Shown here: one piece after another, positions 1 through 64,000 of the stretch | Layout of the letters: every line of letters begins with the position of its first letter | Position numbering within the stretch: the stretch's first letter is position 1 | Source: Aureispira sp. CCB-QB1 | GTDB taxonomy: Bacteria; Bacteroidota; Bacteroidia; Chitinophagales; Saprospiraceae | Direction: 5' to 3' | NCBI RefSeq assembly: GCF_000724545.1 | Contig: NZ_JHBV01000016.1 | Span: forward strand, 248,001-312,000 | Length of the DNA stretch: 64,000 bases | The notes under the pieces: generated by a model | What the model was told of the DNA's origin: nothing | Seen by the model: the letters and a program-made list of their open reading frames with translations, nothing else | Database searches by the model: none | Program-made: the position numbers and the translations under genes

Positions 1-39
1 AAAAGTGCTCATTATCTCGAATCACTTTTATGCTTGAAA

Positions 40-83
40 ATGCCTAAGACATCACAATTTGTCTTAGGCATTTTTATTTTTTT
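40..83 (+). terminator. Intrinsic terminator of a gene left of the window
   Basis: An 11-bp perfect inverted repeat (ATGCCTAAGAC / GTCTTAGGCAT, arms 40-50 and 61-71) is followed directly by a T-rich tract. It probably ends a plus-strand transcript that enters from outside the window. Confidence 0.8.
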
Positions 84-303
84 GCTTTGATTTACCACGA
101 AACTAACCATAAAATAAAACCAAATAGTATTCATTCCATAACTTTATAGTTAAAATTTAATATTACATATACTAAAATTTATGAAATTTAATTTTTAGTC
201 GTATACTTGTAATATTCAAAAACTCACACGAACTCATTGATTCTAAGTCAACTACTCCTTACCTACCCACTATTATCTTTAATCACATTAAAAATCAACA
301 CAC

Positions 304-2199
304 ATGAACTCCTTCAAGGTCAGAATATCCCTATGCTTATGGGGATGCTTAATTTTGAGTATGCTCTCTCTCAACGCACAAACTATTTCAACGTATCAGT
401 TGCCACCACCTCAGCAGTTAACACCTTTGTTTATTGGACCTATTACAGGGAGTGGTATTTATTATGGTGCCACGCCCACTACGGTAGACCCCAACAAGCC
501 TGTGATTGTCTATGTACATGGTTTTATAGATTTGAACAATGTTTGGTTTCTTCCTGGTAATGATATTTATGAAGATACTTATAATGCTCATCAAAATTGC
601 GCTTTTGTTGCCATGACAAGAGGGCAAGGTATGTGGCAGAACGGACAACTTTTAGCACAAATGTTGGATGATATCACCCGACATTTTGGTGTTAATGATG
701 TTGTCATTGTTGCGCATAGCAATGGAGGGAAAGCTTCAGAAGTTGCCATGATTACCCATAACCGTCGTCATAAAGTAGAACGCGTTATTACCTTAGGAAC
801 GCCTTTTTATGGCACAGAGTTAGCAAACTTAGCTGAAATGCCTGGCTTTAATTGGATCGTAGACTTAATTGGCTTGGGAGGAGGAACATCGACCTCTACT
901 ACTTACTATATGGGAGGTTATGCCCGCCCGATTTTAGACTGGCATTGGCGCAATCAACCTGGTAAATTCATCAACTTAGGCACTTGGGGATACGATAATG
1001 GCTCTAGCTTATTAAGGCCTGTCATGATTACTAGTGGTAACTTATTAAACTGGATGGGATCGGGTTCTTCTGTTGGTGGCAACGATGGCGTTACGCCGTA
1101 TTGGAGTTCGGCACGTCGCAGAGGTCGCCCTCAATGGACACCAGGACATGGTAATCCTCTATCTAGATTTGACCACCTTGATGTGGCGCTTTCTAGTGCT
1201 GTTTGGAATACCATCGAACCTTTATTCATGGCACCACTTTCTTCTTTACGAGAGGATGTGACTCAAACCAATAGTGCAGAATCCGTTAATGCCACTATTT
1301 CTAGTCGTTTGCAATTTGTAGACTCTGAAGATGAGAACCGCTCGTTTACGGTAGAAAAAGGAATTAAAGACTTGGCAATGATTATTTTGCATCATTCTGC
1401 TAGTGATCAATTTACATTACAACAAATTCTTCCAAATGGCAAGCTAATTCCTGTAGCTATTGATATTAACGACATTCGCACAACATCTGATTTGATGGAA
1501 GGGGTATCAAGTTATATTCCTTTAGATCAATTGCCTGTTGGTCAGTACAAAATCAGCAGTCAAAATAAATTTGTTGCTCTTATTAATCATCGAAAAGGTG
1601 TAGAATTAGAATACAACAACCGCCACCAATTTGCTTTTGATAATCGTCCTTCTTTTGAGGTCAAACTAAATCACGCTGACCAATACGATTTATCTCAATT
1701 ATCACTAAAAGCAATTATAACTTATAAGCATCATTTAGATGGCTCTCCTTTGAAAAAAGAGGTCACTACCCTCGAAGCCTTTCAGTCAACAGGAGAAGGT
1801 GTGTATACTTTGCGCCCTACAAAACTTCTAGAAAATGGTGTTTACAATATTGTTGTACAAGCACAGCATCCTGACTTTCAGAAATCATTGGTAACTGGAT
1901 TTGTTGTCAATACAAAAGAAGCCATTCCTGCTAAAAAAACAAGCACCACACTTTCAGCATTATCTATTTATCCCAATCCTGCAAAAGATTTTATTCAAGT
2001 TGCTTTTGAAAACAGCCAAGAAGCACAATTGAATATATATGATATTAATGGTAGAGTTGTGCACCAATACACCTGCACAGCAATTGGACAACAGCAAATC
2101 CAATTCGATTTGAACGAATTAAAACTAAGCCAAGGTACTTATTTCTTAGAAGTTCAAATGGGAGAAGAAAAAATGACAGAGATATTTGTAAAAATGTAA
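304..2199 (+). CDS. Secreted lipase/esterase-like alpha/beta hydrolase with T9SS type-A sorting domain
   Basis: This 631-residue protein starts with a signal peptide (about residues 1-26, ending NAQ). An alpha/beta-hydrolase domain follows: VHG at 71-73 fits the oxyanion-hole strand, and AHSNGG carries the nucleophile Ser139 in a GxSxG-like elbow with Ala in place of the first Gly. The middle part (about 320-540) looks like beta-sandwich material of unknown role. The last 75 residues begin with SIYPNPAKDF and contain YDINGRVV, typical of a type-A T9SS C-terminal domain, so the protein should be exported by T9SS and attached to the surface or released. The fold and export route are well supported; the substrate (lipid or another ester) is inferred. 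The gene is monocistronic, with a strong terminator right after it. Confidence 0.85.
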   Translation: MNSFKVRISLCLWGCLILSMLSLNAQTISTYQLPPPQQLTPLFIGPITGSGIYYGATPTTVDPNKPVIVYVHGFIDLNNVWFLPGNDIYEDTYNAHQNCAFVAMTRGQGMWQNGQLLAQMLDDITRHFGVNDVVIVAHSNGGKASEVAMITHNRRHKVERVITLGTPFYGTELANLAEMPGFNWIVDLIGLGGGTSTSTTYYMGGYARPILDWHWRNQPGKFINLGTWGYDNGSSLLRPVMITSGNLLNWMGSGSSVGGNDGVTPYWSSARRRGRPQWTPGHGNPLSRFDHLDVALSSAVWNTIEPLFMAPLSSLREDVTQTNSAESVNATISSRLQFVDSEDENRSFTVEKGIKDLAMIILHHSASDQFTLQQILPNGKLIPVAIDINDIRTTSDLMEGVSSYIPLDQLPVGQYKISSQNKFVALINHRKGVELEYNNRHQFAFDNRPSFEVKLNHADQYDLSQLSLKAIITYKHHLDGSPLKKEVTTLEAFQSTGEGVYTLRPTKLLENGVYNIVVQAQHPDFQKSLVTGFVVNTKEAIPAKKTSTTLSALSIYPNPAKDFIQVAFENSQEAQLNIYDINGRVVHQYTCTAIGQQQIQFDLNELKLSQGTYFLEVQMGEEKMTEIFVKM

Positions 2200-2234
2200 T
2201 CCTAGAATCGTTCGTAAAATGATAGTTTAATTTA

Positions 2235-2272
2235 GTTTGAAGATTAGTACTACTAATCTTCAAACTTTTTTT
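2235..2272 (+). terminator. Intrinsic terminator of the lipase gene
   Basis: A 15-bp perfect inverted repeat (arms 2235-2249 and 2251-2265, GTTTGAAGATTAGTA and its complement) is followed by seven Ts. Confidence 0.85.
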
Positions 2273-2310
2273 AGCTGATTCGCTGATTAATATTCTTAGC
2301 AGTTCAATTC

Positions 2311-2588
2311 ATTACTCCGTTGAAACCACGCAGTAGCAGCGCAGCTAACTAAAAGCAAAGCGCTCACGCAGCAAATCGTATTAGCTTGATTATCAACTTC
2401 ACTAAAAGACTAATAATCAACGGCGAAGCCCTCACACGGTAAACTAATGCAAGATACTTTTTTATATTTTTACTTCGTGAGCCTGCGGGTTCGTAAGAAA
2501 ACTAAAAAACTAAGCTTGCCGAGTAGGCTTGTGCTAGTGGCACAAAAGCCCAAGTTCATGACCAGAGGGAATAATCAACAGAGTATTA
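2311..2588. repeat. Interspersed MITE-like element, long form
   Basis: The stretch is bounded by imperfect terminal inverted repeats, ATTACTCCGTTGA (2311-2323) and TCAACAGAGTATTA (2575-2588). It contains the 40-bp module seen at 7751 and 32262 (GAAACCACGCAGTAGCAGC, 2322-2340) and about 130 bp (2452-2573) that recur with few changes at 53622-53740. It holds no credible gene. It fills the gap between two convergent genes and looks like a non-autonomous mobile element or a decayed composite of several. Confidence 0.6.
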
Positions 2589-2591
2589 AAA

Positions 2592-4607
2592 TTAAAATAA
2601 CCCTTCTATTAAGGCATCATCAGCTACATTGGGCAATGTAACTTTTAAGTTTGGATTTAAATCCATAGCACGTTGAATAGCAGTTACGGCACCTTCATTT
2701 CTAGCCCAATTTCGACGAGCGATTCCATTATTAACATCCCAAAACAACATGGACTTAAGTCGACGGTCAGCTGCTTCTGTGCCATCCAACAACATTCCAA
2801 AACCACCATTCATCACTTCTCCCCAGCCAACACCACCACCATTGTGTAGCGAAATCCAAGTTGCTCCTCTAAAAGCATCCCCAACAAAATTTTGCACCGC
2901 CATATCTGCTGTAAATTGAGAACCATCATAGATATTAGAAGTCTCTCGATAAGGAGAGTCCGTTCCAGAAACATCGTGATGGTCTCTTCCTAAGACAACA
3001 GGACCAGATAACCGACCGTCTTTGATGGCTTGGTTAAAGGCTTCTGCAATACGGATGCGCCCTTCGCTATCTGCATACAAAATACGAGCTTGTGACCCAA
3101 CGACCATTTTGTTCTCTTCTGCCTGCTTTATCCAATGCAAATTGTCTTCCATTTGCTGGCGAATATCATCAGGTGCATTGTCTAACAATGATTCAATAAC
3201 TTCTGCCGCAATTTTATCAGTCATTTGCAAGTCTTCTTTTGTTCCAGAAGCACATACCCAACGGAATGGTCCAAATCCATAATCAAAACACATCGGTCCC
3301 ATGATATCTTGCACATAAGAAGGATACTTAAAATCAACTCCGTTTGCTGCCATTACATCTGCTCCTGCACGAGAAGCTTCTAACAAGAAAGCATTTCCAT
3401 AATCAAAAAAGTAAGTTCCCTTTTCGGTGTGTTTATTAATGGCTGTGGCATGGCGACGCAACGTCTCTTGTACCTTTTCTTTAAAAGCATCTGGGTCTGA
3501 AACCATTAATTCATTGGCTTCCTCATAACTTAGGTCTGCTGGATAATACCCACCAGCCCAAGGATTGTGCAAAGAGGTTTGATCCGATCCCAAATCGACA
3601 TAGATGCCTTCTGCTTCAAACTTCTCCCAAACATCAACCACATTGCCATCATAAGCAATGGACACCACTTCTTTCTTTTCTTTTGCTTGACGTACTCTAG
3701 CACACAATTCATCCAAATCACTAATTACTTCATCGACCCATCCTTGCTCGTGGCGCTTGTAAGTCGCTGCTGGATTTACCTCTGCTGTTACCGAAATCAC
3801 GCCTGCTATATTTCCAGCTTTGGGCTGGGCTCCCGACATACCGCCTAAGCCTGCTGTAACAAATAATTTTCCAGTCGTTCCTTTGTCGTCAATTTTTCGG
3901 CAACCATTTAAAACCGTGATTGTTGTTCCGTGGACAATTCCTTGTGGTCCGATATACATGTAAGACCCCGCTGTCATTTGTCCATATTGAGTAACCCCTA
4001 ACGCATTAAACTTCTCCCAATCATCTGGCTTAGAGTAGTTAGGAATCATTAGACCATTGGTCACGACTACTCTTGGAGCATCTTTGTGAGAAGGAAACAA
4101 TCCCAAAGGGTGCCCCGAATACATGACCAAAGTTTGTTCATCCGTCATCGTTGCCAAATACTGCATGGTCAATAAATACTGCCCCCAATTTGAAAAAACG
4201 CCACCATTCCCTCCATAGGTAATCAATTCATGCGGATGCTGCGCAACAGCAGGATCCAAGTTATTTTGAATCATCAACATAATAGCTGCCGCTTGCTGGC
4301 TTTGGCAAGGATAATCTTGAATCGGTCTAGCATACATCTCGTAATCTGGACGAAATCGATGCATATAGATTCTTCCATATGCCTCTAATTCTTGGGCAAA
4401 CTCAGGTGCTAATACACGGTGTTGTTCTTTTGGAAAATAGCGCAATGCATTGCGTATCGCCAATTTTTTTTCTTCTTCCGTCAAAATATCTTTGCGTTTA
4501 GGAGCGTGGCTTACGGTATTGTCTAACGCTTTAACTGGTGGCAAATCACTTGGAATTCCTGCTAAAATTGCTTGTTGAAAGTCCGTCAAATGGTCAATCG
4601 CATTCAT
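2592..4607 (-). CDS. hutU: Urocanate hydratase (urocanase)
   Basis: This enzyme converts urocanate to 4-imidazolone-5-propionate, the second step of histidine degradation, using tightly bound NAD+ as electrophile. The 671-residue sequence is recognisable throughout: ITYGGNGGVFSNWGQYLLTM near the N-terminus, the NAD-binding stretch GLGGMSGAQPKAG, the active-site Cys region FGPFRWVCASG, and GRDHHDVSGTDSPYRETSN towards the C-terminus. It is longer than the roughly 555-residue proteobacterial enzymes, and I take it to be the longer form of the family. It is cytoplasmic. No other hut gene is nearby, so the pathway is split in this genome. The ATG at 4607 fits the family N-terminus. Confidence 0.95.
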   Translation of the reverse strand: MNAIDHLTDFQQAILAGIPSDLPPVKALDNTVSHAPKRKDILTEEEKKLAIRNALRYFPKEQHRVLAPEFAQELEAYGRIYMHRFRPDYEMYARPIQDYPCQSQQAAAIMLMIQNNLDPAVAQHPHELITYGGNGGVFSNWGQYLLTMQYLATMTDEQTLVMYSGHPLGLFPSHKDAPRVVVTNGLMIPNYSKPDDWEKFNALGVTQYGQMTAGSYMYIGPQGIVHGTTITVLNGCRKIDDKGTTGKLFVTAGLGGMSGAQPKAGNIAGVISVTAEVNPAATYKRHEQGWVDEVISDLDELCARVRQAKEKKEVVSIAYDGNVVDVWEKFEAEGIYVDLGSDQTSLHNPWAGGYYPADLSYEEANELMVSDPDAFKEKVQETLRRHATAINKHTEKGTYFFDYGNAFLLEASRAGADVMAANGVDFKYPSYVQDIMGPMCFDYGFGPFRWVCASGTKEDLQMTDKIAAEVIESLLDNAPDDIRQQMEDNLHWIKQAEENKMVVGSQARILYADSEGRIRIAEAFNQAIKDGRLSGPVVLGRDHHDVSGTDSPYRETSNIYDGSQFTADMAVQNFVGDAFRGATWISLHNGGGVGWGEVMNGGFGMLLDGTEAADRRLKSMLFWDVNNGIARRNWARNEGAVTAIQRAMDLNPNLKVTLPNVADDALIEGLF

Positions 4608-5074
4608 AATATTTTGATTTTAGTTTGTGCTGAATTAATAGTAAGATACTAGACATTATCATGAATGAAATAGTATGCCTACAAAAACATCTTTCTCTAA
4701 TTGACTTCGTCAAAGGCTCTACTTCATAACTTATAGCTATGAGTTTGCGCTTGTCCTTGTCCTTCAAAAAATCTTGCTTTTTCGACAATACAACTCTATT
4801 CATGGTCATGTCTACTAATTTCTAGTGTTTGATACCTCAAATATAAGGAGTCCCAAGCTAGGTTTAAAAAAAGCATCCAAAAAATGCCCCCCTTATTAGT
4901 TTTAGTATACTTAAGAGTCTTTTTTACTACTAACGCACGATTGATTATTGGGAAACAAAAAAAGTTAGAAAAAAAATGAACGCATCCAATGTTCGTGTGT
5001 ATAAGGAAGCGATTTTAATTTTTAGAGGGCTCAAAAGTAAAACTATAGCCTATTATTCTTAATTGTATGTTCTC
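4608..5074. other. Intergenic region between divergent hutU and the FGE-domain gene
   Basis: This 467-bp AT-rich spacer must hold the divergent promoters. I find no clear consensus promoter, riboswitch or palindrome. An open frame at 4594-4809 on the minus strand overlaps the hutU start and its translation resembles no known protein; I regard it as chance. Confidence 0.5.
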
Positions 5075-7714
5075 ATGAAAACCTTCAACTGCTTTTTTAT
5101 ACTTTGTTTTTTATATTCTATCGTCACCCTTGCTAAGCCGCCACAAAAAATTTATAGCATCACACGTCAAAACTTATCGGCAGAATACTACTTCAAACAA
5201 ATTAATCTTTGGAAGCAAGAAATAGAAAAGAATCAACATAACCACGATGCTTGGTTCAATTATTTTATGGCCCATCAAGTACTCTTAGAAAAAGGAAGTA
5301 TAAGTACAACAGACTTACAAGCAATAAACGAAGCGCTACAAAAAGCTTTGCCTGCATCTTTTGAAGCCAACTTTGCCCAATACGTCGTCCAAAAAGACAT
5401 TCAGTTCTTACTCAAAGCTTTTGATTTGGCTCCTCACCGTTATGAAACATATCCTGATTTAATTCAATATTATAAAATCAGCTTCCAAGATGAAAAAGTT
5501 ACTGATTTATGCCAAAAGTGGCTTGCTTCTGGCGAGTACTCTAGTGGTTTGCTGCATTGGAACTACAATGTTTTAGTAGGTTTGTCTAAAAATGCTATTT
5601 TACTAACAGAAGGCGACAACTATACGCACCCTTTATGGCTTTTGCAACATGGCAAAGGACTACGTCAGGACATACACGTTTTAAACTTAGAATTACTAAC
5701 TCAACCTGATTATAGGAAGACTATTTTTGAGCAGTTAGAGATTCCTATGCTTATTTCTAACGAAAAACCTGCTATTGTTCGGCATTTATCACAAGTTCAT
5801 TTGAATTACCCATTGTACCTTGGCATTAGCATTTCCAAAGGTTTGATCAAAAACTATGAAGAAGAACTCTATATTGTTGGCTTGGCTTTTAAACATAGCC
5901 CCAAGGCTTTTGACAATATTAGCACCTTAGTTGATAATTATGAGCAGCATTTCTTATTAGATTATTTAACAACTCCCCTTTACTACGACATTAGTCAAGA
6001 CATTGTTCATCAAACGAATGTAAACTACCTTCCTGCATTTTTAATTTTGCACGATTATTATCAAGAGAATAATGAGTGGGACAAAGCCACCCAAATTAAA
6101 AGCTTAAGTTTAAAAATAGCGGATGCAGCACAAAAGGGAGACGACTTAAGAGCTTATTTGGACAACAACTTTCAATCTGGAAAATCAAAAACCATGATTG
6201 AGATTTCTCATAAAGACATTGAAGAGAACTTCGAACCCTTGGATTACAATTTAAACCTATATGCAGGGGTTACAGAGGTTACCAATGAAGTGTATGAATT
6301 ATTCTTAACAGATTTGTTAAAGCGTAAGGAGTTTGATCAATTACAAGCTCATAAAATATACAAGACAGACTGGCGTAGTTACTTGCCAACAAAATTTCAA
6401 AATCTCCCCGAAGAACGCTTGTACCTACATGGTTCTCCAGATGATCCTGATGCTCCCATTCAGAATATTAGTTACGAATCGGCAACTGCATTTTGTGACT
6501 GGTTAACGGCTATTTATAATAATATCGAGCATAAAAAAAAGAAATTTAAACGGGTTCGTTTTAGACTACCAACGGAAGAAGAATGGATGTTAGCAGCCTC
6601 TACTCTTAGCCCTAATGCAGATACTACTGTCGTGTTTAAGGAATACCAATACTCTTGGGGAGGTCAATTTGTAAAAAATGCCCAAGGTTGTTTCTTGGCT
6701 AATTTTAATACCAGCAACTCAACAGCAAAAGATCCTAAAGACCAAGGAAGCCCTGCCTTGGATGGTGCCTTTTTTAGCTTGGTGGCTGATGCCTATTTCC
6801 CCAACAATTATGGCTTGTTTAATACCATTGGTAATGTTGCCGAAATGGTTCAAGAAAAAGGAATCGCCAAAGGGGGTAGTTGGTATCATGCTCCTGAAGT
6901 TTCTACCATACATCATGTGCAAACTTATACCGAACCTCAACCTTATATTGGGTTTCGAGTTTTTATGGAGGTATTAGAAGAAGGAACTCAAGATAAGATT
7001 CGTAAAGGTATGATGGGTCCTCCCAACACCCTACACCTTAAGGGCAACTTGTATATGGATGAGAGTGAAATCACCAATATTTCTTGGTTAGAGTACCAAT
7101 ATTGGATGAAGCAAAATGAAATTAACAAATATGAAACGACTCAATTAGACACAACGGTATGGATCAGTTTGGGTAGTCAGTATGCTTCCTTTCAGAAACT
7201 TTATCATACACATAGGGCTTATGCTGATTTTCCAGTTGTTGGAGTTAGCCATCAACAGGCTATTGACTATTGTCAATGGCGTTCTAAGGTAGTCAATGAA
7301 ATGTTGGCGTTGAATCCTAGCAGTCAAAAGAAGTTTGGAAAAATTTTGTATCGCCTACCTACTCAAAAAGAATGGGAATATGCCGCAAGTGGAGGGTTAG
7401 ACAAAAAAGATTTTCCTTATGGTTATAATACGTTAACAACTCCCAAAGGAGGTAAAAAAGTTTATCTAAGCTGGTCAAATTCAGAACATAGCAAAGACTC
7501 AACGGCTACCGCTAACGCTTATAGTTTTACTCCTAATGGAAAAGGTTATTACAATATGATTGGTAATGTTGCCGAAATGATTCAAGAAAAGGGAGTCGCC
7601 AAGGGAGGTAGTTGGATTCATACCCCCAATCAAAGTAAGATTAGCAATCAATTATCTTATGATGTGCCTAGTCCTTGGTTGGGTTTTAGATGCATTTGCG
7701 AAATTGGCTTGTAA
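5075..7714 (+). CDS. Exported protein with two FGE-sulfatase (SUMF1-like) domains, catalytically degenerate
   Basis: I start at the ATG at 5075 (MKTFNCFFILCF), which gives a signal peptide; an in-frame TTG lies four codons upstream. About residues 25-385 are helical and TPR-like. Two FGE-sulfatase domains follow, roughly 390-640 and 665-879, each with a RLPTxxEWxxAAS motif and each ending in GNVAEMxQEKGxAKGGSW. The Cys pair that formylglycine-generating enzymes use near the C-terminal end of the fold is absent from both copies, so enzymatic activity is unlikely. Gliding/T9SS proteins GldJ and GldK share this fold but are lipoproteins with one domain; this protein has no clear lipobox. A structural or ligand-binding role at the envelope is inferred. 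Confidence 0.75.
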   Translation: MKTFNCFFILCFLYSIVTLAKPPQKIYSITRQNLSAEYYFKQINLWKQEIEKNQHNHDAWFNYFMAHQVLLEKGSISTTDLQAINEALQKALPASFEANFAQYVVQKDIQFLLKAFDLAPHRYETYPDLIQYYKISFQDEKVTDLCQKWLASGEYSSGLLHWNYNVLVGLSKNAILLTEGDNYTHPLWLLQHGKGLRQDIHVLNLELLTQPDYRKTIFEQLEIPMLISNEKPAIVRHLSQVHLNYPLYLGISISKGLIKNYEEELYIVGLAFKHSPKAFDNISTLVDNYEQHFLLDYLTTPLYYDISQDIVHQTNVNYLPAFLILHDYYQENNEWDKATQIKSLSLKIADAAQKGDDLRAYLDNNFQSGKSKTMIEISHKDIEENFEPLDYNLNLYAGVTEVTNEVYELFLTDLLKRKEFDQLQAHKIYKTDWRSYLPTKFQNLPEERLYLHGSPDDPDAPIQNISYESATAFCDWLTAIYNNIEHKKKKFKRVRFRLPTEEEWMLAASTLSPNADTTVVFKEYQYSWGGQFVKNAQGCFLANFNTSNSTAKDPKDQGSPALDGAFFSLVADAYFPNNYGLFNTIGNVAEMVQEKGIAKGGSWYHAPEVSTIHHVQTYTEPQPYIGFRVFMEVLEEGTQDKIRKGMMGPPNTLHLKGNLYMDESEITNISWLEYQYWMKQNEINKYETTQLDTTVWISLGSQYASFQKLYHTHRAYADFPVVGVSHQQAIDYCQWRSKVVNEMLALNPSSQKKFGKILYRLPTQKEWEYAASGGLDKKDFPYGYNTLTTPKGGKKVYLSWSNSEHSKDSTATANAYSFTPNGKGYYNMIGNVAEMIQEKGVAKGGSWIHTPNQSKISNQLSYDVPSPWLGFRCICEIGL

Positions 7715-7750
7715 AACAAACGCTATTTGCCTCCAATTAATCATTTTCAA

Positions 7751-7789
7751 TAGTTCGTTGAAACCACGCAGTAGCAGCGTAGCTAACTA
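7751..7789. repeat. Interspersed 39-bp repeat module
   Basis: The module begins TAGTTCGTTGA and ends GTAGCTAACTA. It is nearly identical to the reverse complement of 32262-32300 and to part of 2311-2350. It lies between two same-strand genes, 30 bp before the next start codon. Confidence 0.7.
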
Positions 7790-7819
7790 CTACATTTTAA
7801 GACACTCACAATTTACCTT

Positions 7820-10228
7820 ATGTGCACACAAGAAAACCATAACCATTTTGTACTCCTGTTCTTGGCACTGCTTCTTAGCAGTGCTGGGATACAGGCACAA
7901 CAAAAACAATTTTTTAGCCTCAAAGGACAGTTGATTAATTCTGACAAAGATCCTATTGAAGTAGGCAATGTTCTTGTCCTCAATTTAATAGATTCTTCTT
8001 TGATAAAGGGAACCTATATTTTAGATGGCACCTTTGAACTAGAAGGGCTTTCTACTCCCAATTTCTTGGTAAAACTAACCGCATTAGGGTACACAGATAC
8101 GATTTTCAATGTCCAAACTGACCTTAAAGAAGGCCTATTGGATTTAGGAATTTTGTCACTTAGTTATGATAATAACTTAACTATGATAACGGTAGAATCT
8201 ACCGTTCCAACCTTTAAGTCTGAGCGAGGAAAAGTAATTGTCAATGTAGAAAAATCTATGTTGAGCAATAGTGGAACTGCCCTTGACGTTTTGCATCGTT
8301 CTCCCAAAATAATTGTCAATTCTAAAGATGAAGTTCAAGTATTTGGCAAAGGAGCTCCTATCTTGTTATTAGATGGGCAGCCCGTCACCGTTCAAGAACT
8401 CAAAACAATTCCTTCTACTGAAATCAAAGAAGTGGAAATCATCAAAAATCCATCGGCTCGTTACGATGCTGCTGGGCGGGCAGTTATTAATATTATTACT
8501 CGCCGACAAAACATAGAAGGTTACAATGGTAGAGCCTTGGTAAGGTTAACCCAAGCTCGTTTTTTCGGTGCTTTTGGCAATCTAAGTTTTAATTATAAAA
8601 AGAAAAAATGGTCTGTTGGACTTAGTTATGCGTTTAATTACGATAAAGACTGGGACGCTAATAATTACATCCGAACATATCCAACCAACGGAAAGGATAC
8701 CATGCGCATGTTGAACAATATCGAAAGCATACGAACAATACCACAAGGACATTACTATCGTTTTAAATTAGGCTATAGACCTGACTCGATCAGTATCTTG
8801 GGGCTTCAGTATCGTGGCTCCTTTGGGCTGCACAACTCAACCATCAACAACGACAACCAAATCACATTGAACCATCATCCGTTTAATACGATTGCAGCGA
8901 TTACAACGGGTTCGTCTAGTTCTATGAATAACTCTGTTAATCTTAACTATACTAGAGACTTAGATACTCTAGATAGTGAGATTTTCATAGCAAGTCAATA
9001 TTCTAATTATACTCGCAATGGGTTGGACAAAATTAACCAGCAACAGCAAATGCCTCTAGACACCCAATACAATGCTTATCAAAATGGTTCTAATAGCAAT
9101 ATTCATATTTTTAATGGGCAAATAGATTTCACAAAAGGGTTTAAGAATCAAATTAGGCTTGAATCTGGGATTAAAAATGCTTTTATTATGAATAATAGTA
9201 CCATTAGTTTTTTAGAGCAAAATAGTAGAGGAGAATGGGTTAGGGATAGTAGTTTTAGCAATGGTTATCGTTATAATGAAAATATATTGGGCATTTATAG
9301 TCAGATAAATTGGGAAAATGAAAAATGGTTTGTAGAAGCGGGCATCCGTGCAGAATGGACAACCTTACAAGGTTTTTCTAAAATAGAAGAACGCCCAATC
9401 TTAGGTCGCAATTATTGGCATGCGTTTCCAACGGCTTCTCTTAGTTATAACATCTTAGAAGATTTGACAACCTCTATTAGTTACACCACTAGTATTCAGC
9501 GTCCTAGCTTTGGGGATTTAAATCCTTTTGTCGATTTTATTGATCAATACTCGACCGAGACAGGTAATCCTTACTTAATACCTGCTTACACTCATTCTGC
9601 TGAATGGGCATTGACTTATATGGAAATGGCGTCCTTAGAGTTTGAGTTTGCCCGTACGTTTCATCACATGGATATTTTTATTGACAAAGTGGGCAACAAC
9701 TTTAATATTATTACCAAGAATTATGACAAAGTAGACCAAATCAATGTTTCGCTCAATCTACCTTATGAGAATAAATGGTGGACAACCTACAATGCATTGG
9801 GTTTTAGTTATACTACATTACAATATGACAAAGGAAATGATTTACTAAATTATAGCCGTCCCATGTTTTATATTTACAGTTATAATGCCTTTAGAATTCC
9901 TAAGGTATTCAATCTAGAAATTACTTTTCAATATGTCTCTGGTGGCGCAGAAGGTTATTTTAGTTTTAATCCTTTTTACGAATTAGGGGCTAGTATTGAA
10001 CGCAAATTTTTAGACGACAAGTTATCCATTCGACTATCTTTTAGCGATATATTATATTCTTACAGGGAGAGTGGTCGGTCTTTGGTCAGTAATTTTAACA
10101 TCAATTATCACAACCGTTATAATACGCGTTATGCTCGTTTGGCGATAAGTTATAATTTTGGAAAATTGAAAGCTCAAGGTCTAAAAGATCGTTCTGTTAA
10201 CCGTTCTGAAATAGGGCGAATTAAATAA
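7820..10228 (+). CDS. Outer-membrane beta-barrel (TonB-receptor-like, OMP_b-brl_3 type)
   Basis: This 802-residue protein has a signal peptide ending near AGIQAQ. A carboxypeptidase-regulatory-like beta-sandwich (about 32-120) comes next, then a plug-like domain (about 130-230) with [19 protein letters not shown] and [20 protein letters not shown], and then a large beta-barrel rich in alternating aromatic residues. These are the hallmarks of Bacteroidota TonB-dependent-receptor relatives with the outer-membrane beta-barrel family 3 domain. I cannot read a ligand from the sequence. Eight bases separate it from an ECF sigma-factor gene that overlaps a membrane-protein gene, suggesting one operon in which the barrel, sigma factor and putative anti-sigma factor act in one signalling or uptake circuit (inference). 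Confidence 0.85.
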
Positions 10229-10235
10229 AAGCTTC

Positions 10236-10829
10236 ATGTTCTTTAAAACCAATTATCAACAGTTAAAAGATGAGGCATTGATGCAGCGAATTGTGAAAGG
10301 GCAATCAAAGGCTTTTGATGAACTGTACCATCGTTATTATGAAAAAATGTACTATTACTTTTTTCGGATGCTAGGACAGAATGCTGCCAAAGCGCAAGAT
10401 TTTGTTCAAGACATGTTTGTTAAATTAATCGAACAACCTGAAGCCTTTGACTCTAATCGAAAGTTTTCTACTTGGATTTATACAATTGCTTCAAACATGT
10501 GCAAAAACGAATACCGCCGAAAAAGCAACCGTTTCTCTAATTTAGACGATTGTGAAACCATTCCTAGTCGAGGGCAAACCATCCCTCTGCAACTGGATCA
10601 AAAAATCTTTAACAAACACCTAGAATTGGCCATTGAGCAATTAAAACCCAAGCACAAAATCTGTTTCATTTTACGTTATCAAGAAGAACTAAGTATTCAG
10701 CAGATTAGCCAAGTTTTAGACTGTCCTGAAGGAACCGTAAAATCTAGATTACACCATGCCCTAAAACAACTGTCCAAACAATTAGCTATTTTTAATCCCC
10801 AAGCACATCAAAACAAAGAAGCTTTATGA
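10236..10829 (+). CDS. ECF-type RNA polymerase sigma factor (sigma-70 family)
   Basis: The 197-residue protein shows region 2 (about 15-95: [41 protein letters not shown]) and region 4 (about 130-185: [37 protein letters not shown]), with no region 1 or 3, as in ECF sigma factors. It should direct RNA polymerase to a small regulon. It sits 7 bp after the barrel gene, and its TGA overlaps the ATG of the next gene, which implies translational coupling with a probable anti-sigma partner. Confidence 0.9.
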
Positions 10830-11413
10830 ATGATAACTACGAACAACTAGAGCAATTGATGCTTCAAAAAGACTTTGAAGATTTAAGCCTTGATGAACAA
10901 CAGTATGTGCAGCATTGGATGTCTCCTCAGATTTACCAGCAACAACGCCTTATCTTAATAAAAAGCAAGCAAATCTTGTCGCAAAAGAAACCTTTGGATG
11001 GAAATACATTAGAAGATTTGCAAGCACGTTTTAAAGCTAAACACCAACCGCAGCAACAGACTCCTACAAGTATTCCGATCTATCAAGCCATCTTAGCAGC
11101 CGTTTTGGTTGGAATTATAGTTGGGTGGTTTCGCCCTGTTACAGAAACTGTTCTAAAAAAGGAGGTTGTTTATCTTCCCAAAGTAGATACCATTATCCAA
11201 GAAAAAATAAGGATTCAAGAAAAAATAGTCTACCGAACCAAAATCGTAGAAGTCCCTATTTTAAAAATAGATACCATCTATGTCCCCACCCTTGATAAAA
11301 CGCATTTTTATCAAGAAAAAGATACATCAACTATTTTTGCCAAACAGCACTCAAAGGGTAAATCCATCCGAGAGATGGGAGATCTAATGAATTTTGTTGT
11401 TGGAGCAAACTAG
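10826..11413 (+). CDS. Single-pass membrane protein, probable anti-sigma factor
   Basis: The 195-residue product has an acidic, helical cytoplasmic N-terminus (about 1-85), one transmembrane helix (about 91-108, [15 protein letters not shown]) and a periplasmic part with a [20 protein letters not shown]-type coiled or extended stretch. Size, topology and the 4-bp overlap with the ECF sigma gene fit an anti-sigma factor. I do not see a zinc-binding ZAS motif (HxxxCxxC), so it would belong to a non-ZAS type. The role is inferred from position. Confidence 0.65.
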
Positions 11414-11447
11414 CAACAACCTGCTATCAATGACCGCTCTGCTGGTT

Positions 11448-12488
11448 TTAAGAGGAAGCAGAAAAGCTCTTGCAGGATTTGCGCAATACCAAAGAAGCGG
11501 GCAAAATAACTTTCTGAGGTTTTAAAGAAGTAGTAGTTGATGAGTTAATTTGTTGTAACAATACTCGAACAGCCTCATCGCCCATTTTTTCAATCGGTTG
11601 AGCAACGGCTGTTACACCACAAAACTTGAATACATCTATATCATCATAGCACAATAGAGCAATATCTTCAGGAACTTTTATGCCGACCTGATTCAAATGC
11701 TCAAGACAAGCTTTTCCAATTCGATTGTTAATTGCATAAATTGCTGTAATTGGGTTTGTCTTATGCAGCATTTTTTTGAGCGAAAGTGCCACTTGATGTT
11801 CAATATCATCAAAAGCGATCTCACAAATATTGGCTGTCTGGATAGGAATATTTGCCGCAACCAAAGCATCTTTATATCCCTGTTCACGGTCTTTGATAGT
11901 ACTTAAATGAGCTGGCGAAATAGTCAACAAACCTATTTCTTGATGATTGGAAGCCAATAGATGCTCTATAGCTCTCTTTGAACTGTTGTAGTTATCTACA
12001 ACAATGGCATGCGTATTTAATTGGGGAACTTCTCGATCTATCAATACAAAAGGATATTCTTCTTTCTGCATTTCCTCCAACACAGTACTTTCTTGAAAAG
12101 TTGTTGCCAAAATCAATCCATCTACTTGCCGACCACGCAGCATTTGAATCAACTCTTCTTCTCGTTCGGGGCGTTCATCCGAACTACAGAAAATTAAATG
12201 ATATCCTAATTTTCTCAAGTTCTCTTCAATTCTACGCGCTATAGTAGCATAAAAACTATTCGAAATATCGGTTACGATCAATCCTATCGTATTTGATTTT
12301 CCTGTTCGCAAGCCTCTAGCAATAGAATTGGGCTTGTAATTCAGTTCTTTTGCTTTTGCTTTTACCTTTTCTTGTGTTATGGGACTAATTCCATGTTGGT
12401 CTCCTTGTCCATTCAGAACCATAGAAACCAATGTCCTAGATACACCTAATGCTTGGGCTATATCAATAAGAGCAACTTTCTTTTTCAT
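11448..12488 (-). CDS. LacI-family transcriptional regulator
   Basis: The 346-residue protein has an N-terminal LacI helix-turn-helix with hinge helix (residues 5-55: LIDIAQALGVSRTLVSMVLN, NYKPNSIARGLRTGKS) and a periplasmic-binding-like sensor domain (60-335: IGLIVTDISNSFYATIARR, VDGLILATT, PEDIALLCYDDIDVFKF, GDEAVRVLLQQI). It should repress or activate carbon-source genes in response to a sugar-like ligand. No sugar-uptake or glycosidase gene is adjacent, so the target is unknown. It follows the small membrane-protein gene by 54 bp on the same strand. Confidence 0.9.
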   Translation of the reverse strand: MKKKVALIDIAQALGVSRTLVSMVLNGQGDQHGISPITQEKVKAKAKELNYKPNSIARGLRTGKSNTIGLIVTDISNSFYATIARRIEENLRKLGYHLIFCSSDERPEREEELIQMLRGRQVDGLILATTFQESTVLEEMQKEEYPFVLIDREVPQLNTHAIVVDNYNSSKRAIEHLLASNHQEIGLLTISPAHLSTIKDREQGYKDALVAANIPIQTANICEIAFDDIEHQVALSLKKMLHKTNPITAIYAINNRIGKACLEHLNQVGIKVPEDIALLCYDDIDVFKFCGVTAVAQPIEKMGDEAVRVLLQQINSSTTTSLKPQKVILPASLVLRKSCKSFSASS

Positions 12489-12542
12489 ATCAATACGAAT
12501 CAGTTTAAAATAGTTCGTACAAAATTTTGAAGGGAACCAACA

Positions 12543-12968
12543 CTAACGATATCGAATATGATCATCGTCATTAAGCATATTTTTTACCCGCTCTTTAAGA
12601 ACGATATTAATTAGCTCTGTATCGGAACTTTTTGTAGACTTGCTATCTTCAATTTTGTGTTCTGCAAACATATAATAAACTGTCCTAAAAAACAAAAAGA
12701 CAACAAAAGGAGCAAAAAGAAAAATACTAGCTAAAGTTGCTAAGAGACCTTTATACAATTCTTCTTGATACAATTGATAAATCATTCGAATGATCTTAGA
12801 AACTAAATCTCTATTGGCAACCAACAAGATGATGGTCACGATAGGAATTAACATAGCAAATAAAATGCGAAATAAAATAATTGCCATAACAACAATAGCG
12901 ACCACACTAACTATCGATTTCCATTTTTCTGGTGGTTTTTCGTTTCCATAATACTCTTCAACTTCCAT
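12543..12968 (-). CDS. Small membrane protein of unknown function
   Basis: I do not recognise this 141-residue protein. It has two or three hydrophobic segments (about 18-52, where a charged residue near 29 may split the helix, and 75-100) and a charged C-terminal tail ending DDDHIRYR. Codon use and an ATG start resemble the neighbours. It is transcribed towards the LacI gene and may share its transcript. Confidence 0.6.
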   Translation of the reverse strand: MEVEEYYGNEKPPEKWKSIVSVVAIVVMAIILFRILFAMLIPIVTIILLVANRDLVSKIIRMIYQLYQEELYKGLLATLASIFLFAPFVVFLFFRTVYYMFAEHKIEDSKSTKSSDTELINIVLKERVKNMLNDDDHIRYR

Positions 12969-13297
12969 TTTTATTTTTTTATAATTTTATACTTTTATCT
13001 AAATTATTAATATCTAAAGATTTCTAAGTTTTCAACAAGGAGACAAAAGAGATGGTTCTAAAAATCAAGGTAAATTTAGACTTATGGCTGCTTCTTTGAG
13101 ACCAGATTATCAATACAACTCATTTTGCTCTACCTAAAAACATTGTATAGAAGGATATTTTATCTATTTTAAGAACAAAATTCCTTTTAATTGCATTAAT
13201 AATAATACAAAAGATCGATAAAATGAGTTCCAAAATTTTAAACCGTTTAGTTGTATTCTTATTTTGGAATTGCAAGAGTCATTAAAAACGTCGCGTT
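12969..13297. other. Intergenic region between divergent small membrane-protein genes
   Basis: This is a 329-bp AT-rich spacer. I see no consensus promoter, repeat module or credible short ORF in it. AACTCATTTT near 13118 and AAAATGAGTT near 13223 are complementary but about 100 bp apart, which I do not consider meaningful. Confidence 0.4.
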
Positions 13298-13465
13298 ATG
13301 AATCATCAAGAAGAAACAAACAACTATAATATAATGAAAGTTATTGGCTTGGGTATACTAATGATTGTTATGCTCATAGCTCTTTTTAACAAAAAAGACG
13401 ATGCTAGTGTCTTTGGCATTCCTGGCAATACTATTCAAAAAACAGATACCACAATTACTCAATAA
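13298..13465 (+). CDS. 55-residue single-pass membrane protein
   Basis: The ORF runs ATG-TAA and encodes MNHQEETNNYNIMKVIGLGI (first 20 residues), continuing with one transmembrane helix (about 14-31) and a polar tail. The next gene begins 17 bp later and also encodes a small single-helix protein, so the two are likely co-transcribed. Function is unknown. It is supported by clean gene spacing and a plausible membrane topology, not by recognised homology. Confidence 0.55.
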   Translation: MNHQEETNNYNIMKVIGLGILMIVMLIALFNKKDDASVFGIPGNTIQKTDTTITQ

Positions 13466-13482
13466 CCTAAAACTAAAATCTT

Positions 13483-13800
13483 ATGCGACATAATGAGGAC
13501 GATTTATTGGAGTCTTATGAGGACAATGATGCTGAATATGACTTCTTTCAAGAATCAAAAGAAAATACAAACAATGTAGCCTATGGTTTAGTTATGCTAG
13601 GTTTCTTAGTTGTATTGGGAATTAAATTTGTCATGAGTCTAACAGATACCAGACCAGATGTAAATGCAATTATAATGCGACAAGTGAAACTCCTTAAAAT
13701 TGCCGAACAAGCTACTACAACCGAAGAAGCACAAGCCGCTATGATTGAATACGACAGTTTGGCGAGAGTGTTAGATTTAATGGAAGAAGAATCGCTCTAG
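13483..13800 (+). CDS. Small single-pass membrane protein
   Basis: The 105-residue protein has a strongly acidic N-terminus (DDLLESYEDNDAEYDFF), one transmembrane segment (about 32-50) and a helical C-terminal part with AEQATTTEEAQAAMIEY. I do not recognise a family. It follows the 55-residue membrane-protein gene and is ended by a strong hairpin terminator. Confidence 0.65.
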   Translation: MRHNEDDLLESYEDNDAEYDFFQESKENTNNVAYGLVMLGFLVVLGIKFVMSLTDTRPDVNAIIMRQVKLLKIAEQATTTEEAQAAMIEYDSLARVLDLMEEESL

Positions 13801-13872
13801 TTATAGTCAACATCCCTCAAAAAATGAGTACTAGCACCAACGTTTTCTTGCGATAAAGTTGTCGCCAAACCT

Positions 13873-13918
13873 AAGAAGCCTCTCTAAATAATTTAATTTA
13901 GAGAGGCTTCTTATTTTT
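13873..13918. terminator. Bidirectional terminator between convergent genes
   Basis: A 16-bp perfect stem (AAGAAGCCTCTCTAAA, 13873-13888, with its complement 13897-13912) has an AT-rich tail on both sides. It lies between the plus-strand small-protein gene and the minus-strand T9SS gene, and can serve both. Confidence 0.8.
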
Positions 13919-13937
13919 TATTAGTTGCGATACGATT

Positions 13938-14633
13938 CTAAGGATTATATTTGCTGATACGCTGTGTACGCACAATGTTTCCATTAGCATCTCTCATACG
14001 TACCATATACATTCCTTTAGGGAGGCTACTAACATCATACTTTGCACCAGCATGATTAACCGAGTAATGTTCCATTTTTCGACCAACTACATTATATATT
14101 TCTATCAAGGCAACTCTATTGTAGTCATCTTTGATATGGATATAGTCTATTGCTGGATTTGGAAAAACTTTAGGAACAGTTGTTTCTTTCGAAAAATCAT
14201 GAATAGCAGTATGTGTTCCTTGAGCAGCAGCACTGAATGTAATTATTTGTTCGGTTCCTACTTCATCTGATACATCATAAAGATGTACCTCTATATTCCC
14301 CATACCTTGTTTTCCATTGGGTCGAAAAGAGATTTTAAAATCATGCAACACTTCATTAGGTTCTAATTTAAAAGTACGTTTATTTACTAAAGAAGTATAA
14401 CACTGATGGTCACATACAACCGCTTCCCATCCTTCAGACAAATTGGATTTCTTTACTTCCCAACTAAGTTCTATTGTTTTGGAAGTTAAGTTTCGAAGCA
14501 CAACAGATGGGCTTACTTCCTTATCGATTTGCCCCTGCTTAGTAGCATAAGTAGCCGATACGTGGAAGCTACTTTGCCCTTGTAAGAGGAGTGCAACCAA
14601 AAGAAATGTAGTTATTAGTATAGTTTTTAACAT
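13938..14633 (-). CDS. Secreted protein with Ig-like module and T9SS type-A sorting domain
   Basis: The 231-residue protein has a signal peptide (residues 1-20). One beta-sandwich module follows (about 22-135) containing WEAVVCDHQCYTS with a paired-Cys motif and FRPNGKQGMGNIEVHLYD. The type-A T9SS sorting domain begins at PKVFPNPAIDYIHI and includes YNVVGRKMEHY and LPKGMYMVRM. It should be exported across the outer membrane. The central module matches both halves of the lipoprotein at 17355-18134, suggesting a shared ligand or partner (inference). Function is otherwise unknown. Confidence 0.75.
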   Translation of the reverse strand: MLKTILITTFLLVALLLQGQSSFHVSATYATKQGQIDKEVSPSVVLRNLTSKTIELSWEVKKSNLSEGWEAVVCDHQCYTSLVNKRTFKLEPNEVLHDFKISFRPNGKQGMGNIEVHLYDVSDEVGTEQIITFSAAAQGTHTAIHDFSKETTVPKVFPNPAIDYIHIKDDYNRVALIEIYNVVGRKMEHYSVNHAGAKYDVSSLPKGMYMVRMRDANGNIVRTQRISKYNP

Positions 14634-15037
14634 AGGCGTTCTTTGATTTTGTCAAGCGTTTATTATTCTCTATGTGCTATTAGTATAAATTCTTACCACT
14701 TTCAACAGATTAATATTGGAGGGGTGTTGATGGAAGATAAGATAGTGGGTAGAATTTTACTTATTATTTAATATATGCAAATATCGTGTAAATTTAGATT
14801 TTTTATCCAAATATTTTGCCTTTTTTATTGAAAAGGTCAAAATTTAATCTATAAATAACTCACTAGAACTGAACAGTTCACAATCATTAAAAGTTCAATA
14901 ACGATAGCAGATGCCACAATATTGAACAAAATAGAACAGAACATTACACTCATAATCGATTTTGGAGTAAAATTTTATATTTCAGAATATTGTTTTGTCA
15001 TAAGTTCAACTTACCTAAAAAAATTACACAAATTAGG
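14634..15037. other. Upstream region with a GAACTG-AA-CAGTTC palindrome
   Basis: This is the first part of a 530-bp divergent spacer. At 14866-14879 there is a perfect 6-2-6 palindrome, GAACTGAACAGTTC, and related GTTC/GAAC words recur up to about 14945 (AAAGTTCAATAACG, TTGAACAAAATAGAACAG). It could be a regulator-binding cluster upstream of the promoter at 15038; this is weak evidence. Confidence 0.3.
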
Positions 15038-15067
15038 TTGTTTTTTAGAATTACTTTTTTAACTTTG
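15038..15067 (+). promoter_or_regulatory. Bacteroidetes-type promoter of the thioredoxin-fold T9SS protein
   Basis: TTG (15038-15040), a 19-nt spacer and TAACTTTG (15060-15067) fit the Bacteroidota consensus TTG-N19-TAnnTTTG exactly. Transcription would start near 15074, leaving a leader of about 90 nt before the ATG at 15164. Confidence 0.7.
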
Positions 15068-15163
15068 GTGTAATACAACTTATGGACATTCTTTAATATC
15101 TTCATGTATTAATAAATCTAACTTTAGAAACGTTTTAACTTTAACAATAGTAAATCAAGTCTT

Positions 15164-17116
15164 ATGAAAAAATTTTTATTATCAGCACTATGTGCTTTAT
15201 CTACAACCGCACTTGTGCAAGCTCAAATAGCTAAAAAACCGCTTGTTGAACACTTTACACAGGCATCTTGTGGACCTTGTGCTTCTCAAAATCCAACAAT
15301 GTACAATACATTGAATAATTTTGGTACAGCCAACTACACTAAGATTACGTATCAAGTATCTTGGCCTGGTACAGATCCAATGAATGCAGAATACCCTGCT
15401 GGTCCAAATGATAGAAGAAATTACTATAGTGTTTCTGGTGTTCCAGATGCATCTTTGAATGGAGGAGCTACAGCTGCACCCAATACAGCCATTACTTCCT
15501 CTACATTATCAAGTGCTGCTGCACTAACGACTCCATACGAAATAAGAGTTAACCAAACATGGACAAGTGGTACAAGTGTTGATGTGAATGTTGTTATCAA
15601 AAATGTAACTTCTGCTGCAATCGCAGATGCTGATAGATTCCACTTGGCAATGGTAGAAGAAAACATTACATTTGCATCTGCTCCTGGTTCTAACGGAGAA
15701 ACAGCATTTTTCTATGTAGTACGTGACATGTATGATGCAAGTACTGGTAGCTCATCTACAGCTGGTGCAACTATTGGATCAATTCCTGCTGGAGATTCAA
15801 TTACGTATACACTTACTCTAACGCCTCCTTCTTATATCAGAGATTTAAACCAAGTAAGTTTTGTTGGTTTTGTACAAAACAACGGTACTAAAGTAGTACA
15901 CCAAAGTGCGAAGAGTGCAGCTGGTAACGTTCCTGGTTTGTTGAATGTTGGTGCTGCTGCTAACTCTACTGTTGGTGCTGGTTACTGTAATTATAACTTT
16001 ACACCTTCTGTAAACTTTACTAATAATGGTGCTATTCCTGTTACTTCTGTAACAGCACAGTATACTATCAATGGTGGTACTCCAGTTTCTGAAACCTATA
16101 CTGGTAACTTGACTTCTGGTCAATCTACTGCTATTACATTCCCAGGAGCAACATTGGCTGCTGGTTCTTCTAATGTAGAGTATACCATTACAGATGTTAA
16201 CAATGGTGGTACTTATAGCCAAGGTCCTGTAACTATGGCGCCAGAAAGCTATAGCAAATTGCCTACAACTGCTGCTGCGGCACCTCTTACAGAAGGTATG
16301 GAGTCTGCTCCATTGACTTCTGGAACAGGATACTCTCGTACATTGGCAACAGGTATTTTTGATGCTGATGCTAGTATTCCAGAAGCAAGTTTCTCTGTTT
16401 TGGATGGTCCTACATACAACTATGGAGCAATTGGCGGTATGGCTGCATCTAACAGAAGCATCCGTTTCCGTTTCTTTGGGATACAATCTGGTTCTATGAG
16501 TGTTGTTATGAACAAAGTAAACTTAGGTGCTGGTTCTGCTGTAAGTTTTGACCATGCTTACCGTCAATACTCTAGTGAAAATGACCGCTTGGAAGTAGAA
16601 GTTTCTACAGATTGCGGTGCTACTTGGACTACTGTTTGGAATCAAGCAGGTTCTGCTCTTATGACTTTGCCAGCATCACAAACTCAATTTGTTCCTTCTG
16701 CTGCTTCTGATTGGAGATCAACTACTGTTGATTTAACTGCTTATGACAACACAAATGATGTTGTTATCCGTTTCAAAGGTACTTCTGCTTATGGTAACAA
16801 CTTATTCCTTGACAACATCAATATCGCAGATGGTGTAGTTAGCGTAAACAATGTTCAAAAGGAAGCTGCTGAAGTTCGCATTATGCCTAATCCTGTAAGT
16901 AGCCAAATGACACTTGAGTTTACTATGGAAAATACTGCTGATGCTAATATCAACATCGTAAATGCATTAGGTCAACAAGTACAACAAGTAGCAAATGGTT
17001 CTTTCAGTGGAACAAATGTTCTAGAAGTAAATACTAGTGAATTAGCTGCTGGTGTATACTTTGTAAATATCGTAACAGAGCAAGGAAAAACTACGAAGCG
17101 TTTTGTACGTCAATAG
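15164..17116 (+). CDS. Omp28-like secreted protein: thioredoxin-fold N-terminus, T9SS type-A sorting domain
   Basis: The 650-residue protein has a signal peptide (residues 1-20). The N-terminal domain (about 22-240) begins KKPLVEHFTQASCGPCASQN: the CGPC motif and the following YPAGPNDRRNYYSVSGVPDA are characteristic of Bacteroidota Omp28-related thioredoxin-like proteins. Beta-sandwich regions follow, including a jelly-roll-like domain (about 380-555, ending NNLFLDNINI), and then a type-A T9SS sorting domain (from about 572, VRIMPNPVSSQMTLEF). The CxxC could be redox-active or form a structural disulfide. The gene has its own consensus promoter and a strong terminator, and likely gives an abundant surface protein (inference). 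Confidence 0.85.
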   Translation: MKKFLLSALCALSTTALVQAQIAKKPLVEHFTQASCGPCASQNPTMYNTLNNFGTANYTKITYQVSWPGTDPMNAEYPAGPNDRRNYYSVSGVPDASLNGGATAAPNTAITSSTLSSAAALTTPYEIRVNQTWTSGTSVDVNVVIKNVTSAAIADADRFHLAMVEENITFASAPGSNGETAFFYVVRDMYDASTGSSSTAGATIGSIPAGDSITYTLTLTPPSYIRDLNQVSFVGFVQNNGTKVVHQSAKSAAGNVPGLLNVGAAANSTVGAGYCNYNFTPSVNFTNNGAIPVTSVTAQYTINGGTPVSETYTGNLTSGQSTAITFPGATLAAGSSNVEYTITDVNNGGTYSQGPVTMAPESYSKLPTTAAAAPLTEGMESAPLTSGTGYSRTLATGIFDADASIPEASFSVLDGPTYNYGAIGGMAASNRSIRFRFFGIQSGSMSVVMNKVNLGAGSAVSFDHAYRQYSSENDRLEVEVSTDCGATWTTVWNQAGSALMTLPASQTQFVPSAASDWRSTTVDLTAYDNTNDVVIRFKGTSAYGNNLFLDNINIADGVVSVNNVQKEAAEVRIMPNPVSSQMTLEFTMENTADANINIVNALGQQVQQVANGSFSGTNVLEVNTSELAAGVYFVNIVTEQGKTTKRFVRQ

Positions 17117-17154
17117 TCTGTTCTAGTATATAATCAATTTTAACCATTGATTTT

Positions 17155-17195
17155 AAGAGGATGAAATGAATCATTTCATCCTCTTTTATTTTTAT
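17155..17195 (+). terminator. Intrinsic terminator after the Omp28-like gene
   Basis: A 15-bp perfect stem (AAGAGGATGAAATGA, 17155-17169, with its complement 17171-17185) is followed by a T-rich tail. Confidence 0.85.
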
Positions 17196-17354
17196 AAAAG
17201 AAAGTTCCTTCTCTCTTTTCACTTGCAAAAACCAACTATTTAGTTTAATCTTGTAAGTAGATGTTAAAGTATATGGATATATGGTAATTTATTCATAACT
17301 TTATATCTCTAATCAATTGATATTTTCCGTATAAAAATTTAAAATTAAAATTCT

Positions 17355-18134
17355 ATGAAAAAGATACTTGCAGCTTTGACTCTTGTCGCCCTAATTTTTA
17401 CTGCTTGTACAGAAGAAACTAAAACTCCTGTAACGGTTAGTTTATCTAAAACTTCTGCTACTGAATTAGGCTTAGCTAACAGTCACAGCCACATGAAATT
17501 CAGCGTTAGCAATTCAACAGCTAACGAAGCAACAATCCAATGGGAGCGTGTAGAAACAGCTGCAGTTACTGGATGGACTTACAGTGTCAATGGTAGCTCA
17601 ACTGCTTCTGGTACATTAACAATTCCAGCAAATGGTTCTGTGGAGATTACTTTCATGATTATGCCAAATGGCAACGCTGGTGTTGGTACTGGAATGTTAA
17701 AATTCTATGATTCTGAAGATAAAACACTTACAGAAAAAGCATTCAACTACAGCTTAACAACAGTTACTCAATACTTTGAAATCATTACAATTGATCCAAC
17801 TAGCCAAACAGTTAGATCAACAGATGGAGATACTGACTATAAAATGAAAGTATACAATCCCAATACTGCTGATATTACCTTGAACTGGAACTCAACAAAA
17901 GGTGCAAGCAATCCATCCAACTGGATTATAAATGTTTGCGATCCTACAATCTGTTTCCCTCCTAACGTTGTTAGCAATAACTTCGCTGTTCCTGCTGGGG
18001 ATTCTGTCGACTTCAAGTTTACATTTAACCATGCCTCTACTGCTGGTAATGGAACTGCAACAGCTAATTTCTATGTAGCTACAGATAGTGCCGCTAGTTT
18101 GGTTTCTCAAATGGTAACACATACTGTTCAATAA
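17355..18134 (+). CDS. Lipoprotein with two tandem Ig-like modules
   Basis: The 259-residue protein starts MKKILAALTLVALIFTACTE, a lipoprotein signal with the lipobox Cys at residue 18. Two related beta-sandwich modules follow (about 25-135 and 140-259). Each has a W-rich strand (GWTYSVNG; NWIINVCDPTICF), a 'PA..SV.F.F' strand, and a loop such as MPNGNAGVGTGMLKFYD or HASTAGNGTATANFYV. The second module keeps the CDxxxC pair found in the secreted protein at 13938-14633. There is no T9SS domain, so it is probably anchored in an outer-membrane leaflet. Function is unknown. Confidence 0.7.
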   Translation: MKKILAALTLVALIFTACTEETKTPVTVSLSKTSATELGLANSHSHMKFSVSNSTANEATIQWERVETAAVTGWTYSVNGSSTASGTLTIPANGSVEITFMIMPNGNAGVGTGMLKFYDSEDKTLTEKAFNYSLTTVTQYFEIITIDPTSQTVRSTDGDTDYKMKVYNPNTADITLNWNSTKGASNPSNWIINVCDPTICFPPNVVSNNFAVPAGDSVDFKFTFNHASTAGNGTATANFYVATDSAASLVSQMVTHTVQ

Positions 18135-18152
18135 AATAGAATTTCTATTTAG

Positions 18153-18196
18153 AAAAAATGAGCTATTCCGGCAATCGGGATGGCTCATTTTTTTTC
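18153..18196 (+). terminator. Intrinsic terminator after the two-module lipoprotein gene
   Basis: The hairpin AAAAATGAGC-TATTCCG / CGGGATG-GCTCATTTTT (arms about 18154-18170 and 18176-18191) contains two G-T pairs and is followed by a run of Ts. Confidence 0.8.
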
Positions 18197-18312
18197 CATA
18201 AAATTATGGTGGTGAATTATCTCTAGATAAGCATGTACAACATCTAGTTAATAGTCTATCAGTAGCAATGTTTTAGATGCTTGTTTAATATAAGATGGGG
18301 TATACAATTGTT

Positions 18313-18828
18313 TTATTCTATCCCCTTATTTTCTTGCCATGCCTTTATCCTTTTATCAATTTCTTTTTTCGGAAGTCTATTATTCAATTGAAATAATAAA
18401 TCCATTTTTTCAGCAGCATCAGTGAAAGAGAGCAATTCTTTTTCTACAAGTTTATCAAAAATGTAAATAATACCTCGAACTTCTATTCCATTTTTCTTTG
18501 CTTGTTTCCTCAGTTTTCCGTCGCCAGTAAGTAATGTTCCCATTAGTTTTTTGCTATAGTACCAAACAGAACAATCTTCAAAACTAAGACCATTATTATC
18601 ATCCAAAAGACTTTGAATTCCCCGATAATCTTCATTATTTATAGTTTCTATTATAATCAAAGATGTATCGTCTTTAAGTTTTTGAATGGCTTTTTTCTGT
18701 TCATCATTAATTTCACTGTACACAAAATCAGTAGTGTATAGCTCAAAGTCCAACTGTGAAAACTTTTCCAACAGATCAAGTTTAGCTAAATCAATTAATA
18801 TGTTAGCATCGTTTATTACTATTTTCAT
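18313..18828 (-). CDS. PIN-domain protein, probable ribonuclease toxin
   Basis: The 171-residue protein has the four acidic positions of a PIN nuclease: Asp7 (VINDANILIDL), Glu39 (YSEIND), Asp85 (SFEDCSVWYYSKK) and Asp103 (LLTGDGKLRKQAKKNG). PIN proteins cut RNA with Mg2+ or Mn2+, most often as VapC-like toxins. It begins 10 bp after the stop codon of an Xre/ImmA-type gene in the same direction, so the two form an operon that resembles a toxin-antitoxin or stress-response pair. The helical tail (about 130-171) is longer than in short VapC toxins. The toxin role is inferred from family and context. Confidence 0.75.
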   Translation of the reverse strand: MKIVINDANILIDLAKLDLLEKFSQLDFELYTTDFVYSEINDEQKKAIQKLKDDTSLIIIETINNEDYRGIQSLLDDNNGLSFEDCSVWYYSKKLMGTLLTGDGKLRKQAKKNGIEVRGIIYIFDKLVEKELLSFTDAAEKMDLLFQLNNRLPKKEIDKRIKAWQENKGIE

Positions 18829-18838
18829 GTTTCTAGGA

Positions 18839-19888
18839 CTAGATTAATGCATAATTCTCTTTAATACTTTCAATACTTTTATTAAGAAGAGAAGAAGCTT
18901 TACTCATTGAAATATCTTCTTGAGCTAGTGCCCTATAAACCAACTGTTTAAATCTAAATGACTTTTCTGGAGTTTGAAACCTCGAATGGTAAATAGTTTT
19001 CTTTAAGCTAGGATTGAAATTAATTTTCTTATAAAATTGTTTATGATACTCTTTAGGTAAAACACCTAATTCTACAAGCCTATATATGATAGCAGGTATA
19101 CTGATACCATATTTTTTCTGAATAGATACTAATTCAGTAAAACTGATGTGCTTTCTCTTTCCTCCAAATTCATTGATTAACATTTTCCTTGGTAATAAAA
19201 ACTCTGAAGCAAAGCGATGACAAAATTTTTCTTCTTCAGCCAATTCACAACGGGGTATTTGAAGCAATAAATGACCTAATTCATGTAATAAGGTAAATCT
19301 TTTTCGTTCAACAGGAAAATTTCCATTAACTACAATTACTGGATATTTATTGTCTATATAAGTTGCTAACCCATCAAATTTATCATCTGCATCATATATT
19401 TCGATAATTTTTATTTCTTTATCCTCTAAAAGTTGTATGATATTATAAATAGGATCTACACCAATACTCCAACTGTTTCTCAAAGAGAGAACAACAGCTT
19501 CTATATCTAATATAGAATTTATTGTTTTATTCGAAATAATATTATTAAAGGATGAGTCAATGCCTAAAACACTTTCAATCCAAAGATAATTTTCTAGTTT
19601 TATTTTGATTTGCTCTTTAAGAGAGTTTTCCTTTTTGGCACTAAAACTAGATTTTTTTCTAAAGTTAACTTCTCCTAATTCAATTTTAAAAGAACGAAAA
19701 AAGTAGTCAACTTTTTGATCAAACAGCTTAGAAAGGCTTAGTAACTTTGAGCTAGGAGGAATAGAAACTCCATTTTCATATTTACTAACCATTTGTTTTG
19801 AAACACCAAGCTCATCAGCTACATTTTGTAGAGAAAGCCCTTTCAATTTTCTAGCACTTTTAATTCTATATCCTACGATATTTTCCAT
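18839..19888 (-). CDS. Xre-family regulator fused to an ImmA/IrrE-type metallopeptidase domain
   Basis: I start at the ATG at 19888 (MENIVGYRIKSARKLKGLSL). A longer frame starting at 19939 would overlap the promoter. The 349-residue protein has an Xre helix-turn-helix (about 6-60: LQNVADELGVSKQMVSKYE) and a COG2856/DUF955 zinc-peptidase domain with HELGH (His202, Glu203, His206) followed by EEEKFCHRFASEFLLPRKML. Proteins of this architecture cleave or sequester a repressor or act as the antitoxin of a linked gene. Here it precedes a PIN-domain gene by 10 bp. An inverted repeat on its own promoter suggests autoregulation. Confidence 0.85.
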   Translation of the reverse strand: MENIVGYRIKSARKLKGLSLQNVADELGVSKQMVSKYENGVSIPPSSKLLSLSKLFDQKVDYFFRSFKIELGEVNFRKKSSFSAKKENSLKEQIKIKLENYLWIESVLGIDSSFNNIISNKTINSILDIEAVVLSLRNSWSIGVDPIYNIIQLLEDKEIKIIEIYDADDKFDGLATYIDNKYPVIVVNGNFPVERKRFTLLHELGHLLLQIPRCELAEEEKFCHRFASEFLLPRKMLINEFGGKRKHISFTELVSIQKKYGISIPAIIYRLVELGVLPKEYHKQFYKKINFNPSLKKTIYHSRFQTPEKSFRFKQLVYRALAQEDISMSKASSLLNKSIESIKENYALI

Positions 19889-19903
19889 GTATATTGTATT
19901 TTC

Positions 19904-19941
19904 AGTTGACAAAACTATAATAATATACGAAAAAGTCAACT
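19904..19941 (-). promoter_or_regulatory. Consensus promoter overlapped by an AGTTGAC/GTCAACT operator
   Basis: On the minus strand, TTG (19939-19937), a 19-nt spacer and TAGTTTTG (19917-19910) match the Bacteroidota consensus exactly. A 7-bp inverted repeat (AGTTGAC 19904-19910, GTCAACT 19935-19941) has centres 31 bp apart, about three helical turns, and its arms lie on the two promoter elements. This is the expected geometry for repression by the Xre protein encoded just downstream. Confidence 0.7.
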
Positions 19942-19978
19942 AAAAGTTAAGTTTCTGTAGTATTTTCGCAACAGCTCA

Positions 19979-20018
19979 AAAACAAAAAATCGGTAGAAAA
20001 AACTTTCCTACCGATTTA
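19979..20018 (-). terminator. Intrinsic terminator of thrS
   Basis: On the minus strand a 10-bp stem (AAATCGGTAG / CTACCGATTT, 20017-20008 and 19996-19987) is followed by a T-rich tail. It lies about 95 bp after the thrS stop codon. Confidence 0.75.
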
Positions 20019-20113
20019 TCAATTAAAACTATCTATTAGAGAATCCTTTCTTCATAAGTATTCCTAAAGCTCAATAACAGAACTTCTAAAGCGGAATAAA
20101 AAAGAAAAGCCCC

Positions 20114-22051
20114 CTATCCTTCTTGCTCTAACAAGCCATTGAAAAACTCAATAAAGTTCGGAATAGTCATGGCACCTTTATCGCCATCTTCTACCCCTTG
20201 CATACGAACAGAAACGGTCTCTCCTTCTACATCATTCCCCCCAACGATCAACATAATAGGCACCTTTTTCACTTCCGCATCTCTAATTTTGCGTTTCAGG
20301 GTTTCGTTTCTATCATCCATATACCCTCTAATGTCCTGAGCCTCCAATTTGTTTTTCACTTCATTGGCATAGCTGACAAATTTATCAGAGATTGGTAAAA
20401 TGGCGTATTGCTCAGGTGTTAACCACAATGGGAATTTCCCTGCTGTATGTTCTATTAAAACGGAAATAAAACGTTCCAATGAACCAAATGGCGCACGATG
20501 AATCATCACTGGGCGATGTTGAGCATTATCTGCTCCTGTATATTCTAACTCAAAACGCTCAGGCAAGTTATAATCTACCTGAATCGTTCCTAGTTGCCAA
20601 GAACGTCCCAAAGCATCACGAACCATGAAATCCAATTTAGGACCATAAAAAGCAGCTTCGCCTAATTCTGTTACCGTCTTTAAATCCAATTCTTGAGTTG
20701 CCTCTATAATTGCTCGTTCAGCAGCATCCCAATTTTCATTTGAACCGATGTACTTCTCTGGTTTTTCTGGATCACGCAAGGAAATTTGTGCTGTAAAATC
20801 ACTGAAGCCCATCTTACGAAAGACCAATAACGTCAAATTGAGCACTTCAATAAATTCATCTTTTAGTTGATCTACTGTACAGAACAAATGAGCATCATCT
20901 TGAGTAAAACAACGTACTCTAGACAAACCATGCAACTCACCACTTTGCTCATAGCGATATACTGTCCCAAATTCTGCGATTCTTAACGGCAACTCTTTGT
21001 AAGAATGCGGTTTGTGCGCATATATTTCACAATGATGAGGGCAGTTCATTGGTTTGAGCATAAACTCCTCCCCTTCCTTAGGTGTACTAATTGGTTGAAA
21101 ACTATCTTCTCCATACTTCTCATAATGCCCAGAAGTAATGTATAGATTTTTGTGTCCGATATGAGGAGTAGTTACCAATTGATAACCACGCTTAATTTGT
21201 TCTTTTGTCAAAAAGTCCTGCAATCTATTTCTTAGGGCAGTTCCCTTAGGCAACCAAATTGGCAGACCTGCTCCAACTTTTTCAGAAAACATAAACAGCT
21301 CCAATTCTTTTCCTAGCTTTCTATGATCACGTTGTTTAGCTTCCTCAATCATCTCCAAATACTCTTTCAACTCTTTTGCTTTTGGAAATGTAATTCCATA
21401 AACACGAGTCATTCTAGCATTTTCTTCATTGTTTTGCCAATAAGAGCCAGATACCTTTGTCAATTTGATAGCTTTGATAAAACCAGTATGTGGAATATGT
21501 GGTCCACGACACAAATCGGTAAATCCTCCTTGTTTGTAAAAAGTAATGGTTCCATCTTCCAACTTTTCTAGCAATTCCAGCTTGTATTCGTCTCCTTTCT
21601 CTGTAAAGTATTGAACAGCATCACTTTTACTAATCGGCTCTCTTAGGTATTCATTTTTTTGGCGCGCCAATTCTAACATTTTTTTCTCAATAGCTTCAAA
21701 ATCATTGCTAGATAAAGTTCGATCTCCCAAATCTATATCATAATAAAAGCCATTTTCAAGAGAAGGACCAGCCCCAAACTTAACCCCAGGGTACAAGGCT
21801 TCCAATGCTTCTGCCATTAGATGTGCCGAAGAATGCCAAAAAGTAGCCTTGCCATCATCATCACGGAAGGTTAACAATTGTATTGCTGCATCATTTTCAA
21901 TAGGACGAGTGGCATCCCATACTTCGCCATTTACTTTTACAGATAATACATTGCGTGCCAAGCCTTCACTAATTGATTTGGCAATGTCTAGTCCAGTTGC
22001 TCCTGACTCATACTTACGAACGCTGCCATCAGGAAGAGTAATGTTAATCAT
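20114..22051 (-). CDS. thrS: Threonine--tRNA ligase
   Basis: The enzyme charges tRNA-Thr in the cytoplasm. The 645-residue protein has the full bacterial layout: TGS domain (1-61), editing domain with HxxxH (His73, His77 in [11 protein letters not shown]), class II catalytic core with zinc-site motifs [10 protein letters not shown] and [13 protein letters not shown], and an anticodon-binding domain (about 540-645). Nothing is missing. The gene is alone with its own terminator. I see no T-box or operator-like leader upstream. Confidence 0.97.
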
Positions 22052-22585
22052 TTTGATTTTTTTTGTTCCCCAGTATATTATAATACTTCGTGGCTTTTTT
22101 CATTTTTTACAAAAAATAAAAAACACCCTTACATCAATTTAATTATCAACCTTTTAAAGCGCTTAGCAATAAAAGCACATCTTGCGGATAATTCAACTGA
22201 TTCGATTTACTCCGTAGGCGCTTTACTTTTAGTTAGCTGTGCTGCTACTACGTGGTTTTCACGAAGTAATGATATTGGAGAATAGTTATAAATAAATTAA
22301 TAGAAACCGCTTTGATCTTTCCCCAAATACAAACATGGTTCTTGATCATTGCTTTCAATTGCCCAAAATAGGGAAATTATTATAATACACAACCACTCTT
22401 AAGCCATTTAAATTCAATAAATATGAGTTTTTTAATCTTAATTTTTTTCTTGTAACTTACACTCCAAACCCAACATAGGTTTTGTAGTTGGTCAAATACG
22501 GATTTTAAGGCTCTGTATATTCATTAATTTTTTTTGAACCATCTAATTTAGTCTTTGGGTGCGACTATATTTAATTTAATTAACA
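22052..22585. other. Divergent spacer between thrS and the TolB-TPR-AraC gene
   Basis: This 534-bp spacer holds a repeat module (22206-22270, listed separately). The rest is AT-rich, and I see no consensus promoter with correct spacing on either strand and no credible ORF. Confidence 0.4.
22206..22270. repeat. Interspersed repeat module, inverted orientation
   Basis: AGTTAGCTGTGCTGCTACTA (22231-22250) followed by CGTGGTTTTCACGAAGTAA is a diverged reverse-complement copy of the module at 7751-7789. TTTACTCCGT at 22206 resembles the TACTCCGTTGA terminus seen in other copies. Confidence 0.6.
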
Positions 22586-24394
22586 ATGACTATTCAAGAT
22601 AATTTCAATCCTCCTCAAAAATCAATTGCAGTACTGCCTTTTGTCAACATGAGTGCCAATCAAGAAAACGAGTACTTTAGTGATGGCATGACCGAAGAAA
22701 TTATCAATGCCTTGGCAAAAATCCCCAGCTTAAAAGTAACTTCTCGTACTTCTTCTTTCTTCTTCAAGAACAAAAACATTCCTATCGGTCAAATTGGGAA
22801 AGAATTAAATGTTTCCATTATTTTAGAAGGCAGTGTTCGTTTGGCAGGTAACTTAATGCGCATTACAGCTCAATTGATTGATGTTAGAGAGGATTTTCAT
22901 TTTTGGTCTGAGACCTTTGATCGTTCCACAGATCATATTTTTGCAGTGCAAGATGAAATCAGTTTGTTAATTGCCGATAAGTTGCGAGAACATTTAGGGC
23001 ATTTTGACATCAAAGAACACCTAATAGATGCTCCAAACCTCAGTACTAAGCATTATCAAATCTATTTAAAAAGCAGGTATTACATTTTAAAGATGACTGC
23101 TGTAGGGATCAACCAAGGTGTTAAAATGCTTCAAGAATTGTTAGCAACTCAACCACATTTTCCACAAGCATATTTAGGAATGCACTTGAGCTATACGTTA
23201 CTAGGAACCATTGGGCTAATCCCTGCTAATGAAGCTTTTTTGAAAGGGCAACCCTACTTAGAAAAAGCGATTGAATTATCCCCCAACTTAGCAGAGTGTC
23301 AGCTGCATTTAGCTTGGATGAGTTGTTTGCGGGAATGGAACTTTCCTCAAACCTATGTTCATATCAAAAAAGCATTGGACACCACTCCTACTGTCGAAGC
23401 ATACCAAACAATGACATCTATTTTAGTGGCAGAAGCGAAATTTAAAGCTGCGCTTCACTACATAGATACAGCTTTACAAATAGACCCTTTTTCGGGGATC
23501 AACTATCATTTAAAAGGATATATTTTCTACGCTCAAGAACATTACGAACAAGCCATAACGCATTTCCAAAAAAGCCTTCATTTCAATCCTAATTCCTCGG
23601 TTTCTATTTTGTATTGGGGGCAAGCCCTTTTATTAATGGGAAAATATCAAGAGGGCATGGCTTTCTTTGAAAATAGACCCAACGACAAAACAGGAGACAT
23701 ACAACGTCTAGGAGGCATCACATTAGCACATGCTGCCATGGGACATCGAGCCCAAGCAAAAGAAGGGATAAAAAAACTAGAAGCACTTCTAGAAACTGAT
23801 TTAATAGATCGTGCATCCAATTTACTTATTATTTGCCATGCTATGTTGGGCGAACAAGAAATGGCACTTCAGTATATCGAACAAGGCGTACAGCATCGTT
23901 TGCCTATGATGATTTATTTAAATATCGAACCTTGCCTAAAAGATCTTCGAAAATCGCCTCGTTTTCAAGCCTTGATGCAAACTGTCTTAGGGCAGCCTGT
24001 TGTTGTAACAGAAACGAAGAAAAAATATAAAAAGTCTTCTTTGAGTGAAGCAGAAAGCCTGTACTATTATAACAAACTTCAACAAATCATTTTAGAAGAA
24101 AAGCCTTTCTTACAAGCAAATTTGAGTCTTAGAGAGTTAGCTCAAATGCTCCAAATTCACCCCAATAAATTATCAGAATTGCTCAATGAGAAAATTGGTA
24201 AGAATTTCTCCGAATTTATTAATTATTATAGAGTAGAAACATTTAAAAAGTTAGCTCAATTACCCGAAAACAGTCACCTTTCCTTACTAGGACTTGCCTA
24301 TGAGAGTGGTTTTAATTCTAAAACAGCTTTTAATACTTTTTTTAAGAAAGAAACAGGAATGACTCCTAAAAACTATTTAAAACAATCTTCATGA
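22586..24394 (+). CDS. TolB-N/TPR/AraC-type regulator
   Basis: The 602-residue protein combines three parts. Residues 10-150 (KSIAVLPFVNMSA, EYFSDGMTEEIINALAKI, VSIILEGSVRLAGNLMRITA) match the TolB amino-terminal/FlgO-like domain seen in CadC-like and adenylate-cyclase-associated proteins. Residues about 155-470 are TPR repeats. Residues about 500-600 are an AraC-type double helix-turn-helix (LRELAQMLQIHPNKLSELLN, LLGLAYESGFNSKTAFNTFF, GMTPKNYL). It has no transmembrane segment, so it is a cytoplasmic transcription factor. The quinone-oxidoreductase-like gene downstream is a possible target, but a terminator separates the two. Confidence 0.85.
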   Translation: MTIQDNFNPPQKSIAVLPFVNMSANQENEYFSDGMTEEIINALAKIPSLKVTSRTSSFFFKNKNIPIGQIGKELNVSIILEGSVRLAGNLMRITAQLIDVREDFHFWSETFDRSTDHIFAVQDEISLLIADKLREHLGHFDIKEHLIDAPNLSTKHYQIYLKSRYYILKMTAVGINQGVKMLQELLATQPHFPQAYLGMHLSYTLLGTIGLIPANEAFLKGQPYLEKAIELSPNLAECQLHLAWMSCLREWNFPQTYVHIKKALDTTPTVEAYQTMTSILVAEAKFKAALHYIDTALQIDPFSGINYHLKGYIFYAQEHYEQAITHFQKSLHFNPNSSVSILYWGQALLLMGKYQEGMAFFENRPNDKTGDIQRLGGITLAHAAMGHRAQAKEGIKKLEALLETDLIDRASNLLIICHAMLGEQEMALQYIEQGVQHRLPMMIYLNIEPCLKDLRKSPRFQALMQTVLGQPVVVTETKKKYKKSSLSEAESLYYYNKLQQIILEEKPFLQANLSLRELAQMLQIHPNKLSELLNEKIGKNFSEFINYYRVETFKKLAQLPENSHLSLLGLAYESGFNSKTAFNTFFKKETGMTPKNYLKQSS

Positions 24395-24421
24395 CCTTGG
24401 TTCTCACCAACTAATTTTTAG

Positions 24422-24461
24422 GCAATTCGTTCGCATTTATAATCTCGAACGATTGCTTTTT
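24422..24461 (+). terminator. Intrinsic terminator after the TolB-TPR-AraC gene
   Basis: The imperfect stem GCAATTCGTTCG (24422-24433) pairs with CGAACGATTGC (24446-24456) with one bulged base and is followed by TTTTT. Confidence 0.65.
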
Positions 24462-24479
24462 CAAACTCCACTACATTTG
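24453..24479 (+). promoter_or_regulatory. Possible promoter of the quinone-oxidoreductase-like gene
   Basis: TACATTTG (24472-24479) matches the -7 consensus TAnnTTTG. A TTG lies at 24453-24455, but the 16-nt spacer is shorter than usual. If used, transcription begins after the in-frame GTG at 24479, which favours a start codon at 24512 or 24527. Confidence 0.35.
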
Positions 24480-24511
24480 TGTTATCAAATTTACTTACAA
24501 AAAATAGTATC

Positions 24512-25501
24512 ATGACAAACACAACTATGAAAGCAATTGTCTGCCATCAATATGGAGGTCCCGAAATTTTAGAATATACAGAAGTTGCCCTACCTAAATT
24601 ACAAGACAATGAAATTCTTATTCAGATTAAAGCAACGGCTGTAACGGCAGCTAGTATTTTTATGCGAACAGGAAAACCTTACTTTGGAAGACTATTTACT
24701 GGTCTAACCAAACCCAAATTAGCAATTCCTGGTACTGACTTGGCAGGCGAGGTGATAGCCATTGGAAAATCAGTTCAACAATACGCAATTGGGGATAAAG
24801 TAATGGCTGCTACAGATTTAAACTGTGGTGCTTACGCAGAATACATTTGTTTGCCAGAAGATAGTCTGGTTGTCAAGCAACCACACAATATGACCGCAGC
24901 TGAAGCCACAGGCATGATTGACGGTGCCTCTACCGCCTTATCTTTTTTTAGAGATACAATACAATTAAAAGCAGGGCAAAAAGTCTTAATTAATGGGGCT
25001 TCGGGGAGTATCGGTACAGCAGCCGTGCAATTGGCAAAATACTTCGACACAGAAGTAACAGCAGTTTGTAGTGGCAAAAATGAAGCCCTAGTTCGTTCTC
25101 TAGGAGCCGATTTTGTCATTGATTATACTCAAAAAGATTTTACCAAGCAACCTACAAAATACGATGTCATTTTTGATACCGTCGGTAAGCTTAGTTTTTC
25201 TAAGAGTAAAAAAGCACTAAAGCAACAAGGCGTATTTTTAACTCCTGTGCTATCTATGGCGGGTATGATGCAGATGCTCATAGGTAACCTCTTTCGTCAA
25301 AAGAAACTCAAATTCTCGGCTACTGGACTTCGATCAGAAGCACTACGCAAAAAAGATTTGTTGTTTTTAAAAGATTTAATTGAAGCGGGGAAACTGAAAA
25401 CCGTTATTGATCGAGAATATACTTTAAGTGAGATGCAAGCAGCCCATCGTTATGTCGAAACAGGGCATAAAGTTGGCAATGTCGTCGTTGTATTTAAATA
25501 A
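24512..25501 (+). CDS. NAD(P)-dependent alcohol dehydrogenase / quinone oxidoreductase-like (MDR superfamily)
   Basis: The protein has the medium-chain dehydrogenase/reductase fold: a GroES-like N-terminal half (MKAIVCHQYGGPEILEYTEV, IPGTDLAGEVIAIGK, YAIGDKVMA) and a Rossmann half with VLINGASGSIGTAAVQLAKY. The catalytic-zinc Cys ligand of alcohol dehydrogenases is not evident, so it is more like the zinc-free quinone oxidoreductases. It should reduce a quinone or enone with NAD(P)H; the substrate is unknown. I choose the ATG at 24512 (329 residues). The ATG at 24527 is also possible and begins exactly at the conserved MKAIVCHQYG. An upstream GTG (24479) lies in the promoter region. Confidence 0.85.
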   Translation: MTNTTMKAIVCHQYGGPEILEYTEVALPKLQDNEILIQIKATAVTAASIFMRTGKPYFGRLFTGLTKPKLAIPGTDLAGEVIAIGKSVQQYAIGDKVMAATDLNCGAYAEYICLPEDSLVVKQPHNMTAAEATGMIDGASTALSFFRDTIQLKAGQKVLINGASGSIGTAAVQLAKYFDTEVTAVCSGKNEALVRSLGADFVIDYTQKDFTKQPTKYDVIFDTVGKLSFSKSKKALKQQGVFLTPVLSMAGMMQMLIGNLFRQKKLKFSATGLRSEALRKKDLLFLKDLIEAGKLKTVIDREYTLSEMQAAHRYVETGHKVGNVVVVFK

Positions 25502-25734
25502 TGATTCTAAGACAAGTCTTTCTTAATATACCTTTTTAACTTTTTCTAACTAAAAAACCTATCCATCACTCCAACTTTTCTCTTTTGTCGATAATTTTCT
25601 ATCATACATCCCATTTATTCTAAAAAATGAACTTCTAATCCCCTTTCTAATGTATATAGCTATACTTGGTATCATAAAAAAAACAAACTACTGCTTTGTT
25701 CAATTATTTTTTAACGAAATATTTTTTTCTCAAA

Positions 25735-26391
25735 ATGGACTTACAAATTTCTCCCTATCCTGGCTCATTTCTTCTTGCAAAAATGAATCCTTCAGAAAAA
25801 ATTATTACAGAAAAGGGAGTGCTAATTTCTTGTAATGGGAGATACCACCAAGAAAATAAAATCGAAGCACGAGGTGTTAAAAATTGGTTGGCAACAGCTT
25901 TTGGTAAGAGTCTGATTTATAATATGTATACGGCTCAAGAATCGGTTCAATTCATATTTGCCCCCAAAAACAATGCAGAACTATTTTCTTTAGATATTAA
26001 TGCTCAATGCCCTGTTTTATTTGACCCTCAATCGCACTTTGCTAGAACCACTGGTTTGGATATTGAACTTGCCAAACAAGATTGGAAAAGTGCGCTCAAC
26101 GATGGTCTAAAATTACGTACAAAAGGTAAGGGAAACTTAATCTTAAAGGGACATGGAACCATCTTAGAGCAAACTATTAACACACAGAAACCCATCTATA
26201 TAGATGAAAGTGCTTTGGTAGCTTTTGAAGCATCTCTTAGTCTAAAAACAATTTCTAAAAGCATTAAAGAGACCCTAACTAGTGGCGAAGGATTTTTGTG
26301 CCAAGTAACAGGAAGTGGCAAAATATGGTTGCAAACTCGTACAGCTGGAGAGAGTTCTGGCGGAAGCGGCGTGGTCAGCAATCTATTTTAA
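25735..26391 (+). CDS. AIM24 family protein (TIGR00266-like)
   Basis: The start is taken at the ATG at 25735 (MDLQISPYPGSFLLAKMNPS), 218 residues; an in-frame TTG at 25696 would add a hydrophobic stretch not expected in the family. The protein is mostly beta strands with a Gly-rich end (TAGESSGGSGVVSNLF). Features such as NPSEKIITEKGVLISCNG and the penultimate SGKIWLQTR fit the AIM24/TIGR00266 family of double-psi or trimeric beta-roll proteins, whose bacterial role is unclear. It is probably cytoplasmic and stands alone. Confidence 0.75.
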   Translation: MDLQISPYPGSFLLAKMNPSEKIITEKGVLISCNGRYHQENKIEARGVKNWLATAFGKSLIYNMYTAQESVQFIFAPKNNAELFSLDINAQCPVLFDPQSHFARTTGLDIELAKQDWKSALNDGLKLRTKGKGNLILKGHGTILEQTINTQKPIYIDESALVAFEASLSLKTISKSIKETLTSGEGFLCQVTGSGKIWLQTRTAGESSGGSGVVSNLF

Positions 26392-26445
26392 TTAACATCC
26401 TATTTTTTATCATTTTTTTACTTCAATTAATCTTATTTACCTTAA

Positions 26446-27420
26446 ATGAAACGAACATTTATACTAACCATTCTATGCCTAACAACATCCATTCTTCAAG
26501 CGCAAACCCCTCGCATTATTAGCAAAAACAAAGTTGATTGGAAACAATTTCCGAAACTATATACAGATATTAACAAAGAGCAATTTATCAAACCTTTTAG
26601 TGCTCTTTCAGAGGTTGATGTCGAAGAAATAACCTACTGGAGCGATAGTTTAAAAATTGAAGCCTTTGCCGCCATCCCCAAAAAAGAAGGGAAATATCCT
26701 GTTATCATCTATAACCGAGGAGGAAATAGGGATTTTGGAGCCTTGCAACTGCTTAAGGGAAAATTTAAATACCCTGTGGCTTACTTTTTTACGCAATTGG
26801 CAAAAGAAGGGTATATTGTCATTGGGTGTAACTACAGAGGTTGTGGCAAAAGTGAAGGAAAAGATGAATTTGGTGGAAACGATGTCAATGATGTCTTGAA
26901 CTTAATTGAGGTATTAAAAGAAATTCCTCAAGCCGACGTTTCTCGAATTGGTATGTATGGCTGGAGCCGTGGTGGCATGATGACCTATCTTGCGCTAACT
27001 AAAACCAATCAAATCAAGGCAGCAGTAGTAGGTGGAGCTCCTACCGACAATATGGCTATTGAGCGCCCTATGATGGAAACGGGTGTCTATGCTGAATTAA
27101 TCCCTAATTACTGGAAAAACAAAGATGTTGAACTAAAAAAACGCTCAGCTTGCCATTTTGCTGAACAGTTTTCTAAAGAGGTTCCTATTTTAATTCTACA
27201 TGGTAATGCTGACTGGCGTGTAAAATCTACACACGCTTTAAAGCTTGCCTTGGAATTAGACAAGTACCGTGTTCCATATCGTTTAAAAATATTTGAGGGA
27301 GGAGATCATGGTTTGGGTGCTTTTAGACCAGAGGTTAATAAAGAAGTTTTATCATGGTTTGAGCGATTTTTAAAAAACAACGAACCTGTTCCCAATATGG
27401 TATCTCCCAACAAAGAATAA
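26446..27420 (+). CDS. Secreted alpha/beta-hydrolase of the prolyl-oligopeptidase (S9) type
   Basis: The 324-residue protein has a signal peptide (1-20, ending LQAQ). The hydrolase domain shows a complete catalytic triad: Ser174 (GWSRGG), Asp257 (HGNADWRV) and His289 (GGDHGLG). There is also an NYRGCGKSEG loop and RGGNRDFG near the oxyanion site. It resembles the catalytic domain of S9 peptidases without the beta-propeller, so it may be a peptidase or an esterase acting in the periplasm. There is no T9SS domain. A terminator follows, shared with the convergent Cys-rich peptide gene. Confidence 0.85.
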   Translation: MKRTFILTILCLTTSILQAQTPRIISKNKVDWKQFPKLYTDINKEQFIKPFSALSEVDVEEITYWSDSLKIEAFAAIPKKEGKYPVIIYNRGGNRDFGALQLLKGKFKYPVAYFFTQLAKEGYIVIGCNYRGCGKSEGKDEFGGNDVNDVLNLIEVLKEIPQADVSRIGMYGWSRGGMMTYLALTKTNQIKAAVVGGAPTDNMAIERPMMETGVYAELIPNYWKNKDVELKKRSACHFAEQFSKEVPILILHGNADWRVKSTHALKLALELDKYRVPYRLKIFEGGDHGLGAFRPEVNKEVLSWFERFLKNNEPVPNMVSPNKE

Positions 27421-27474
27421 AAGCGTCTGGTATTGGAGTGTATAGCACTACTTTTATTCAAAAATAAAGGAAGA

Positions 27475-27507
27475 AGAGATGGTAGGTAAACTACCATCTC
27501 TTTTTTT
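27475..27507. terminator. Terminator between the S9-type hydrolase and the Cys-rich peptide gene
   Basis: AGAGATGGTAG / CTACCATCTCT (27475-27485 and 27491-27501) forms an 11-bp stem with a 5-nt loop. A T-run follows on the plus strand, and A-rich sequence lies on the other side, so it may work in both directions. Confidence 0.8.
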
Positions 27508-27515
27508 AATTTGTT

Positions 27516-27695
27516 TTACTTACAACAATTGGGGATGCAAAAAGTACCTTCTCCTTTGCAACAATCTTGCTGATTCGTACAACAATTAGGCACACATTCA
27601 CTTTGCCCACAACATGATGTATTGTTCTTTGCTGCAAAGGCGGTTCCTATTGCTAATAATAATGTTGTTCCAGTGATCAAATAAATTGCTTTCAT
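27516..27695 (-). CDS. Exported Cys-rich small protein
   Basis: The start is the ATG at 27695 (MKAIYLITGTTLLLAIGTAF), 59 residues; the upstream TTG at 27728 adds residues ahead of a good signal peptide and is unlikely. After the signal peptide (about 1-22) the mature part of some 37 residues has ten Cys, mostly as CC pairs, in two related units: CCGQSECVPNCC and CCKGEGTFCIPNCC. This spacing suggests either a compact disulfide-bonded peptide or a metal-binding peptide in the periplasm. I do not recognise a named family. Confidence 0.6.
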   Translation of the reverse strand: MKAIYLITGTTLLLAIGTAFAAKNNTSCCGQSECVPNCCTNQQDCCKGEGTFCIPNCCK

Positions 27696-27890
27696 AATAA
27701 AAATTAGTTTGTGTTGTTCTTTCAACAACCTGTTTTGAATTAAATAACAACTTACTAGACGACAATTTTTGAGAAAGACGCAATTGTTATTTTTTTCTTC
27801 TAAATTTTTATTTGTAGCTTTAACCGCTATACACGATGCTGTGTTTTAGCAAATTATTGAATTGAATAACTTATAATATTCTTACTCTAT

Positions 27891-28931
27891 ATGCTAATTG
27901 AATCAGATATCAAATTAGGTTTTAAAGACGTCATGTTTCGACCTAAACGCTCCACTCTAAAATCTCGATCAGAGGTTACTTTGCAACGTGAATTTTCTTT
28001 TTTAAACAGTCGCATCTACTGGAAAGGTGTTCCTATTATTGCTGCCAATATGGATACTGTAGGAACCTTTGAGATGGCACAAGCCCTAAGTCAAGCACAG
28101 TTAATTACAGCGATACACAAACATTATACAATACAACAATGGGCAAATTTCATGCAACATAGCAGCCCTTCTATTGTTGACTATATTGCTGTTAGCACTG
28201 GAACTGGAAAAAAAGATGCTGAAAAGTTAGATCATCTTTTGCAAGAGCATACTGCCTTAAAATTTATTTGCATTGATGTTGCCAACGGTTATTCTCAGCA
28301 CTTCGTAGATTTTGTAAAAAAGACTAGAGACAAATACCCTGATAAAGTAATACTTGCAGGTAATGTTGTCACAGGGGAAATGGTAGAAGAATTGCTGCTC
28401 TCTGGTGCCGATGTAATTAAAGTAGGTATCGGTCCTGGTTCTGTCTGTACAACTCGAGTTAAAACAGGAGTAGGCTATCCACAACTTTCAGCCGTTATTG
28501 AATGTGCAGACGCTGCTCATGGATTGGGTGGACAAATTATTTCTGATGGAGGCTGTAAAATTCCAGGTGATATTGCCAAAGCTTTTGGAGGAGGTGCCGA
28601 TTTTGTAATGCTAGGTGGTATGCTAGCTGGTCATGATGAGAGCGGAGGCGAGACGGTTACAGAAGCCGATAAATCTTTCAAATTGTTTTATGGAATGAGT
28701 TCGGAAACTGCCATGAACAAACATTCGGGTGGTGTAGCAGAATATCGAGCTTCTGAAGGAAAAACAGTCAAAATTCCTTATCGTGGTGCTGTTAATGCGA
28801 CTGTTCAAGATATTCTAGGGAGTTTACGCTCTACTTGTACTTATGTCGGAGCCAGAAGGCTAAAAGAATTGACCAAACGTACCACGTTTATACGAGTACA
28901 AGAACAACACAATACTATTTTCTCCAAGTAG
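27891..28931 (+). CDS. guaC: GMP reductase
   Basis: The enzyme reduces GMP to IMP with NADPH, allowing guanine nucleotides to be recycled to adenine nucleotides. The 346-residue protein matches GMP reductases from end to end: [20 protein letters not shown] at the N-terminus, the catalytic Cys loop [20 protein letters not shown], the phosphate-binding [20 protein letters not shown], and [19 protein letters not shown] in the C-terminal flap. It lacks the CBS domains of IMP dehydrogenase, and its length is typical for guaC. Confidence 0.95.
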
Positions 28932-28974
28932 TTGTTTTATGCTAACTTCAGAATATGAAGTTCTAACTCGTTCC

Positions 28975-29018
28975 AATATTGAATGCTTCTTTTGACCTTG
29001 AAGCATTCAATATTTTTT
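28975..29018. terminator. Terminator between convergent guaC and zupT-like genes
   Basis: The 15-bp perfect stem AATATTGAATGCTTC / GAAGCATTCAATATT (28975-28989 and 29000-29014) is followed by Ts on the plus strand. Confidence 0.85.
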
Positions 29019-29030
29019 TCCTATAGTTTT

Positions 29031-29852
29031 CTATATCATCAAAATCAAACTTCCCGCCATTACGACCATTCCCAAAACAACACCATATATCGACAAATGA
29101 TGTTCTCCATACTCTTCTGCTGCAGGTAATAATTGATCTAAAGAAATAAAAACCATAATTCCCGCAACCCCCGACAAGAGAACTCCCATTAAAGTTTCAT
29201 TCAGATAAGGCATCAAAATAAAGTAACCTAAGATTGCCCCTAAAGGCTCTACAACTCCTGACAAGAAAGAATAACCAAAAGCTTGTTTGCGATTCCCTGT
29301 TGCGAAATAAATGGGCATAGAGACAGCTATTCCTTCTGGAATATTATGAATCGCAATGGCTATCGCTATTGTCAACCCTAATTCTGGATCGTCTAAAGCG
29401 GTTACAAAAGTCGCTATTCCTTCTGGAAAGTTATGAATAGCTAAAGCTAGTGCCGTTAAAACCCCTATACGCATTAATTTTTTGGGATCTGGCGCCCCTT
29501 CTTCTACCAATTCTTTTTCCTTTAGCCCTGTAGAAAATTCATGTGGATTTTCTGCCTCAGGAATCAGTTTATCAATAATCGCAACCACCAACATTCCTAC
29601 AAAAAAAGCAATCACTCCGTAGGTAGTTCCTAATTTTTCATCATTATGATAAGCTTCTGTTAATTTGATGATCGCTTCTGGCAAAATTTCTATAAAAGAA
29701 ACATATAGCATCACTCCTGCTGCAAATCCCATTGCAAAAGTTAATAATTTGGTGCTTTTATCTTTTACAAAAAAAGCAATGGCACTACCAATTCCTGTTG
29801 CCAATCCAGCTAAGATAGTTAGCATAAAGGCGATTTGTACGTTTTCTTCCAT
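29031..29852 (-). CDS. zupT: ZIP-family metal transporter, ZupT-like
   Basis: The 273-residue inner-membrane protein has about eight transmembrane helices. The paired metal-site motifs HNFPEGIATF and HNIPEGIAVSMP in helices 4 and 5 define the ZupT branch of the ZIP family, which imports zinc, iron or manganese. A short polar loop (about 100-125, PHEFSTGLKEKELVEEGAPD) separates the two halves. Upstream lies a consensus promoter with a large palindrome on its -7 element, so expression is probably metal-controlled. Confidence 0.9.
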   Translation of the reverse strand: MEENVQIAFMLTILAGLATGIGSAIAFFVKDKSTKLLTFAMGFAAGVMLYVSFIEILPEAIIKLTEAYHNDEKLGTTYGVIAFFVGMLVVAIIDKLIPEAENPHEFSTGLKEKELVEEGAPDPKKLMRIGVLTALALAIHNFPEGIATFVTALDDPELGLTIAIAIAIHNIPEGIAVSMPIYFATGNRKQAFGYSFLSGVVEPLGAILGYFILMPYLNETLMGVLLSGVAGIMVFISLDQLLPAAEEYGEHHLSIYGVVLGMVVMAGSLILMI

Positions 29853-29881
29853 AGATCACACAAGGCAATTAGATTTAACTA

Positions 29882-29925
29882 ACAATATTTTTAGACAAAT
29901 CTAAAAATATTGTCAAATATTTCAA
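29882..29925 (-). promoter_or_regulatory. Consensus promoter with a 14-bp palindromic operator on the -7 element
   Basis: On the minus strand, TTG (29925-29923), a 19-nt spacer and TAGATTTG (29903-29896) fit the consensus exactly. A perfect inverted repeat, ACAATATTTTTAGA / TCTAAAAATATTGT (29882-29895 and 29900-29913), is centred on that -7 element. Its core TTTAGA-N4-TCTAAA resembles operators of DtxR/MntR-type metalloregulators. The function is inferred from form and from the metal transporter 30 bp downstream. Confidence 0.7.
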
Positions 29926-29978
29926 AACTCTTGAGCAAATAAATAACGATACTCCTTGGGATGCAATTAACTGAGCCT

Positions 29979-30018
29979 AAAAAAACAAGAGGTTTTTTCT
30001 AAAAGAAAAAACCTCTTG
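29979..30018 (-). terminator. Intrinsic terminator of the LysM-protein gene
   Basis: On the minus strand the 15-bp stem CAAGAGGTTTTTTCT / AGAAAAAACCTCTTG (arms 30018-30004 and 30000-29986) is followed by seven Ts. Confidence 0.85.
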
Positions 30019-30055
30019 CCAATTGCTCTCAACGGAAGCAATAAATATTGAAAAA

Positions 30056-31396
30056 CTATTTGTTTAATTGCTCATAACCTACAACCAACTGTTGGTTAAT
30101 ATCTATTTGAGAATCCGTCAACTGCTTATTCAAAGCATACAAATCTTTTAATTCTAAACCGTATAATTTAGAAATTTCATACAATGTCTCTCCTTGTTCC
30201 ACTACATGAATGGTTGTTTTGGTATTGGCAACAGGATCCATTTTAATCAAAGGATTTTTACTTTTGCTAGGAACTGATCCATCATCAACAACCTTTAAGG
30301 CTTGATTCAAGCCTAAAGCATATCCTTCTAGATTATTAATAGCCACTAAACGCTGTATCGAAATGTTGAACTTCTCTGAAATAGTATATAAGTTTTCTTT
30401 TTCTTTTACCAAGTAAATTCCACCAGGTAACAGTTCGTTAGCCAAAGCCGTACTCGCTGCATTAGTTGTATTTCTTGATTCCGTAGGATTCATTGGCTCT
30501 TTAGCAGTTGGAGCAACTGGCTTCGATATTGGCTCAATAGAGCGTGCCGTAAAACCTCCTAATTTCTTTGACAACCACAACCTTTTCTCTACATCAGACA
30601 TTCCTACAGTATCTTCAATAATAGGTCGGCTTGTCGCCACAGGAACTTCAACAACGGTAGGTACTGTTGTGACAACAGGTGTATTGCAACGCTGTGCAAC
30701 AAATGTTGACAAAGGAATATCATTGATACGCTGTAATGCCAATTCTCCTTGAGAAGTGTAAATTCTATCGACCCCTACGGTAGAAACAACACTTAAATGT
30801 TTGATTGGTGTTTCTACATGGCGACTAACAATTTTGAATTGATAACTAGCCAAACAAGAGTTGGTGCCTTTCTTCTCAAAAAACACATTCCGTTCTTTAT
30901 TGGTTTGTTTATTTAAAATTTCTCCTGGTTTGGATACTAAGTAATCGTATTTAAAACCATAAGTAGGATCATCATAAACAATACCTGATTGGTTTTCTGT
31001 CAAAGTGGATACAGAACGAATTTCGTATAAAACATACTTTGATCCCTTTTCTACCACCATATAAGCCATCTTTTGGTTGGAATTGATTGCATCCATTAAG
31101 ACTGCCGATATCTTAGTACGATCTTCGCACATAAACGGTTTCACAGGAATCTCATTCACAACTTTTTTATTTAAATTTAACGGATCTTTCTGTACTCTAA
31201 ATATTGCTTTTGTGGCATCATTAATCGAAATATAATAATCGGTATAAGCAATATCGTGAAAAGTATTTACACGTTCATAATCAAATTTTTGCATACAAGC
31301 TGGATCATAAAAGAAGTACACAGAAGATTGTGCATACGTTACAGCTGTTGTCAATAGCAAAAGTAAAAACGTGTAAGTATAATACGTAATTTTCAT
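30056..31396 (-). CDS. Secreted LysM-domain protein
   Basis: The 446-residue protein has a signal peptide (1-22). Its N-terminal two-thirds (about 23-300) is an unfamiliar beta-rich domain containing several Cys. The C-terminal third carries two LysM modules: GIYLVKEKENLYTISEKFNI (about 325-370) and TIHVVEQGETLYEISKLYGL (about 393-440). LysM modules bind peptidoglycan, so the protein is probably periplasmic and wall-associated. No lytic domain is recognisable. The gene is monocistronic. Confidence 0.8.
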   Translation of the reverse strand: MKITYYTYTFLLLLLTTAVTYAQSSVYFFYDPACMQKFDYERVNTFHDIAYTDYYISINDATKAIFRVQKDPLNLNKKVVNEIPVKPFMCEDRTKISAVLMDAINSNQKMAYMVVEKGSKYVLYEIRSVSTLTENQSGIVYDDPTYGFKYDYLVSKPGEILNKQTNKERNVFFEKKGTNSCLASYQFKIVSRHVETPIKHLSVVSTVGVDRIYTSQGELALQRINDIPLSTFVAQRCNTPVVTTVPTVVEVPVATSRPIIEDTVGMSDVEKRLWLSKKLGGFTARSIEPISKPVAPTAKEPMNPTESRNTTNAASTALANELLPGGIYLVKEKENLYTISEKFNISIQRLVAINNLEGYALGLNQALKVVDDGSVPSKSKNPLIKMDPVANTKTTIHVVEQGETLYEISKLYGLELKDLYALNKQLTDSQIDINQQLVVGYEQLNK

Positions 31397-31539
31397 AAGT
31401 AAACTATTGGGTTAAATAAATTGATACAATAATGTATTTACAATTGTTCTATCTATTGTCTTGTTATAATTTGTTAAGCCTTAGGCAAGATTTTTTCATA
31501 CTATAATGTCGATTAAAATTATCACTTATAATCTACTGT

Positions 31540-32199
31540 TTACAAAACAGTTACTTTCAAAAGTAATACCAAACCAAACCCACCTAAAACCAAACCTGCT
31601 AGTCTTCTAACATATAAGAAGTGATGTGCCTGCAATTTATTGCGAATGGTTTTGGCCAAGTAGATTTTTAAACAATCCGTCAAAATTACTACTGACATCA
31701 CAGCAATGTACAATGCTGCCGTTGCTCCTCCTATATAATTGCTATTAATTGCAAAGGCCATCAACCCCATCCAAAAAAGCAGTGGTGTTGGATTAATGGT
31801 ATTAATCAAAAAGCCTTGCAAAAAGTAAGCAAAATAGGCTTTCTTAGATACTTTGTAATCTACAATCTCTACATCATCTAACCCCTTGGTAGACACAGAT
31901 TTTGTCAACAACAAACCTGCTCCAAACAACAACAATAAGCATCCTCCTATTGTTCCACTATACCACACAAAGGTCGCTTGTTTAACCTCATCTGCAATAA
32001 TCTCCTCTACCCAAATTGCCCCCCAAAAAGCTAGAAAAATATACAGCAAATCACTCACCCACTGACCAAGGGCTAATGCAAATGCTGCCTTAAAGCCATG
32101 CTCAACTCCTAATTGTAGCATGGTAAAAAATATTGGTCCTACAAATACACTTAATATCAGCCCTGCTAATGCTCCCTCCAATATTGCACTTACTATCAT
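31540..32199 (-). CDS. LysE/RhtB-family exporter
   Basis: The 219-residue membrane protein has about six helices. The N-terminal GALAGLILSVFVGPIFFTML carries the Gly/Pro-rich motif of the LysE superfamily, and NTINPTPLLFWMGLMAFAI is the second signature. Such proteins export amino acids or related small molecules. The serine/threonine dehydratase gene lies nearby on the same strand but is separated by over 500 bp, so joint function is only a suggestion. Confidence 0.85.
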   Translation of the reverse strand: MIVSAILEGALAGLILSVFVGPIFFTMLQLGVEHGFKAAFALALGQWVSDLLYIFLAFWGAIWVEEIIADEVKQATFVWYSGTIGGCLLLLFGAGLLLTKSVSTKGLDDVEIVDYKVSKKAYFAYFLQGFLINTINPTPLLFWMGLMAFAINSNYIGGATAALYIAVMSVVILTDCLKIYLAKTIRNKLQAHHFLYVRRLAGLVLGGFGLVLLLKVTVL

Positions 32200-32261
32200 T
32201 TTTTTGTTTTGATTCTCTTTTATAATAGTCCATCTAATACTTTGTTACTATAAAATTATAG

Positions 32262-32300
32262 TAGTTAGCTACGCTGCTACTGCGTGGTTTCAACGAACTA
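32262..32300. repeat. Interspersed 39-bp repeat module, inverted orientation
   Basis: TAGTTAGCTACGCTGCTACT (32262-32281) with the right end TCAACGAACTA (32290-32300) is the reverse complement of the element at 7751-7789 with two or three changes. Confidence 0.7.
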
Positions 32301-32426
32301 TTGAAATTAATAACAAATACATAAATATTGGGCACCGCAAATAAATGCGTTATTACTCTTCTAAAAATGTTCCCCTTCTAACACATACATCCCAAAGTAT
32401 CTAAATGCGCTTCATAGAATTGCTCG

Positions 32427-32648
32427 CTAGCGAATTAAAAAACTGATATAGAATCCTTTATTTTTTAATAAAAACTCATATGAGTTATTAAGATACCGTT
32501 GTTTGCCAATGCCAAAATTTTGGATACAATATGCACAAAAAATATGAAAGCAACTGACTTTAGGGTCAAGTTCTTGCTTTAGTTGTATACGATTATAACC
32601 ATCAATGGTTGTATAAATCGTTGATTTTATTAGTTCAATGTCTTGCAA
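32427..32648 (-). pseudogene. Possible remnant of an IS3-type transposase C-terminus
   Basis: An open frame with no good start codon encodes TTIDGYNRIQLKQELDPKVS, which loosely resembles the 'YN..RIQ.KL...P..' end of IS3-family OrfB integrases. The rest (CAYCIQNFGIGKQRYL) does not fit. It lies in a 545-bp gap that also holds a repeat module. It may be a decayed transposon end or a chance ORF; the support is weak. Confidence 0.2.
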
Positions 32649-32744
32649 TAGAAGTTCTCTAATTTTATACTTCTTTTATAAAAAATATAAAAAAGCACCT
32701 TATATCAAAAGAGCTATTTCTCTACAACTAGAAGCAAATAATTG

Positions 32745-33674
32745 TTATAAATAAGCTTCCAAATAAGCATTAAACTGCTCTAAATTCAGCCCAGATCCTC
32801 CACAAACTAAAACCAAGATAGTATCTAGGTTTTGAATCACATCTAAATTATGGTACACTGCCGACAGAGCTGCACCACAAGCAGGCTCTACCAAACTCCC
32901 TGTATCGTTCAAAAATGAACGACAAGCTTCTAGTGCCTGTTTATCACTAACCGCACAAGGAATTACGTCGTGCGCCAATCCATATTCAAGTGCTCGTTTG
33001 GCAACCCGTTTGGCTCCCAAAGAAGAAGCAATAGACGCTATCTCATCCAATGTAACCAATTGTTGTTGCTCCAATGATTTTTTCATAGAAGCAGCGCCAT
33101 GAGTTTCAGCAGTAATAACTTGAGTAGCATTCCAATTATTGCGTAACACTCCTTCCATCACCCCACAAAAATAACCTCCACCTCCTACAGCCACAACAAC
33201 GGCATCGGGTGGTGCCATTTGGCTATCGCATTCATCAATAACAGATGCATGCCCAGCCCAAATGGTTGGATGATCAAAAGGTGGGATATAAATTGCCTTT
33301 TCTTTTTTTACCAAACTCTGTGCAAAAACGTTGGCATCATTCCAAACGTCACCAAATACCCTGACGGTTGCTCCTAAACTCGAAATTTTGGTTTGCATAG
33401 ACATTTTTGTGGTTGTTGGCACAACAACGGTTGTTTTTATTCCCATTTTCCAACCTGCATACGCTGTTGCCAATCCTGCATTGCCTCCCGAAGCTATTAC
33501 CAAATGCTCGTAGCCTTCCTCTACGGCTTCTTGACAACGCTTTCCTATCCCTCGTATTTTAAATGATCCCGTTGGTTGATGGCAATCCATTTTAAAATAA
33601 ATTTTTTTATTCAATTGGCTACTCAAGCGATGGGCATAAAACAAAGGTGTTTTGGTATGTAATGTTGTCGTCAT
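32745..33674 (-). CDS. PLP-dependent L-serine/L-threonine dehydratase
   Basis: The enzyme probably deaminates serine (or threonine) to the 2-oxo acid and ammonia using pyridoxal phosphate. I start at the ATG at 33674 (MTTTLHTKTPLFYAHRLSSQ), 309 residues; an in-frame TTG lies 14 codons upstream. The PLP-binding Lys is Lys39 in PTGSFKIRG, the phosphate loop is ASGGNAGLA, and AVGGGGYFCGV and LVCGGSG complete the fold-type-II site. The short N-terminus, absence of an ACT regulatory domain and active-site spacing are like the SDS-type serine dehydratases. Confidence 0.88.
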   Translation of the reverse strand: MTTTLHTKTPLFYAHRLSSQLNKKIYFKMDCHQPTGSFKIRGIGKRCQEAVEEGYEHLVIASGGNAGLATAYAGWKMGIKTTVVVPTTTKMSMQTKISSLGATVRVFGDVWNDANVFAQSLVKKEKAIYIPPFDHPTIWAGHASVIDECDSQMAPPDAVVVAVGGGGYFCGVMEGVLRNNWNATQVITAETHGAASMKKSLEQQQLVTLDEIASIASSLGAKRVAKRALEYGLAHDVIPCAVSDKQALEACRSFLNDTGSLVEPACGAALSAVYHNLDVIQNLDTILVLVCGGSGLNLEQFNAYLEAYL

Positions 33675-33721
33675 TTTTATAATATTGATCGTAATTGTAG
33701 CAGACAAAATATCCAATTAAA

Positions 33722-33840
33722 AACTAACTTTACTTCGTGGTTCCCATAAAGTAGCAACGAACCGAACTATGCGAGCTCATGACCACAGGGAGTAACAAAT
33801 CCAGCTTGCTGGCTCATAACCACAGGGAGTAACAAAGCTA
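33722..33840. repeat. Degenerate interspersed-repeat region with a tandem 25-bp direct repeat
   Basis: CTTCGTGGTTCCCATAAAGT (33733-33752) is a decayed copy of the repeat core. It is followed by two direct copies of GCTCATGACCACAGGGAGTA (from 33775 and, with one change, 33811). The same wording, CATGACCxxAGGGA, occurs inside the long elements at 2311-2588 and 53594-53819. Confidence 0.55.
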
Positions 33841-33978
33841 AGTACAAAACTAAAAGACCTACTTATAATAGAAATCCGCTTACAAAAACAAGCTACTTCC
33901 TCCTTCAAGTTCTTAAGTTCTCTGTAAAATAACACGATTAAGAATGAAAGAGTACAAAATATAGAGAATTCATAAAAG

Positions 33979-34018
33979 AAATAGACTGTTCCTCTATATA
34001 AGAACAGTCTATTTTTAA
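33979..34018. terminator. Hairpin terminator downstream of the transglutaminase gene
   Basis: The 13-bp stem AAATAGACTGTTC / GAACAGTCTATTT (33979-33991 and 34002-34014) has T-rich flanks; the better T-run is on the plus strand. The nearest gene that could use it is the minus-strand gene ending at 34131. Confidence 0.6.
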
Positions 34019-34130
34019 AATAGTTTCACTTATCGCCCCATCCATTTTTGATTAACAAAAATTTAGACAATAAATTTTTTAATATATTTAACAGATCACA
34101 CACCTTCCTTTAACACTCGCTACCAAGTCA

Positions 34131-35495
34131 TTAAAGTGGTTTTTTGAATTGATCTTTCGAGGTGTACAAAGTCATCATTTTACTTGGTCGGTCATTGCAG
34201 GTAAACTCCCCCATGTGCCAATCCAAAGAAAGCCAATACAATCCCTCTTCATCTATATTTGGTTCTAGTTTTTTATATTGATCGTTATACTCTTGACGAA
34301 TGATCTTAACAGCACGCTCCCACTCTGGCTTTCCTCCAATCAAAACCTCAGCCCACGCATGACCACCACCACTACAAAAACCACCCATAATTCTAGAAAT
34401 CCCCCCAATCGCCTCAACACAAGAAGCATTTAAAATGGAGAAATCATCACAGTCTCCAGCTAATCCCAATGCAATGGTTCGGTTGGCAGGGGAATAGTAA
34501 TCGTTTCGGATCATGGTTGGGTCACTAATGTATTTCCAACTGCTTGCCAGATACTTGTGCATAGCACATATTTGTTGAAGCCCTTCTTTACCTGGTAATG
34601 CCATCATTCTATCATAGTAAGCCCCTTGCTTCTCTTTTACCAATGAAACGGCAAAATCTCGTACACAAGGTTGATTAGGAACTACTGCTGCTGGGATAGA
34701 CTTTACTTGCGAGCCACTGTCCCTAGATCCTGCACACCACTCATATTCTTTTAATTCCGCTTCTTGCGCTTCAATCAGCTGCTTGTATTGCTCGTTTTGT
34801 GCTTTCAGCTTTTCTAATACCTCCTCCTCACTTTCTAATTTATTAATTTTTTCTTGCAGGTCTTCCATTTTTGCAATCTTCTCTTCTTCTGTCAAACTCT
34901 GATCATCTTCTACCTCTTCCACATACTTTTGAACATTTTCTTGTTGCATATATTTGGCATCAATCATTCCTCGTAAGGACTCCATACCTTGATTCATGGA
35001 GATATTGAATGTACTGTTATTCGGAAAAAGCCCAACATGATTGCTTCCTATTAAAAAGCCTAATGGTAGTATTAACAAAACTAGTAATTCAACCTTAAAA
35101 TTAATCTTTTCAACAAAGGAAAGTACCATTCCAACTAACAATACAAATACGCCTGCTAGTAAGTTCAGTTTTAAATTGGATAAAAAATCAACCTTAGATG
35201 CTAAGGTTTGAAACCAATTCAAAAAGCCAATTTCTACAGCTGTAGAAATCAATAAACCACCAATTATAAAACTTGTGAAGGTAGCACTAAAATTCTTTCC
35301 TCCTCCCAAGACTGCCATTAAACCAATCATGCAAAAAGCAATAAAAGTTAAAACAGATGGATCGCCCAAAGCACCGATTTGGCTGCCTAAAAAATCAATA
35401 GGAGCAGTATTTCCAAAAGTATAAAATATAACTGGTGTTAACAGCATCAAACCAAATACACCAATTCCTGCAAGTATTTTCTGACCAATATTCAT
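34131..35495 (-). CDS. Membrane protein with a periplasmic transglutaminase-like domain
   Basis: The 454-residue protein has about five hydrophobic helices (residues 8-155), a strongly charged coiled-coil stretch (about 190-255, EEVEDDQSLTEEEKIAKMED) and a C-terminal transglutaminase-like domain. The papain-type triad is visible: Cys349 (GDCDDFS), His379 (GGHAWAEV) and Asp425 (LDWHMGEF). Such domains can be proteases, amidases or cross-linkers; which one applies here cannot be read. A zinc-ribbon membrane protein gene lies upstream on the same strand. Confidence 0.8.
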   Translation of the reverse strand: MNIGQKILAGIGVFGLMLLTPVIFYTFGNTAPIDFLGSQIGALGDPSVLTFIAFCMIGLMAVLGGGKNFSATFTSFIIGGLLISTAVEIGFLNWFQTLASKVDFLSNLKLNLLAGVFVLLVGMVLSFVEKINFKVELLVLLILPLGFLIGSNHVGLFPNNSTFNISMNQGMESLRGMIDAKYMQQENVQKYVEEVEDDQSLTEEEKIAKMEDLQEKINKLESEEEVLEKLKAQNEQYKQLIEAQEAELKEYEWCAGSRDSGSQVKSIPAAVVPNQPCVRDFAVSLVKEKQGAYYDRMMALPGKEGLQQICAMHKYLASSWKYISDPTMIRNDYYSPANRTIALGLAGDCDDFSILNASCVEAIGGISRIMGGFCSGGGHAWAEVLIGGKPEWERAVKIIRQEYNDQYKKLEPNIDEEGLYWLSLDWHMGEFTCNDRPSKMMTLYTSKDQFKKPL

Positions 35496-35667
35496 AAAGC
35501 AAAGAATTTATTTAAAAGTAAAACTTCTTTTTAAGATAGTAATATTATCAAAACCTTAAAAAAATAAATCTAGTTCCCGTTTTAAATAATAATTTCCATT
35601 CTTTGAAAAATAAAGTCCATTGGTATTGAACTGCTTAGAATTGGATATAGTGCTATTCGAAAAAATT

Positions 35668-36756
35668 TTAGTTGGATTGTTCTTCTTCTTTGTACAAACC
35701 TCGATAACCACCAGTAATTCTTCCTCGTTTTGCTTTTATGTTATCTCCGATTTCTAATTGCTGCCACCAAGACAAAGGAATTTCCTCAATATGTTCTTCG
35801 TTTTTTTCATCTTGAACAATGACAGTGTAAGTCCCCGTACGTCCAGCTTCTCTCAAAGATGAACTGGTTCTTATATGCATGGCATTTCCCCACGTAGGGC
35901 TGTGGTTTTTATCTTGTGTAACGATAGGACTAATCGAAAACCAGCGATCAATTGAATATCGATATTTGGTTTGATAGACAGGCTCATCTCGGTAGATAGG
36001 TTCTTCGTATTCTACCTGATAATCTTCATAAATAGTTCGAGTACAGTATTGATCTTCAAAATAGCCATTGCCCAAATCTTTTTGCCCACAAACATACTCC
36101 TCACTTCCCACGGCACGTTGCTCTGTTCTCGTTCTAGTTTCATAATGATCTAATACTTGGTCATAATGATGAATCGCCTGAAAAGAGCTAATTATTTTTC
36201 CGCCATTAGGAATAGACCAATCCTCTTCTTGAACATTTCGTTTTTCTTCTACTAAGATACTTTGTTCCCACTCAAAGCCCTTTACCGTAACCTCTACGGT
36301 TTTATTAAGTGCCAACAAAACCAATAGCCCCACAATCCCAACAATAATTCCCAAACCAATGAAACATCCTTTTTTACTTGTAGGTGGTGTCGCTATTGCT
36401 TCTTTTTCTTTGAGTTTTGAGAAGTCTTTTGTACCATCTCCTGAGCGGGGTACATCTGCTGTAGTATAGGTTTTTACAGCTAATTGCTTGTCTGCCTCGG
36501 AGCGAGGATTTCCACAATCTTTACAAACCTGAACATCATTAGGGTTATTTTGACCACAAAAAGAACAACGCCAATCAGCACCTGCCTTTGCTCGGCGGAT
36601 AACTTCAGGATCTTGAACAATATCTTTTTCTGCCGCCATATAGAATTTCACATTCTTAGGGCGGTCTGCTCCGCAGTTCGGACACTCTGTTTTAGGTCCT
36701 AGCACACCTTTATAACCACAAGTTGTACAATCCCATCTACCTACATGTATTGCCAT
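35668..36756 (-). CDS. Zinc-ribbon membrane protein
   Basis: The 362-residue protein begins with two Cys4 zinc modules: CTTCGYKGVLGPKTECPNCG (about 10-29) and CSFCGQNNPNDVQVCKDCG (about 64-82), the latter RanBP2-like. One transmembrane helix follows (about 133-153, IGLGIIVGIVGLLVLLAL), then a large, probably extracytoplasmic, beta-rich domain with many acidic and Tyr residues (EDYQVEYEEPIYRDEPVYQT). I do not recognise a family beyond the zinc ribbons. It lies upstream of the transglutaminase-like gene in the same direction, 172 bp away. Confidence 0.7.
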   Translation of the reverse strand: MAIHVGRWDCTTCGYKGVLGPKTECPNCGADRPKNVKFYMAAEKDIVQDPEVIRRAKAGADWRCSFCGQNNPNDVQVCKDCGNPRSEADKQLAVKTYTTADVPRSGDGTKDFSKLKEKEAIATPPTSKKGCFIGLGIIVGIVGLLVLLALNKTVEVTVKGFEWEQSILVEEKRNVQEEDWSIPNGGKIISSFQAIHHYDQVLDHYETRTRTEQRAVGSEEYVCGQKDLGNGYFEDQYCTRTIYEDYQVEYEEPIYRDEPVYQTKYRYSIDRWFSISPIVTQDKNHSPTWGNAMHIRTSSSLREAGRTGTYTVIVQDEKNEEHIEEIPLSWWQQLEIGDNIKAKRGRITGGYRGLYKEEEQSN

Positions 36757-36883
36757 AAGAATTTCCTTCTAAATAAATCAACGTTTGTTTTCTAATCTTC
36801 GCCCCAATATACCCAAATAATATTCGATAAAGTTGCAGTGCTCAAATCACCATTACTTTATGAGAACTAGCGCTGCAAACTAA

Positions 36884-36930
36884 GTAAATCGTATCAGTTT
36901 AATTATCTACAGGACAATTAAACTGATACA
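36884..36930. repeat. Interspersed-repeat fragment with a 14-bp inverted repeat
   Basis: GTATCAGTTTAATT (36891-36904) and AATTAAACTGATAC (36916-36929) form a perfect stem. The left flank, AAATCGTATCA, also occurs in the long elements near 2370 and 53595. There is no T-run, so I class it as part of the repeat family, although it may also stop transcription from ybaB. Confidence 0.55.
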
Positions 36931-36973
36931 AAGATGCTCTGTCTGTGCAACAAAGCCCAATTACATTTATTTT

Positions 36974-37276
36974 TTATCCAAACAAACCTCCCAAATCGCC
37001 CATACCAGGAGGCAACAACTTAGCCATCATTGCTTTAGACTCCTCTTGTTCCTTAACAGCAGCAGCGGCAATAACTCGATTAGTTGCCTCTAGAATTAAA
37101 TCTTCCAATTGCTCTTTATCTGTTAAATCCAAAGAAGGGTCAATGCTTACATCTAGTATTTGGCGAGCAGCATTCGCCTTAATTTTTATCATTCCGCCAC
37201 CTGCTTCTCCTTCAACAATAATAGCTGTTAAAGCATCTTGCATTTGCTTTTTCATTTCCTCCATTCCTCCAAACAT
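36974..37276 (-). CDS. YbaB/EbfC-family nucleoid-associated protein
   Basis: The 100-residue protein fits the YbaB/EbfC family: EMKKQMQDAL helix, GEAGGGMIKIKANAARQILD central sheet, IDPSLDLTDKEQLEDLILEA, and a Gly/Met-rich tail (LLPPGMGDLGGLFG). These dimeric proteins bind DNA without strict sequence preference. In many bacteria ybaB sits with dnaX-recR, which are not seen here. Confidence 0.88.
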   Translation of the reverse strand: MFGGMEEMKKQMQDALTAIIVEGEAGGGMIKIKANAARQILDVSIDPSLDLTDKEQLEDLILEATNRVIAAAAVKEQEESKAMMAKLLPPGMGDLGGLFG

Positions 37277-37400
37277 AATCTTATTTTTTTATGTGTTAAT
37301 AAATTATCAATTTCAATCTCTAACCACTACTAAAACAAGGAGCAGTTACAACTAGTACAATCCCATTTCCATTCGTTGAGCTTTCTTTTCTCAACCTTAT

Positions 37401-38960
37401 TTAACGCCAATTACTGGTAGCATCTACGCCATCTTTCTCCAAAAAATCTCGCCACATCTTAAACCGATCTTCTGAATAGACAGGCAGTTCATCACTATAC
37501 GACCAATCCGTAATCCAAGTTACTGGAGCGGTTGCAGAATAAGGCACTAAAGCGTAATTTAGTGTCGTATCATTGACAAGTTGAGGCGCTCGATTGTTCA
37601 CAGACTTCCATACTTCCATTTTAATAATTGGATTTTGTACACCACCTTCTTGCACTCGATCTCTAATAAAATGCGCAAATCGCAAAAAGGACTTAGGCGT
37701 ACGACGCATTTTTCGATATTGCCGATAGTTGATGTATTGATCCAAAGCAATTGGCAATTCTTCTCCCGTTTCTGGCACCACAACCTTCATTCTCCAAGCA
37801 TCAACGGTATCAATTAACATCATTCTCCAAGCAAATAAATGCCCTTCTCCTGTCCATGAAGGATCTCCCTTGTATAGAAAATGACGAAACGGCAACGTCA
37901 ATTGAAAAGCAAACCAAATACTTAGAAAAATAAGACTTGCTTTCTTGGGGCTAAATGTGGTCTTGTTTCGATCTGACAATTCCTGAAATCCATTCCCTCT
38001 AAAAAACAAATGTACTAAAATTGGGTAAGAAATTAGTTTGATGTATAAATTGGTCCCTTTAAATAAATCCGAAATAAATAGACCATACCCAATTCCTAAC
38101 ATCAAACCAACTGCCAGTACTGCTTTAATAAGTTGATTTTTGTGATAATGCTCATACAACTTTTCTGCCCAATTAGGGGCAAAAAATATAGGTGTGCTTG
38201 CTAACATAATAGTCGGAAAATCGCCAATAGACCAAGTAAAATCATTCATGGTATGAAAGGCAACAACAGGCAGCAAAGCCCATCTCCTCCAGCGCTTTGA
38301 CAAAAGGAAAAAAGCAATGGTTAAATCAAAAACTAAACCTGCATAAGAAATAAAATAGGCCATTTCTGTTGACCGCATCAATGGTTGTAAGGAAGTCGGG
38401 TAAAAAGTAGAGGCATCCACCAACCAATACTGCATAGGGAAACCTGCCAACCAATCGTAATGCAATTTAGCGATTCCTCCATAAAAATAAACAATCGCTA
38501 TTTGCCAACGAAAAATCAAAACTTGCCAATAAGGAACTGTCCGTTCTTCTTTTGTAGAAACGGCTCCCCACCGATCTGCATCTACAATACAGAAAAAGAA
38601 CAAAAATATAGATACTAAATAAAAGTGATTGTTATAGTGTCCCTTATCTACCAAAAAAATGTAGGTCCAACTCAAAAAAGTTAGCATTGCATTGAGTCGA
38701 TAATGAATACCCAAAGCAAATAAAATACAGGAACCTATGGCTCCATAAAAGAACACATCTAACCAATAACGTGGCATAAGATGTATCCAATGAAAAAAAT
38801 CATAGGTGTTGTAAAATTCCGATGGTTCTAAATAATTGACAAAATATTCGTGAAAATTCACAAAATCTTCCAATAAAATAAAACCAAACAAAAGCCTTAG
38901 TATCCCTAGAGATGAGGCACTTACTTCTTTAAATAATATGGAGGTATCTGGTAGTTTCAT
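37401..38960 (-). CDS. HTTM / vitamin K-dependent gamma-carboxylase-like membrane protein
   Basis: The 519-residue polytopic membrane protein matches the core of vitamin K-dependent gamma-glutamyl carboxylase (VKGC). DKGHYNNHFYLVS contains His112, at the position of human His160, and YFYGGIAKLHYDWLAGFPM contains Lys165, at the position of the catalytic base Lys218. VDADRW and VPYWQVLIFRWQIAIVYF also align. The C-terminal part (about 340-519) is soluble and contains INYRQYRKMRR. The animal enzyme carboxylates glutamate coupled to vitamin K epoxidation; bacterial relatives are widespread but their substrates are mostly unknown. Both key residues being present argues for a working enzyme; the substrate is not inferable. 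It is divergent from the membrane protein/FG-GAP operon. Confidence 0.85.
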   Translation of the reverse strand: MKLPDTSILFKEVSASSLGILRLLFGFILLEDFVNFHEYFVNYLEPSEFYNTYDFFHWIHLMPRYWLDVFFYGAIGSCILFALGIHYRLNAMLTFLSWTYIFLVDKGHYNNHFYLVSIFLFFFCIVDADRWGAVSTKEERTVPYWQVLIFRWQIAIVYFYGGIAKLHYDWLAGFPMQYWLVDASTFYPTSLQPLMRSTEMAYFISYAGLVFDLTIAFFLLSKRWRRWALLPVVAFHTMNDFTWSIGDFPTIMLASTPIFFAPNWAEKLYEHYHKNQLIKAVLAVGLMLGIGYGLFISDLFKGTNLYIKLISYPILVHLFFRGNGFQELSDRNKTTFSPKKASLIFLSIWFAFQLTLPFRHFLYKGDPSWTGEGHLFAWRMMLIDTVDAWRMKVVVPETGEELPIALDQYINYRQYRKMRRTPKSFLRFAHFIRDRVQEGGVQNPIIKMEVWKSVNNRAPQLVNDTTLNYALVPYSATAPVTWITDWSYSDELPVYSEDRFKMWRDFLEKDGVDATSNWR

Positions 38961-39035
38961 AGGTTATAAAACTAATATTTTATTGTATAAAAATAAAACT
39001 TTAGCTAATTTGGAGATATAAAAACAGATACAATT

Positions 39036-40568
39036 TTGGAAAAACAACAATCATATCGTTCGTGGATACTCTTAGGATTAGGTCTCTATTTATTAATAGC
39101 CCTATCCAATCACATTTCTGTTGCGGAGGGGCAATTAGGCTATTTTCTTAGAGAAGGCGCCATCTTTTGGCAACAAGGCGACGTTTTATTGTCTAATAGT
39201 TTGAGTTATACGACTCCAGAACACCCCATACAAAACAATCATTGGTTGGCAGCAGTTATTTTTTATAGTATTCATCAAACAATTGGTTTTGCAGGCTTAC
39301 ACCTACTCGTTGCCCTACTTTATGCCATACTTTTTGTTTTTCTATTTCAAACTTTATCTGTAACAACAGTTTACTATCTCGTAAGCCTCTTAATTGGCGG
39401 GCTAGCAATTCCACTATTTGCGACGCATAATATTGTAGACCCTGTTTTATTTTCGCATCTATTTTCGATGCTCTATTTTACCATAGTGTACCAATATTTA
39501 AGTGGTCAAAAAAACAGTTCTTGGCTATATTCATTACCTTTCCTACAAATTATATGGGTTAATTCGCATACTTACTTTTTTATTGGTTCGATAGTACTAT
39601 TCTTGGGTTTTATACAAACCTTCATCTATCAAAAAGAAAAGTCGTCCCCTTTACTCATCGTCACCCTTCTTTCTTTGCTTACTTCCTTGGTACATCCTCA
39701 GTTTATCAATGGTATGATAGGAGCCTTTAGAGTTGCTTTCTCATCTAGTGAGATTTTACCAATATGGGAACGTACCACATTAGATGCTTATTGGCTTAGT
39801 CATTCATATATTTTATTGTATGCACTTATTCTTGGTACTCTTGTGTTATTGGGTGGTATCCTATTGGGCAGTAAAATTAAAACTATTCCCCTTCCATTTT
39901 TCTCATTAAGCTCGGTGGCACTCTTTCTTTTTTTCGCTTTTTGGAACAATCAACTCATTTTATTAGCAGGCATCGCTTGGCTTATTGTTTCCTTTCCAAT
40001 TGCAAATTATTACCAACAAAAGCAAGTTGAAAAAAATATAAAAGACTTTTTTTTACAATACAATCCTCCTGTTTTATCTCTTTATCTTTTAATTCCCACC
40101 TTTTTAGTAGCTGGTTTTTATCAACCTATTCACAACTTTGGATATGGATTGAGAGAGAACGAAACAGAAGCCGTTGACTTTATCAACCAAGTTGGTGTTC
40201 AAGGTCCGTTTTTTCACAATACGGCAATCAGCGGATTGATGGCTTATGGACTAAAAGAAACACAACCCCTCTATGTTTCTAGTCAAGCATTGGCACACCC
40301 AACAAGTTTTCTAACACAACAATATTTCCCTCAGATTTTAGATCCTGTTTCATGGAAAAGCATTCACGATAAATATCAGTTCAATGCCATCCTATTTAGA
40401 TTGCACAATGAATCCATTCCTCAACTGGAATTTATGGGTAATTTGCTAGGCAATGGACAGTGGGCAATGATTTATTATAAAAAAGATTATGAAGTTATTT
40501 TAGTTAAACGCAATGAAAAAAATCAAGCATTGATTCGTCAATACGAGATTATTCCCAATACGGAGTGA
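39036..40568 (+). CDS. Polytopic membrane protein, possibly GT-C glycosyltransferase-like
   Basis: The 510-residue protein has roughly ten transmembrane helices in its first 360 residues, with a soluble C-terminal tail. The start is a TTG (39036): an in-frame stop lies at 39006, and the next Met is over 100 residues in, after two helices, so the TTG is well supported. A GGAG at 39012-39015 may aid binding. The layout, with an AEGQLGYFLREGAIFWQQGD loop after helix 1, recalls multi-pass sugar transferases, but I see no decisive motif. It is 21 bp upstream of the FG-GAP/ASPIC gene and probably co-transcribed. Confidence 0.65.
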   Translation: MEKQQSYRSWILLGLGLYLLIALSNHISVAEGQLGYFLREGAIFWQQGDVLLSNSLSYTTPEHPIQNNHWLAAVIFYSIHQTIGFAGLHLLVALLYAILFVFLFQTLSVTTVYYLVSLLIGGLAIPLFATHNIVDPVLFSHLFSMLYFTIVYQYLSGQKNSSWLYSLPFLQIIWVNSHTYFFIGSIVLFLGFIQTFIYQKEKSSPLLIVTLLSLLTSLVHPQFINGMIGAFRVAFSSSEILPIWERTTLDAYWLSHSYILLYALILGTLVLLGGILLGSKIKTIPLPFFSLSSVALFLFFAFWNNQLILLAGIAWLIVSFPIANYYQQKQVEKNIKDFFLQYNPPVLSLYLLIPTFLVAGFYQPIHNFGYGLRENETEAVDFINQVGVQGPFFHNTAISGLMAYGLKETQPLYVSSQALAHPTSFLTQQYFPQILDPVSWKSIHDKYQFNAILFRLHNESIPQLEFMGNLLGNGQWAMIYYKKDYEVILVKRNEKNQALIRQYEIIPNTE

Positions 40569-40589
40569 CCCTCCACAATCCCTTAAAAA

Positions 40590-42464
40590 ATGAACCTACT
40601 ACTACTATTATTATTAATCCCCCTAGTTACTAATGCTCAAACTTATACAGAAGTCGCACAATCCATAGGTATTCATCATGCCCACAAGGATCTCAATAGA
40701 ATGGGCGGAGGGTGTGCTTTTTTTGATTATAACAATGATGGCTACGAAGATTTGTATTTGTCAGGTGGCAATGATCGAGATTATCTGTATAGAAATAACG
40801 GAAACGGTACGTTCTCAGAAGTTGGAATTGCAGCAGGTTTAGCGTCTACAAGTAACTATCAAACCTTTGGCGTTACAACTGGTGACATTGACAATGATGG
40901 CGACAGAGACCTTTTCTTAACGACTTTTATGGATACAGATTCCTTGGGCAACGATTATTTTGTGAACAACAAATTATTTGTCAATCAAGGCAATGGTACC
41001 TTTTTAGATCAATCTACTGCGGCAGGAATTACAGATAGCACTATGAGTATTGCCGCTACATTTGGTGATTTTAACAAAGATGGCTTTTTAGATATTTATG
41101 TAGCCAACTACTTAGATCACGATGGTCCAATTCAAGACTCTTCAGGCAATCTTATAGGTATCATGGCACAAGGATTTGCCAATTACTATTACATCAATAA
41201 TGGGGATGGAACATTTACGCAAAGCGCCAATGGCTCCCATGTTATGGATATGGGATGTGGCTTAGCTGTAGCGGCAACAGATTATGATAATGATGCAGAT
41301 GTGGACATCTATATCGCCAATGATTTTGGAGAATGGAATAGTCCCAATACACTTTACCAAAACAACTACCCTAATCCGCAATTCACAGACGTTAGCATTT
41401 CTGCTAATGCCAATATCGGTTTGTTTGGAATGGGGATTGCGATAGGCGATTATAACGAGGATTTGCACCTTGATTATTATGTAACTAATTTAGGTGCTAA
41501 TGTATTGTTACAAAACAATGGAGATGGGACATTTACGGACACAACTGCTTTTGCAGGGGTCGAGAATGGATGGGTAGATACCTTGCTTAGTACCGGTTGG
41601 GGCTGTGCCTTTTTTGATTACAATAACGATAGCTATCTGGATTTATTTGTTGCTAATGGTCAGATTCCAATGCCTTCTACATTTCGTGCTACGCATCCTG
41701 AAGATCCCAATAAATTGTACCACAATAATGGAGATGGTACATTTACAGACACCAGTACTTATCTAGGCTTAAATAGTCCTACTATTGCTCATGGAATGGC
41801 TTATTCAGATTATGATAATGACGGAGATATAGATTTTGTAGCGGTTGTCATCGATCAAGCTATTCCCTCTGATTCTATGCCTCATACATTGTTCTATCAA
41901 AACAATTCAGCTACGAATACATATAATTGGGTGCAACTAAAATTAGAAGGTACCCTCAGTAATAGAGATGCCTTTGGGACACACCTTGTCATCCATGCTG
42001 GAGGACGTACCTTTTTACGAGAAATTGATGGTGGCTCTAGCCACGCCTCTCAAAACACTAGTATTCAACATATTGGACTTCAAAATATCCACCAAGTAGA
42101 TTCTATTGTCGTTTACTGGCCCAATAGTGCCCCTCAGACCTTTTATAATATTAGTATTAACCAACGACACACACTAGTCGAAGGTCAGATAAATCAACAT
42201 ATAGGCTTAGAAAAACAGAACAACCAATTAGAGGTATATCCTAATCCAACGGCTCAACAAATACACATTCGCTTGCAAGAAGAGCCAACCTCTCTTTTTG
42301 ATATATCCTTATGCAATGTCTTAGGCAACACTGTTTATCAAAGAAAAAACTGTACTCAATCTGAGCTAACTATCTCATTAGAAGCCTTAAACCTACCTTT
42401 TGGTCTCTATTACTTAAAAATCGGATCACTCAAAACAAAGAATATTCTTTTTACAAGCAAATAG
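40590..42464 (+). CDS. Secreted FG-GAP/VCBS-repeat protein with ASPIC/UnbV and T9SS type-A domains
   Basis: The 624-residue protein has a signal peptide (1-16, ending TNAQ). A beta-propeller of FG-GAP/VCBS repeats follows, with several calcium-type loops (FFDYNNDGYEDLY, DIDNDGDRDLF, DFNKDGFLDIYVANY, DYDNDADVDIYIAND). An ASPIC/UnbV domain (about 445-530: DAFGTHLVIHAGGRTFLREI, GSSHASQNTS, VYWPNSAPQTF) comes next, and a type-A T9SS domain begins at LEVYPNPTAQQIHI. The layout is that of CRTAC-like secreted proteins. It should be displayed on the surface; its ligand is unknown. Confidence 0.9.
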   Translation: MNLLLLLLLIPLVTNAQTYTEVAQSIGIHHAHKDLNRMGGGCAFFDYNNDGYEDLYLSGGNDRDYLYRNNGNGTFSEVGIAAGLASTSNYQTFGVTTGDIDNDGDRDLFLTTFMDTDSLGNDYFVNNKLFVNQGNGTFLDQSTAAGITDSTMSIAATFGDFNKDGFLDIYVANYLDHDGPIQDSSGNLIGIMAQGFANYYYINNGDGTFTQSANGSHVMDMGCGLAVAATDYDNDADVDIYIANDFGEWNSPNTLYQNNYPNPQFTDVSISANANIGLFGMGIAIGDYNEDLHLDYYVTNLGANVLLQNNGDGTFTDTTAFAGVENGWVDTLLSTGWGCAFFDYNNDSYLDLFVANGQIPMPSTFRATHPEDPNKLYHNNGDGTFTDTSTYLGLNSPTIAHGMAYSDYDNDGDIDFVAVVIDQAIPSDSMPHTLFYQNNSATNTYNWVQLKLEGTLSNRDAFGTHLVIHAGGRTFLREIDGGSSHASQNTSIQHIGLQNIHQVDSIVVYWPNSAPQTFYNISINQRHTLVEGQINQHIGLEKQNNQLEVYPNPTAQQIHIRLQEEPTSLFDISLCNVLGNTVYQRKNCTQSELTISLEALNLPFGLYYLKIGSLKTKNILFTSK

Positions 42465-42657
42465 GTGAAATTTTTATTTAAATATATTGCCTATCACAAA
42501 AAAAAATAATAGTTTTAATAGTTTGTTAACATTATTTTCAATTCCAAAAAAGGTAAGCAAATTATCTTTCTGAAAAAAGAAACAGAAACTTGCCTGTAAA
42601 AAGAAACAATATAACACTCAGTTAATTACATTACTTTTATTACTAATCAAAAAAACT

Positions 42658-45600
42658 ATGCGAAAGGTATTACGAATTCCTATTCTGGTTTTAATGTTGG
42701 GATTGCTGATTCAGCACGCCCAAGCACAAACCAACTGTGGCGACATTATATATGTGTCGCCCACTGGGCTAAGTACCGCCCCTGGTACTATTGGTAGCCC
42801 TACTGATTTAGAAACAGCCTTAACAATGGTTACGCCAACAAAGCATAACATTAAGGTGCTGAATGGTATCTACTCATTTTCTAACACATTAAACATTCCT
42901 ACTAGTGCTGTGCTAGATGGTGGCTATGAAATAGTTGCTGGAGAGTGGGTTAAGAATAGCTCTTTATTAACTAGGCTTGATATTAATGCTCCTTTTACCA
43001 CTTCTGCTGGAGTTGGGCATTATATTGCAGTCCGCTTGGATGGAGTGACAGACGTTTACATCAAAGATATTTCAATTGTAAACACTAGAAACGCATCTGG
43101 TACAACAGGAAATAGAGGTCGTACGGTCTATGGCATCCATGTTGCCAACTCGACCAATTTCTTTTTTTCTCGTTTAGATATTACCACTAGAGATGCGTCC
43201 GCAGGGGCTAATGGTGCTACTGGGGCTGCAGGACTCAATGGGTCTAATGGTCGTAGTGGTCATGGAGGAGATGATGATGGTTCTTCATGTGGTGGTGCTG
43301 GTGGTGTTGATGACGGACAAGGTGGTAATGGTGCTGGCGGTGGCGGCAATGGAGGTACAGGAGCTGTTACTTGTAACGGCGCTACTAATGGTAGTGTTGG
43401 TGTTAATAGTGGTATTTTCCGTGCCGGCGGCGGTGGCGGTGGCGGTGGTGCTGGTGGTACCGATAGTGGTGCCGATGGGCGTCCAGGTGGTCGTGGTGGT
43501 AATGGTGGCGCTGGTGCTGCTGGTGGAAATAATGGTAATGGAGGAACAACCCCTTCTTCTTGTGCTGGAAATAATGGAGGTAGCGGCGCGAATGGTGCTA
43601 TAGGAGCTAATGGTGCGGATGCCAATACTCCACCTCCTGCGGTGACCTTTGCTCAATTTTTCCTCCCTGCTACCCAAGCTCCACAAGGAGCTGATGGTGC
43701 TGGCGGCGGCGGCGGCGGTGGCGCTGGTGGTGGCGGCGGTCAAGAAGATGATGGTTCTTTTGGTTGTTTTGCAGATGACGGTTCTGGCGCTGGTGGCGGC
43801 GGTGGCGGTGGCGGCGGTCAAGGCGGTCAAGGTGGCTTTGGCGGCTTTGGCGGTGGTGGCTCTTTTGGCATCTATGCTCAAATGGGAAATACCAACCCCA
43901 ACCTAAACGATATTGCTATTACAACTGGTGCCTTTGGAAATGGTGGCGCTCGTGGTCTTGGCGGTGCTCCTGGTCTTGGTGGACTTGGAGGTGCTAGAGG
44001 AACTGGTTCTGGTGGTGATTGTAGCGAAGTTGGCTGTGGTGGTACTGGCGGTCGTGGCGGCAACGGTGGTCGTGGCGGTCGTGGGCAAGCAGGTCGTCCT
44101 GGGGTCTCTGTACCTGTACAAGGAACAACCCGAAATGGAACAACTATCCCTAATCCTCGTGAAATAACTGCCTCCATGTTTGGTGGTTGTACCAATTCTG
44201 AAATTGTTATCACTAAAGATGGTGGTACTTGGGGAAGTCCTCCTAACAGTATATTTATCAACGACCTTACGGCTAGTACTTCGTCTTATAATACCAACTC
44301 TCCTACGGCAATTGTTAGTTATGGTGCCACAGGACACTATGATCTAGTTGTCGATGGTGTAACCTATACTAGTTTTATTTATATCAGAGATACTAGAGCT
44401 TTGCCAACGTTTGATCCAGCAATGTCTCCAACAATTTGCGAGGGGCAAACATTTACGATGAACACTCCTGTAACGGCTGCGGCTTACGAGTGGATTCTAT
44501 TTGAAGGAGCAAACAATACTTCCAATCCTATTGGAATTTACAATACCAAAGTAGCCTCCTTCCCTACTCCTGTAACAGGGGCTACTGTTAATTATCACTT
44601 ACGCTTAAGAGTAAGAGACGATTGTTGTGGTTGGTCTGCTCCCGTCTACTTTGATTTTGATGCGATTCCTACATCTGCTGGTCCTAGCGTCACACTAGAT
44701 ACAGTTTGCGCAGGTGAGTCAGCAAGCATCACGGTAACAGGCTCTGGTACTTTAAATTGGTTTAGCGATGCTTTGGGACAAGTTAATATTGCTACTGGTC
44801 CCGCCCCCACCTTAACGCTAAACACTCCTATTCTTAATCAAAATACCGTTTTTTATGCAGGACAATCTATTGGTTCTTGCTTAGGTCCATTGACTTCAGC
44901 AGAAGTTATTGTCAATCAATTACCGAATCAACCAAGTACAACTCCTATTGAAGTCTGTTCAGGAGAAGATGTTGTGTTGACAGCTACAGGGTCTGGTGTT
45001 GGCGATTTAGTGTTTTACGATGCCGCTTTGAATGAAGTTGGGCGGACAACCATGTCTTTAGCCGTTCCTAATGCTAGCCTTAATCTTGGACCATTAGCAG
45101 TAGGTTCTTATTCTTATTATACAAGAGAAGACAATGGTACTTGTGAATCTCCATTGAATTTGATTGGTGTAACCGTCCATGCTTTGCCTACGGCTCCTAC
45201 TGCTACAGGAACTACAATTTGTGCAGGTAATTCCGTTAGTTTATCAGCCAATGCTGCGGGGACTATTAATTGGTATAGCGATGCTGCTTTAACCAACTTA
45301 TTAGCCACAGGTAGCACTTATACAACGGGCAATTTAATGACAACAACCTCTTATTTTGTTACTCGAGCGGATGCCAATAGTTGTGAAAGTTCTGCGACTA
45401 CTGTTACCGTAACTGTCAACCCAAGTCCTACTGCTCCTACTGCTGCGGGTACTGCTATTTGCTCTGGCAACACAGCTACACTAACAGCAACAGGTGCTGG
45501 TGGTATGTTAACTTGGTACAACGATGCTACAGGTACTACTGTTGTAGGAAATGGTGCCTCATTTACAACACCTACTCTGACCCAAAATACCACATACTAC

Positions 45601-48600
45601 GTGCAAGAAATGAATACAACTACAGGTTGTATGAGCACTTTAACTGCGGTGGTAGTTACCGTCAACCCATTGCCAACAATGCCTAGCTCTGGAACATCCG
45701 TTATGGTCTGTGCTGGCGAGGATGTTATTTTAACAGCTGTTGGGTCTGGAACAGGAGATCTTGTTTTTTATGACAATACTCCTACTGAAATTGGGCGCAT
45801 TACTATGAGTGGTGCCCCTACAGCAAATTATAATGCTGGTGCCCTAGCAACAGGCAATTATAACTTTAGTGTCCGGGAAGATAATGGCACTTGTTTATCT
45901 GCTGCTACGGCAATTAGTGTTACTGTTAATGCCTTACCTACAGCACCTACTGCTGCGGGCACAAGCATCTGTTCTGGTAATAATGCTACCTTGATGGCCA
46001 ACACTACAGGAACTGCAAACTGGTATAGCGATGCAGCTCTGACTAATTTAATCCATACAGGATCCGTATACCCAACAGGTAATTTGAATATTTCGACAGA
46101 CTTCTATGTCACTCAAGTAGATAACAATGGATGCGAAAGCCCTGCAACTACAGTGACCGTTACTGTTAACTCTAACCCGACAGCACCAACAGGAACACCA
46201 GATACAATATGTGCAGGAGCTACAGCAACACTGATGGCTTCTGGTGCTGGAGGAACTATAAATTGGTACAGTGATGCTTCTGCTACACTTCAAATCGGTA
46301 CGGGTACTTCCTTTACGACAAATGTTCTTGCACAATCAACAACTTACTATGCACAGGAAGTTTCTGCTGACGGCTGCTTAAGCCCTCTAACTGCCATAAC
46401 TGCTGAAGTTAATCCATTGCCTAATACACCTAGCGCAAATACGATTACAGTCTGCCAAGGGCAAGATGTTATTTTATCAGCAACAGGTTCTGGATCAGGC
46501 GATCTTGTTTTTTATAACAACAGCAATACAGAAATCGGTCGAGTAACTATGGCTGGTAATCCTAATGCCACTTTTAACCTTGGCGCTTTGGCTGCTGGCA
46601 ACTATGTCTATTATGCTGCCGAAGATAATTCAAATTGCACATCTGGTTTGGTTGCTATTGGAGTGAGTGTTAATGCCCTCCCAACAGCGCCTGTTGTTGC
46701 AGACGTAACAATTTGTGCAGGTACCACAGCAAGTTTAACGGCTGGTAGTACCGTAAATTGGTATAGCGATGCTGCTTTGAGTAATTTATTGGCAACAAGC
46801 AACACATTTACAACAAGTACGCTAACAACAACGACCAACTACTATGCAACTACAGTCGATGCCAACGGTTGTACGAGTTTATCAGATACAGTAACAGTAA
46901 CAGTTGACCTACTCCCAACTATACCCACAACAATGCCTGACACAACTTGCGAAGGCAATGCAGCTACTCTGATGGCTACAGGTAGCGGAGGAACGATCAA
47001 CTGGTACAGCGATGCTACGGGAATGACTGTATTAACAACAGGTACGACACTAAATTTGCCTATTGTTAATCAGACAACAACCTACTATGTAAATGAAACC
47101 AATTCAACAACAGGCTGTGTTAGTAGTATGGGGATGGCAACAGTAGTAGTTCATCCTAATCCGAATCCTCCTAGTGCTTCTAACATCGTAATTTGTAGTG
47201 GAGCCGATGTCATTTTAACAGCAACAGGTTCTGGAACGGGCGATCTTGTTTTTTATAATACTAGTAATACAGAAATTGGACGTTTTACCATGTCTTCTGG
47301 TAATGCAACAGGGACATTTAATGCTGGACCTTTAGCTGTTGGAAATTATGTCTATTTTGTTGCTGAGGATGCGGGGGATTGTATCTCTACGCTAACTAGT
47401 ATCAATGTAGAGGTACGTCAACTCCCTGCTGCTCCTACGGCATTTAATGATAGTCCTGTTTGTGAGGGCGAGTCTGTTTTTGTGCAAGCCAATACGATTG
47501 TGGGGGCTAATTATAGCTGGACAGGTCCGAATGGATTTAGTACGACACTGCAAAACTTTAGCCTCAACAATGTTACGGCAGCTCAAGCAGGCACCTATAA
47601 TGTAGCCGTAACCTTGAATGGCTGTACGTCTAACAGTACACCTACGACTGTCACCGTTAATCCTAGACCTGTTTTAAATCCATTAACTAGTAATAGCCCA
47701 CTTTGTGAGTTAGATGCTTTAGACATCACAACGACTCCTGTTGCTGGTGCTACCTATGCTTGGACAGGTCCAAATGGTTTCGCTGCTACTACACAGAATG
47801 TTAATATACCTAGTGTTTCTGAAACAGATCATCAAGGATTTTATACATTAATTGCAACAGATGCTAATGGTTGTGCTTCATTACCTTTGTCTACGCTTGT
47901 AATGATTACAGCCCTTCCTGACGCAGGTATGGCTTCTAACAATAGTCCTGTTTGTGTTGGAGAAGAAGTTAAATTGCAAGTTCCAGAAATATTTGGTGCA
48001 ACTTATGCATGGACAGGTCCAAATGGTTTCACCTCGACTAATCGTACGCCTAATTTCAATGCAACTATTGGAGATACAGGAACGTATTCTGTCGTTGTAA
48101 CCGTTAACAACTGCTCTTCCACATACACCACAGAGGTAGAGATTGCTCCAAGTCCATCTATTGTAATTATGCCAGATACAACAATCACATTAGGCACCTT
48201 ATTAGAACTTTCTGTTACAGGTGGGGTGACTTACGAGTGGATACCTGCTACTCATTTAAACAATGCAACAATTCCAAATCCAATATTTACAGCTCCTGGT
48301 GTGGGAACGTATACCTATGTTGTAAAAGGATATAATGCTTTAGGCTGTTCTAGTATGTCTCCTAAACTTTTGATTACAGTAGAACAACCAGCGGTTGAAG
48401 ACTTAAAAATTGTTGACTTATTTACACCAAATGGCGATGGGGTGAACGACTATTGGCCAGTAGACTTTTTGCAAGATCCTGCAATTGGACCATATACATT
48501 GCAAATTGTCTCTCGTGGCGGAATGGAAGTTTTAAACACTCAAAATTATCAAAATGACTGGTATGGTACTTATAATGGTAAAGATTTGCCCGATGGTACC

Positions 48601-48669
48601 TACTGGTACATTATTCGTCTAGAAAATGATGACACGATTATCAAAGGTGCTGTCACTATTAAACGATAA
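42658..48669 (+). CDS. Giant T9SS type-B secreted protein: Gly-rich insert, Ig-like supra-repeat, gliding-associated CTD
   Basis: The 2003-residue protein has a signal peptide (1-23). A beta-helix-like N-terminal region (about 25-180: IIYVSPTGLSTAPGTIGSPT, VLDGGYE) is interrupted by about 300 Gly-rich residues. Then come about 16 Ig-like modules of about 80 residues, most with a conserved 'C.G....L.A' strand and NWYSDA, GDLVFYD or YxWTGPNGF. Modules 3-12 follow an A-B-C order repeated three times plus a fourth A. The end (IVDLFTPNGDGVNDYWPVDF, DGTYWYIIRL) is a type-B (CHU_C, gliding-associated) T9SS domain, which depends on PorP/SprF-type partners; such a gene follows directly. It is likely a surface adhesin (inference). 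Confidence 0.9.
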   Translation: MRKVLRIPILVLMLGLLIQHAQAQTNCGDIIYVSPTGLSTAPGTIGSPTDLETALTMVTPTKHNIKVLNGIYSFSNTLNIPTSAVLDGGYEIVAGEWVKNSSLLTRLDINAPFTTSAGVGHYIAVRLDGVTDVYIKDISIVNTRNASGTTGNRGRTVYGIHVANSTNFFFSRLDITTRDASAGANGATGAAGLNGSNGRSGHGGDDDGSSCGGAGGVDDGQGGNGAGGGGNGGTGAVTCNGATNGSVGVNSGIFRAGGGGGGGGAGGTDSGADGRPGGRGGNGGAGAAGGNNGNGGTTPSSCAGNNGGSGANGAIGANGADANTPPPAVTFAQFFLPATQAPQGADGAGGGGGGGAGGGGGQEDDGSFGCFADDGSGAGGGGGGGGGQGGQGGFGGFGGGGSFGIYAQMGNTNPNLNDIAITTGAFGNGGARGLGGAPGLGGLGGARGTGSGGDCSEVGCGGTGGRGGNGGRGGRGQAGRPGVSVPVQGTTRNGTTIPNPREITASMFGGCTNSEIVITKDGGTWGSPPNSIFINDLTASTSSYNTNSPTAIVSYGATGHYDLVVDGVTYTSFIYIRDTRALPTFDPAMSPTICEGQTFTMNTPVTAAAYEWILFEGANNTSNPIGIYNTKVASFPTPVTGATVNYHLRLRVRDDCCGWSAPVYFDFDAIPTSAGPSVTLDTVCAGESASITVTGSGTLNWFSDALGQVNIATGPAPTLTLNTPILNQNTVFYAGQSIGSCLGPLTSAEVIVNQLPNQPSTTPIEVCSGEDVVLTATGSGVGDLVFYDAALNEVGRTTMSLAVPNASLNLGPLAVGSYSYYTREDNGTCESPLNLIGVTVHALPTAPTATGTTICAGNSVSLSANAAGTINWYSDAALTNLLATGSTYTTGNLMTTTSYFVTRADANSCESSATTVTVTVNPSPTAPTAAGTAICSGNTATLTATGAGGMLTWYNDATGTTVVGNGASFTTPTLTQNTTYYVQEMNTTTGCMSTLTAVVVTVNPLPTMPSSGTSVMVCAGEDVILTAVGSGTGDLVFYDNTPTEIGRITMSGAPTANYNAGALATGNYNFSVREDNGTCLSAATAISVTVNALPTAPTAAGTSICSGNNATLMANTTGTANWYSDAALTNLIHTGSVYPTGNLNISTDFYVTQVDNNGCESPATTVTVTVNSNPTAPTGTPDTICAGATATLMASGAGGTINWYSDASATLQIGTGTSFTTNVLAQSTTYYAQEVSADGCLSPLTAITAEVNPLPNTPSANTITVCQGQDVILSATGSGSGDLVFYNNSNTEIGRVTMAGNPNATFNLGALAAGNYVYYAAEDNSNCTSGLVAIGVSVNALPTAPVVADVTICAGTTASLTAGSTVNWYSDAALSNLLATSNTFTTSTLTTTTNYYATTVDANGCTSLSDTVTVTVDLLPTIPTTMPDTTCEGNAATLMATGSGGTINWYSDATGMTVLTTGTTLNLPIVNQTTTYYVNETNSTTGCVSSMGMATVVVHPNPNPPSASNIVICSGADVILTATGSGTGDLVFYNTSNTEIGRFTMSSGNATGTFNAGPLAVGNYVYFVAEDAGDCISTLTSINVEVRQLPAAPTAFNDSPVCEGESVFVQANTIVGANYSWTGPNGFSTTLQNFSLNNVTAAQAGTYNVAVTLNGCTSNSTPTTVTVNPRPVLNPLTSNSPLCELDALDITTTPVAGATYAWTGPNGFAATTQNVNIPSVSETDHQGFYTLIATDANGCASLPLSTLVMITALPDAGMASNNSPVCVGEEVKLQVPEIFGATYAWTGPNGFTSTNRTPNFNATIGDTGTYSVVVTVNNCSSTYTTEVEIAPSPSIVIMPDTTITLGTLLELSVTGGVTYEWIPATHLNNATIPNPIFTAPGVGTYTYVVKGYNALGCSSMSPKLLITVEQPAVEDLKIVDLFTPNGDGVNDYWPVDFLQDPAIGPYTLQIVSRGGMEVLNTQNYQNDWYGTYNGKDLPDGTYWYIIRLENDDTIIKGAVTIKR
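43196..44110 (+). repeat. Gly-rich low-complexity coding segment
   Basis: About 300 codons within the giant gene are dominated by GGT/GGC (for example AGGGGGGGGAGG, GAGGGGGGGGGQGGQGGFGG). GC content rises well above that of the surroundings, producing long spurious ORFs on both strands. Gly is not spaced every third residue, so it is not collagen-like. A short non-Gly island (about 43624-43680, PPPAVTFAQFFLPATQAP) and a second (about 43861-43930) break it. Confidence 0.8.
44941..47440 (+). repeat. Three-module (A-B-C) supra-repeat in the giant gene
   Basis: Ig-like modules follow in fixed order: A (GDLVFYD, near 44941, 45686, 46435, 47176), B (NWYSDAALTNL, near 45202, 45952, 46696) and C (GGxxNWYxDA or similar, near 45439, 46190, 46930). 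The period is about 745 bp. Copies in the same register are more alike than neighbours, which indicates duplication as a triplet. Confidence 0.8.
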
Positions 48670-48673
48670 AATG

Positions 48674-48725
48674 ACTTTCTATTGCTATGGAACTGCTCTG
48701 CGGAGTAGTTCCTAGCTAAGAAAGT
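48674..48725 (+). other. Intergenic hairpin between the giant gene and the PorP/SprF-OmpA gene
   Basis: GGAACTGCTC / GAGTAGTTCC (48689-48698 and 48703-48712, one G-T pair) is flanked by outer arms ACTTTCT / AGAAAGT (48674-48680 and 48719-48725). There is no T-run, so it may be a transcript-stabilising or processing structure between two co-transcribed genes instead of a terminator. Confidence 0.55.
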
Positions 48726-48744
48726 TTTCAAATTGAAAATTATT

Positions 48745-50352
48745 ATGATAAAAATAATTCAAAAATGTATAGGAGCAGCCTTGTTGTTTAGTGCCTTTCA
48801 TCTTCAAGCACAACAACTACCTTTGCTCAATCATTACATTTACAATCCATATCTGTACAATCCTGCTCGTACAGGTCAAAATGACTTTGGAACAGCAAGT
48901 TTGCATTTTAAAAAGCAATGGACCTCTTTACCTAGCTCTCCTTTTAGTGGCGTTGTTAGTGTAGAATCGCCTATCAAAACAGAGAAATTAGGGAACATGG
49001 GACTTGGAGGAATGTTGTACGTTGACCAATTACACATTACTACTAATGTTGGAGGGATGGCCACCTATGCTTATCATATCCCGTTTCAAAAAGAGATTGA
49101 TTTTAAGCATGGTCTGAGTGCTGGACTTTCTTTGGGTTTTGTCCACCAACGATTTAATTACCCTGATGCTACCGTAGAAAATCCTAATGACAATCAATTA
49201 TTACCTTCTGAAAGTAGTGGGACGTCATTTGATTTCAGTGCTGGCTTAGATTATCAATGGAAGGAGTTACACGTTGGGGTTTCTATGCTTCAAGGTCTAA
49301 ATACTGGTCTTCGATTGTTAAATGGCAGTCAAAGCGATCTTAGGTATATCAATACCCGTCAATGGTTGGTCTCGGCAAGCTATAAGCATTTGTTTGGACC
49401 TGAAGACAAAAAACATCGAGTGTATTTGCAACCAATTTTTATGGGTAGAATCATAGAAGACATTCCTTTTCAAGCTGAAGCTAATGTAATTGTTGGTTTA
49501 GATGGAATGGGATGGCTTGGTATTGGTTACCGTTCTAGTAATAATACGACTGCAACCTCTTCTATTGATGTAACCCTAGGAGTTGAAATCAAACGCCAAT
49601 TTATTTTTGCCTACACGTTTGGAATTGGTGTAGATGCCAATATGAATGCTAGTATGGGGACGCAGCATGAGATGATGCTGGCTTATCGTTTTGGTGAAAA
49701 CAAAAAGATCAAGCAATTGGAAAACAGCATGAAGGAAATGGAAGCTAAAAATCAAGCTTTGCAGTTGAATATTGAAAATAATCGAAAAACAGTTGATTCG
49801 TTGCAAACTGTTCTCAAAGAAACCAATTCGGTTATTGAGAAAAACACCAAGTCTATTGAGCAACAAGGGAACGCAATCAAAGAGAATAGTTCTAAAATTC
49901 AAAAACATGATTCTGCTATCAAAAAGAATCAAGATGAAATTAATGAACTTAGAAAAATGCTTGAAAATCAACCGTTGAAATACAAAAAAATTGGTGAAGT
50001 ATTTTTTGATAATGGCTCTACTAAATTAGGGGCTACTTCAGAAGCCAATCTAGATGCGGTAAAACAAGCATTAGACCAAGCCAAGGCTAGAGGAAACGAA
50101 ATTCGTGTTTACATCAAAGGCAATGCTAGTACTGATGGTAATGCCAAACGAAACATGGAATTGTCCATGCGTCGCGCAACTGCTGTTCGTCAATATCTAG
50201 TTAACAAAGGGTTGAATGGTGATGCTGTTACGCTCATTCCGATGGGAGAAGAAGATCCTACCGATGGTACCAAAGCGAATACAAATGGTGACTCGAAAGA
50301 TCGACGCGTAGATATTATTTTTACAGAGAAAAAACCAAAAGGTAGATTATAA
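48745..50352 (+). CDS. PorP/SprF-family protein fused to a coiled coil and an OmpA domain
   Basis: I start at the ATG at 48745 (MIKIIQKCIGAALLFSAFHL), 535 residues; the in-frame TTG at 48733 adds four residues to the signal peptide. Residues about 22-310 are a PorP/SprF outer-membrane barrel (NPYLYNPARTGQNDFGTASL, KQWTSLPSSPFSGVVSVESP). Residues about 320-425 form a coiled coil (IKQLENSMKEMEAKNQALQL, then NAIKENSSKIQKHDSAIKKN). Residues about 428-530 are an OmpA C-terminal domain (VFFDNGSTKL, STDGNAKRNMELSMRRATAV, DRRVDIIF), with the Asp and Arg that contact peptidoglycan. PorP/SprF partners help type-B CTD proteins reach the surface; the giant type-B protein gene lies just upstream. Confidence 0.88.
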   Translation: MIKIIQKCIGAALLFSAFHLQAQQLPLLNHYIYNPYLYNPARTGQNDFGTASLHFKKQWTSLPSSPFSGVVSVESPIKTEKLGNMGLGGMLYVDQLHITTNVGGMATYAYHIPFQKEIDFKHGLSAGLSLGFVHQRFNYPDATVENPNDNQLLPSESSGTSFDFSAGLDYQWKELHVGVSMLQGLNTGLRLLNGSQSDLRYINTRQWLVSASYKHLFGPEDKKHRVYLQPIFMGRIIEDIPFQAEANVIVGLDGMGWLGIGYRSSNNTTATSSIDVTLGVEIKRQFIFAYTFGIGVDANMNASMGTQHEMMLAYRFGENKKIKQLENSMKEMEAKNQALQLNIENNRKTVDSLQTVLKETNSVIEKNTKSIEQQGNAIKENSSKIQKHDSAIKKNQDEINELRKMLENQPLKYKKIGEVFFDNGSTKLGATSEANLDAVKQALDQAKARGNEIRVYIKGNASTDGNAKRNMELSMRRATAVRQYLVNKGLNGDAVTLIPMGEEDPTDGTKANTNGDSKDRRVDIIFTEKKPKGRL

Positions 50353-50380
50353 ACCTTTTTAATTTCAAATTCATACATAG

Positions 50381-50411
50381 AGGCTACGTCTTAGGACGTA
50401 GTCTTTTTTTT
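50381..50411 (+). terminator. Intrinsic terminator after the PorP/SprF-OmpA gene
   Basis: A 10-bp stem (AGGCTACGTC 50381-50390 with GACGTAGTCT 50395-50404, one G-T pair) and a TTAG loop are followed by eight Ts. Confidence 0.85.
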
Positions 50412-50600
50412 GTTTATTCCCTTGCCAACTTGTTGGATCAATTATTTTTGTCGTTAGAACTATCTTAAAAAGAGATGCTCTATAAACCTAACTTCCTCCC
50501 AAACATCCTAGTTGTTTCTATATCAGTCTATTTCTTATGATATAAAACCGAATAAGTCTATGAGAAACAAACCATTTTTATTTACTTTTGATATTCTAAC

Positions 50601-50646
50601 AGTTCGTTGATTAGTCGCTCTGCTACTGCATGGTTTCAACAAACTA
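50601..50646. repeat. Short 46-bp interspersed element with inverted ends
   Basis: AGTTCGTTGA (50601-50610) and TCAACAAACTA (50636-50646) are near-complementary ends around the core CTCTGCTACTGCATGGTT. It is a diverged, shortened copy of the family at 58881-58988. Confidence 0.65.
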
Positions 50647-50688
50647 CTGATATTTCCAATAGCCAAACAAAGTACATAACCATAAAAG

Positions 50689-52485
50689 ATGACGTACATC
50701 AGTCCAATTAAAACCTATTTTAACACAACTCTGAAACATTCCCCCTCTCTGATTAGTCTACTACTTGTTATTTTTTTAATAACAGGCAAAAAGAGCTATG
50801 CACAAACGCCTTCTAATCAATTAATAAAACAATCCCAAAAGTTCTTTTATACCAATCCTGATAGTGCCCTGTTCTATGCCCAAAAAGCATTAGAACAATC
50901 TAAAATAGAGCAAGATAGTCTACAAATAGCCTGTGCCTTAAAAACAATAGGTATTGTCTATTCATTTACGCAGCAATACAAAAAGTCTGTTTCATTCTAT
51001 TACGATGCCCTTCAATTATTTGGACAACTAAAAGAAGCCAAGCAAATTGCTCAGACAGAAAATAATCTTGCAATAGTTTATAGAGACTTAGGACTATATG
51101 AGCAAGCGGCTGCCTTGCACCTCAATACTTTGCGTTTTTTTGAGTCAATTGAGGATACGCTACGTATATCACAGGTATACAATAACCTTGGGATTACTTA
51201 TGAAAAAATAAAAGATTTTAAAACCGCTCTAAAGTATTATAACAAAGCTTTAAACCATACCGCTAAGCAAGACTCTATAACGATAGGGTGCATTTATTTA
51301 AATCTAGGAGTTGTATATGATTTGCGAGATCAAAATGATACGGCTCTATACTTCTACCAAAAGGCAGCTTTTATATTTAGTGCTATACAATCGTTAGACG
51401 ATTTGGCAAGTACTTATTTAAATATGGGCGCCTTACATATCAAGACACTTACACTGGATTCCGCATTATACTATCAAGAAAAGGCTTATCAGTTACAAGA
51501 AGATTTTTTTCAAAATGACGTATCTTATTATACTCAATTAGGTGAAATTTATTACAAAAAAAAGGATTACCAACAAGCCCTAAAGCATTTAGATCATGCT
51601 TATAAACTAAATTCCAAAGTAGGAAGTCAAAAAAAATTGTTGGCTACACTGGGCTGGTTAAGAGAAACCTATGCTGCCCTTGGACATTATGCTCAAGCAT
51701 ATGCGTATACTGTTCAGGAAAAAATGCTCAAAGATAGTTTGTATACTTCTGAACGAATAAAACTGGTAGAAAGCTTAGAAATTCAATACGATGTCGAGAA
51801 AAAAGAACAGCAAATTGTTGTATTAAATGATCACTTAGAGCTAGAACAAAACAAAAGACTTTTGGCGGAACAGCAAGCAAAAATTCAACGCATTTATCAA
51901 AATGTATCTATTGTTGGTATTTTTATAGCCTTACTCTTTGTTGCCTTGCTTGTTAATCGGATGAGAATTCGAAAAAAACTTTTTTTAACGCGTGAGGCGG
52001 CCCTTCAACAACAGCACAAAATTTCAGAACTAGAGCGTCAGCAGTTGCAAGCAGATCTCGAACACAAAAATAGGGCACTCAGCAACTTGGCACTAGCTGC
52101 GGTACAAAAGAATGAAATGTTGGATTCATTAGAAGAAAAATTACACCTACTCACGCAAGAAAATCAAAAAGCAGCCGTCTCTATCAAGCCTATCCAAAAA
52201 TTACTCAAACAGCAGGTTGCTATTGAGGAAGACTGGAATGAATTTAAAATTCACTTTGAGGAAGTCCACCCCGATTTTTATAAAAAACTATTAGCTGCCT
52301 CCGATGCTTTGACTCAAAACGACTTGAAACACTGTACTTACATGAAGGTCAAATTGGATAGCAAGGAAATTGCCAGAATTATGGGAATTTCACCCAAAAG
52401 TGTCCAAATGTCTCGCTACAGGATTAAGAAAAAATTACAGCTAGGCAAGGAAGATGATTTATTTGCGTTTATTGAACGCTTATAA
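50689..52485 (+). CDS. TPR-repeat membrane sensor with C-terminal LuxR-like HTH
   Basis: The 598-residue protein has an N-terminal hydrophobic segment (about 20-39, signal or anchor), TPR repeats (about 45-370), one transmembrane helix (about 405-425, VSIVGIFIALLFVALLVN), a coiled coil and a C-terminal helix-turn-helix (about 545-598: LDSKEIARIMGISPKSVQMS, RYRIKKKLQL). This layout is common in Bacteroidota, where the periplasmic TPR part senses a signal and the cytoplasmic HTH acts on transcription. No histidine kinase domain is present. Targets are unknown. Confidence 0.85.
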   Translation: MTYISPIKTYFNTTLKHSPSLISLLLVIFLITGKKSYAQTPSNQLIKQSQKFFYTNPDSALFYAQKALEQSKIEQDSLQIACALKTIGIVYSFTQQYKKSVSFYYDALQLFGQLKEAKQIAQTENNLAIVYRDLGLYEQAAALHLNTLRFFESIEDTLRISQVYNNLGITYEKIKDFKTALKYYNKALNHTAKQDSITIGCIYLNLGVVYDLRDQNDTALYFYQKAAFIFSAIQSLDDLASTYLNMGALHIKTLTLDSALYYQEKAYQLQEDFFQNDVSYYTQLGEIYYKKKDYQQALKHLDHAYKLNSKVGSQKKLLATLGWLRETYAALGHYAQAYAYTVQEKMLKDSLYTSERIKLVESLEIQYDVEKKEQQIVVLNDHLELEQNKRLLAEQQAKIQRIYQNVSIVGIFIALLFVALLVNRMRIRKKLFLTREAALQQQHKISELERQQLQADLEHKNRALSNLALAAVQKNEMLDSLEEKLHLLTQENQKAAVSIKPIQKLLKQQVAIEEDWNEFKIHFEEVHPDFYKKLLAASDALTQNDLKHCTYMKVKLDSKEIARIMGISPKSVQMSRYRIKKKLQLGKEDDLFAFIERL

Positions 52486-52486
52486 A

Positions 52487-52552
52487 CAGTAGCTTGAAGT
52501 AGACACAGCTTATCTGACAATTGTTCCTGTGACTACTTCAAGCTACTGCTTT
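52487..52552. terminator. Long hairpin between convergent genes
   Basis: The 16-bp perfect stem CAGTAGCTTGAAGTAG / CTACTTCAAGCTACTG (52487-52502 and 52533-52548) is extended inwards by CACAG / CTGTG. It lies between two convergent stop codons. T-runs are weak. Confidence 0.7.
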
Positions 52553-52562
52553 GTCAAACAAT

Positions 52563-53525
52563 CTACTTATTGACAACCAATGGCTTTGTCATACGCTCTT
52601 CTCCGACTTCTACAGTACAAAAATATTGTCCACTTGCCACTTTTTGGAGATTAACATCAATTTGATGCTCGCCTGCTGCCAATTTATTGTAGTTTTTACT
52701 CCAAACTTGTTGCCCTTCTGCATTGGTCAGACTTACCTTTACTTTTGTTGAGGTCTCTGCTAAATTCAGTAAAATTGTAGTTTGACTAATAGCTGGATTA
52801 GGGTATGTATTCAAGGTAAATCCCTGCTGTTGCACTTCTTCAATATTGGTCTTTGAGTTGATTGAAGTGTTGCCTTTGCGTTCTTTGGGTGCTTTCATTT
52901 CGCCATCCCACAAAACAAATCGAACTGCCCGCTTTCCTTTTCTAGGATGTCCTTCTGAGGTTTTGTGTGCTCCTCCTTTTTTTCTTTCCTCCTTACATTC
53001 TTTTCGTTTTGCTTTTTCTGCTTCCGATAAATATTTATCTAATATAGCTTCTTTCTTCGCTTTCCACGCCTCATGATTTGCCTTCATAGGTTCCATTGAT
53101 TCTTTAATCAAATCCTTATTGCGCTCCATAAAAGGCTTCATAGATTCCATAAGTGCTTTCCGTTTTTCTCTTAACGGCTCCAACTTACTTTGGCGCATTG
53201 CACGGATTTCATCCCTACTTTTACCCGTTTCTTTGTATGTTCTCATCTCCTTATGTAGTAAACGCATTTCAGTATGCAAGGCTTTTTCTTCTATTCTTTT
53301 TTGTGCCAAAAAGTCTCTATCCTCTTGTTTCAAAGCTGCTAGAAATTGATCATGTGCTGCCTTTTTGATCGGGTAAACTTCTTCCTTATGAAATTTTTGC
53401 AAAGCCGCTCGCGCTTCTTTATTTAATTTTTGAGGATGCTTATGTCTTTTTTTATGTCCTTCTTGTGCCCATACGGCATTTAAACCCAGTCCTATTACTA
53501 ATATTACTAACAATACTTGCTTCAT
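52563..53525 (-). CDS. Lys-rich coiled-coil secreted protein with T9SS type-A sorting domain
   Basis: The 320-residue protein has a signal peptide (1-20, ending VWAQ). A highly charged helical region (about 22-200) follows, with repeated Glu/Lys/Met/His motifs (RLLHKEMRTYKETG, KPFMERNKDLIKESMEPM, KAKRKECKEERKKGG). The type-A T9SS domain begins at TLNTYPNPAISQTTILL. The helical part is vaguely reminiscent of Spy/CpxP-type proteins but has no LTxxQ motif, so I do not assign a family. Confidence 0.75.
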   Translation of the reverse strand: MKQVLLVILVIGLGLNAVWAQEGHKKRHKHPQKLNKEARAALQKFHKEEVYPIKKAAHDQFLAALKQEDRDFLAQKRIEEKALHTEMRLLHKEMRTYKETGKSRDEIRAMRQSKLEPLREKRKALMESMKPFMERNKDLIKESMEPMKANHEAWKAKKEAILDKYLSEAEKAKRKECKEERKKGGAHKTSEGHPRKGKRAVRFVLWDGEMKAPKERKGNTSINSKTNIEEVQQQGFTLNTYPNPAISQTTILLNLAETSTKVKVSLTNAEGQQVWSKNYNKLAAGEHQIDVNLQKVASGQYFCTVEVGEERMTKPLVVNK

Positions 53526-53593
53526 CTTATTTATTATTTTATGAATATTTAATTTTATTTTTTGAACAATTACTTAAACCATCACCCCGTTTA

Positions 53594-53819
53594 AAAATCG
53601 TATCAACCTAATTATCAGCAAGATAATTTTTATATTTTTACTTCGTGAGCCTACGGGTTCGTAGAAAAACTAAACTTGCCAAGTAGGTTTGTGCTACTAG
53701 CACAAAAGCCCAAGTTCATGACCAGAGGGAACTAGTCTTGCGCTCTCATGAGCGAACCGAGCATAGCGAGCTCACGACCGAAGGGAGTAACAAAGCGAAC
53801 AATAATCAACGGAGTATTA
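53594..53819. repeat. Interspersed MITE-like element, long form (second copy)
   Basis: From AAATCGTATCAACCTAATTA (53595-53614) to TCAACGGAGTATTA (53806-53819). The stretch 53622-53740 repeats 2452-2573 with few changes (CTTCGTGAGCCTACGGGTTC; AAAAGCCCAAGTTCATGACC). A further CATGAGCGAACCGAGC and ACGACCGAAGGGAGTAACAA segment is related to 33775-33840. There is no gene inside. Confidence 0.65.
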
Positions 53820-53954
53820 TCAAACAATAATGTGTTTAAATTACCCTGTTGCCTCCTTAGAGTTGAAAGAAATGAAAAGGTTTAATACGTACTAGTATAA
53901 ATTTTAATATCGCCAAGTACTTTGTTCCTCTTTTGATAATAATGCGATGAAAAC

Positions 53955-53985
53955 TTGCTTTTTTAATATAGCTATCCTATATTCG
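53955..53985 (+). promoter_or_regulatory. Probable promoter of the phhA leader transcript
   Basis: TTG (53955-53957), a 20-nt spacer and TATATTCG (53978-53985, one mismatch to TAnnTTTG) would start transcription near 53992, about 26 nt before the leader-peptide ATG. Confidence 0.5.
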
Positions 53986-54017
53986 TTGCATTACTCCGTT
54001 GAAGAACAAAACAAATA

Positions 54018-54107
54018 ATGAGTACAGCAACTAAATATTTTAACACATCTTACTACTACTGGTATTTTATACTTAGTGGACAGGATGTCTTATGCCGTTG
54101 CTTGTAA
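54018..54107 (+). CDS. Tyr-rich leader peptide of an aromatic amino-acid attenuator
   Basis: The 29-codon ORF (ATG 54018, TAA 54105) encodes MSTATKYFNTSYYYWYFILS and nine more residues. Six aromatic codons in a row, Tyr-Tyr-Tyr-Trp-Tyr-Phe, occupy 54051-54068; in total there are five Tyr, two Phe and one Trp. It lies directly before mutually exclusive hairpins and upstream of phenylalanine 4-hydroxylase, the gene that makes Tyr from Phe. It is too short to be a functional protein; its translation is the sensor. Tyr shortage would stall the ribosome on the Tyr codons. Confidence 0.85.
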   Translation: MSTATKYFNTSYYYWYFILSGQDVLCRCL

Positions 54108-54168
54108 CTTCTACGATAACGATATAGAATTTAAAATCCTAGTCCACTTTTGGGCTAGGATTTTTTTT
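54075..54168 (+). promoter_or_regulatory. Transcription attenuator: antiterminator and terminator
   Basis: The terminator is a 14-bp stem (54133-54146 with 54151-54164, loop CTTT) that runs into eight Ts (54161-54168). The segment AGTGGACAGGAT (54075-54086), inside the leader ORF just after the aromatic codons, pairs with ATCCTAGTCCACT (54136-54148) as 12 bp with one bulged A, which would consume the left arm of the terminator. A ribosome stalled on 54051-54068 leaves 54075-54086 mostly exposed; one that reaches the stop codon covers or passes it, so the terminator forms. Confidence 0.85.
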
Positions 54169-54245
54169 GTTTAAACAAACCATATTTCTTCACTTTTGAG
54201 TAAAAAGATATTTAATAATTACTCAAAGATTACAATCAAAACAGC

Positions 54246-55028
54246 ATGAGACAAGAGTATGATAAATACACTGCCGAGCACCACCAAGTATGGGCATTGA
54301 TGTACCAAGAACAAATGGATATTTTAACATCTAGAGCTACAAAAACCTATCTTAAGGGCATCGAAACAGTTCAATTTGAAGAGGACAAAATCCCGCGTTT
54401 CACGATAGTAAATAAAGCCTTAAAGACATTGACAGGCTGGCAAGTTTATGCTGTTCCTGGAATTATTGACAACAAGCCTTTCTTTGAATTATTAGCACAA
54501 AAACAATTTCCTGCTACAACTTGGATGCGGAGTCTGGCACAACTAAAATACATTGAAGAACCAGATATGTTTCACGATGTTTTTGGTCATGTTCCGCTAT
54601 TGAGTGAACCCTACTTTGCTGGATTTCTAAACGGATTAAGTCAAATAGCTCTAGAGTTTATCGAATCTCCCACTGCGGTTGAATTAATGGCGAGAATTTA
54701 TTGGTATACGATTGAGTTTGGACTGATAAAGGAAGAGGAAACGATTAAGATCTATGGTGCAGGTATTTTATCCTCTCCTGGTGAATCCGTTTACTCCCTA
54801 AGCGATCAACCCGAGCATTTTGCTTTTGATTTGGACAAAATATTAGGTACTCCTTACATTAAAGATAAGTTTCAAGCACAGTACTTCATTACAGAATCTT
54901 ACCAACAACTATACAACAGTTTGCCTCAACTAAAAGAACGAATCAAACAAGCAGTTGAGTCCAATTTAGTTGTTGAAGATGGTCAAGCATTTAATTTTGA
55001 AGATTTGCTCGTCACTATAAATAACTAA
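54246..55028 (+). CDS. phhA: Phenylalanine 4-monooxygenase (phenylalanine hydroxylase)
   Basis: The enzyme hydroxylates Phe to Tyr with O2 and a pterin cofactor. The 260-residue single-domain protein has all three iron ligands of aromatic amino-acid hydroxylases: His110 and His115 (EPDMFHDVFGHVPLL) and Glu157 (YWYTIEFGLI), plus GAGILSSPGESVYSL near the active site. It lacks the ACT regulatory domain of the animal enzyme, as is usual in bacteria. It is controlled by the Tyr-rich attenuator upstream and is followed by aroB and aroC, so it appears to be anabolic, supplying tyrosine (inference). A strong hairpin after the gene separates it from aroB. Confidence 0.95.
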   Translation: MRQEYDKYTAEHHQVWALMYQEQMDILTSRATKTYLKGIETVQFEEDKIPRFTIVNKALKTLTGWQVYAVPGIIDNKPFFELLAQKQFPATTWMRSLAQLKYIEEPDMFHDVFGHVPLLSEPYFAGFLNGLSQIALEFIESPTAVELMARIYWYTIEFGLIKEEETIKIYGAGILSSPGESVYSLSDQPEHFAFDLDKILGTPYIKDKFQAQYFITESYQQLYNSLPQLKERIKQAVESNLVVEDGQAFNFEDLLVTINN

Positions 55029-55030
55029 AG

Positions 55031-55075
55031 TAATCCGATTGCACTATCTAATGAAATGCTAGTGTAATCGGATTC
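55031..55075 (+). terminator. Hairpin after phhA
   Basis: TAATCCGATTGCACTA (55031-55046) pairs with TAGTGTAATCGGATT (55060-55074) over 15 bp with one G-T pair. No T-run follows, so termination may be partial, allowing some read-through into aroB. Confidence 0.6.
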
Positions 55076-55250
55076 GTTATTTGGTAACAATGACGTTGTT
55101 TAAAATTAAGTAAGCACTCAAAATTATTATTCCACATTTTCCCAACCTTTTGAGTTAATCTTGCTTCAAAACCCAATACAAAATATAATTTAAGCTAATT
55201 CTGCTTTCTTGCTCGCTAAGAATTGGTTTTATGAGAAATAAAAACACCGT

Positions 55251-56306
55251 ATGATACAACTACAGGATTATTCTATTCATTTTCAAGATAAAAATTTTGC
55301 GCTCCTAAGAGAACAACTAACAACAAATGCTTACTCTAAAATTTTTGTCTTAGTAGACAGCAATACCAACCGACACTGTTTGCCCATTCTTCAGAATGCT
55401 CTAGAAGGGATAGAATTGCATATTATTACCATACAAGCTGGAGAAATTCACAAAAATATAGAAACCTGCCAATTCATTTGGAAAGCTCTGATGCAACAAA
55501 AAGCAGATCGAAAGTCTGTTCTTTTGAACTTAGGAGGGGGTGTTATTGGCGACATGGGAGGCTTTTGCGCCAGTACTTTCAAGCGTGGAATTGATTTTAT
55601 ACAAATTCCAACCACATTGTTAGCGCAAGTAGATGCGTCTATTGGTGGTAAGTTAGGGGTTGATTTTGAATTGGTCAAAAATAGTATTGGTTTATTTAAC
55701 AATCCCCAAGCCGTCTATTTGTATACCGATTTTTTTAAAACATTACCCAAAAACGAACTGTATAGTGGTTATGCAGAAGTTGTCAAACATACTTTGATTC
55801 AGAATAAAGAGGCATTTCTACAACTCAATCAAATGGATTGCATAGAGCATTCTGATTGGGAATCGTTGGTAAAAGATTCTTTGTATATTAAGAAATCCAT
55901 TGTTGAACAAGACCCTTTCGAGGAAAACATTCGCAAAAGCCTTAACTTTGGGCACACCATTGGGCATGCCATCGAAAGTTTGAGCTGGGAAACAGATGCA
56001 CCTTTACTACATGGAGAAGCCGTTGCAATTGGTATGATTGCAGAATGCTATTTGAGCTACAAACTACTTGGTTTGCCCCAACATGAATTGGATTTGATTG
56101 GGCAATATTTAAAATCATTATACGCTAAATTTGACCTCCATAAAATTCATTCCACCAATATTATCACCCTCATTCAACAAGATAAAAAAAACGAACACCA
56201 ACAAATCTGTTTCACTTTATTGAATAAGATTGGTGCATTCAAAATCAACATACATGCTTCTGAGGCACTTATTTTAGAATCCTTAGCGTATTATAATAAT
56301 CTATAA
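55251..56306 (+). CDS. aroB: 3-dehydroquinate synthase
   Basis: The enzyme converts DAHP to 3-dehydroquinate, the second shikimate-pathway step, using NAD+ and a divalent metal. The 351-residue protein has [40 protein letters not shown] and the metal-ligand motifs [19 protein letters not shown] and [10 protein letters not shown]. aroC starts 5 bp after its stop codon, so the two form an operon. Confidence 0.96.
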
Positions 56307-56311
56307 AAATC

Positions 56312-57391
56312 ATGGCAGGCAACACATTTGGAAAAATATTTAAAATCACCACCTTTGGAGAATCACATGGAACAGGTATTGGAGTTGTTATTGATGGCTG
56401 TCCAGCAGGAATAGAATTAAATTTAGCTTATATTCAACACCAGCTCAATCGCCGCAAACCAGGACAATCCAAAATCGTCACACAACGCAAAGAGGCAGAC
56501 GAATTTGAAATTCTATCGGGCGTATTTGAAGGCAAAACAACGGGCACCCCCTTAACACTATTCATTGCCAATACTAATCATAAATCAAAGGATTACGATC
56601 ATATCAAAGATAAACTTCGTCCCTCTCATGCCGACTTTACTTATCGACAAAAATACGTCAATAGAGATTACCGTGGTGGTGGTCGTGCCTCTGCTCGTGA
56701 GACCGCAGCAAGAGTAGCAGCAGGGGCCATCGCTCAACAAATTTTGGAACAAAAAGGTATCGTCATTACCGCTTATGTCAGCCAAGTTGGTCCTTTGGAA
56801 ATACAGCAACCTAAAGAAGAATTGGATTTTTCGCTAATTGAAGCAACCCCTGTACGTTGCCCAGATATTTCAAGAGCAAAAGAAATGGAGGCGTACATTA
56901 AGCAAATAAAAAAAGAAGGCGATACAACAGGCGGTGTCGTTAGTTGCGTCATCCAAGGTTGCCCAGTCGGATTGGGTGAACCTATTTTTGACCGTTTGCA
57001 TGCTGAACTAGGCAAAGCTATGTTAAGTATCAATGCTTGCAAAGGCTTTCAATATGGTTCTGGATTTGACGGGGTTTGTATGAGAGGTTCGGAACACAAT
57101 GATATTTTTATCAATGATAATGGTATAATTAAAACCACTAGTAATTACTCTGGCGGGATTCAGGGTGGTATTTCTAATGGTATGGATATTTATTTTAGAA
57201 CTGCTTTCAAACCTGTTGCAACTATCATGCGCCCTCAACCTTCTGTTGATGTTAATGGCAATTCGGTTACTGTAACGGGCAAAGGTCGACACGATCCATG
57301 TGTGGTACCAAGAGCAGTCCCGATTGTAGAGAGTATGGCAGCACTAGTTTTGATAGATTATTATTTATTAGCGAGGACAGATCACTTCTAA
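56312..57391 (+). CDS. aroC: Chorismate synthase
   Basis: The enzyme makes chorismate from EPSP in the last common step of aromatic biosynthesis, with reduced FMN. The 359-residue protein shows the family signatures [18 protein letters not shown] near the N-terminus, [20 protein letters not shown], and [17 protein letters not shown] near the C-terminus. It follows aroB by 5 bp. Together with the upstream hydroxylase it links general chorismate supply to tyrosine formation. Confidence 0.97.
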
Positions 57392-57425
57392 TATGACCAT
57401 CTACTAACAATACTGTAATTACAAA

Positions 57426-57457
57426 TTAGGAGAGTTCTACAAAAAAGCATATTTTTG
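57426..57457 (+). promoter_or_regulatory. Possible promoter of mtaB
   Basis: TATTTTTG (57450-57457) matches the -7 consensus. A TTA (57426-57428), one mismatch from TTG, lies 21 nt upstream. Transcription would start about 25 nt before the GTG start at 57487. Confidence 0.35.
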
Positions 57458-57486
57458 TGTTTTGTTTTCATAAAAAATAAATTGTT

Positions 57487-58827
57487 GTGGCAACACCAAA
57501 AACCGTAGCTTTTCACACCTTGGGCTGCAAATTAAATTATTCTGAAACTTCCAGTATTGGACGTTTATTTGAAGAAGCAGGATATAATGAAGTAGCATTT
57601 AAAGAAGCTGCTGATATTTATGTAATTAATACTTGCTCCGTAACAGATTTTGCAGATCGAAAATGTCGAAAAACTGTTCGAAAAGCACTACGCCATTCCC
57701 CTAATGCCTTTGTAGTAGTGGTTGGATGTTATGCCCAATTAAAACCAGATGAAATTGCAGAAATACCAGGCGTTGATCTAGTCTTGGGTGCTGCTCAAAA
57801 GTTTAGAATTCTAGATTATGTAGATGACTTGAGCAAAGCCCCTTCCAAGGGAATGGTAAAGGCAGGCGACGTCAAAGAAGCTAATGAGTTTGTCAATGCT
57901 TTTTCGTTTGGCGATCGCACCCGCTCTTTCTTGAAAGTACAAGATGGTTGCAATTATAAATGTTCTTTTTGTACGATTCCTCAAGCTAGAGGTGCTAGTC
58001 GAAGCAATACCATTGAAAGTATTGTCCAAAATGCACAAGAAATTGCAGCTATGGGTATTAAAGAAATTGTACTAACAGGGGTTAATATTGGAGATTTTGG
58101 CAATGGTACGGAAGTTATTGAGGGGCTAAAGCCTAAAAAAGAGGCACTTTTTATTGATTTAATCAAGGATTTAGATTTGGTTGAAGGGATTGAGCGTTTT
58201 AGAATTTCTTCAATTGAGCCCAATCTATTGACGAATGAAATCATTGAATTTGTAGCCAACTCCAACCGCTTTGTACCTCATTTTCACATTCCGTTGCAAT
58301 CAGGTAATAACAAACAATTGAGAGCCATGCGCCGCCGTTACAAACGAGAATTATATGCCGACCGAGTAGCTTCTATTCGTCAGCATATGCCGCATTGTTG
58401 TATTGGTGTTGATGTCATTGTGGGTTTTCCTGGCGAAACCGATGAAGATTTTAAAGAGACCTATCAATTTATTCAAGAACTAGACATTTCTTATTTACAC
58501 GTTTTCACCTATTCTGAACGGGCTAACACCCCTGCTGCCGAAATGGATGACGTTGTCCCCGTCCACATTCGAAGAGAACGAAACGAAATGTTGCGCATTT
58601 TATCTGAAAAGAAACGTCGTCATTTTTATGAGCAATATATTGGCACTCAGCAAGTCGCTTTGTTAGAGGGTAAAAATGTAGAGGGCAAAATGACAGGCTT
58701 TACTCAAAACTATATTAAGGTTGCTGTTGATTATGATGAAAAACTTATCAATCAATTAGTTCCAGTACAATTGAACCAACTGACTCATCGAGAAGAGGAG
58801 TTGATGGTTGATGCTATTATTTTATAA
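57487..58827 (+). CDS. mtaB: tRNA (t6A37)-methylthiotransferase
   Basis: This radical-SAM enzyme adds a methylthio group to t6A at position 37 of ANN-decoding tRNAs. The 446-residue protein has the N-terminal UPF0004 domain with the three cluster Cys (Cys14, Cys50, Cys81), the radical-SAM motif CNYKCSFC (Cys155, Cys159, Cys162) followed by TIPQARGASRS, and a C-terminal TRAM-like region. The CxxxCxxC context and length fit MtaB better than MiaB or RimO. The GTG at 57487 is the only suitable start, because VAFHTLGCKLN is the conserved N-terminus and no ATG lies upstream in frame nearby. Confidence 0.92.
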   Translation: MATPKTVAFHTLGCKLNYSETSSIGRLFEEAGYNEVAFKEAADIYVINTCSVTDFADRKCRKTVRKALRHSPNAFVVVVGCYAQLKPDEIAEIPGVDLVLGAAQKFRILDYVDDLSKAPSKGMVKAGDVKEANEFVNAFSFGDRTRSFLKVQDGCNYKCSFCTIPQARGASRSNTIESIVQNAQEIAAMGIKEIVLTGVNIGDFGNGTEVIEGLKPKKEALFIDLIKDLDLVEGIERFRISSIEPNLLTNEIIEFVANSNRFVPHFHIPLQSGNNKQLRAMRRRYKRELYADRVASIRQHMPHCCIGVDVIVGFPGETDEDFKETYQFIQELDISYLHVFTYSERANTPAAEMDDVVPVHIRRERNEMLRILSEKKRRHFYEQYIGTQQVALLEGKNVEGKMTGFTQNYIKVAVDYDEKLINQLVPVQLNQLTHREEELMVDAIIL

Positions 58828-58843
58828 TGTTATATTAAGTAGT

Positions 58844-58872
58844 ACTCCGTTGAAAAATTAACGGAGTTTTGT
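58844..58872 (+). terminator. Terminator of mtaB built from paired repeat ends
   Basis: ACTCCGTT (58844-58851) and AACGGAGT (58860-58867) form an 8-bp stem with TTTTG following. The sequence equals the two ends (TACTCCGTTGA and its complement) of the interspersed elements, so a collapsed element may now serve as the terminator. Confidence 0.6.
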
Positions 58873-58880
58873 TGTATTAG

Positions 58881-58988
58881 TAGTTCGTTGATTAGCTCCC
58901 TGCGGTCGTGAGATCGCTATCGCTTAGTTGTTTACTTTTTTACCAAAAAGATAAAAAAGCACATTTATATTAGTTTTTCAACGAACTA
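58881..58988. repeat. 108-bp MITE-like element with perfect 11-bp terminal inverted repeats
   Basis: TAGTTCGTTGA (58881-58891) and TCAACGAACTA (58978-58988) are exact complements. The interior (CTCCCTGCGGTCGTGAGATC) encodes nothing. This is the cleanest copy of the repeat family in the window. It overlaps the promoter of the next gene by a few bases. Confidence 0.75.
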
Positions 58989-59018
58989 TTGTTGTATCAA
59001 AAGCTAAAAATATTCTTG
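58989..59018 (+). promoter_or_regulatory. Probable promoter of the deiodinase-like gene
   Basis: TTG (58989-58991), a 19-nt spacer and TATTCTTG (59011-59018, one mismatch) would start transcription about 15 nt before the ATG at 59040. The -33 element abuts the right end of the 108-bp repeat. Confidence 0.55.
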
Positions 59019-59039
59019 TAACTATAAAAAACACCACCA

Positions 59040-59702
59040 ATGAGCAAGTATCCATTTATCCCTCATTCTCGCCCCGTCCTTTCTGACGAGCAACTGCTAG
59101 AAAACTCTAAAACTTTTTATGAAGAGATGGATACTCGTCGTACCGTGCGACATTTTTCTAGTCGCCCTGTTCCCAAAGAGGTGATTGAAAATATCATCAA
59201 GACAGCTTCGACGGCTCCTTCTGGTGCACACAAACAACCTTGGACATTTGCAATTATTAGTTCTCCTGACATGAAGCGCAAAATTCGAATTGCCGCAGAA
59301 AAAGAAGAGCAAGAAAATTATCATGGAAGAATGTCTGAAGAATGGATTAGAGATTTAGAACCCCTTGGCACGGATGAACACAAACCATTCTTGGAAGATG
59401 CTCCTTATTTAATTGCGGTCTTTAAGAAAGCTTATGACATTCATCCAGAAGGCAAACGCAAGAATTATTATGTAAATGAATCGGTTGGATTAGCCGCAGG
59501 TTTTTTGATTGCAGCCATTCATCAAGCGGGTTTGTGTTCCTTAACGCACACACCTAGCCCAATGAATTTTCTAGAACAAATCTTAGAACGTCCTAAAAAT
59601 GAACGAGCTATTTTGTTGTTGCCTGTCGGCTATCCGTCAGAAGAAGCGGTTGTTCCAGATATTCAACGCAAGCCACTAGAAGAAGTTTCTGTTTGGTATT
59701 GA
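59040..59702 (+). CDS. Iodotyrosine deiodinase-like flavoprotein (nitroreductase superfamily)
   Basis: The 220-residue protein belongs to the nitroreductase fold (TRRTVRHFSSRPVPKEVIEN, FMN phosphate-binding Arg residues, APSGAHKQPWTF). Beyond that it follows iodotyrosine deiodinase closely: Glu90 and Tyr94 (EEQENYHGRM) and Lys115 (EHKPFLEDAP) stand at the same mutual spacing as Glu157, Tyr161 and Lys182 of the human enzyme, the residues that hold the zwitterion of halotyrosine. LLLPVGYPSEEAVVPDIQRK matches the C-terminal end. The predicted reaction is reductive dehalogenation of iodo- or bromotyrosine with FMN. Bacterial homologues with this activity are known. It lies next to aromatic amino-acid genes. 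Confidence 0.88.
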   Translation: MSKYPFIPHSRPVLSDEQLLENSKTFYEEMDTRRTVRHFSSRPVPKEVIENIIKTASTAPSGAHKQPWTFAIISSPDMKRKIRIAAEKEEQENYHGRMSEEWIRDLEPLGTDEHKPFLEDAPYLIAVFKKAYDIHPEGKRKNYYVNESVGLAAGFLIAAIHQAGLCSLTHTPSPMNFLEQILERPKNERAILLLPVGYPSEEAVVPDIQRKPLEEVSVWY

Positions 59703-59738
59703 ACTTAGTTGATGCATTCAGCCTAGGCGCAATATCAT

Positions 59739-59786
59739 CACTTCGTTGAAACTACAACATTAGTAGTTAGCTACGCTGCTACTATT
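59739..59786. repeat. Interspersed repeat module (rearranged copy)
   Basis: CACTTCGTTGAAACTACAAC (59740-59759) followed by TAGTAGTTAGCTACGCTGCT (59761-59780) combines the left end of one repeat copy with the core of an inverted one. It lies just upstream of the GldM-like cluster. Confidence 0.6.
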
Positions 59787-59812
59787 GAACATAAAACCTT
59801 AAAACAATTGAC

Positions 59813-61513
59813 ATGAAACTAACACTAACTTACCTGACCTTTTTTGTACTTAGCCTTGCTAGTATTTTCAGCTCCTGTGAGCAACCCCAAAACCCAATAA
59901 ACTCCCCTTCTCCCGATGATGAAAAAGTACTTACTAAAAAGGAAGAGACCACTCCTTTATCTTCGACTACCTCCTATAATGATTTTATAAGTTCGATGCG
60001 TAATTTAAAAGCAATTAATACTTATATCGAATCGTCTAATCAACAATTGGTCAGTTCAATGGATGCAACGGTAGTACATAAACAGCAATATCAACCACTG
60101 GTTTCTACTGCTTTTCAAATACAAAGCTTAACCACCGAATTTCATCAATATATCTATGCTTTAAAGGATTTGATGGCGCAAGAATCAAAAGGAGTTTATA
60201 CACAATTTGATAGTGAAGCCAAAGCAAATTCTGACCTTATTGGAATGCCAAAAGATGGTGAGAACAAAGAAGTTGTTGAGCAAGTTTTTATCACAGGAAA
60301 ATACGGCGGCGTGAACACTCAGGAACAACAAGGTCCTGTTCTCTACAACAAGTTAAATCAATTAATAAAAGACTATCTACATGTTGTTGGTAATCTCTGG
60401 AAAGACGGTGGTATTCGGGCAACTATATTTGCTGATTCCTACAAAAAAGAAGCCTTTGTCAAACGTATCAGTGAAGCTATTTTATTAAATACTTTTCATA
60501 AAAGCCTTGGCACATCCAATTGGGTGGAAGATAATTTTCAAAACAAAACGCTCCAAGAGGCTTATCTTAGTCTAACCTCATTGCAAAGTCAGGTTAACTT
60601 ATCGGCAGCAGCAGTATTAAAACCGTTGTCTGAGCAAATGGGTAAATTAGAACTTACTTACGATCGGTTTGATGTCTTTACACAGTCTTCGAAGTCTTAT
60701 GTTTTGTTAGGCGAAACTTATGAGAGTGAAATAATGCTAGGCGCCTATTCTTCTCAAGCCAATTTTGCGGTTTCTGTTGATGGACGTGGTCTTTCTGTCA
60801 TAGATGGAAAAGCAATCTATTCTACTCCTACATCTAAGGTTGGGGAACACAAGTATACTGCCAAAATAGCTGTTCAAAATCCATTGACAGGAGAAACAGA
60901 AACCTTCAACAAAACATTCAAATATGAAGTCGGTCAACCTGCATTTACTGCCTCTGCCGACAAGCAAAATATACTATACATTGGCGTTGACAATCCTATT
61001 ACGATTGCAGCAGCTGGTGTTGCTTCTTCAGCTCTAAAAATATCTGCTGTTGGCGCTTTCTTAAAAAAATCAAGCACTACTACAGGATACATCGCTCAGG
61101 TTCAAAAACCTGGAGAGGTTATCATCACAGTAAAGGATATACAAAAAGGACGTGCATTTCCATTTAAGTTTATCGCTAAAAAAATCCCCAATCCTGTGCT
61201 TAAATATGGTACTTATACCGATGGGACGATTTCTTCAAAGGATTTCAAAGCACAAACTAAATTAATGGCTGTCCTAGAAGACTTTGACTACGATGCTCAA
61301 TGTACCATTCAATCTTTTAGGTTAACGTATACTAGAAAACGACAAGATGCCGTAGAACTAAATGGAAAAGGAGGGCATTTATCTGGACAAATTAAAAGTG
61401 CGATTCAACAAGCCAAACCTGGTGATCAGTATGCTTTTACAGACGTACATGTCCGTTGTTCTGGAGACAAAAGTACTCGTCGAATCAGTGGTCTAGCATT
61501 CGCTATCAAATAA
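59813..61513 (+). CDS. GldM-like lipoprotein, full-length periplasmic architecture
   Basis: The 566-residue protein begins MKLTLTYLTFFVLSLASIFS followed by SCEQ, a lipoprotein-type signal (Cys22). After a Pro/Ser/Thr-rich linker, four GldM-like regions are visible: a helical first domain (about 55-290: GMPKDGENKEVVEQVFITGK, NWVEDNFQNKTL), a second (about 300-385: YVLLGETYESEIMLGAY), a third (about 387-470: SADKQNILYIGVDNPITIAA) and a fourth (about 470-566: DGTISSKDFKAQTKLMAVLE, GDQYAFTDVHVRCSG). True GldM spans the inner membrane with one helix and forms the T9SS motor with GldL. Here that helix is replaced by a lipid anchor and gldK, gldL and gldN are not adjacent, so it is a paralogue. Three similar genes follow. 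Confidence 0.8.
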   Translation: MKLTLTYLTFFVLSLASIFSSCEQPQNPINSPSPDDEKVLTKKEETTPLSSTTSYNDFISSMRNLKAINTYIESSNQQLVSSMDATVVHKQQYQPLVSTAFQIQSLTTEFHQYIYALKDLMAQESKGVYTQFDSEAKANSDLIGMPKDGENKEVVEQVFITGKYGGVNTQEQQGPVLYNKLNQLIKDYLHVVGNLWKDGGIRATIFADSYKKEAFVKRISEAILLNTFHKSLGTSNWVEDNFQNKTLQEAYLSLTSLQSQVNLSAAAVLKPLSEQMGKLELTYDRFDVFTQSSKSYVLLGETYESEIMLGAYSSQANFAVSVDGRGLSVIDGKAIYSTPTSKVGEHKYTAKIAVQNPLTGETETFNKTFKYEVGQPAFTASADKQNILYIGVDNPITIAAAGVASSALKISAVGAFLKKSSTTTGYIAQVQKPGEVIITVKDIQKGRAFPFKFIAKKIPNPVLKYGTYTDGTISSKDFKAQTKLMAVLEDFDYDAQCTIQSFRLTYTRKRQDAVELNGKGGHLSGQIKSAIQQAKPGDQYAFTDVHVRCSGDKSTRRISGLAFAIK

Positions 61514-61557
61514 TATATATAGCATCTTGTATTCTTTTTAGAATTTTTCATTATGAG

Positions 61558-61598
61558 ATCGTAAAGCATAAATTGTATTATGTTTTACGATTTTTTTT
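61558..61598 (+). terminator. Intrinsic terminator after the first GldM-like gene
   Basis: The 14-bp stem ATCGTAAAGCATAA / TTATGTTTTACGAT (61558-61571 and 61578-61591, one G-T pair) is followed by Ts up to 61598. The next gene starts 21 bp later, so it should have its own promoter or depend on read-through. Confidence 0.75.
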
Positions 61599-61618
61599 GA
61601 TCTTATTTTTGCTTATTT

Positions 61619-62491
61619 ATGTATAATATTTTGCTTTTGGGATGTCTTATTTTGGGGTTAAACAGCTGCCAGCATGCTATATCTATAAATGATAGCCAAT
61701 CGTTAATTAATACTCAACGAAATAATTTAAAAACATTTCAATTATTAATTCAAAATCAAGTAGATAATGTCACCAATGAAGCTATCAAAAACAGAATAAA
61801 AAAGATACAATATATTACAATCAACCTTTATGACCGTATTGAATTGTATTATCAACAATTATCCAATTTTCCTACTGAAAAGCCATCTTCATATGTATCT
61901 CAATTGAATCTTTTTCAATCCGAAGCAGATTCTTTGCAAGAGAAGTACCTTCTACTTATAAGTGCAGTTTGGGATAATGAAGACATTAAAGGAACTATTG
62001 GAGATTCTAGCCAAAGAATAACAGCACTTCAACAAATAAAGCGTCAATTAGTTCCTCTACATGAATTGAGAAAAAATCTAGTACACAATCAACAATCTCA
62101 ACAAAATGCTCTTCTTCAGTTGAGTCACCTTCAACATCAAATAAAGCAAAATGAATATGCATTTATTCACTTCTTAGCGCATCAAACAAAATACGTAAGA
62201 ATTTGTGGTGGTTCCCCTTATTCTATCTTAGTCACTAGTCCTAAACCTTGTATACGACTAGGTGAAACCTACAAGGCAGCAATAACCCTAAAAACGTTCC
62301 ATTCTCCTCAATTACTAGCTGCTCAAATTAATCAAGATAACCTTTCAATTACAAATAACTCCTGTATCTACCAAACTAAAGCTGCCAAAGTAGGAGAAGC
62401 AGCTTATCATGTTACTCTAACCTTTACCCATCCTAATTCAACCCAAACCATTACCCAAACACAAGCCTTTTATTTTGAAACAACTCCCTAA
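61619..62491 (+). CDS. Short GldM-like lipoprotein (first and second domains only)
   Basis: The 290-residue protein starts MYNILLLGCLILGLNSCQHA, with a lipobox Cys at residue 17. A helical region (about 25-200) rich in Gln and Asn follows. Then comes a beta domain whose CIRLGETYKAAITLKTFHSP and ITNNSCIYQTKAAKVGEAAY stretches align with the second domain of the upstream paralogue (YVLLGETYESEIMLGAYSSQ; AIYSTPTSKVGEHKY). The third and fourth GldM domains are absent. A 9-bp gap leads to the next paralogue. The relation to GldM is clear in the beta domain and weaker in the helical part. Confidence 0.65.
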   Translation: MYNILLLGCLILGLNSCQHAISINDSQSLINTQRNNLKTFQLLIQNQVDNVTNEAIKNRIKKIQYITINLYDRIELYYQQLSNFPTEKPSSYVSQLNLFQSEADSLQEKYLLLISAVWDNEDIKGTIGDSSQRITALQQIKRQLVPLHELRKNLVHNQQSQQNALLQLSHLQHQIKQNEYAFIHFLAHQTKYVRICGGSPYSILVTSPKPCIRLGETYKAAITLKTFHSPQLLAAQINQDNLSITNNSCIYQTKAAKVGEAAYHVTLTFTHPNSTQTITQTQAFYFETTP

Positions 62492-62500
62492 TTCACAACA

Positions 62501-63556
62501 ATGAAATCTTTCTGTTTACAATACTTGATAATTATTATTTGTTGCTTGAGTAGTTGTCAAAACAACAATTCAGACGCCTTTGTTCTCCATTACCACCAAC
62601 TTAATCAAAGCTTGCATTATAGTAACCAACTACTTAGCTATGAGACGACTCATTCTTTGATAAATATGGAAGAAATTGCCCACGTAGCAACGCAATACAT
62701 ACCGTTCGTTGAAAAAGTAAAATCAGCTCATCGACAAAAAGAAACATTGGATCAGTTCATTCGTTCCATTAAAGCGAAATTAATATCCGAAACAGGTGGT
62801 GTTTATAATAAAGAAGAAGCGCTGGCAATTCAAGAAGATTCTTCTTGGGAAGGAATCCCAAAAGGAGCAAAAACGACTCGTTCTATTGAGAAAATATTAC
62901 TTATGGAAAAGTATGATGATAAGATGAACTTACCTCTTGCAGAATTATTAGATCAAAAAATACAAGCATTTGTCTTATACAACACTAATTGGCTAGATTC
63001 TCTCTTACAAAATTCAACGTTCAACACTCCTACATTTGAAAAGGAGACAAGGAATTGTTTGCGACAATTTAAAAATAATATAGCTCTCAAAACTTCTCTA
63101 ATTTATTCCAATCAGAAAAATTCATCAAAAGTTTGGGCAGAAGTAAATTTTCAAAACAAACCGTTGATTGCTATCTTAAACGATCTAATAAGCATACAAA
63201 ATACGATTGAAATAGCGCAATACACCATCATAAACCTCTTTACGAATTATCTTTATTCTATAAACAATGATTCTTACAATCAAGTCGAAATAATATCTCA
63301 TAGCACGACTCCTCATGTACAAGTTGGAAAAGATTATGAAGCAACCATCTCCCTAGCAACTTATTCAGCTAACGCTACTTTTGATGTTGTTATAAAAGGA
63401 GATACCATTGCTGCTATTAATGGCAAAGCAACTTGCCGTATACGCCCTCAAAAAACTGGTAAACAAGAACATGCAGCAACTATTCTTATTACCAATCCTA
63501 TAACAGGCGAACGTACAAGCATTAACAAAAAACTTTCTTTTGAAGTCATCCCTTAA
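62501..63556 (+). CDS. Short GldM-like lipoprotein (first and second domains only)
   Basis: The 351-residue protein starts MKSFCLQYLIIIICCLSSCQ, with lipobox LSSC (Cys19). The helical first domain (about 30-255) shares 'GVYNKEEA...GIPKGAKTTRSIEKI' wording and WAEVNFQNKPLIAILNDLIS with the first paralogue (NWVEDNFQNKTLQEAYLSLT). The second domain (about 265-351: HVQVGKDYEATISLATYSAN, AINGKATCRIRPQKTGKQEH, TNPITGERTSINKKLSFEV) is strongly conserved. The protein ends exactly where the third GldM domain would begin. It is 9 bp after the previous gene and 10 bp before the next, so the three are an operon. Confidence 0.75.
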   Translation: MKSFCLQYLIIIICCLSSCQNNNSDAFVLHYHQLNQSLHYSNQLLSYETTHSLINMEEIAHVATQYIPFVEKVKSAHRQKETLDQFIRSIKAKLISETGGVYNKEEALAIQEDSSWEGIPKGAKTTRSIEKILLMEKYDDKMNLPLAELLDQKIQAFVLYNTNWLDSLLQNSTFNTPTFEKETRNCLRQFKNNIALKTSLIYSNQKNSSKVWAEVNFQNKPLIAILNDLISIQNTIEIAQYTIINLFTNYLYSINNDSYNQVEIISHSTTPHVQVGKDYEATISLATYSANATFDVVIKGDTIAAINGKATCRIRPQKTGKQEHAATILITNPITGERTSINKKLSFEVIP

Positions 63557-63566
63557 TTCCATTTCT

Positions 63567-64000
63567 ATGAAAAGCACCTTGATTTATATTCTTATAACTC
63601 TTGCCTGTTGTACAATGAGTTGCCAAACAAGTTCCTCCGATACAATGATTCTACAAACGTTGCTTCAAAACAAGCATCGGCAAAAAAATACGCTAATAAT
63701 ACAAGACAATACCTCCTCCATGTTAAAATCATTGCAAGAAATCACTGAATATAAAACACAATGTCGCCCTTTGTATTCAAAATGTTATGAAATTCGCCAA
63801 TTAGCAGACAGTCTTTCAGAATACATCGACCATCTAAAAATAGACCTCATTAATTCTTCTGGAGGTTATTCCAACTCAGACGCCCCCTTACCTATGATGT
63901 TAACTAAAATTCCTAAAAATGCCCAAGCAACAGAAATTGTTCAGCAAATGCTGCTCACCGATAAGCAGCAAGTTGCTCCAACTCAAATCATAACTCGTAA
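63567..64000 (+). CDS. Fourth GldM-like lipoprotein, truncated by the window end
   Basis: An ATG at 63567, 10 bp after the previous stop codon, opens a frame that runs off the window with 144 complete codons. It starts MKSTLIYILITLACCTMSCQ, a lipoprotein-type signal with Cys19. YIDHLKIDLINSSGGYSNSD and MLTKIPKNAQATEIVQQMLL align with the helical first domain of the paralogues (YIYALKDLMAQESKGVY; GMPKDGENKEVVEQVF). Its full length and C-terminal domains cannot be seen. Confidence 0.7.
   Translation, partial: MKSTLIYILITLACCTMSCQTSSSDTMILQTLLQNKHRQKNTLIIQDNTSSMLKSLQEITEYKTQCRPLYSKCYEIRQLADSLSEYIDHLKIDLINSSGGYSNSDAPLPMMLTKIPKNAQATEIVQQMLLTDKQQVAPTQIITR

Follow-up and report, generated by a model that had tools for sequence, protein, structure and literature searches.

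The trp, pheA and his leaders of Escherichia coli each contain a short open reading frame (ORF) with regulatory codons, and their RNA can adopt mutually exclusive 1:2, 2:3 and 3:4 pairings. Comparative surveys of attenuators have reportedly been made by Vitreschak, Lopatovskaya and Merino. In the available portions of the papers cited here, leader-peptide attenuation is inferred, from strong clues, upstream of amino-acid biosynthesis operons in Flavobacterium psychrophilum (PMC9723704), and putative attenuators taken from a prediction database are placed ahead of tyrA operons (PMC1173090). Phenylalanine hydroxylase (PAH) has been proposed as a route to tyrosine on the basis of fitness data from Dyella japonica and Echinicola vietnamensis, in a paper that concerns GapMind (PMC7311316). 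Because an anabolic PAH was thus proposed earlier, including in one species of Bacteroidota, the anabolic role is not itself new (PMC7311316).

The locus described here lies in a window (the whole 64,000-nucleotide stretch of DNA that was analysed) from the 7.4-Mb genome of Aureispira sp. CCB-QB1 (G000), and its features are listed in Table 1. The leader ORF upstream of phhA, MSTATKYFNTSYYYWYFILSGQDVLCRCL, encodes five Tyr, two Phe and one Trp residues, with the run Tyr-Tyr-Tyr-Trp-Tyr-Phe at 54051-54068 and Tyr codons at 54036, 54051, 54054, 54057 and 54063. An earlier reading of this DNA from its letters alone (the sequence-only reading) had described a 29-codon ORF of this composition, and every coordinate that it gave is correct. 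It had also described a 14-bp terminator with eight Ts (54133-54168) and a 12-bp pairing of 54075-54086 with 54136-54148. Both were confirmed, with two refinements: four of the eight Ts lie inside the terminator stem, since the T run occupies 54161-54168 and the stem 54133-54164, and the duplex formed by AGTGGACAGGAT contains a single bulged A. The terminator has an energy of -18.5 kcal/mol. While the ORF, terminator and antiterminator of the proposed layout all stand, the sequence-only reading overlooked both the aroB and aroC genes downstream and a 1:2 hairpin, whose 5' arm contains the YYYWY codons and whose 3' arm contains the antiterminator strand. Because the Tyr codons and the antiterminator strand pair in this hairpin, the window leader has the full trp/phe-type layout. 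The antiterminator also encloses another hairpin (54087-54130), within which the leader ORF ends.

Table 1. Features of the phhA leader and the genes that follow it, in coordinates of the window.
Feature	Coordinates	Strand	Details
Candidate Bacteroidota-type promoter	53955..53985	+	TTG 53955-53957, 20 nt, TATATTCG 53978-53985
Leader peptide ORF MSTATKYFNTSYYYWYFILSGQDVLCRCL	54018..54107	+	29 codons, ATG to TAA
Strand 1, bears YYYWY codons	54045..54065	+	pairs with 54069-54088; MFE of untranslated leader, 18 pairs
Strand 2, antiterminator 5' strand AGTGGACAGGAT	54075..54086	+	12 bp with 54136-54148
Antiterminator-enclosed hairpin	54087..54130	+	54087-54106 with 54112-54130; fold of 54075-54149, window only
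Intrinsic terminator, strands 3:4	54133..54168	+	14 bp, 54133-54146 / 54151-54164
phhA, phenylalanine 4-monooxygenase	54246..55028	+	TIGR01267 275.4 bits, curated cut-off 264.75; PF00351
phhA-aroB spacer	55029..55250	+	222 nt, 15-bp hairpin at 55032-55074
aroB, 3-dehydroquinate synthase	55251..56306	+	TIGR01357 347.6 bits, cut-off 305
aroC, chorismate synthase	56312..57391	+	TIGR00033 470.9 bits, cut-off 212.2

We consider it very probable that a trp/phe-type, ribosome-mediated transcription attenuator sensing charged tRNA-Tyr controls phhA. From the layout we infer how leader translation, ribosome stalling, timing and termination would combine into a response to Tyr in vivo. With Tyr in ample supply, the ribosome on the leader would pass the Tyr codons and cover strand 2, so that the terminator at 54133-54168 could form; if the leader were not translated at all, the 1:2 hairpin would hold strand 2 and the terminator would again form. 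Transcription would then end before phhA. When Tyr is scarce, the ribosome would stall on Tyr-Tyr-Tyr-Trp-Tyr, covering strand 1 and releasing strand 2 (54075-54086) ahead of it, and the freed strand 2 would capture the 5' arm of the terminator before the 3' arm is made. The resulting read-through would reach phhA, whose product would then convert Phe to Tyr.

Folding of partial transcripts gave both states of the switch. The RNA at 54075-54149, as it would be with its 5' side covered by a stalled ribosome, forms the 12-bp antiterminator around the second hairpin (-23.5 kcal/mol), and the RNA left free from 54118 onwards by a ribosome at the stop codon folds into the terminator. At equilibrium, however, the completed terminator outcompetes the antiterminator in the segment 54075-54172, which is a point against our preferred explanation. 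A switch whose terminator is favoured as soon as the 3' arm has been made must be kinetic; classical attenuators are likewise kinetic switches.

Besides the window genome, five genomes of the genus have counterparts of the Tyr-rich leader (G001, G003, G004, G005 and G007), at the loci L003, L004, L005, L006 and L183, the last of these belonging to G004. Pair counts in the six genus sequences were made with registers set by hand, because MAFFT misplaced the antiterminator of L006. In this alignment 66 of the 72 antiterminator pairs are standard, three of the six broken cells fall in the last pair, and two-sided compensatory changes occur at three pair positions (in three, one and one sequences). 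The conservation of a Tyr-rich ORF with its alternative pairing, and the compensatory changes in relatives, support the trp/phe-type attenuator that the sequence-only reading had put forward. One congener, G002 (L007), counts against it: phhA is present there and tyrA was not detected, but the gene has no leader. In G006, which is 88% complete, the relatives search gave no match to phhA.

The order of genes downstream extends the argument. At five congener loci (L003, L004, L005, L006 and L008), aroB starts at most about 15 nt from where the phhA match ends, and aroC comes next, so the attenuator probably serves phhA-aroB-aroC in these species. At the leaderless locus L007, aroB begins about 50 nt past phhA, and no aroC turned up in the stretch examined. 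The 222-nt spacer with its hairpin may partly separate aroB and aroC from the attenuator in the window species.

We collected phhA upstream regions from a relatives search of 100 genomes, from a set of 80 named genome records that is biased, since the records were chosen as the most similar among 592 (16 of the 80 are from outside Bacteroidota), and from 395 evenly sampled genomes (the even sample), 69 of which encode PhhA at E <= 1e-30. Without duplicates the scanned set comprised 154 upstream regions from Bacteroidota and 15 from other organisms. Six exact duplicates were left out, together with L040 and L122 (duplicates of L019 and L026); L008 and L105 were left out of the leader scan because their upstream DNA was too short. 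The near-duplicate leaderless pairs L144/L148, L162/L164 and L168/L170 were kept, L129 has only about 200 nt of upstream sequence, and L183 (G004) lies outside the 154. The leader rule called for an ORF of 10-60 codons that has at least three Tyr within a stretch of 8 codons and whose end falls 0-60 nt upstream of a terminator; the spacing between ORF and terminator was limited by two scan rules, to at most 110 and 60 nt.

A Tyr-rich leader ORF with a terminator is present in 34 of the 154 distinct Bacteroidota phhA upstream regions, 33 of them under the leader rule and the 34th (L073) from a slightly different scan rule, and in none of the 15 from outside Bacteroidota. The carriers include Roseivirga, Fulvivirga, Marivirga, Litoribacter, Hymenobacter and Pontibacter, among others. 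Eight further loci, five of them in Algoriphagus, have leaders in which Tyr, Phe and His codons are mixed (PTPRT[YF]xHH), and no leader was detected in 112 of the 154 Bacteroidota regions. Within the even sample, a leader was found in 10 of the 17 phhA-containing genomes of the class (8 Tyr-rich and 2 mixed) and in 0 of the 52 outside it.

Leaders of the mixed, Cyclobacteriaceae type (PTPRT[YF]xHHS...) were seen at L041, L047, L052, L053, L055, L058, L116, L117 and L118; L116 falls inside the Tyr-rich set and the other eight outside. One may speculate that queuosine is the signal for mixed Tyr/His leaders. In Anditalea andensis (L074), we read by eye a frame with four consecutive His codons before the phhA terminator, about 225-165 nt upstream of phhA, which is possibly a His-tuned version of the switch.

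The attenuator could be real and yet respond to a signal broader than Tyr, such as Phe, Trp or total aromatic charging, with His in some lineages. The window leader itself includes two codons for Phe and one for Trp; Tyr, Phe and His are mixed in the eight leaders outside the Tyr-rich set as well as in L116, and the His-rich frame of L074 points the same way. ORFs with at least three His in 8 codons beside a terminator were found in 13 of the 154 phhA upstream regions, as against 2 of 1452 real windows taken from the regions flanking 64 loci, a number that fits the mixed Tyr/Phe/His leaders. Over the last 30 residues of 33 Tyr leaders, however, Tyr makes up 18.8% of residues, compared with 3.8% for Phe, 1.3% for Trp and 3.9% for His, and unbroken runs of 4-7 Tyr are common. 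We regard a broader signal as rather unlikely.

The absence of tyrA from the genome had been named beforehand as a check on the attenuator, and indeed no tyrA was detected with the Pfam domain PDH_N (PF02153) in G000-G006, which include the window genome; G007 has a weak match under the cut-off. Across the whole set, tyrA was undetected in 26 of the 34 genomes with a Tyr leader and in 31 of the 112 leaderless genomes (p = 5.6e-7, ignoring relatedness), and restriction to the class leaves 26 of 34 against 20 of 60 (p = 8.6e-5, again ignoring relatedness). Fourteen genomes whose matches score above the cut-off but no higher than about 66 bits were counted here as tyrA-positive; recounting them as tyrA-negative gives p = 3.3e-4. 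Within the window's order the difference (11/11 versus 12/18) is not significant (p = 0.058), and among the 17 genomes that the class contributes to the even sample, with the two mixed-leader genomes excluded, it is 4/8 versus 0/7 (p = 0.077). Genomes with mixed leaders have tyrA in all seven searchable cases of the eight (the L052 genome was excluded).

The lack of tyrA and the order phhA-aroB-aroC together support an anabolic hydroxylase that is opened by Tyr shortage, and conversion of Phe to Tyr by phhA is likely to be the route to Tyr in this genome, in which tyrA is not detectable. Two results count against this explanation: the 31 leaderless phhA genomes likewise have no detected tyrA, and pheA (prephenate dehydratase, PDT) was found in only 3 of the 9 genomes of the genus. 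Despite this sparse occurrence of PDT, the congeners checked retain both aroB and aroC.

It is improbable, in our estimation, that phhA is instead chiefly catabolic (Phe to Tyr to homogentisate), with a leader that provides only a floor of expression. All 9 of the 9 genomes searched in the genus encode a 4-hydroxyphenylpyruvate dioxygenase (HPPD) that scores above its curated cut-off; Tyr degradation is therefore possible, and a catabolic use of phhA is compatible with the data. Opening on Tyr shortage would, however, be the wrong sign for a catabolic gene, and the lack of a tyrA over the cut-off in G000-G007 and the phhA-aroB-aroC order in five congeners also argue against a chiefly catabolic role. 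The sequence-only reading had called the hydroxylase an anabolic source of tyrosine and not a catabolic enzyme; the first half of that claim is supported by tyrA absence and by the aroB-aroC order, whereas the second went too far in view of the HPPD genes.

The idea that Tyr leaders are confined to phhA was put to the test at tyrA loci: in a broader scan than that of phhA, run without shuffled controls, 4 of 26 had a Tyr-rich ORF beside a terminator within 1.5 kb upstream. The scan covered 26 of the 33 class genomes with tyrA over the cut-off. The sole close case is L204, where a Tyr-rich leader ORF and terminator lie about 170 nt upstream of tyrA; at L195 and L201 they lie about 1.3 kb before it, and the match at L184 looks like chance.

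Both alternative pairings were examined at 41 leader loci, with L035 (a near-duplicate of L034) left out of the two pairing tests and of the residue count. Strand 2 was searched for from 6 nt after the densest 5-codon run or, in mixed leaders, after the T[YF]xHHS motif. The mean energy of the antiterminator duplex is -13.45 kcal/mol for a locus's own strands and -10.13 kcal/mol for swapped ones, and that of the 1:2 duplex is -11.54 for own strands and -9.25 for permuted ones; in each case 0 of 20000 permutations were as strong, although the permutation tests, like the Fisher tests, ignore the relatedness of the loci. Compared with shuffled versions of strand 2, the antiterminator reaches z < -2 at only 24 of the 41 loci. 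The weakest antiterminators are those of L069, L073, L089 and L090, and the best duplex of L005 is out of register with those of its congeners.

In the minimum free energy (MFE) structure of the untranslated leader, the terminator is present at 41 of 41 loci and strand 2 is paired upstream at 39 (the exceptions are L005 and L036). The antiterminator starts 6-20 nt past the control-codon run at 38 of the 41 loci, the floor of 6 nt being set by construction of the search, which places it near the expected edge of a stalled ribosome. In L026 and L096 it extends over the stop codon, and the gap between leader stop codon and terminator measures 24-43 nt across the 42 leader loci.

Control by a binding protein, a T-box or a riboswitch could also account for a terminator and an antiterminator taken by themselves, and the small ORF would then be incidental. 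No Rfam family reached its gathering score in the window, however, and the leader gave only sub-threshold matches. The Tyr-rich ORF moreover recurs at 34 of 154 loci, with a distance to the terminator of 24-43 nt, and strand 1 overlaps the control codons in the window, where this overlap was checked. Control of this kind is accordingly very unlikely.

Shuffling the 154 upstream regions gave no match to the leader rule in any of three shuffles, and 1 of the 1452 real flank windows passed it, compared with 33 of 154 phhA upstream regions. At a stricter threshold of at least four Tyr the counts are 28/154 and 0/1452. Because flank windows lie mostly within genes, we limited a further comparison to windows that hold a terminator, and found the leader in 33 of 62 phhA upstream regions and 1 of 263 flank windows. 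A previous version of the scan, which covered 156 upstream regions, found nothing on the reverse strand, nor in any of five shuffles. When other residues were counted at the threshold of at least four, Leu gave 11 matches among the 154 phhA upstream regions and Ile gave 4, which we attribute to TAT runs read in other frames. Although short ORFs and terminators each occur often, a chance pairing of a Tyr-rich frame with an unrelated terminator is already refuted by these shuffles and flank windows and by the conservation and compensatory changes.

A candidate promoter precedes the window leader (Table 1). Its box, TATATTCG, has one mismatch to TAnnTTTG, which we take to be the consensus of the Bacteroidota promoter box. 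An exact TACATTTG is present upstream of the leader in L004 and L005, and was seen in L183 too. Among the 42 leader loci, 12 have an exact TAnnTTTG box, compared with 5-6% of background windows, and 35 have a box with at most one mismatch, compared with 38-52% of 80-nt background windows. At 20 of the 42 loci, a box with at most one mismatch ends 4-7 nt before the leader ATG, and eight of these boxes are exact (L027, L038, L039, L062, L075, L087, L119 and L138), so the leader mRNA there may be nearly leaderless. The distance from box to leader ATG is greater in the window, at 32 nt.

Whether the pattern is wider is a question on which we are evenly divided: a Bacteroidia-wide, Tyr-sensing attenuator may follow whichever gene supplies Tyr, which would be phhA mostly where tyrA has been lost and occasionally tyrA itself. 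Such an attenuator would mark anabolic hydroxylases, and its leader mRNA would perhaps be nearly leaderless in many lineages. The leader is a candidate sequence marker for hydroxylases that make Tyr and do not only degrade Phe, a distinction that the gene name cannot settle. It would also tie regulation to a pathway swap, in which the route from chorismate to Tyr is replaced by one from Phe to Tyr, as in animals.

Ribosome-mediated attenuation is known and an anabolic PAH has been proposed before; we found no description of a Tyr-specific attenuator on phhA. Among the matches listed, no title or beginning of an abstract names a phhA attenuator, and a prior mention is possible, for example in surveys or supplements. 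The attenuation proposed in F. psychrophilum belongs to the same phylum and mechanism class as the phhA leader, but phenylalanine and tyrosine are absent from the main text of that paper, and no phhA attenuator is named in its available portion (PMC9723704). The PAH of Dyella and Echinicola shares the anabolic role proposed here for phhA, with no regulation described in the part of the paper available (PMC7311316). The tyrA-operon attenuators resemble the phhA leader in that attenuation is proposed for genes of the Tyr pathway; they differ in that they concern tyrA, and the phhA regulators in the available part of that paper are PhhR/TyrR and an AsnC-family protein (PMC1173090).

To these the phhA leader adds a Tyr-specific attenuator of defined three-strand design that recurs in one bacterial class. 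Like attenuators of the E. coli type, it combines a leader ORF bearing a run of regulatory codons, mutually exclusive pairings, and a terminator with a T run before a biosynthetic gene. Unlike them, its codons are those for Tyr, its phylum is Bacteroidota, and the enzyme that it targets, phenylalanine hydroxylase, depends on oxygen and pterin.
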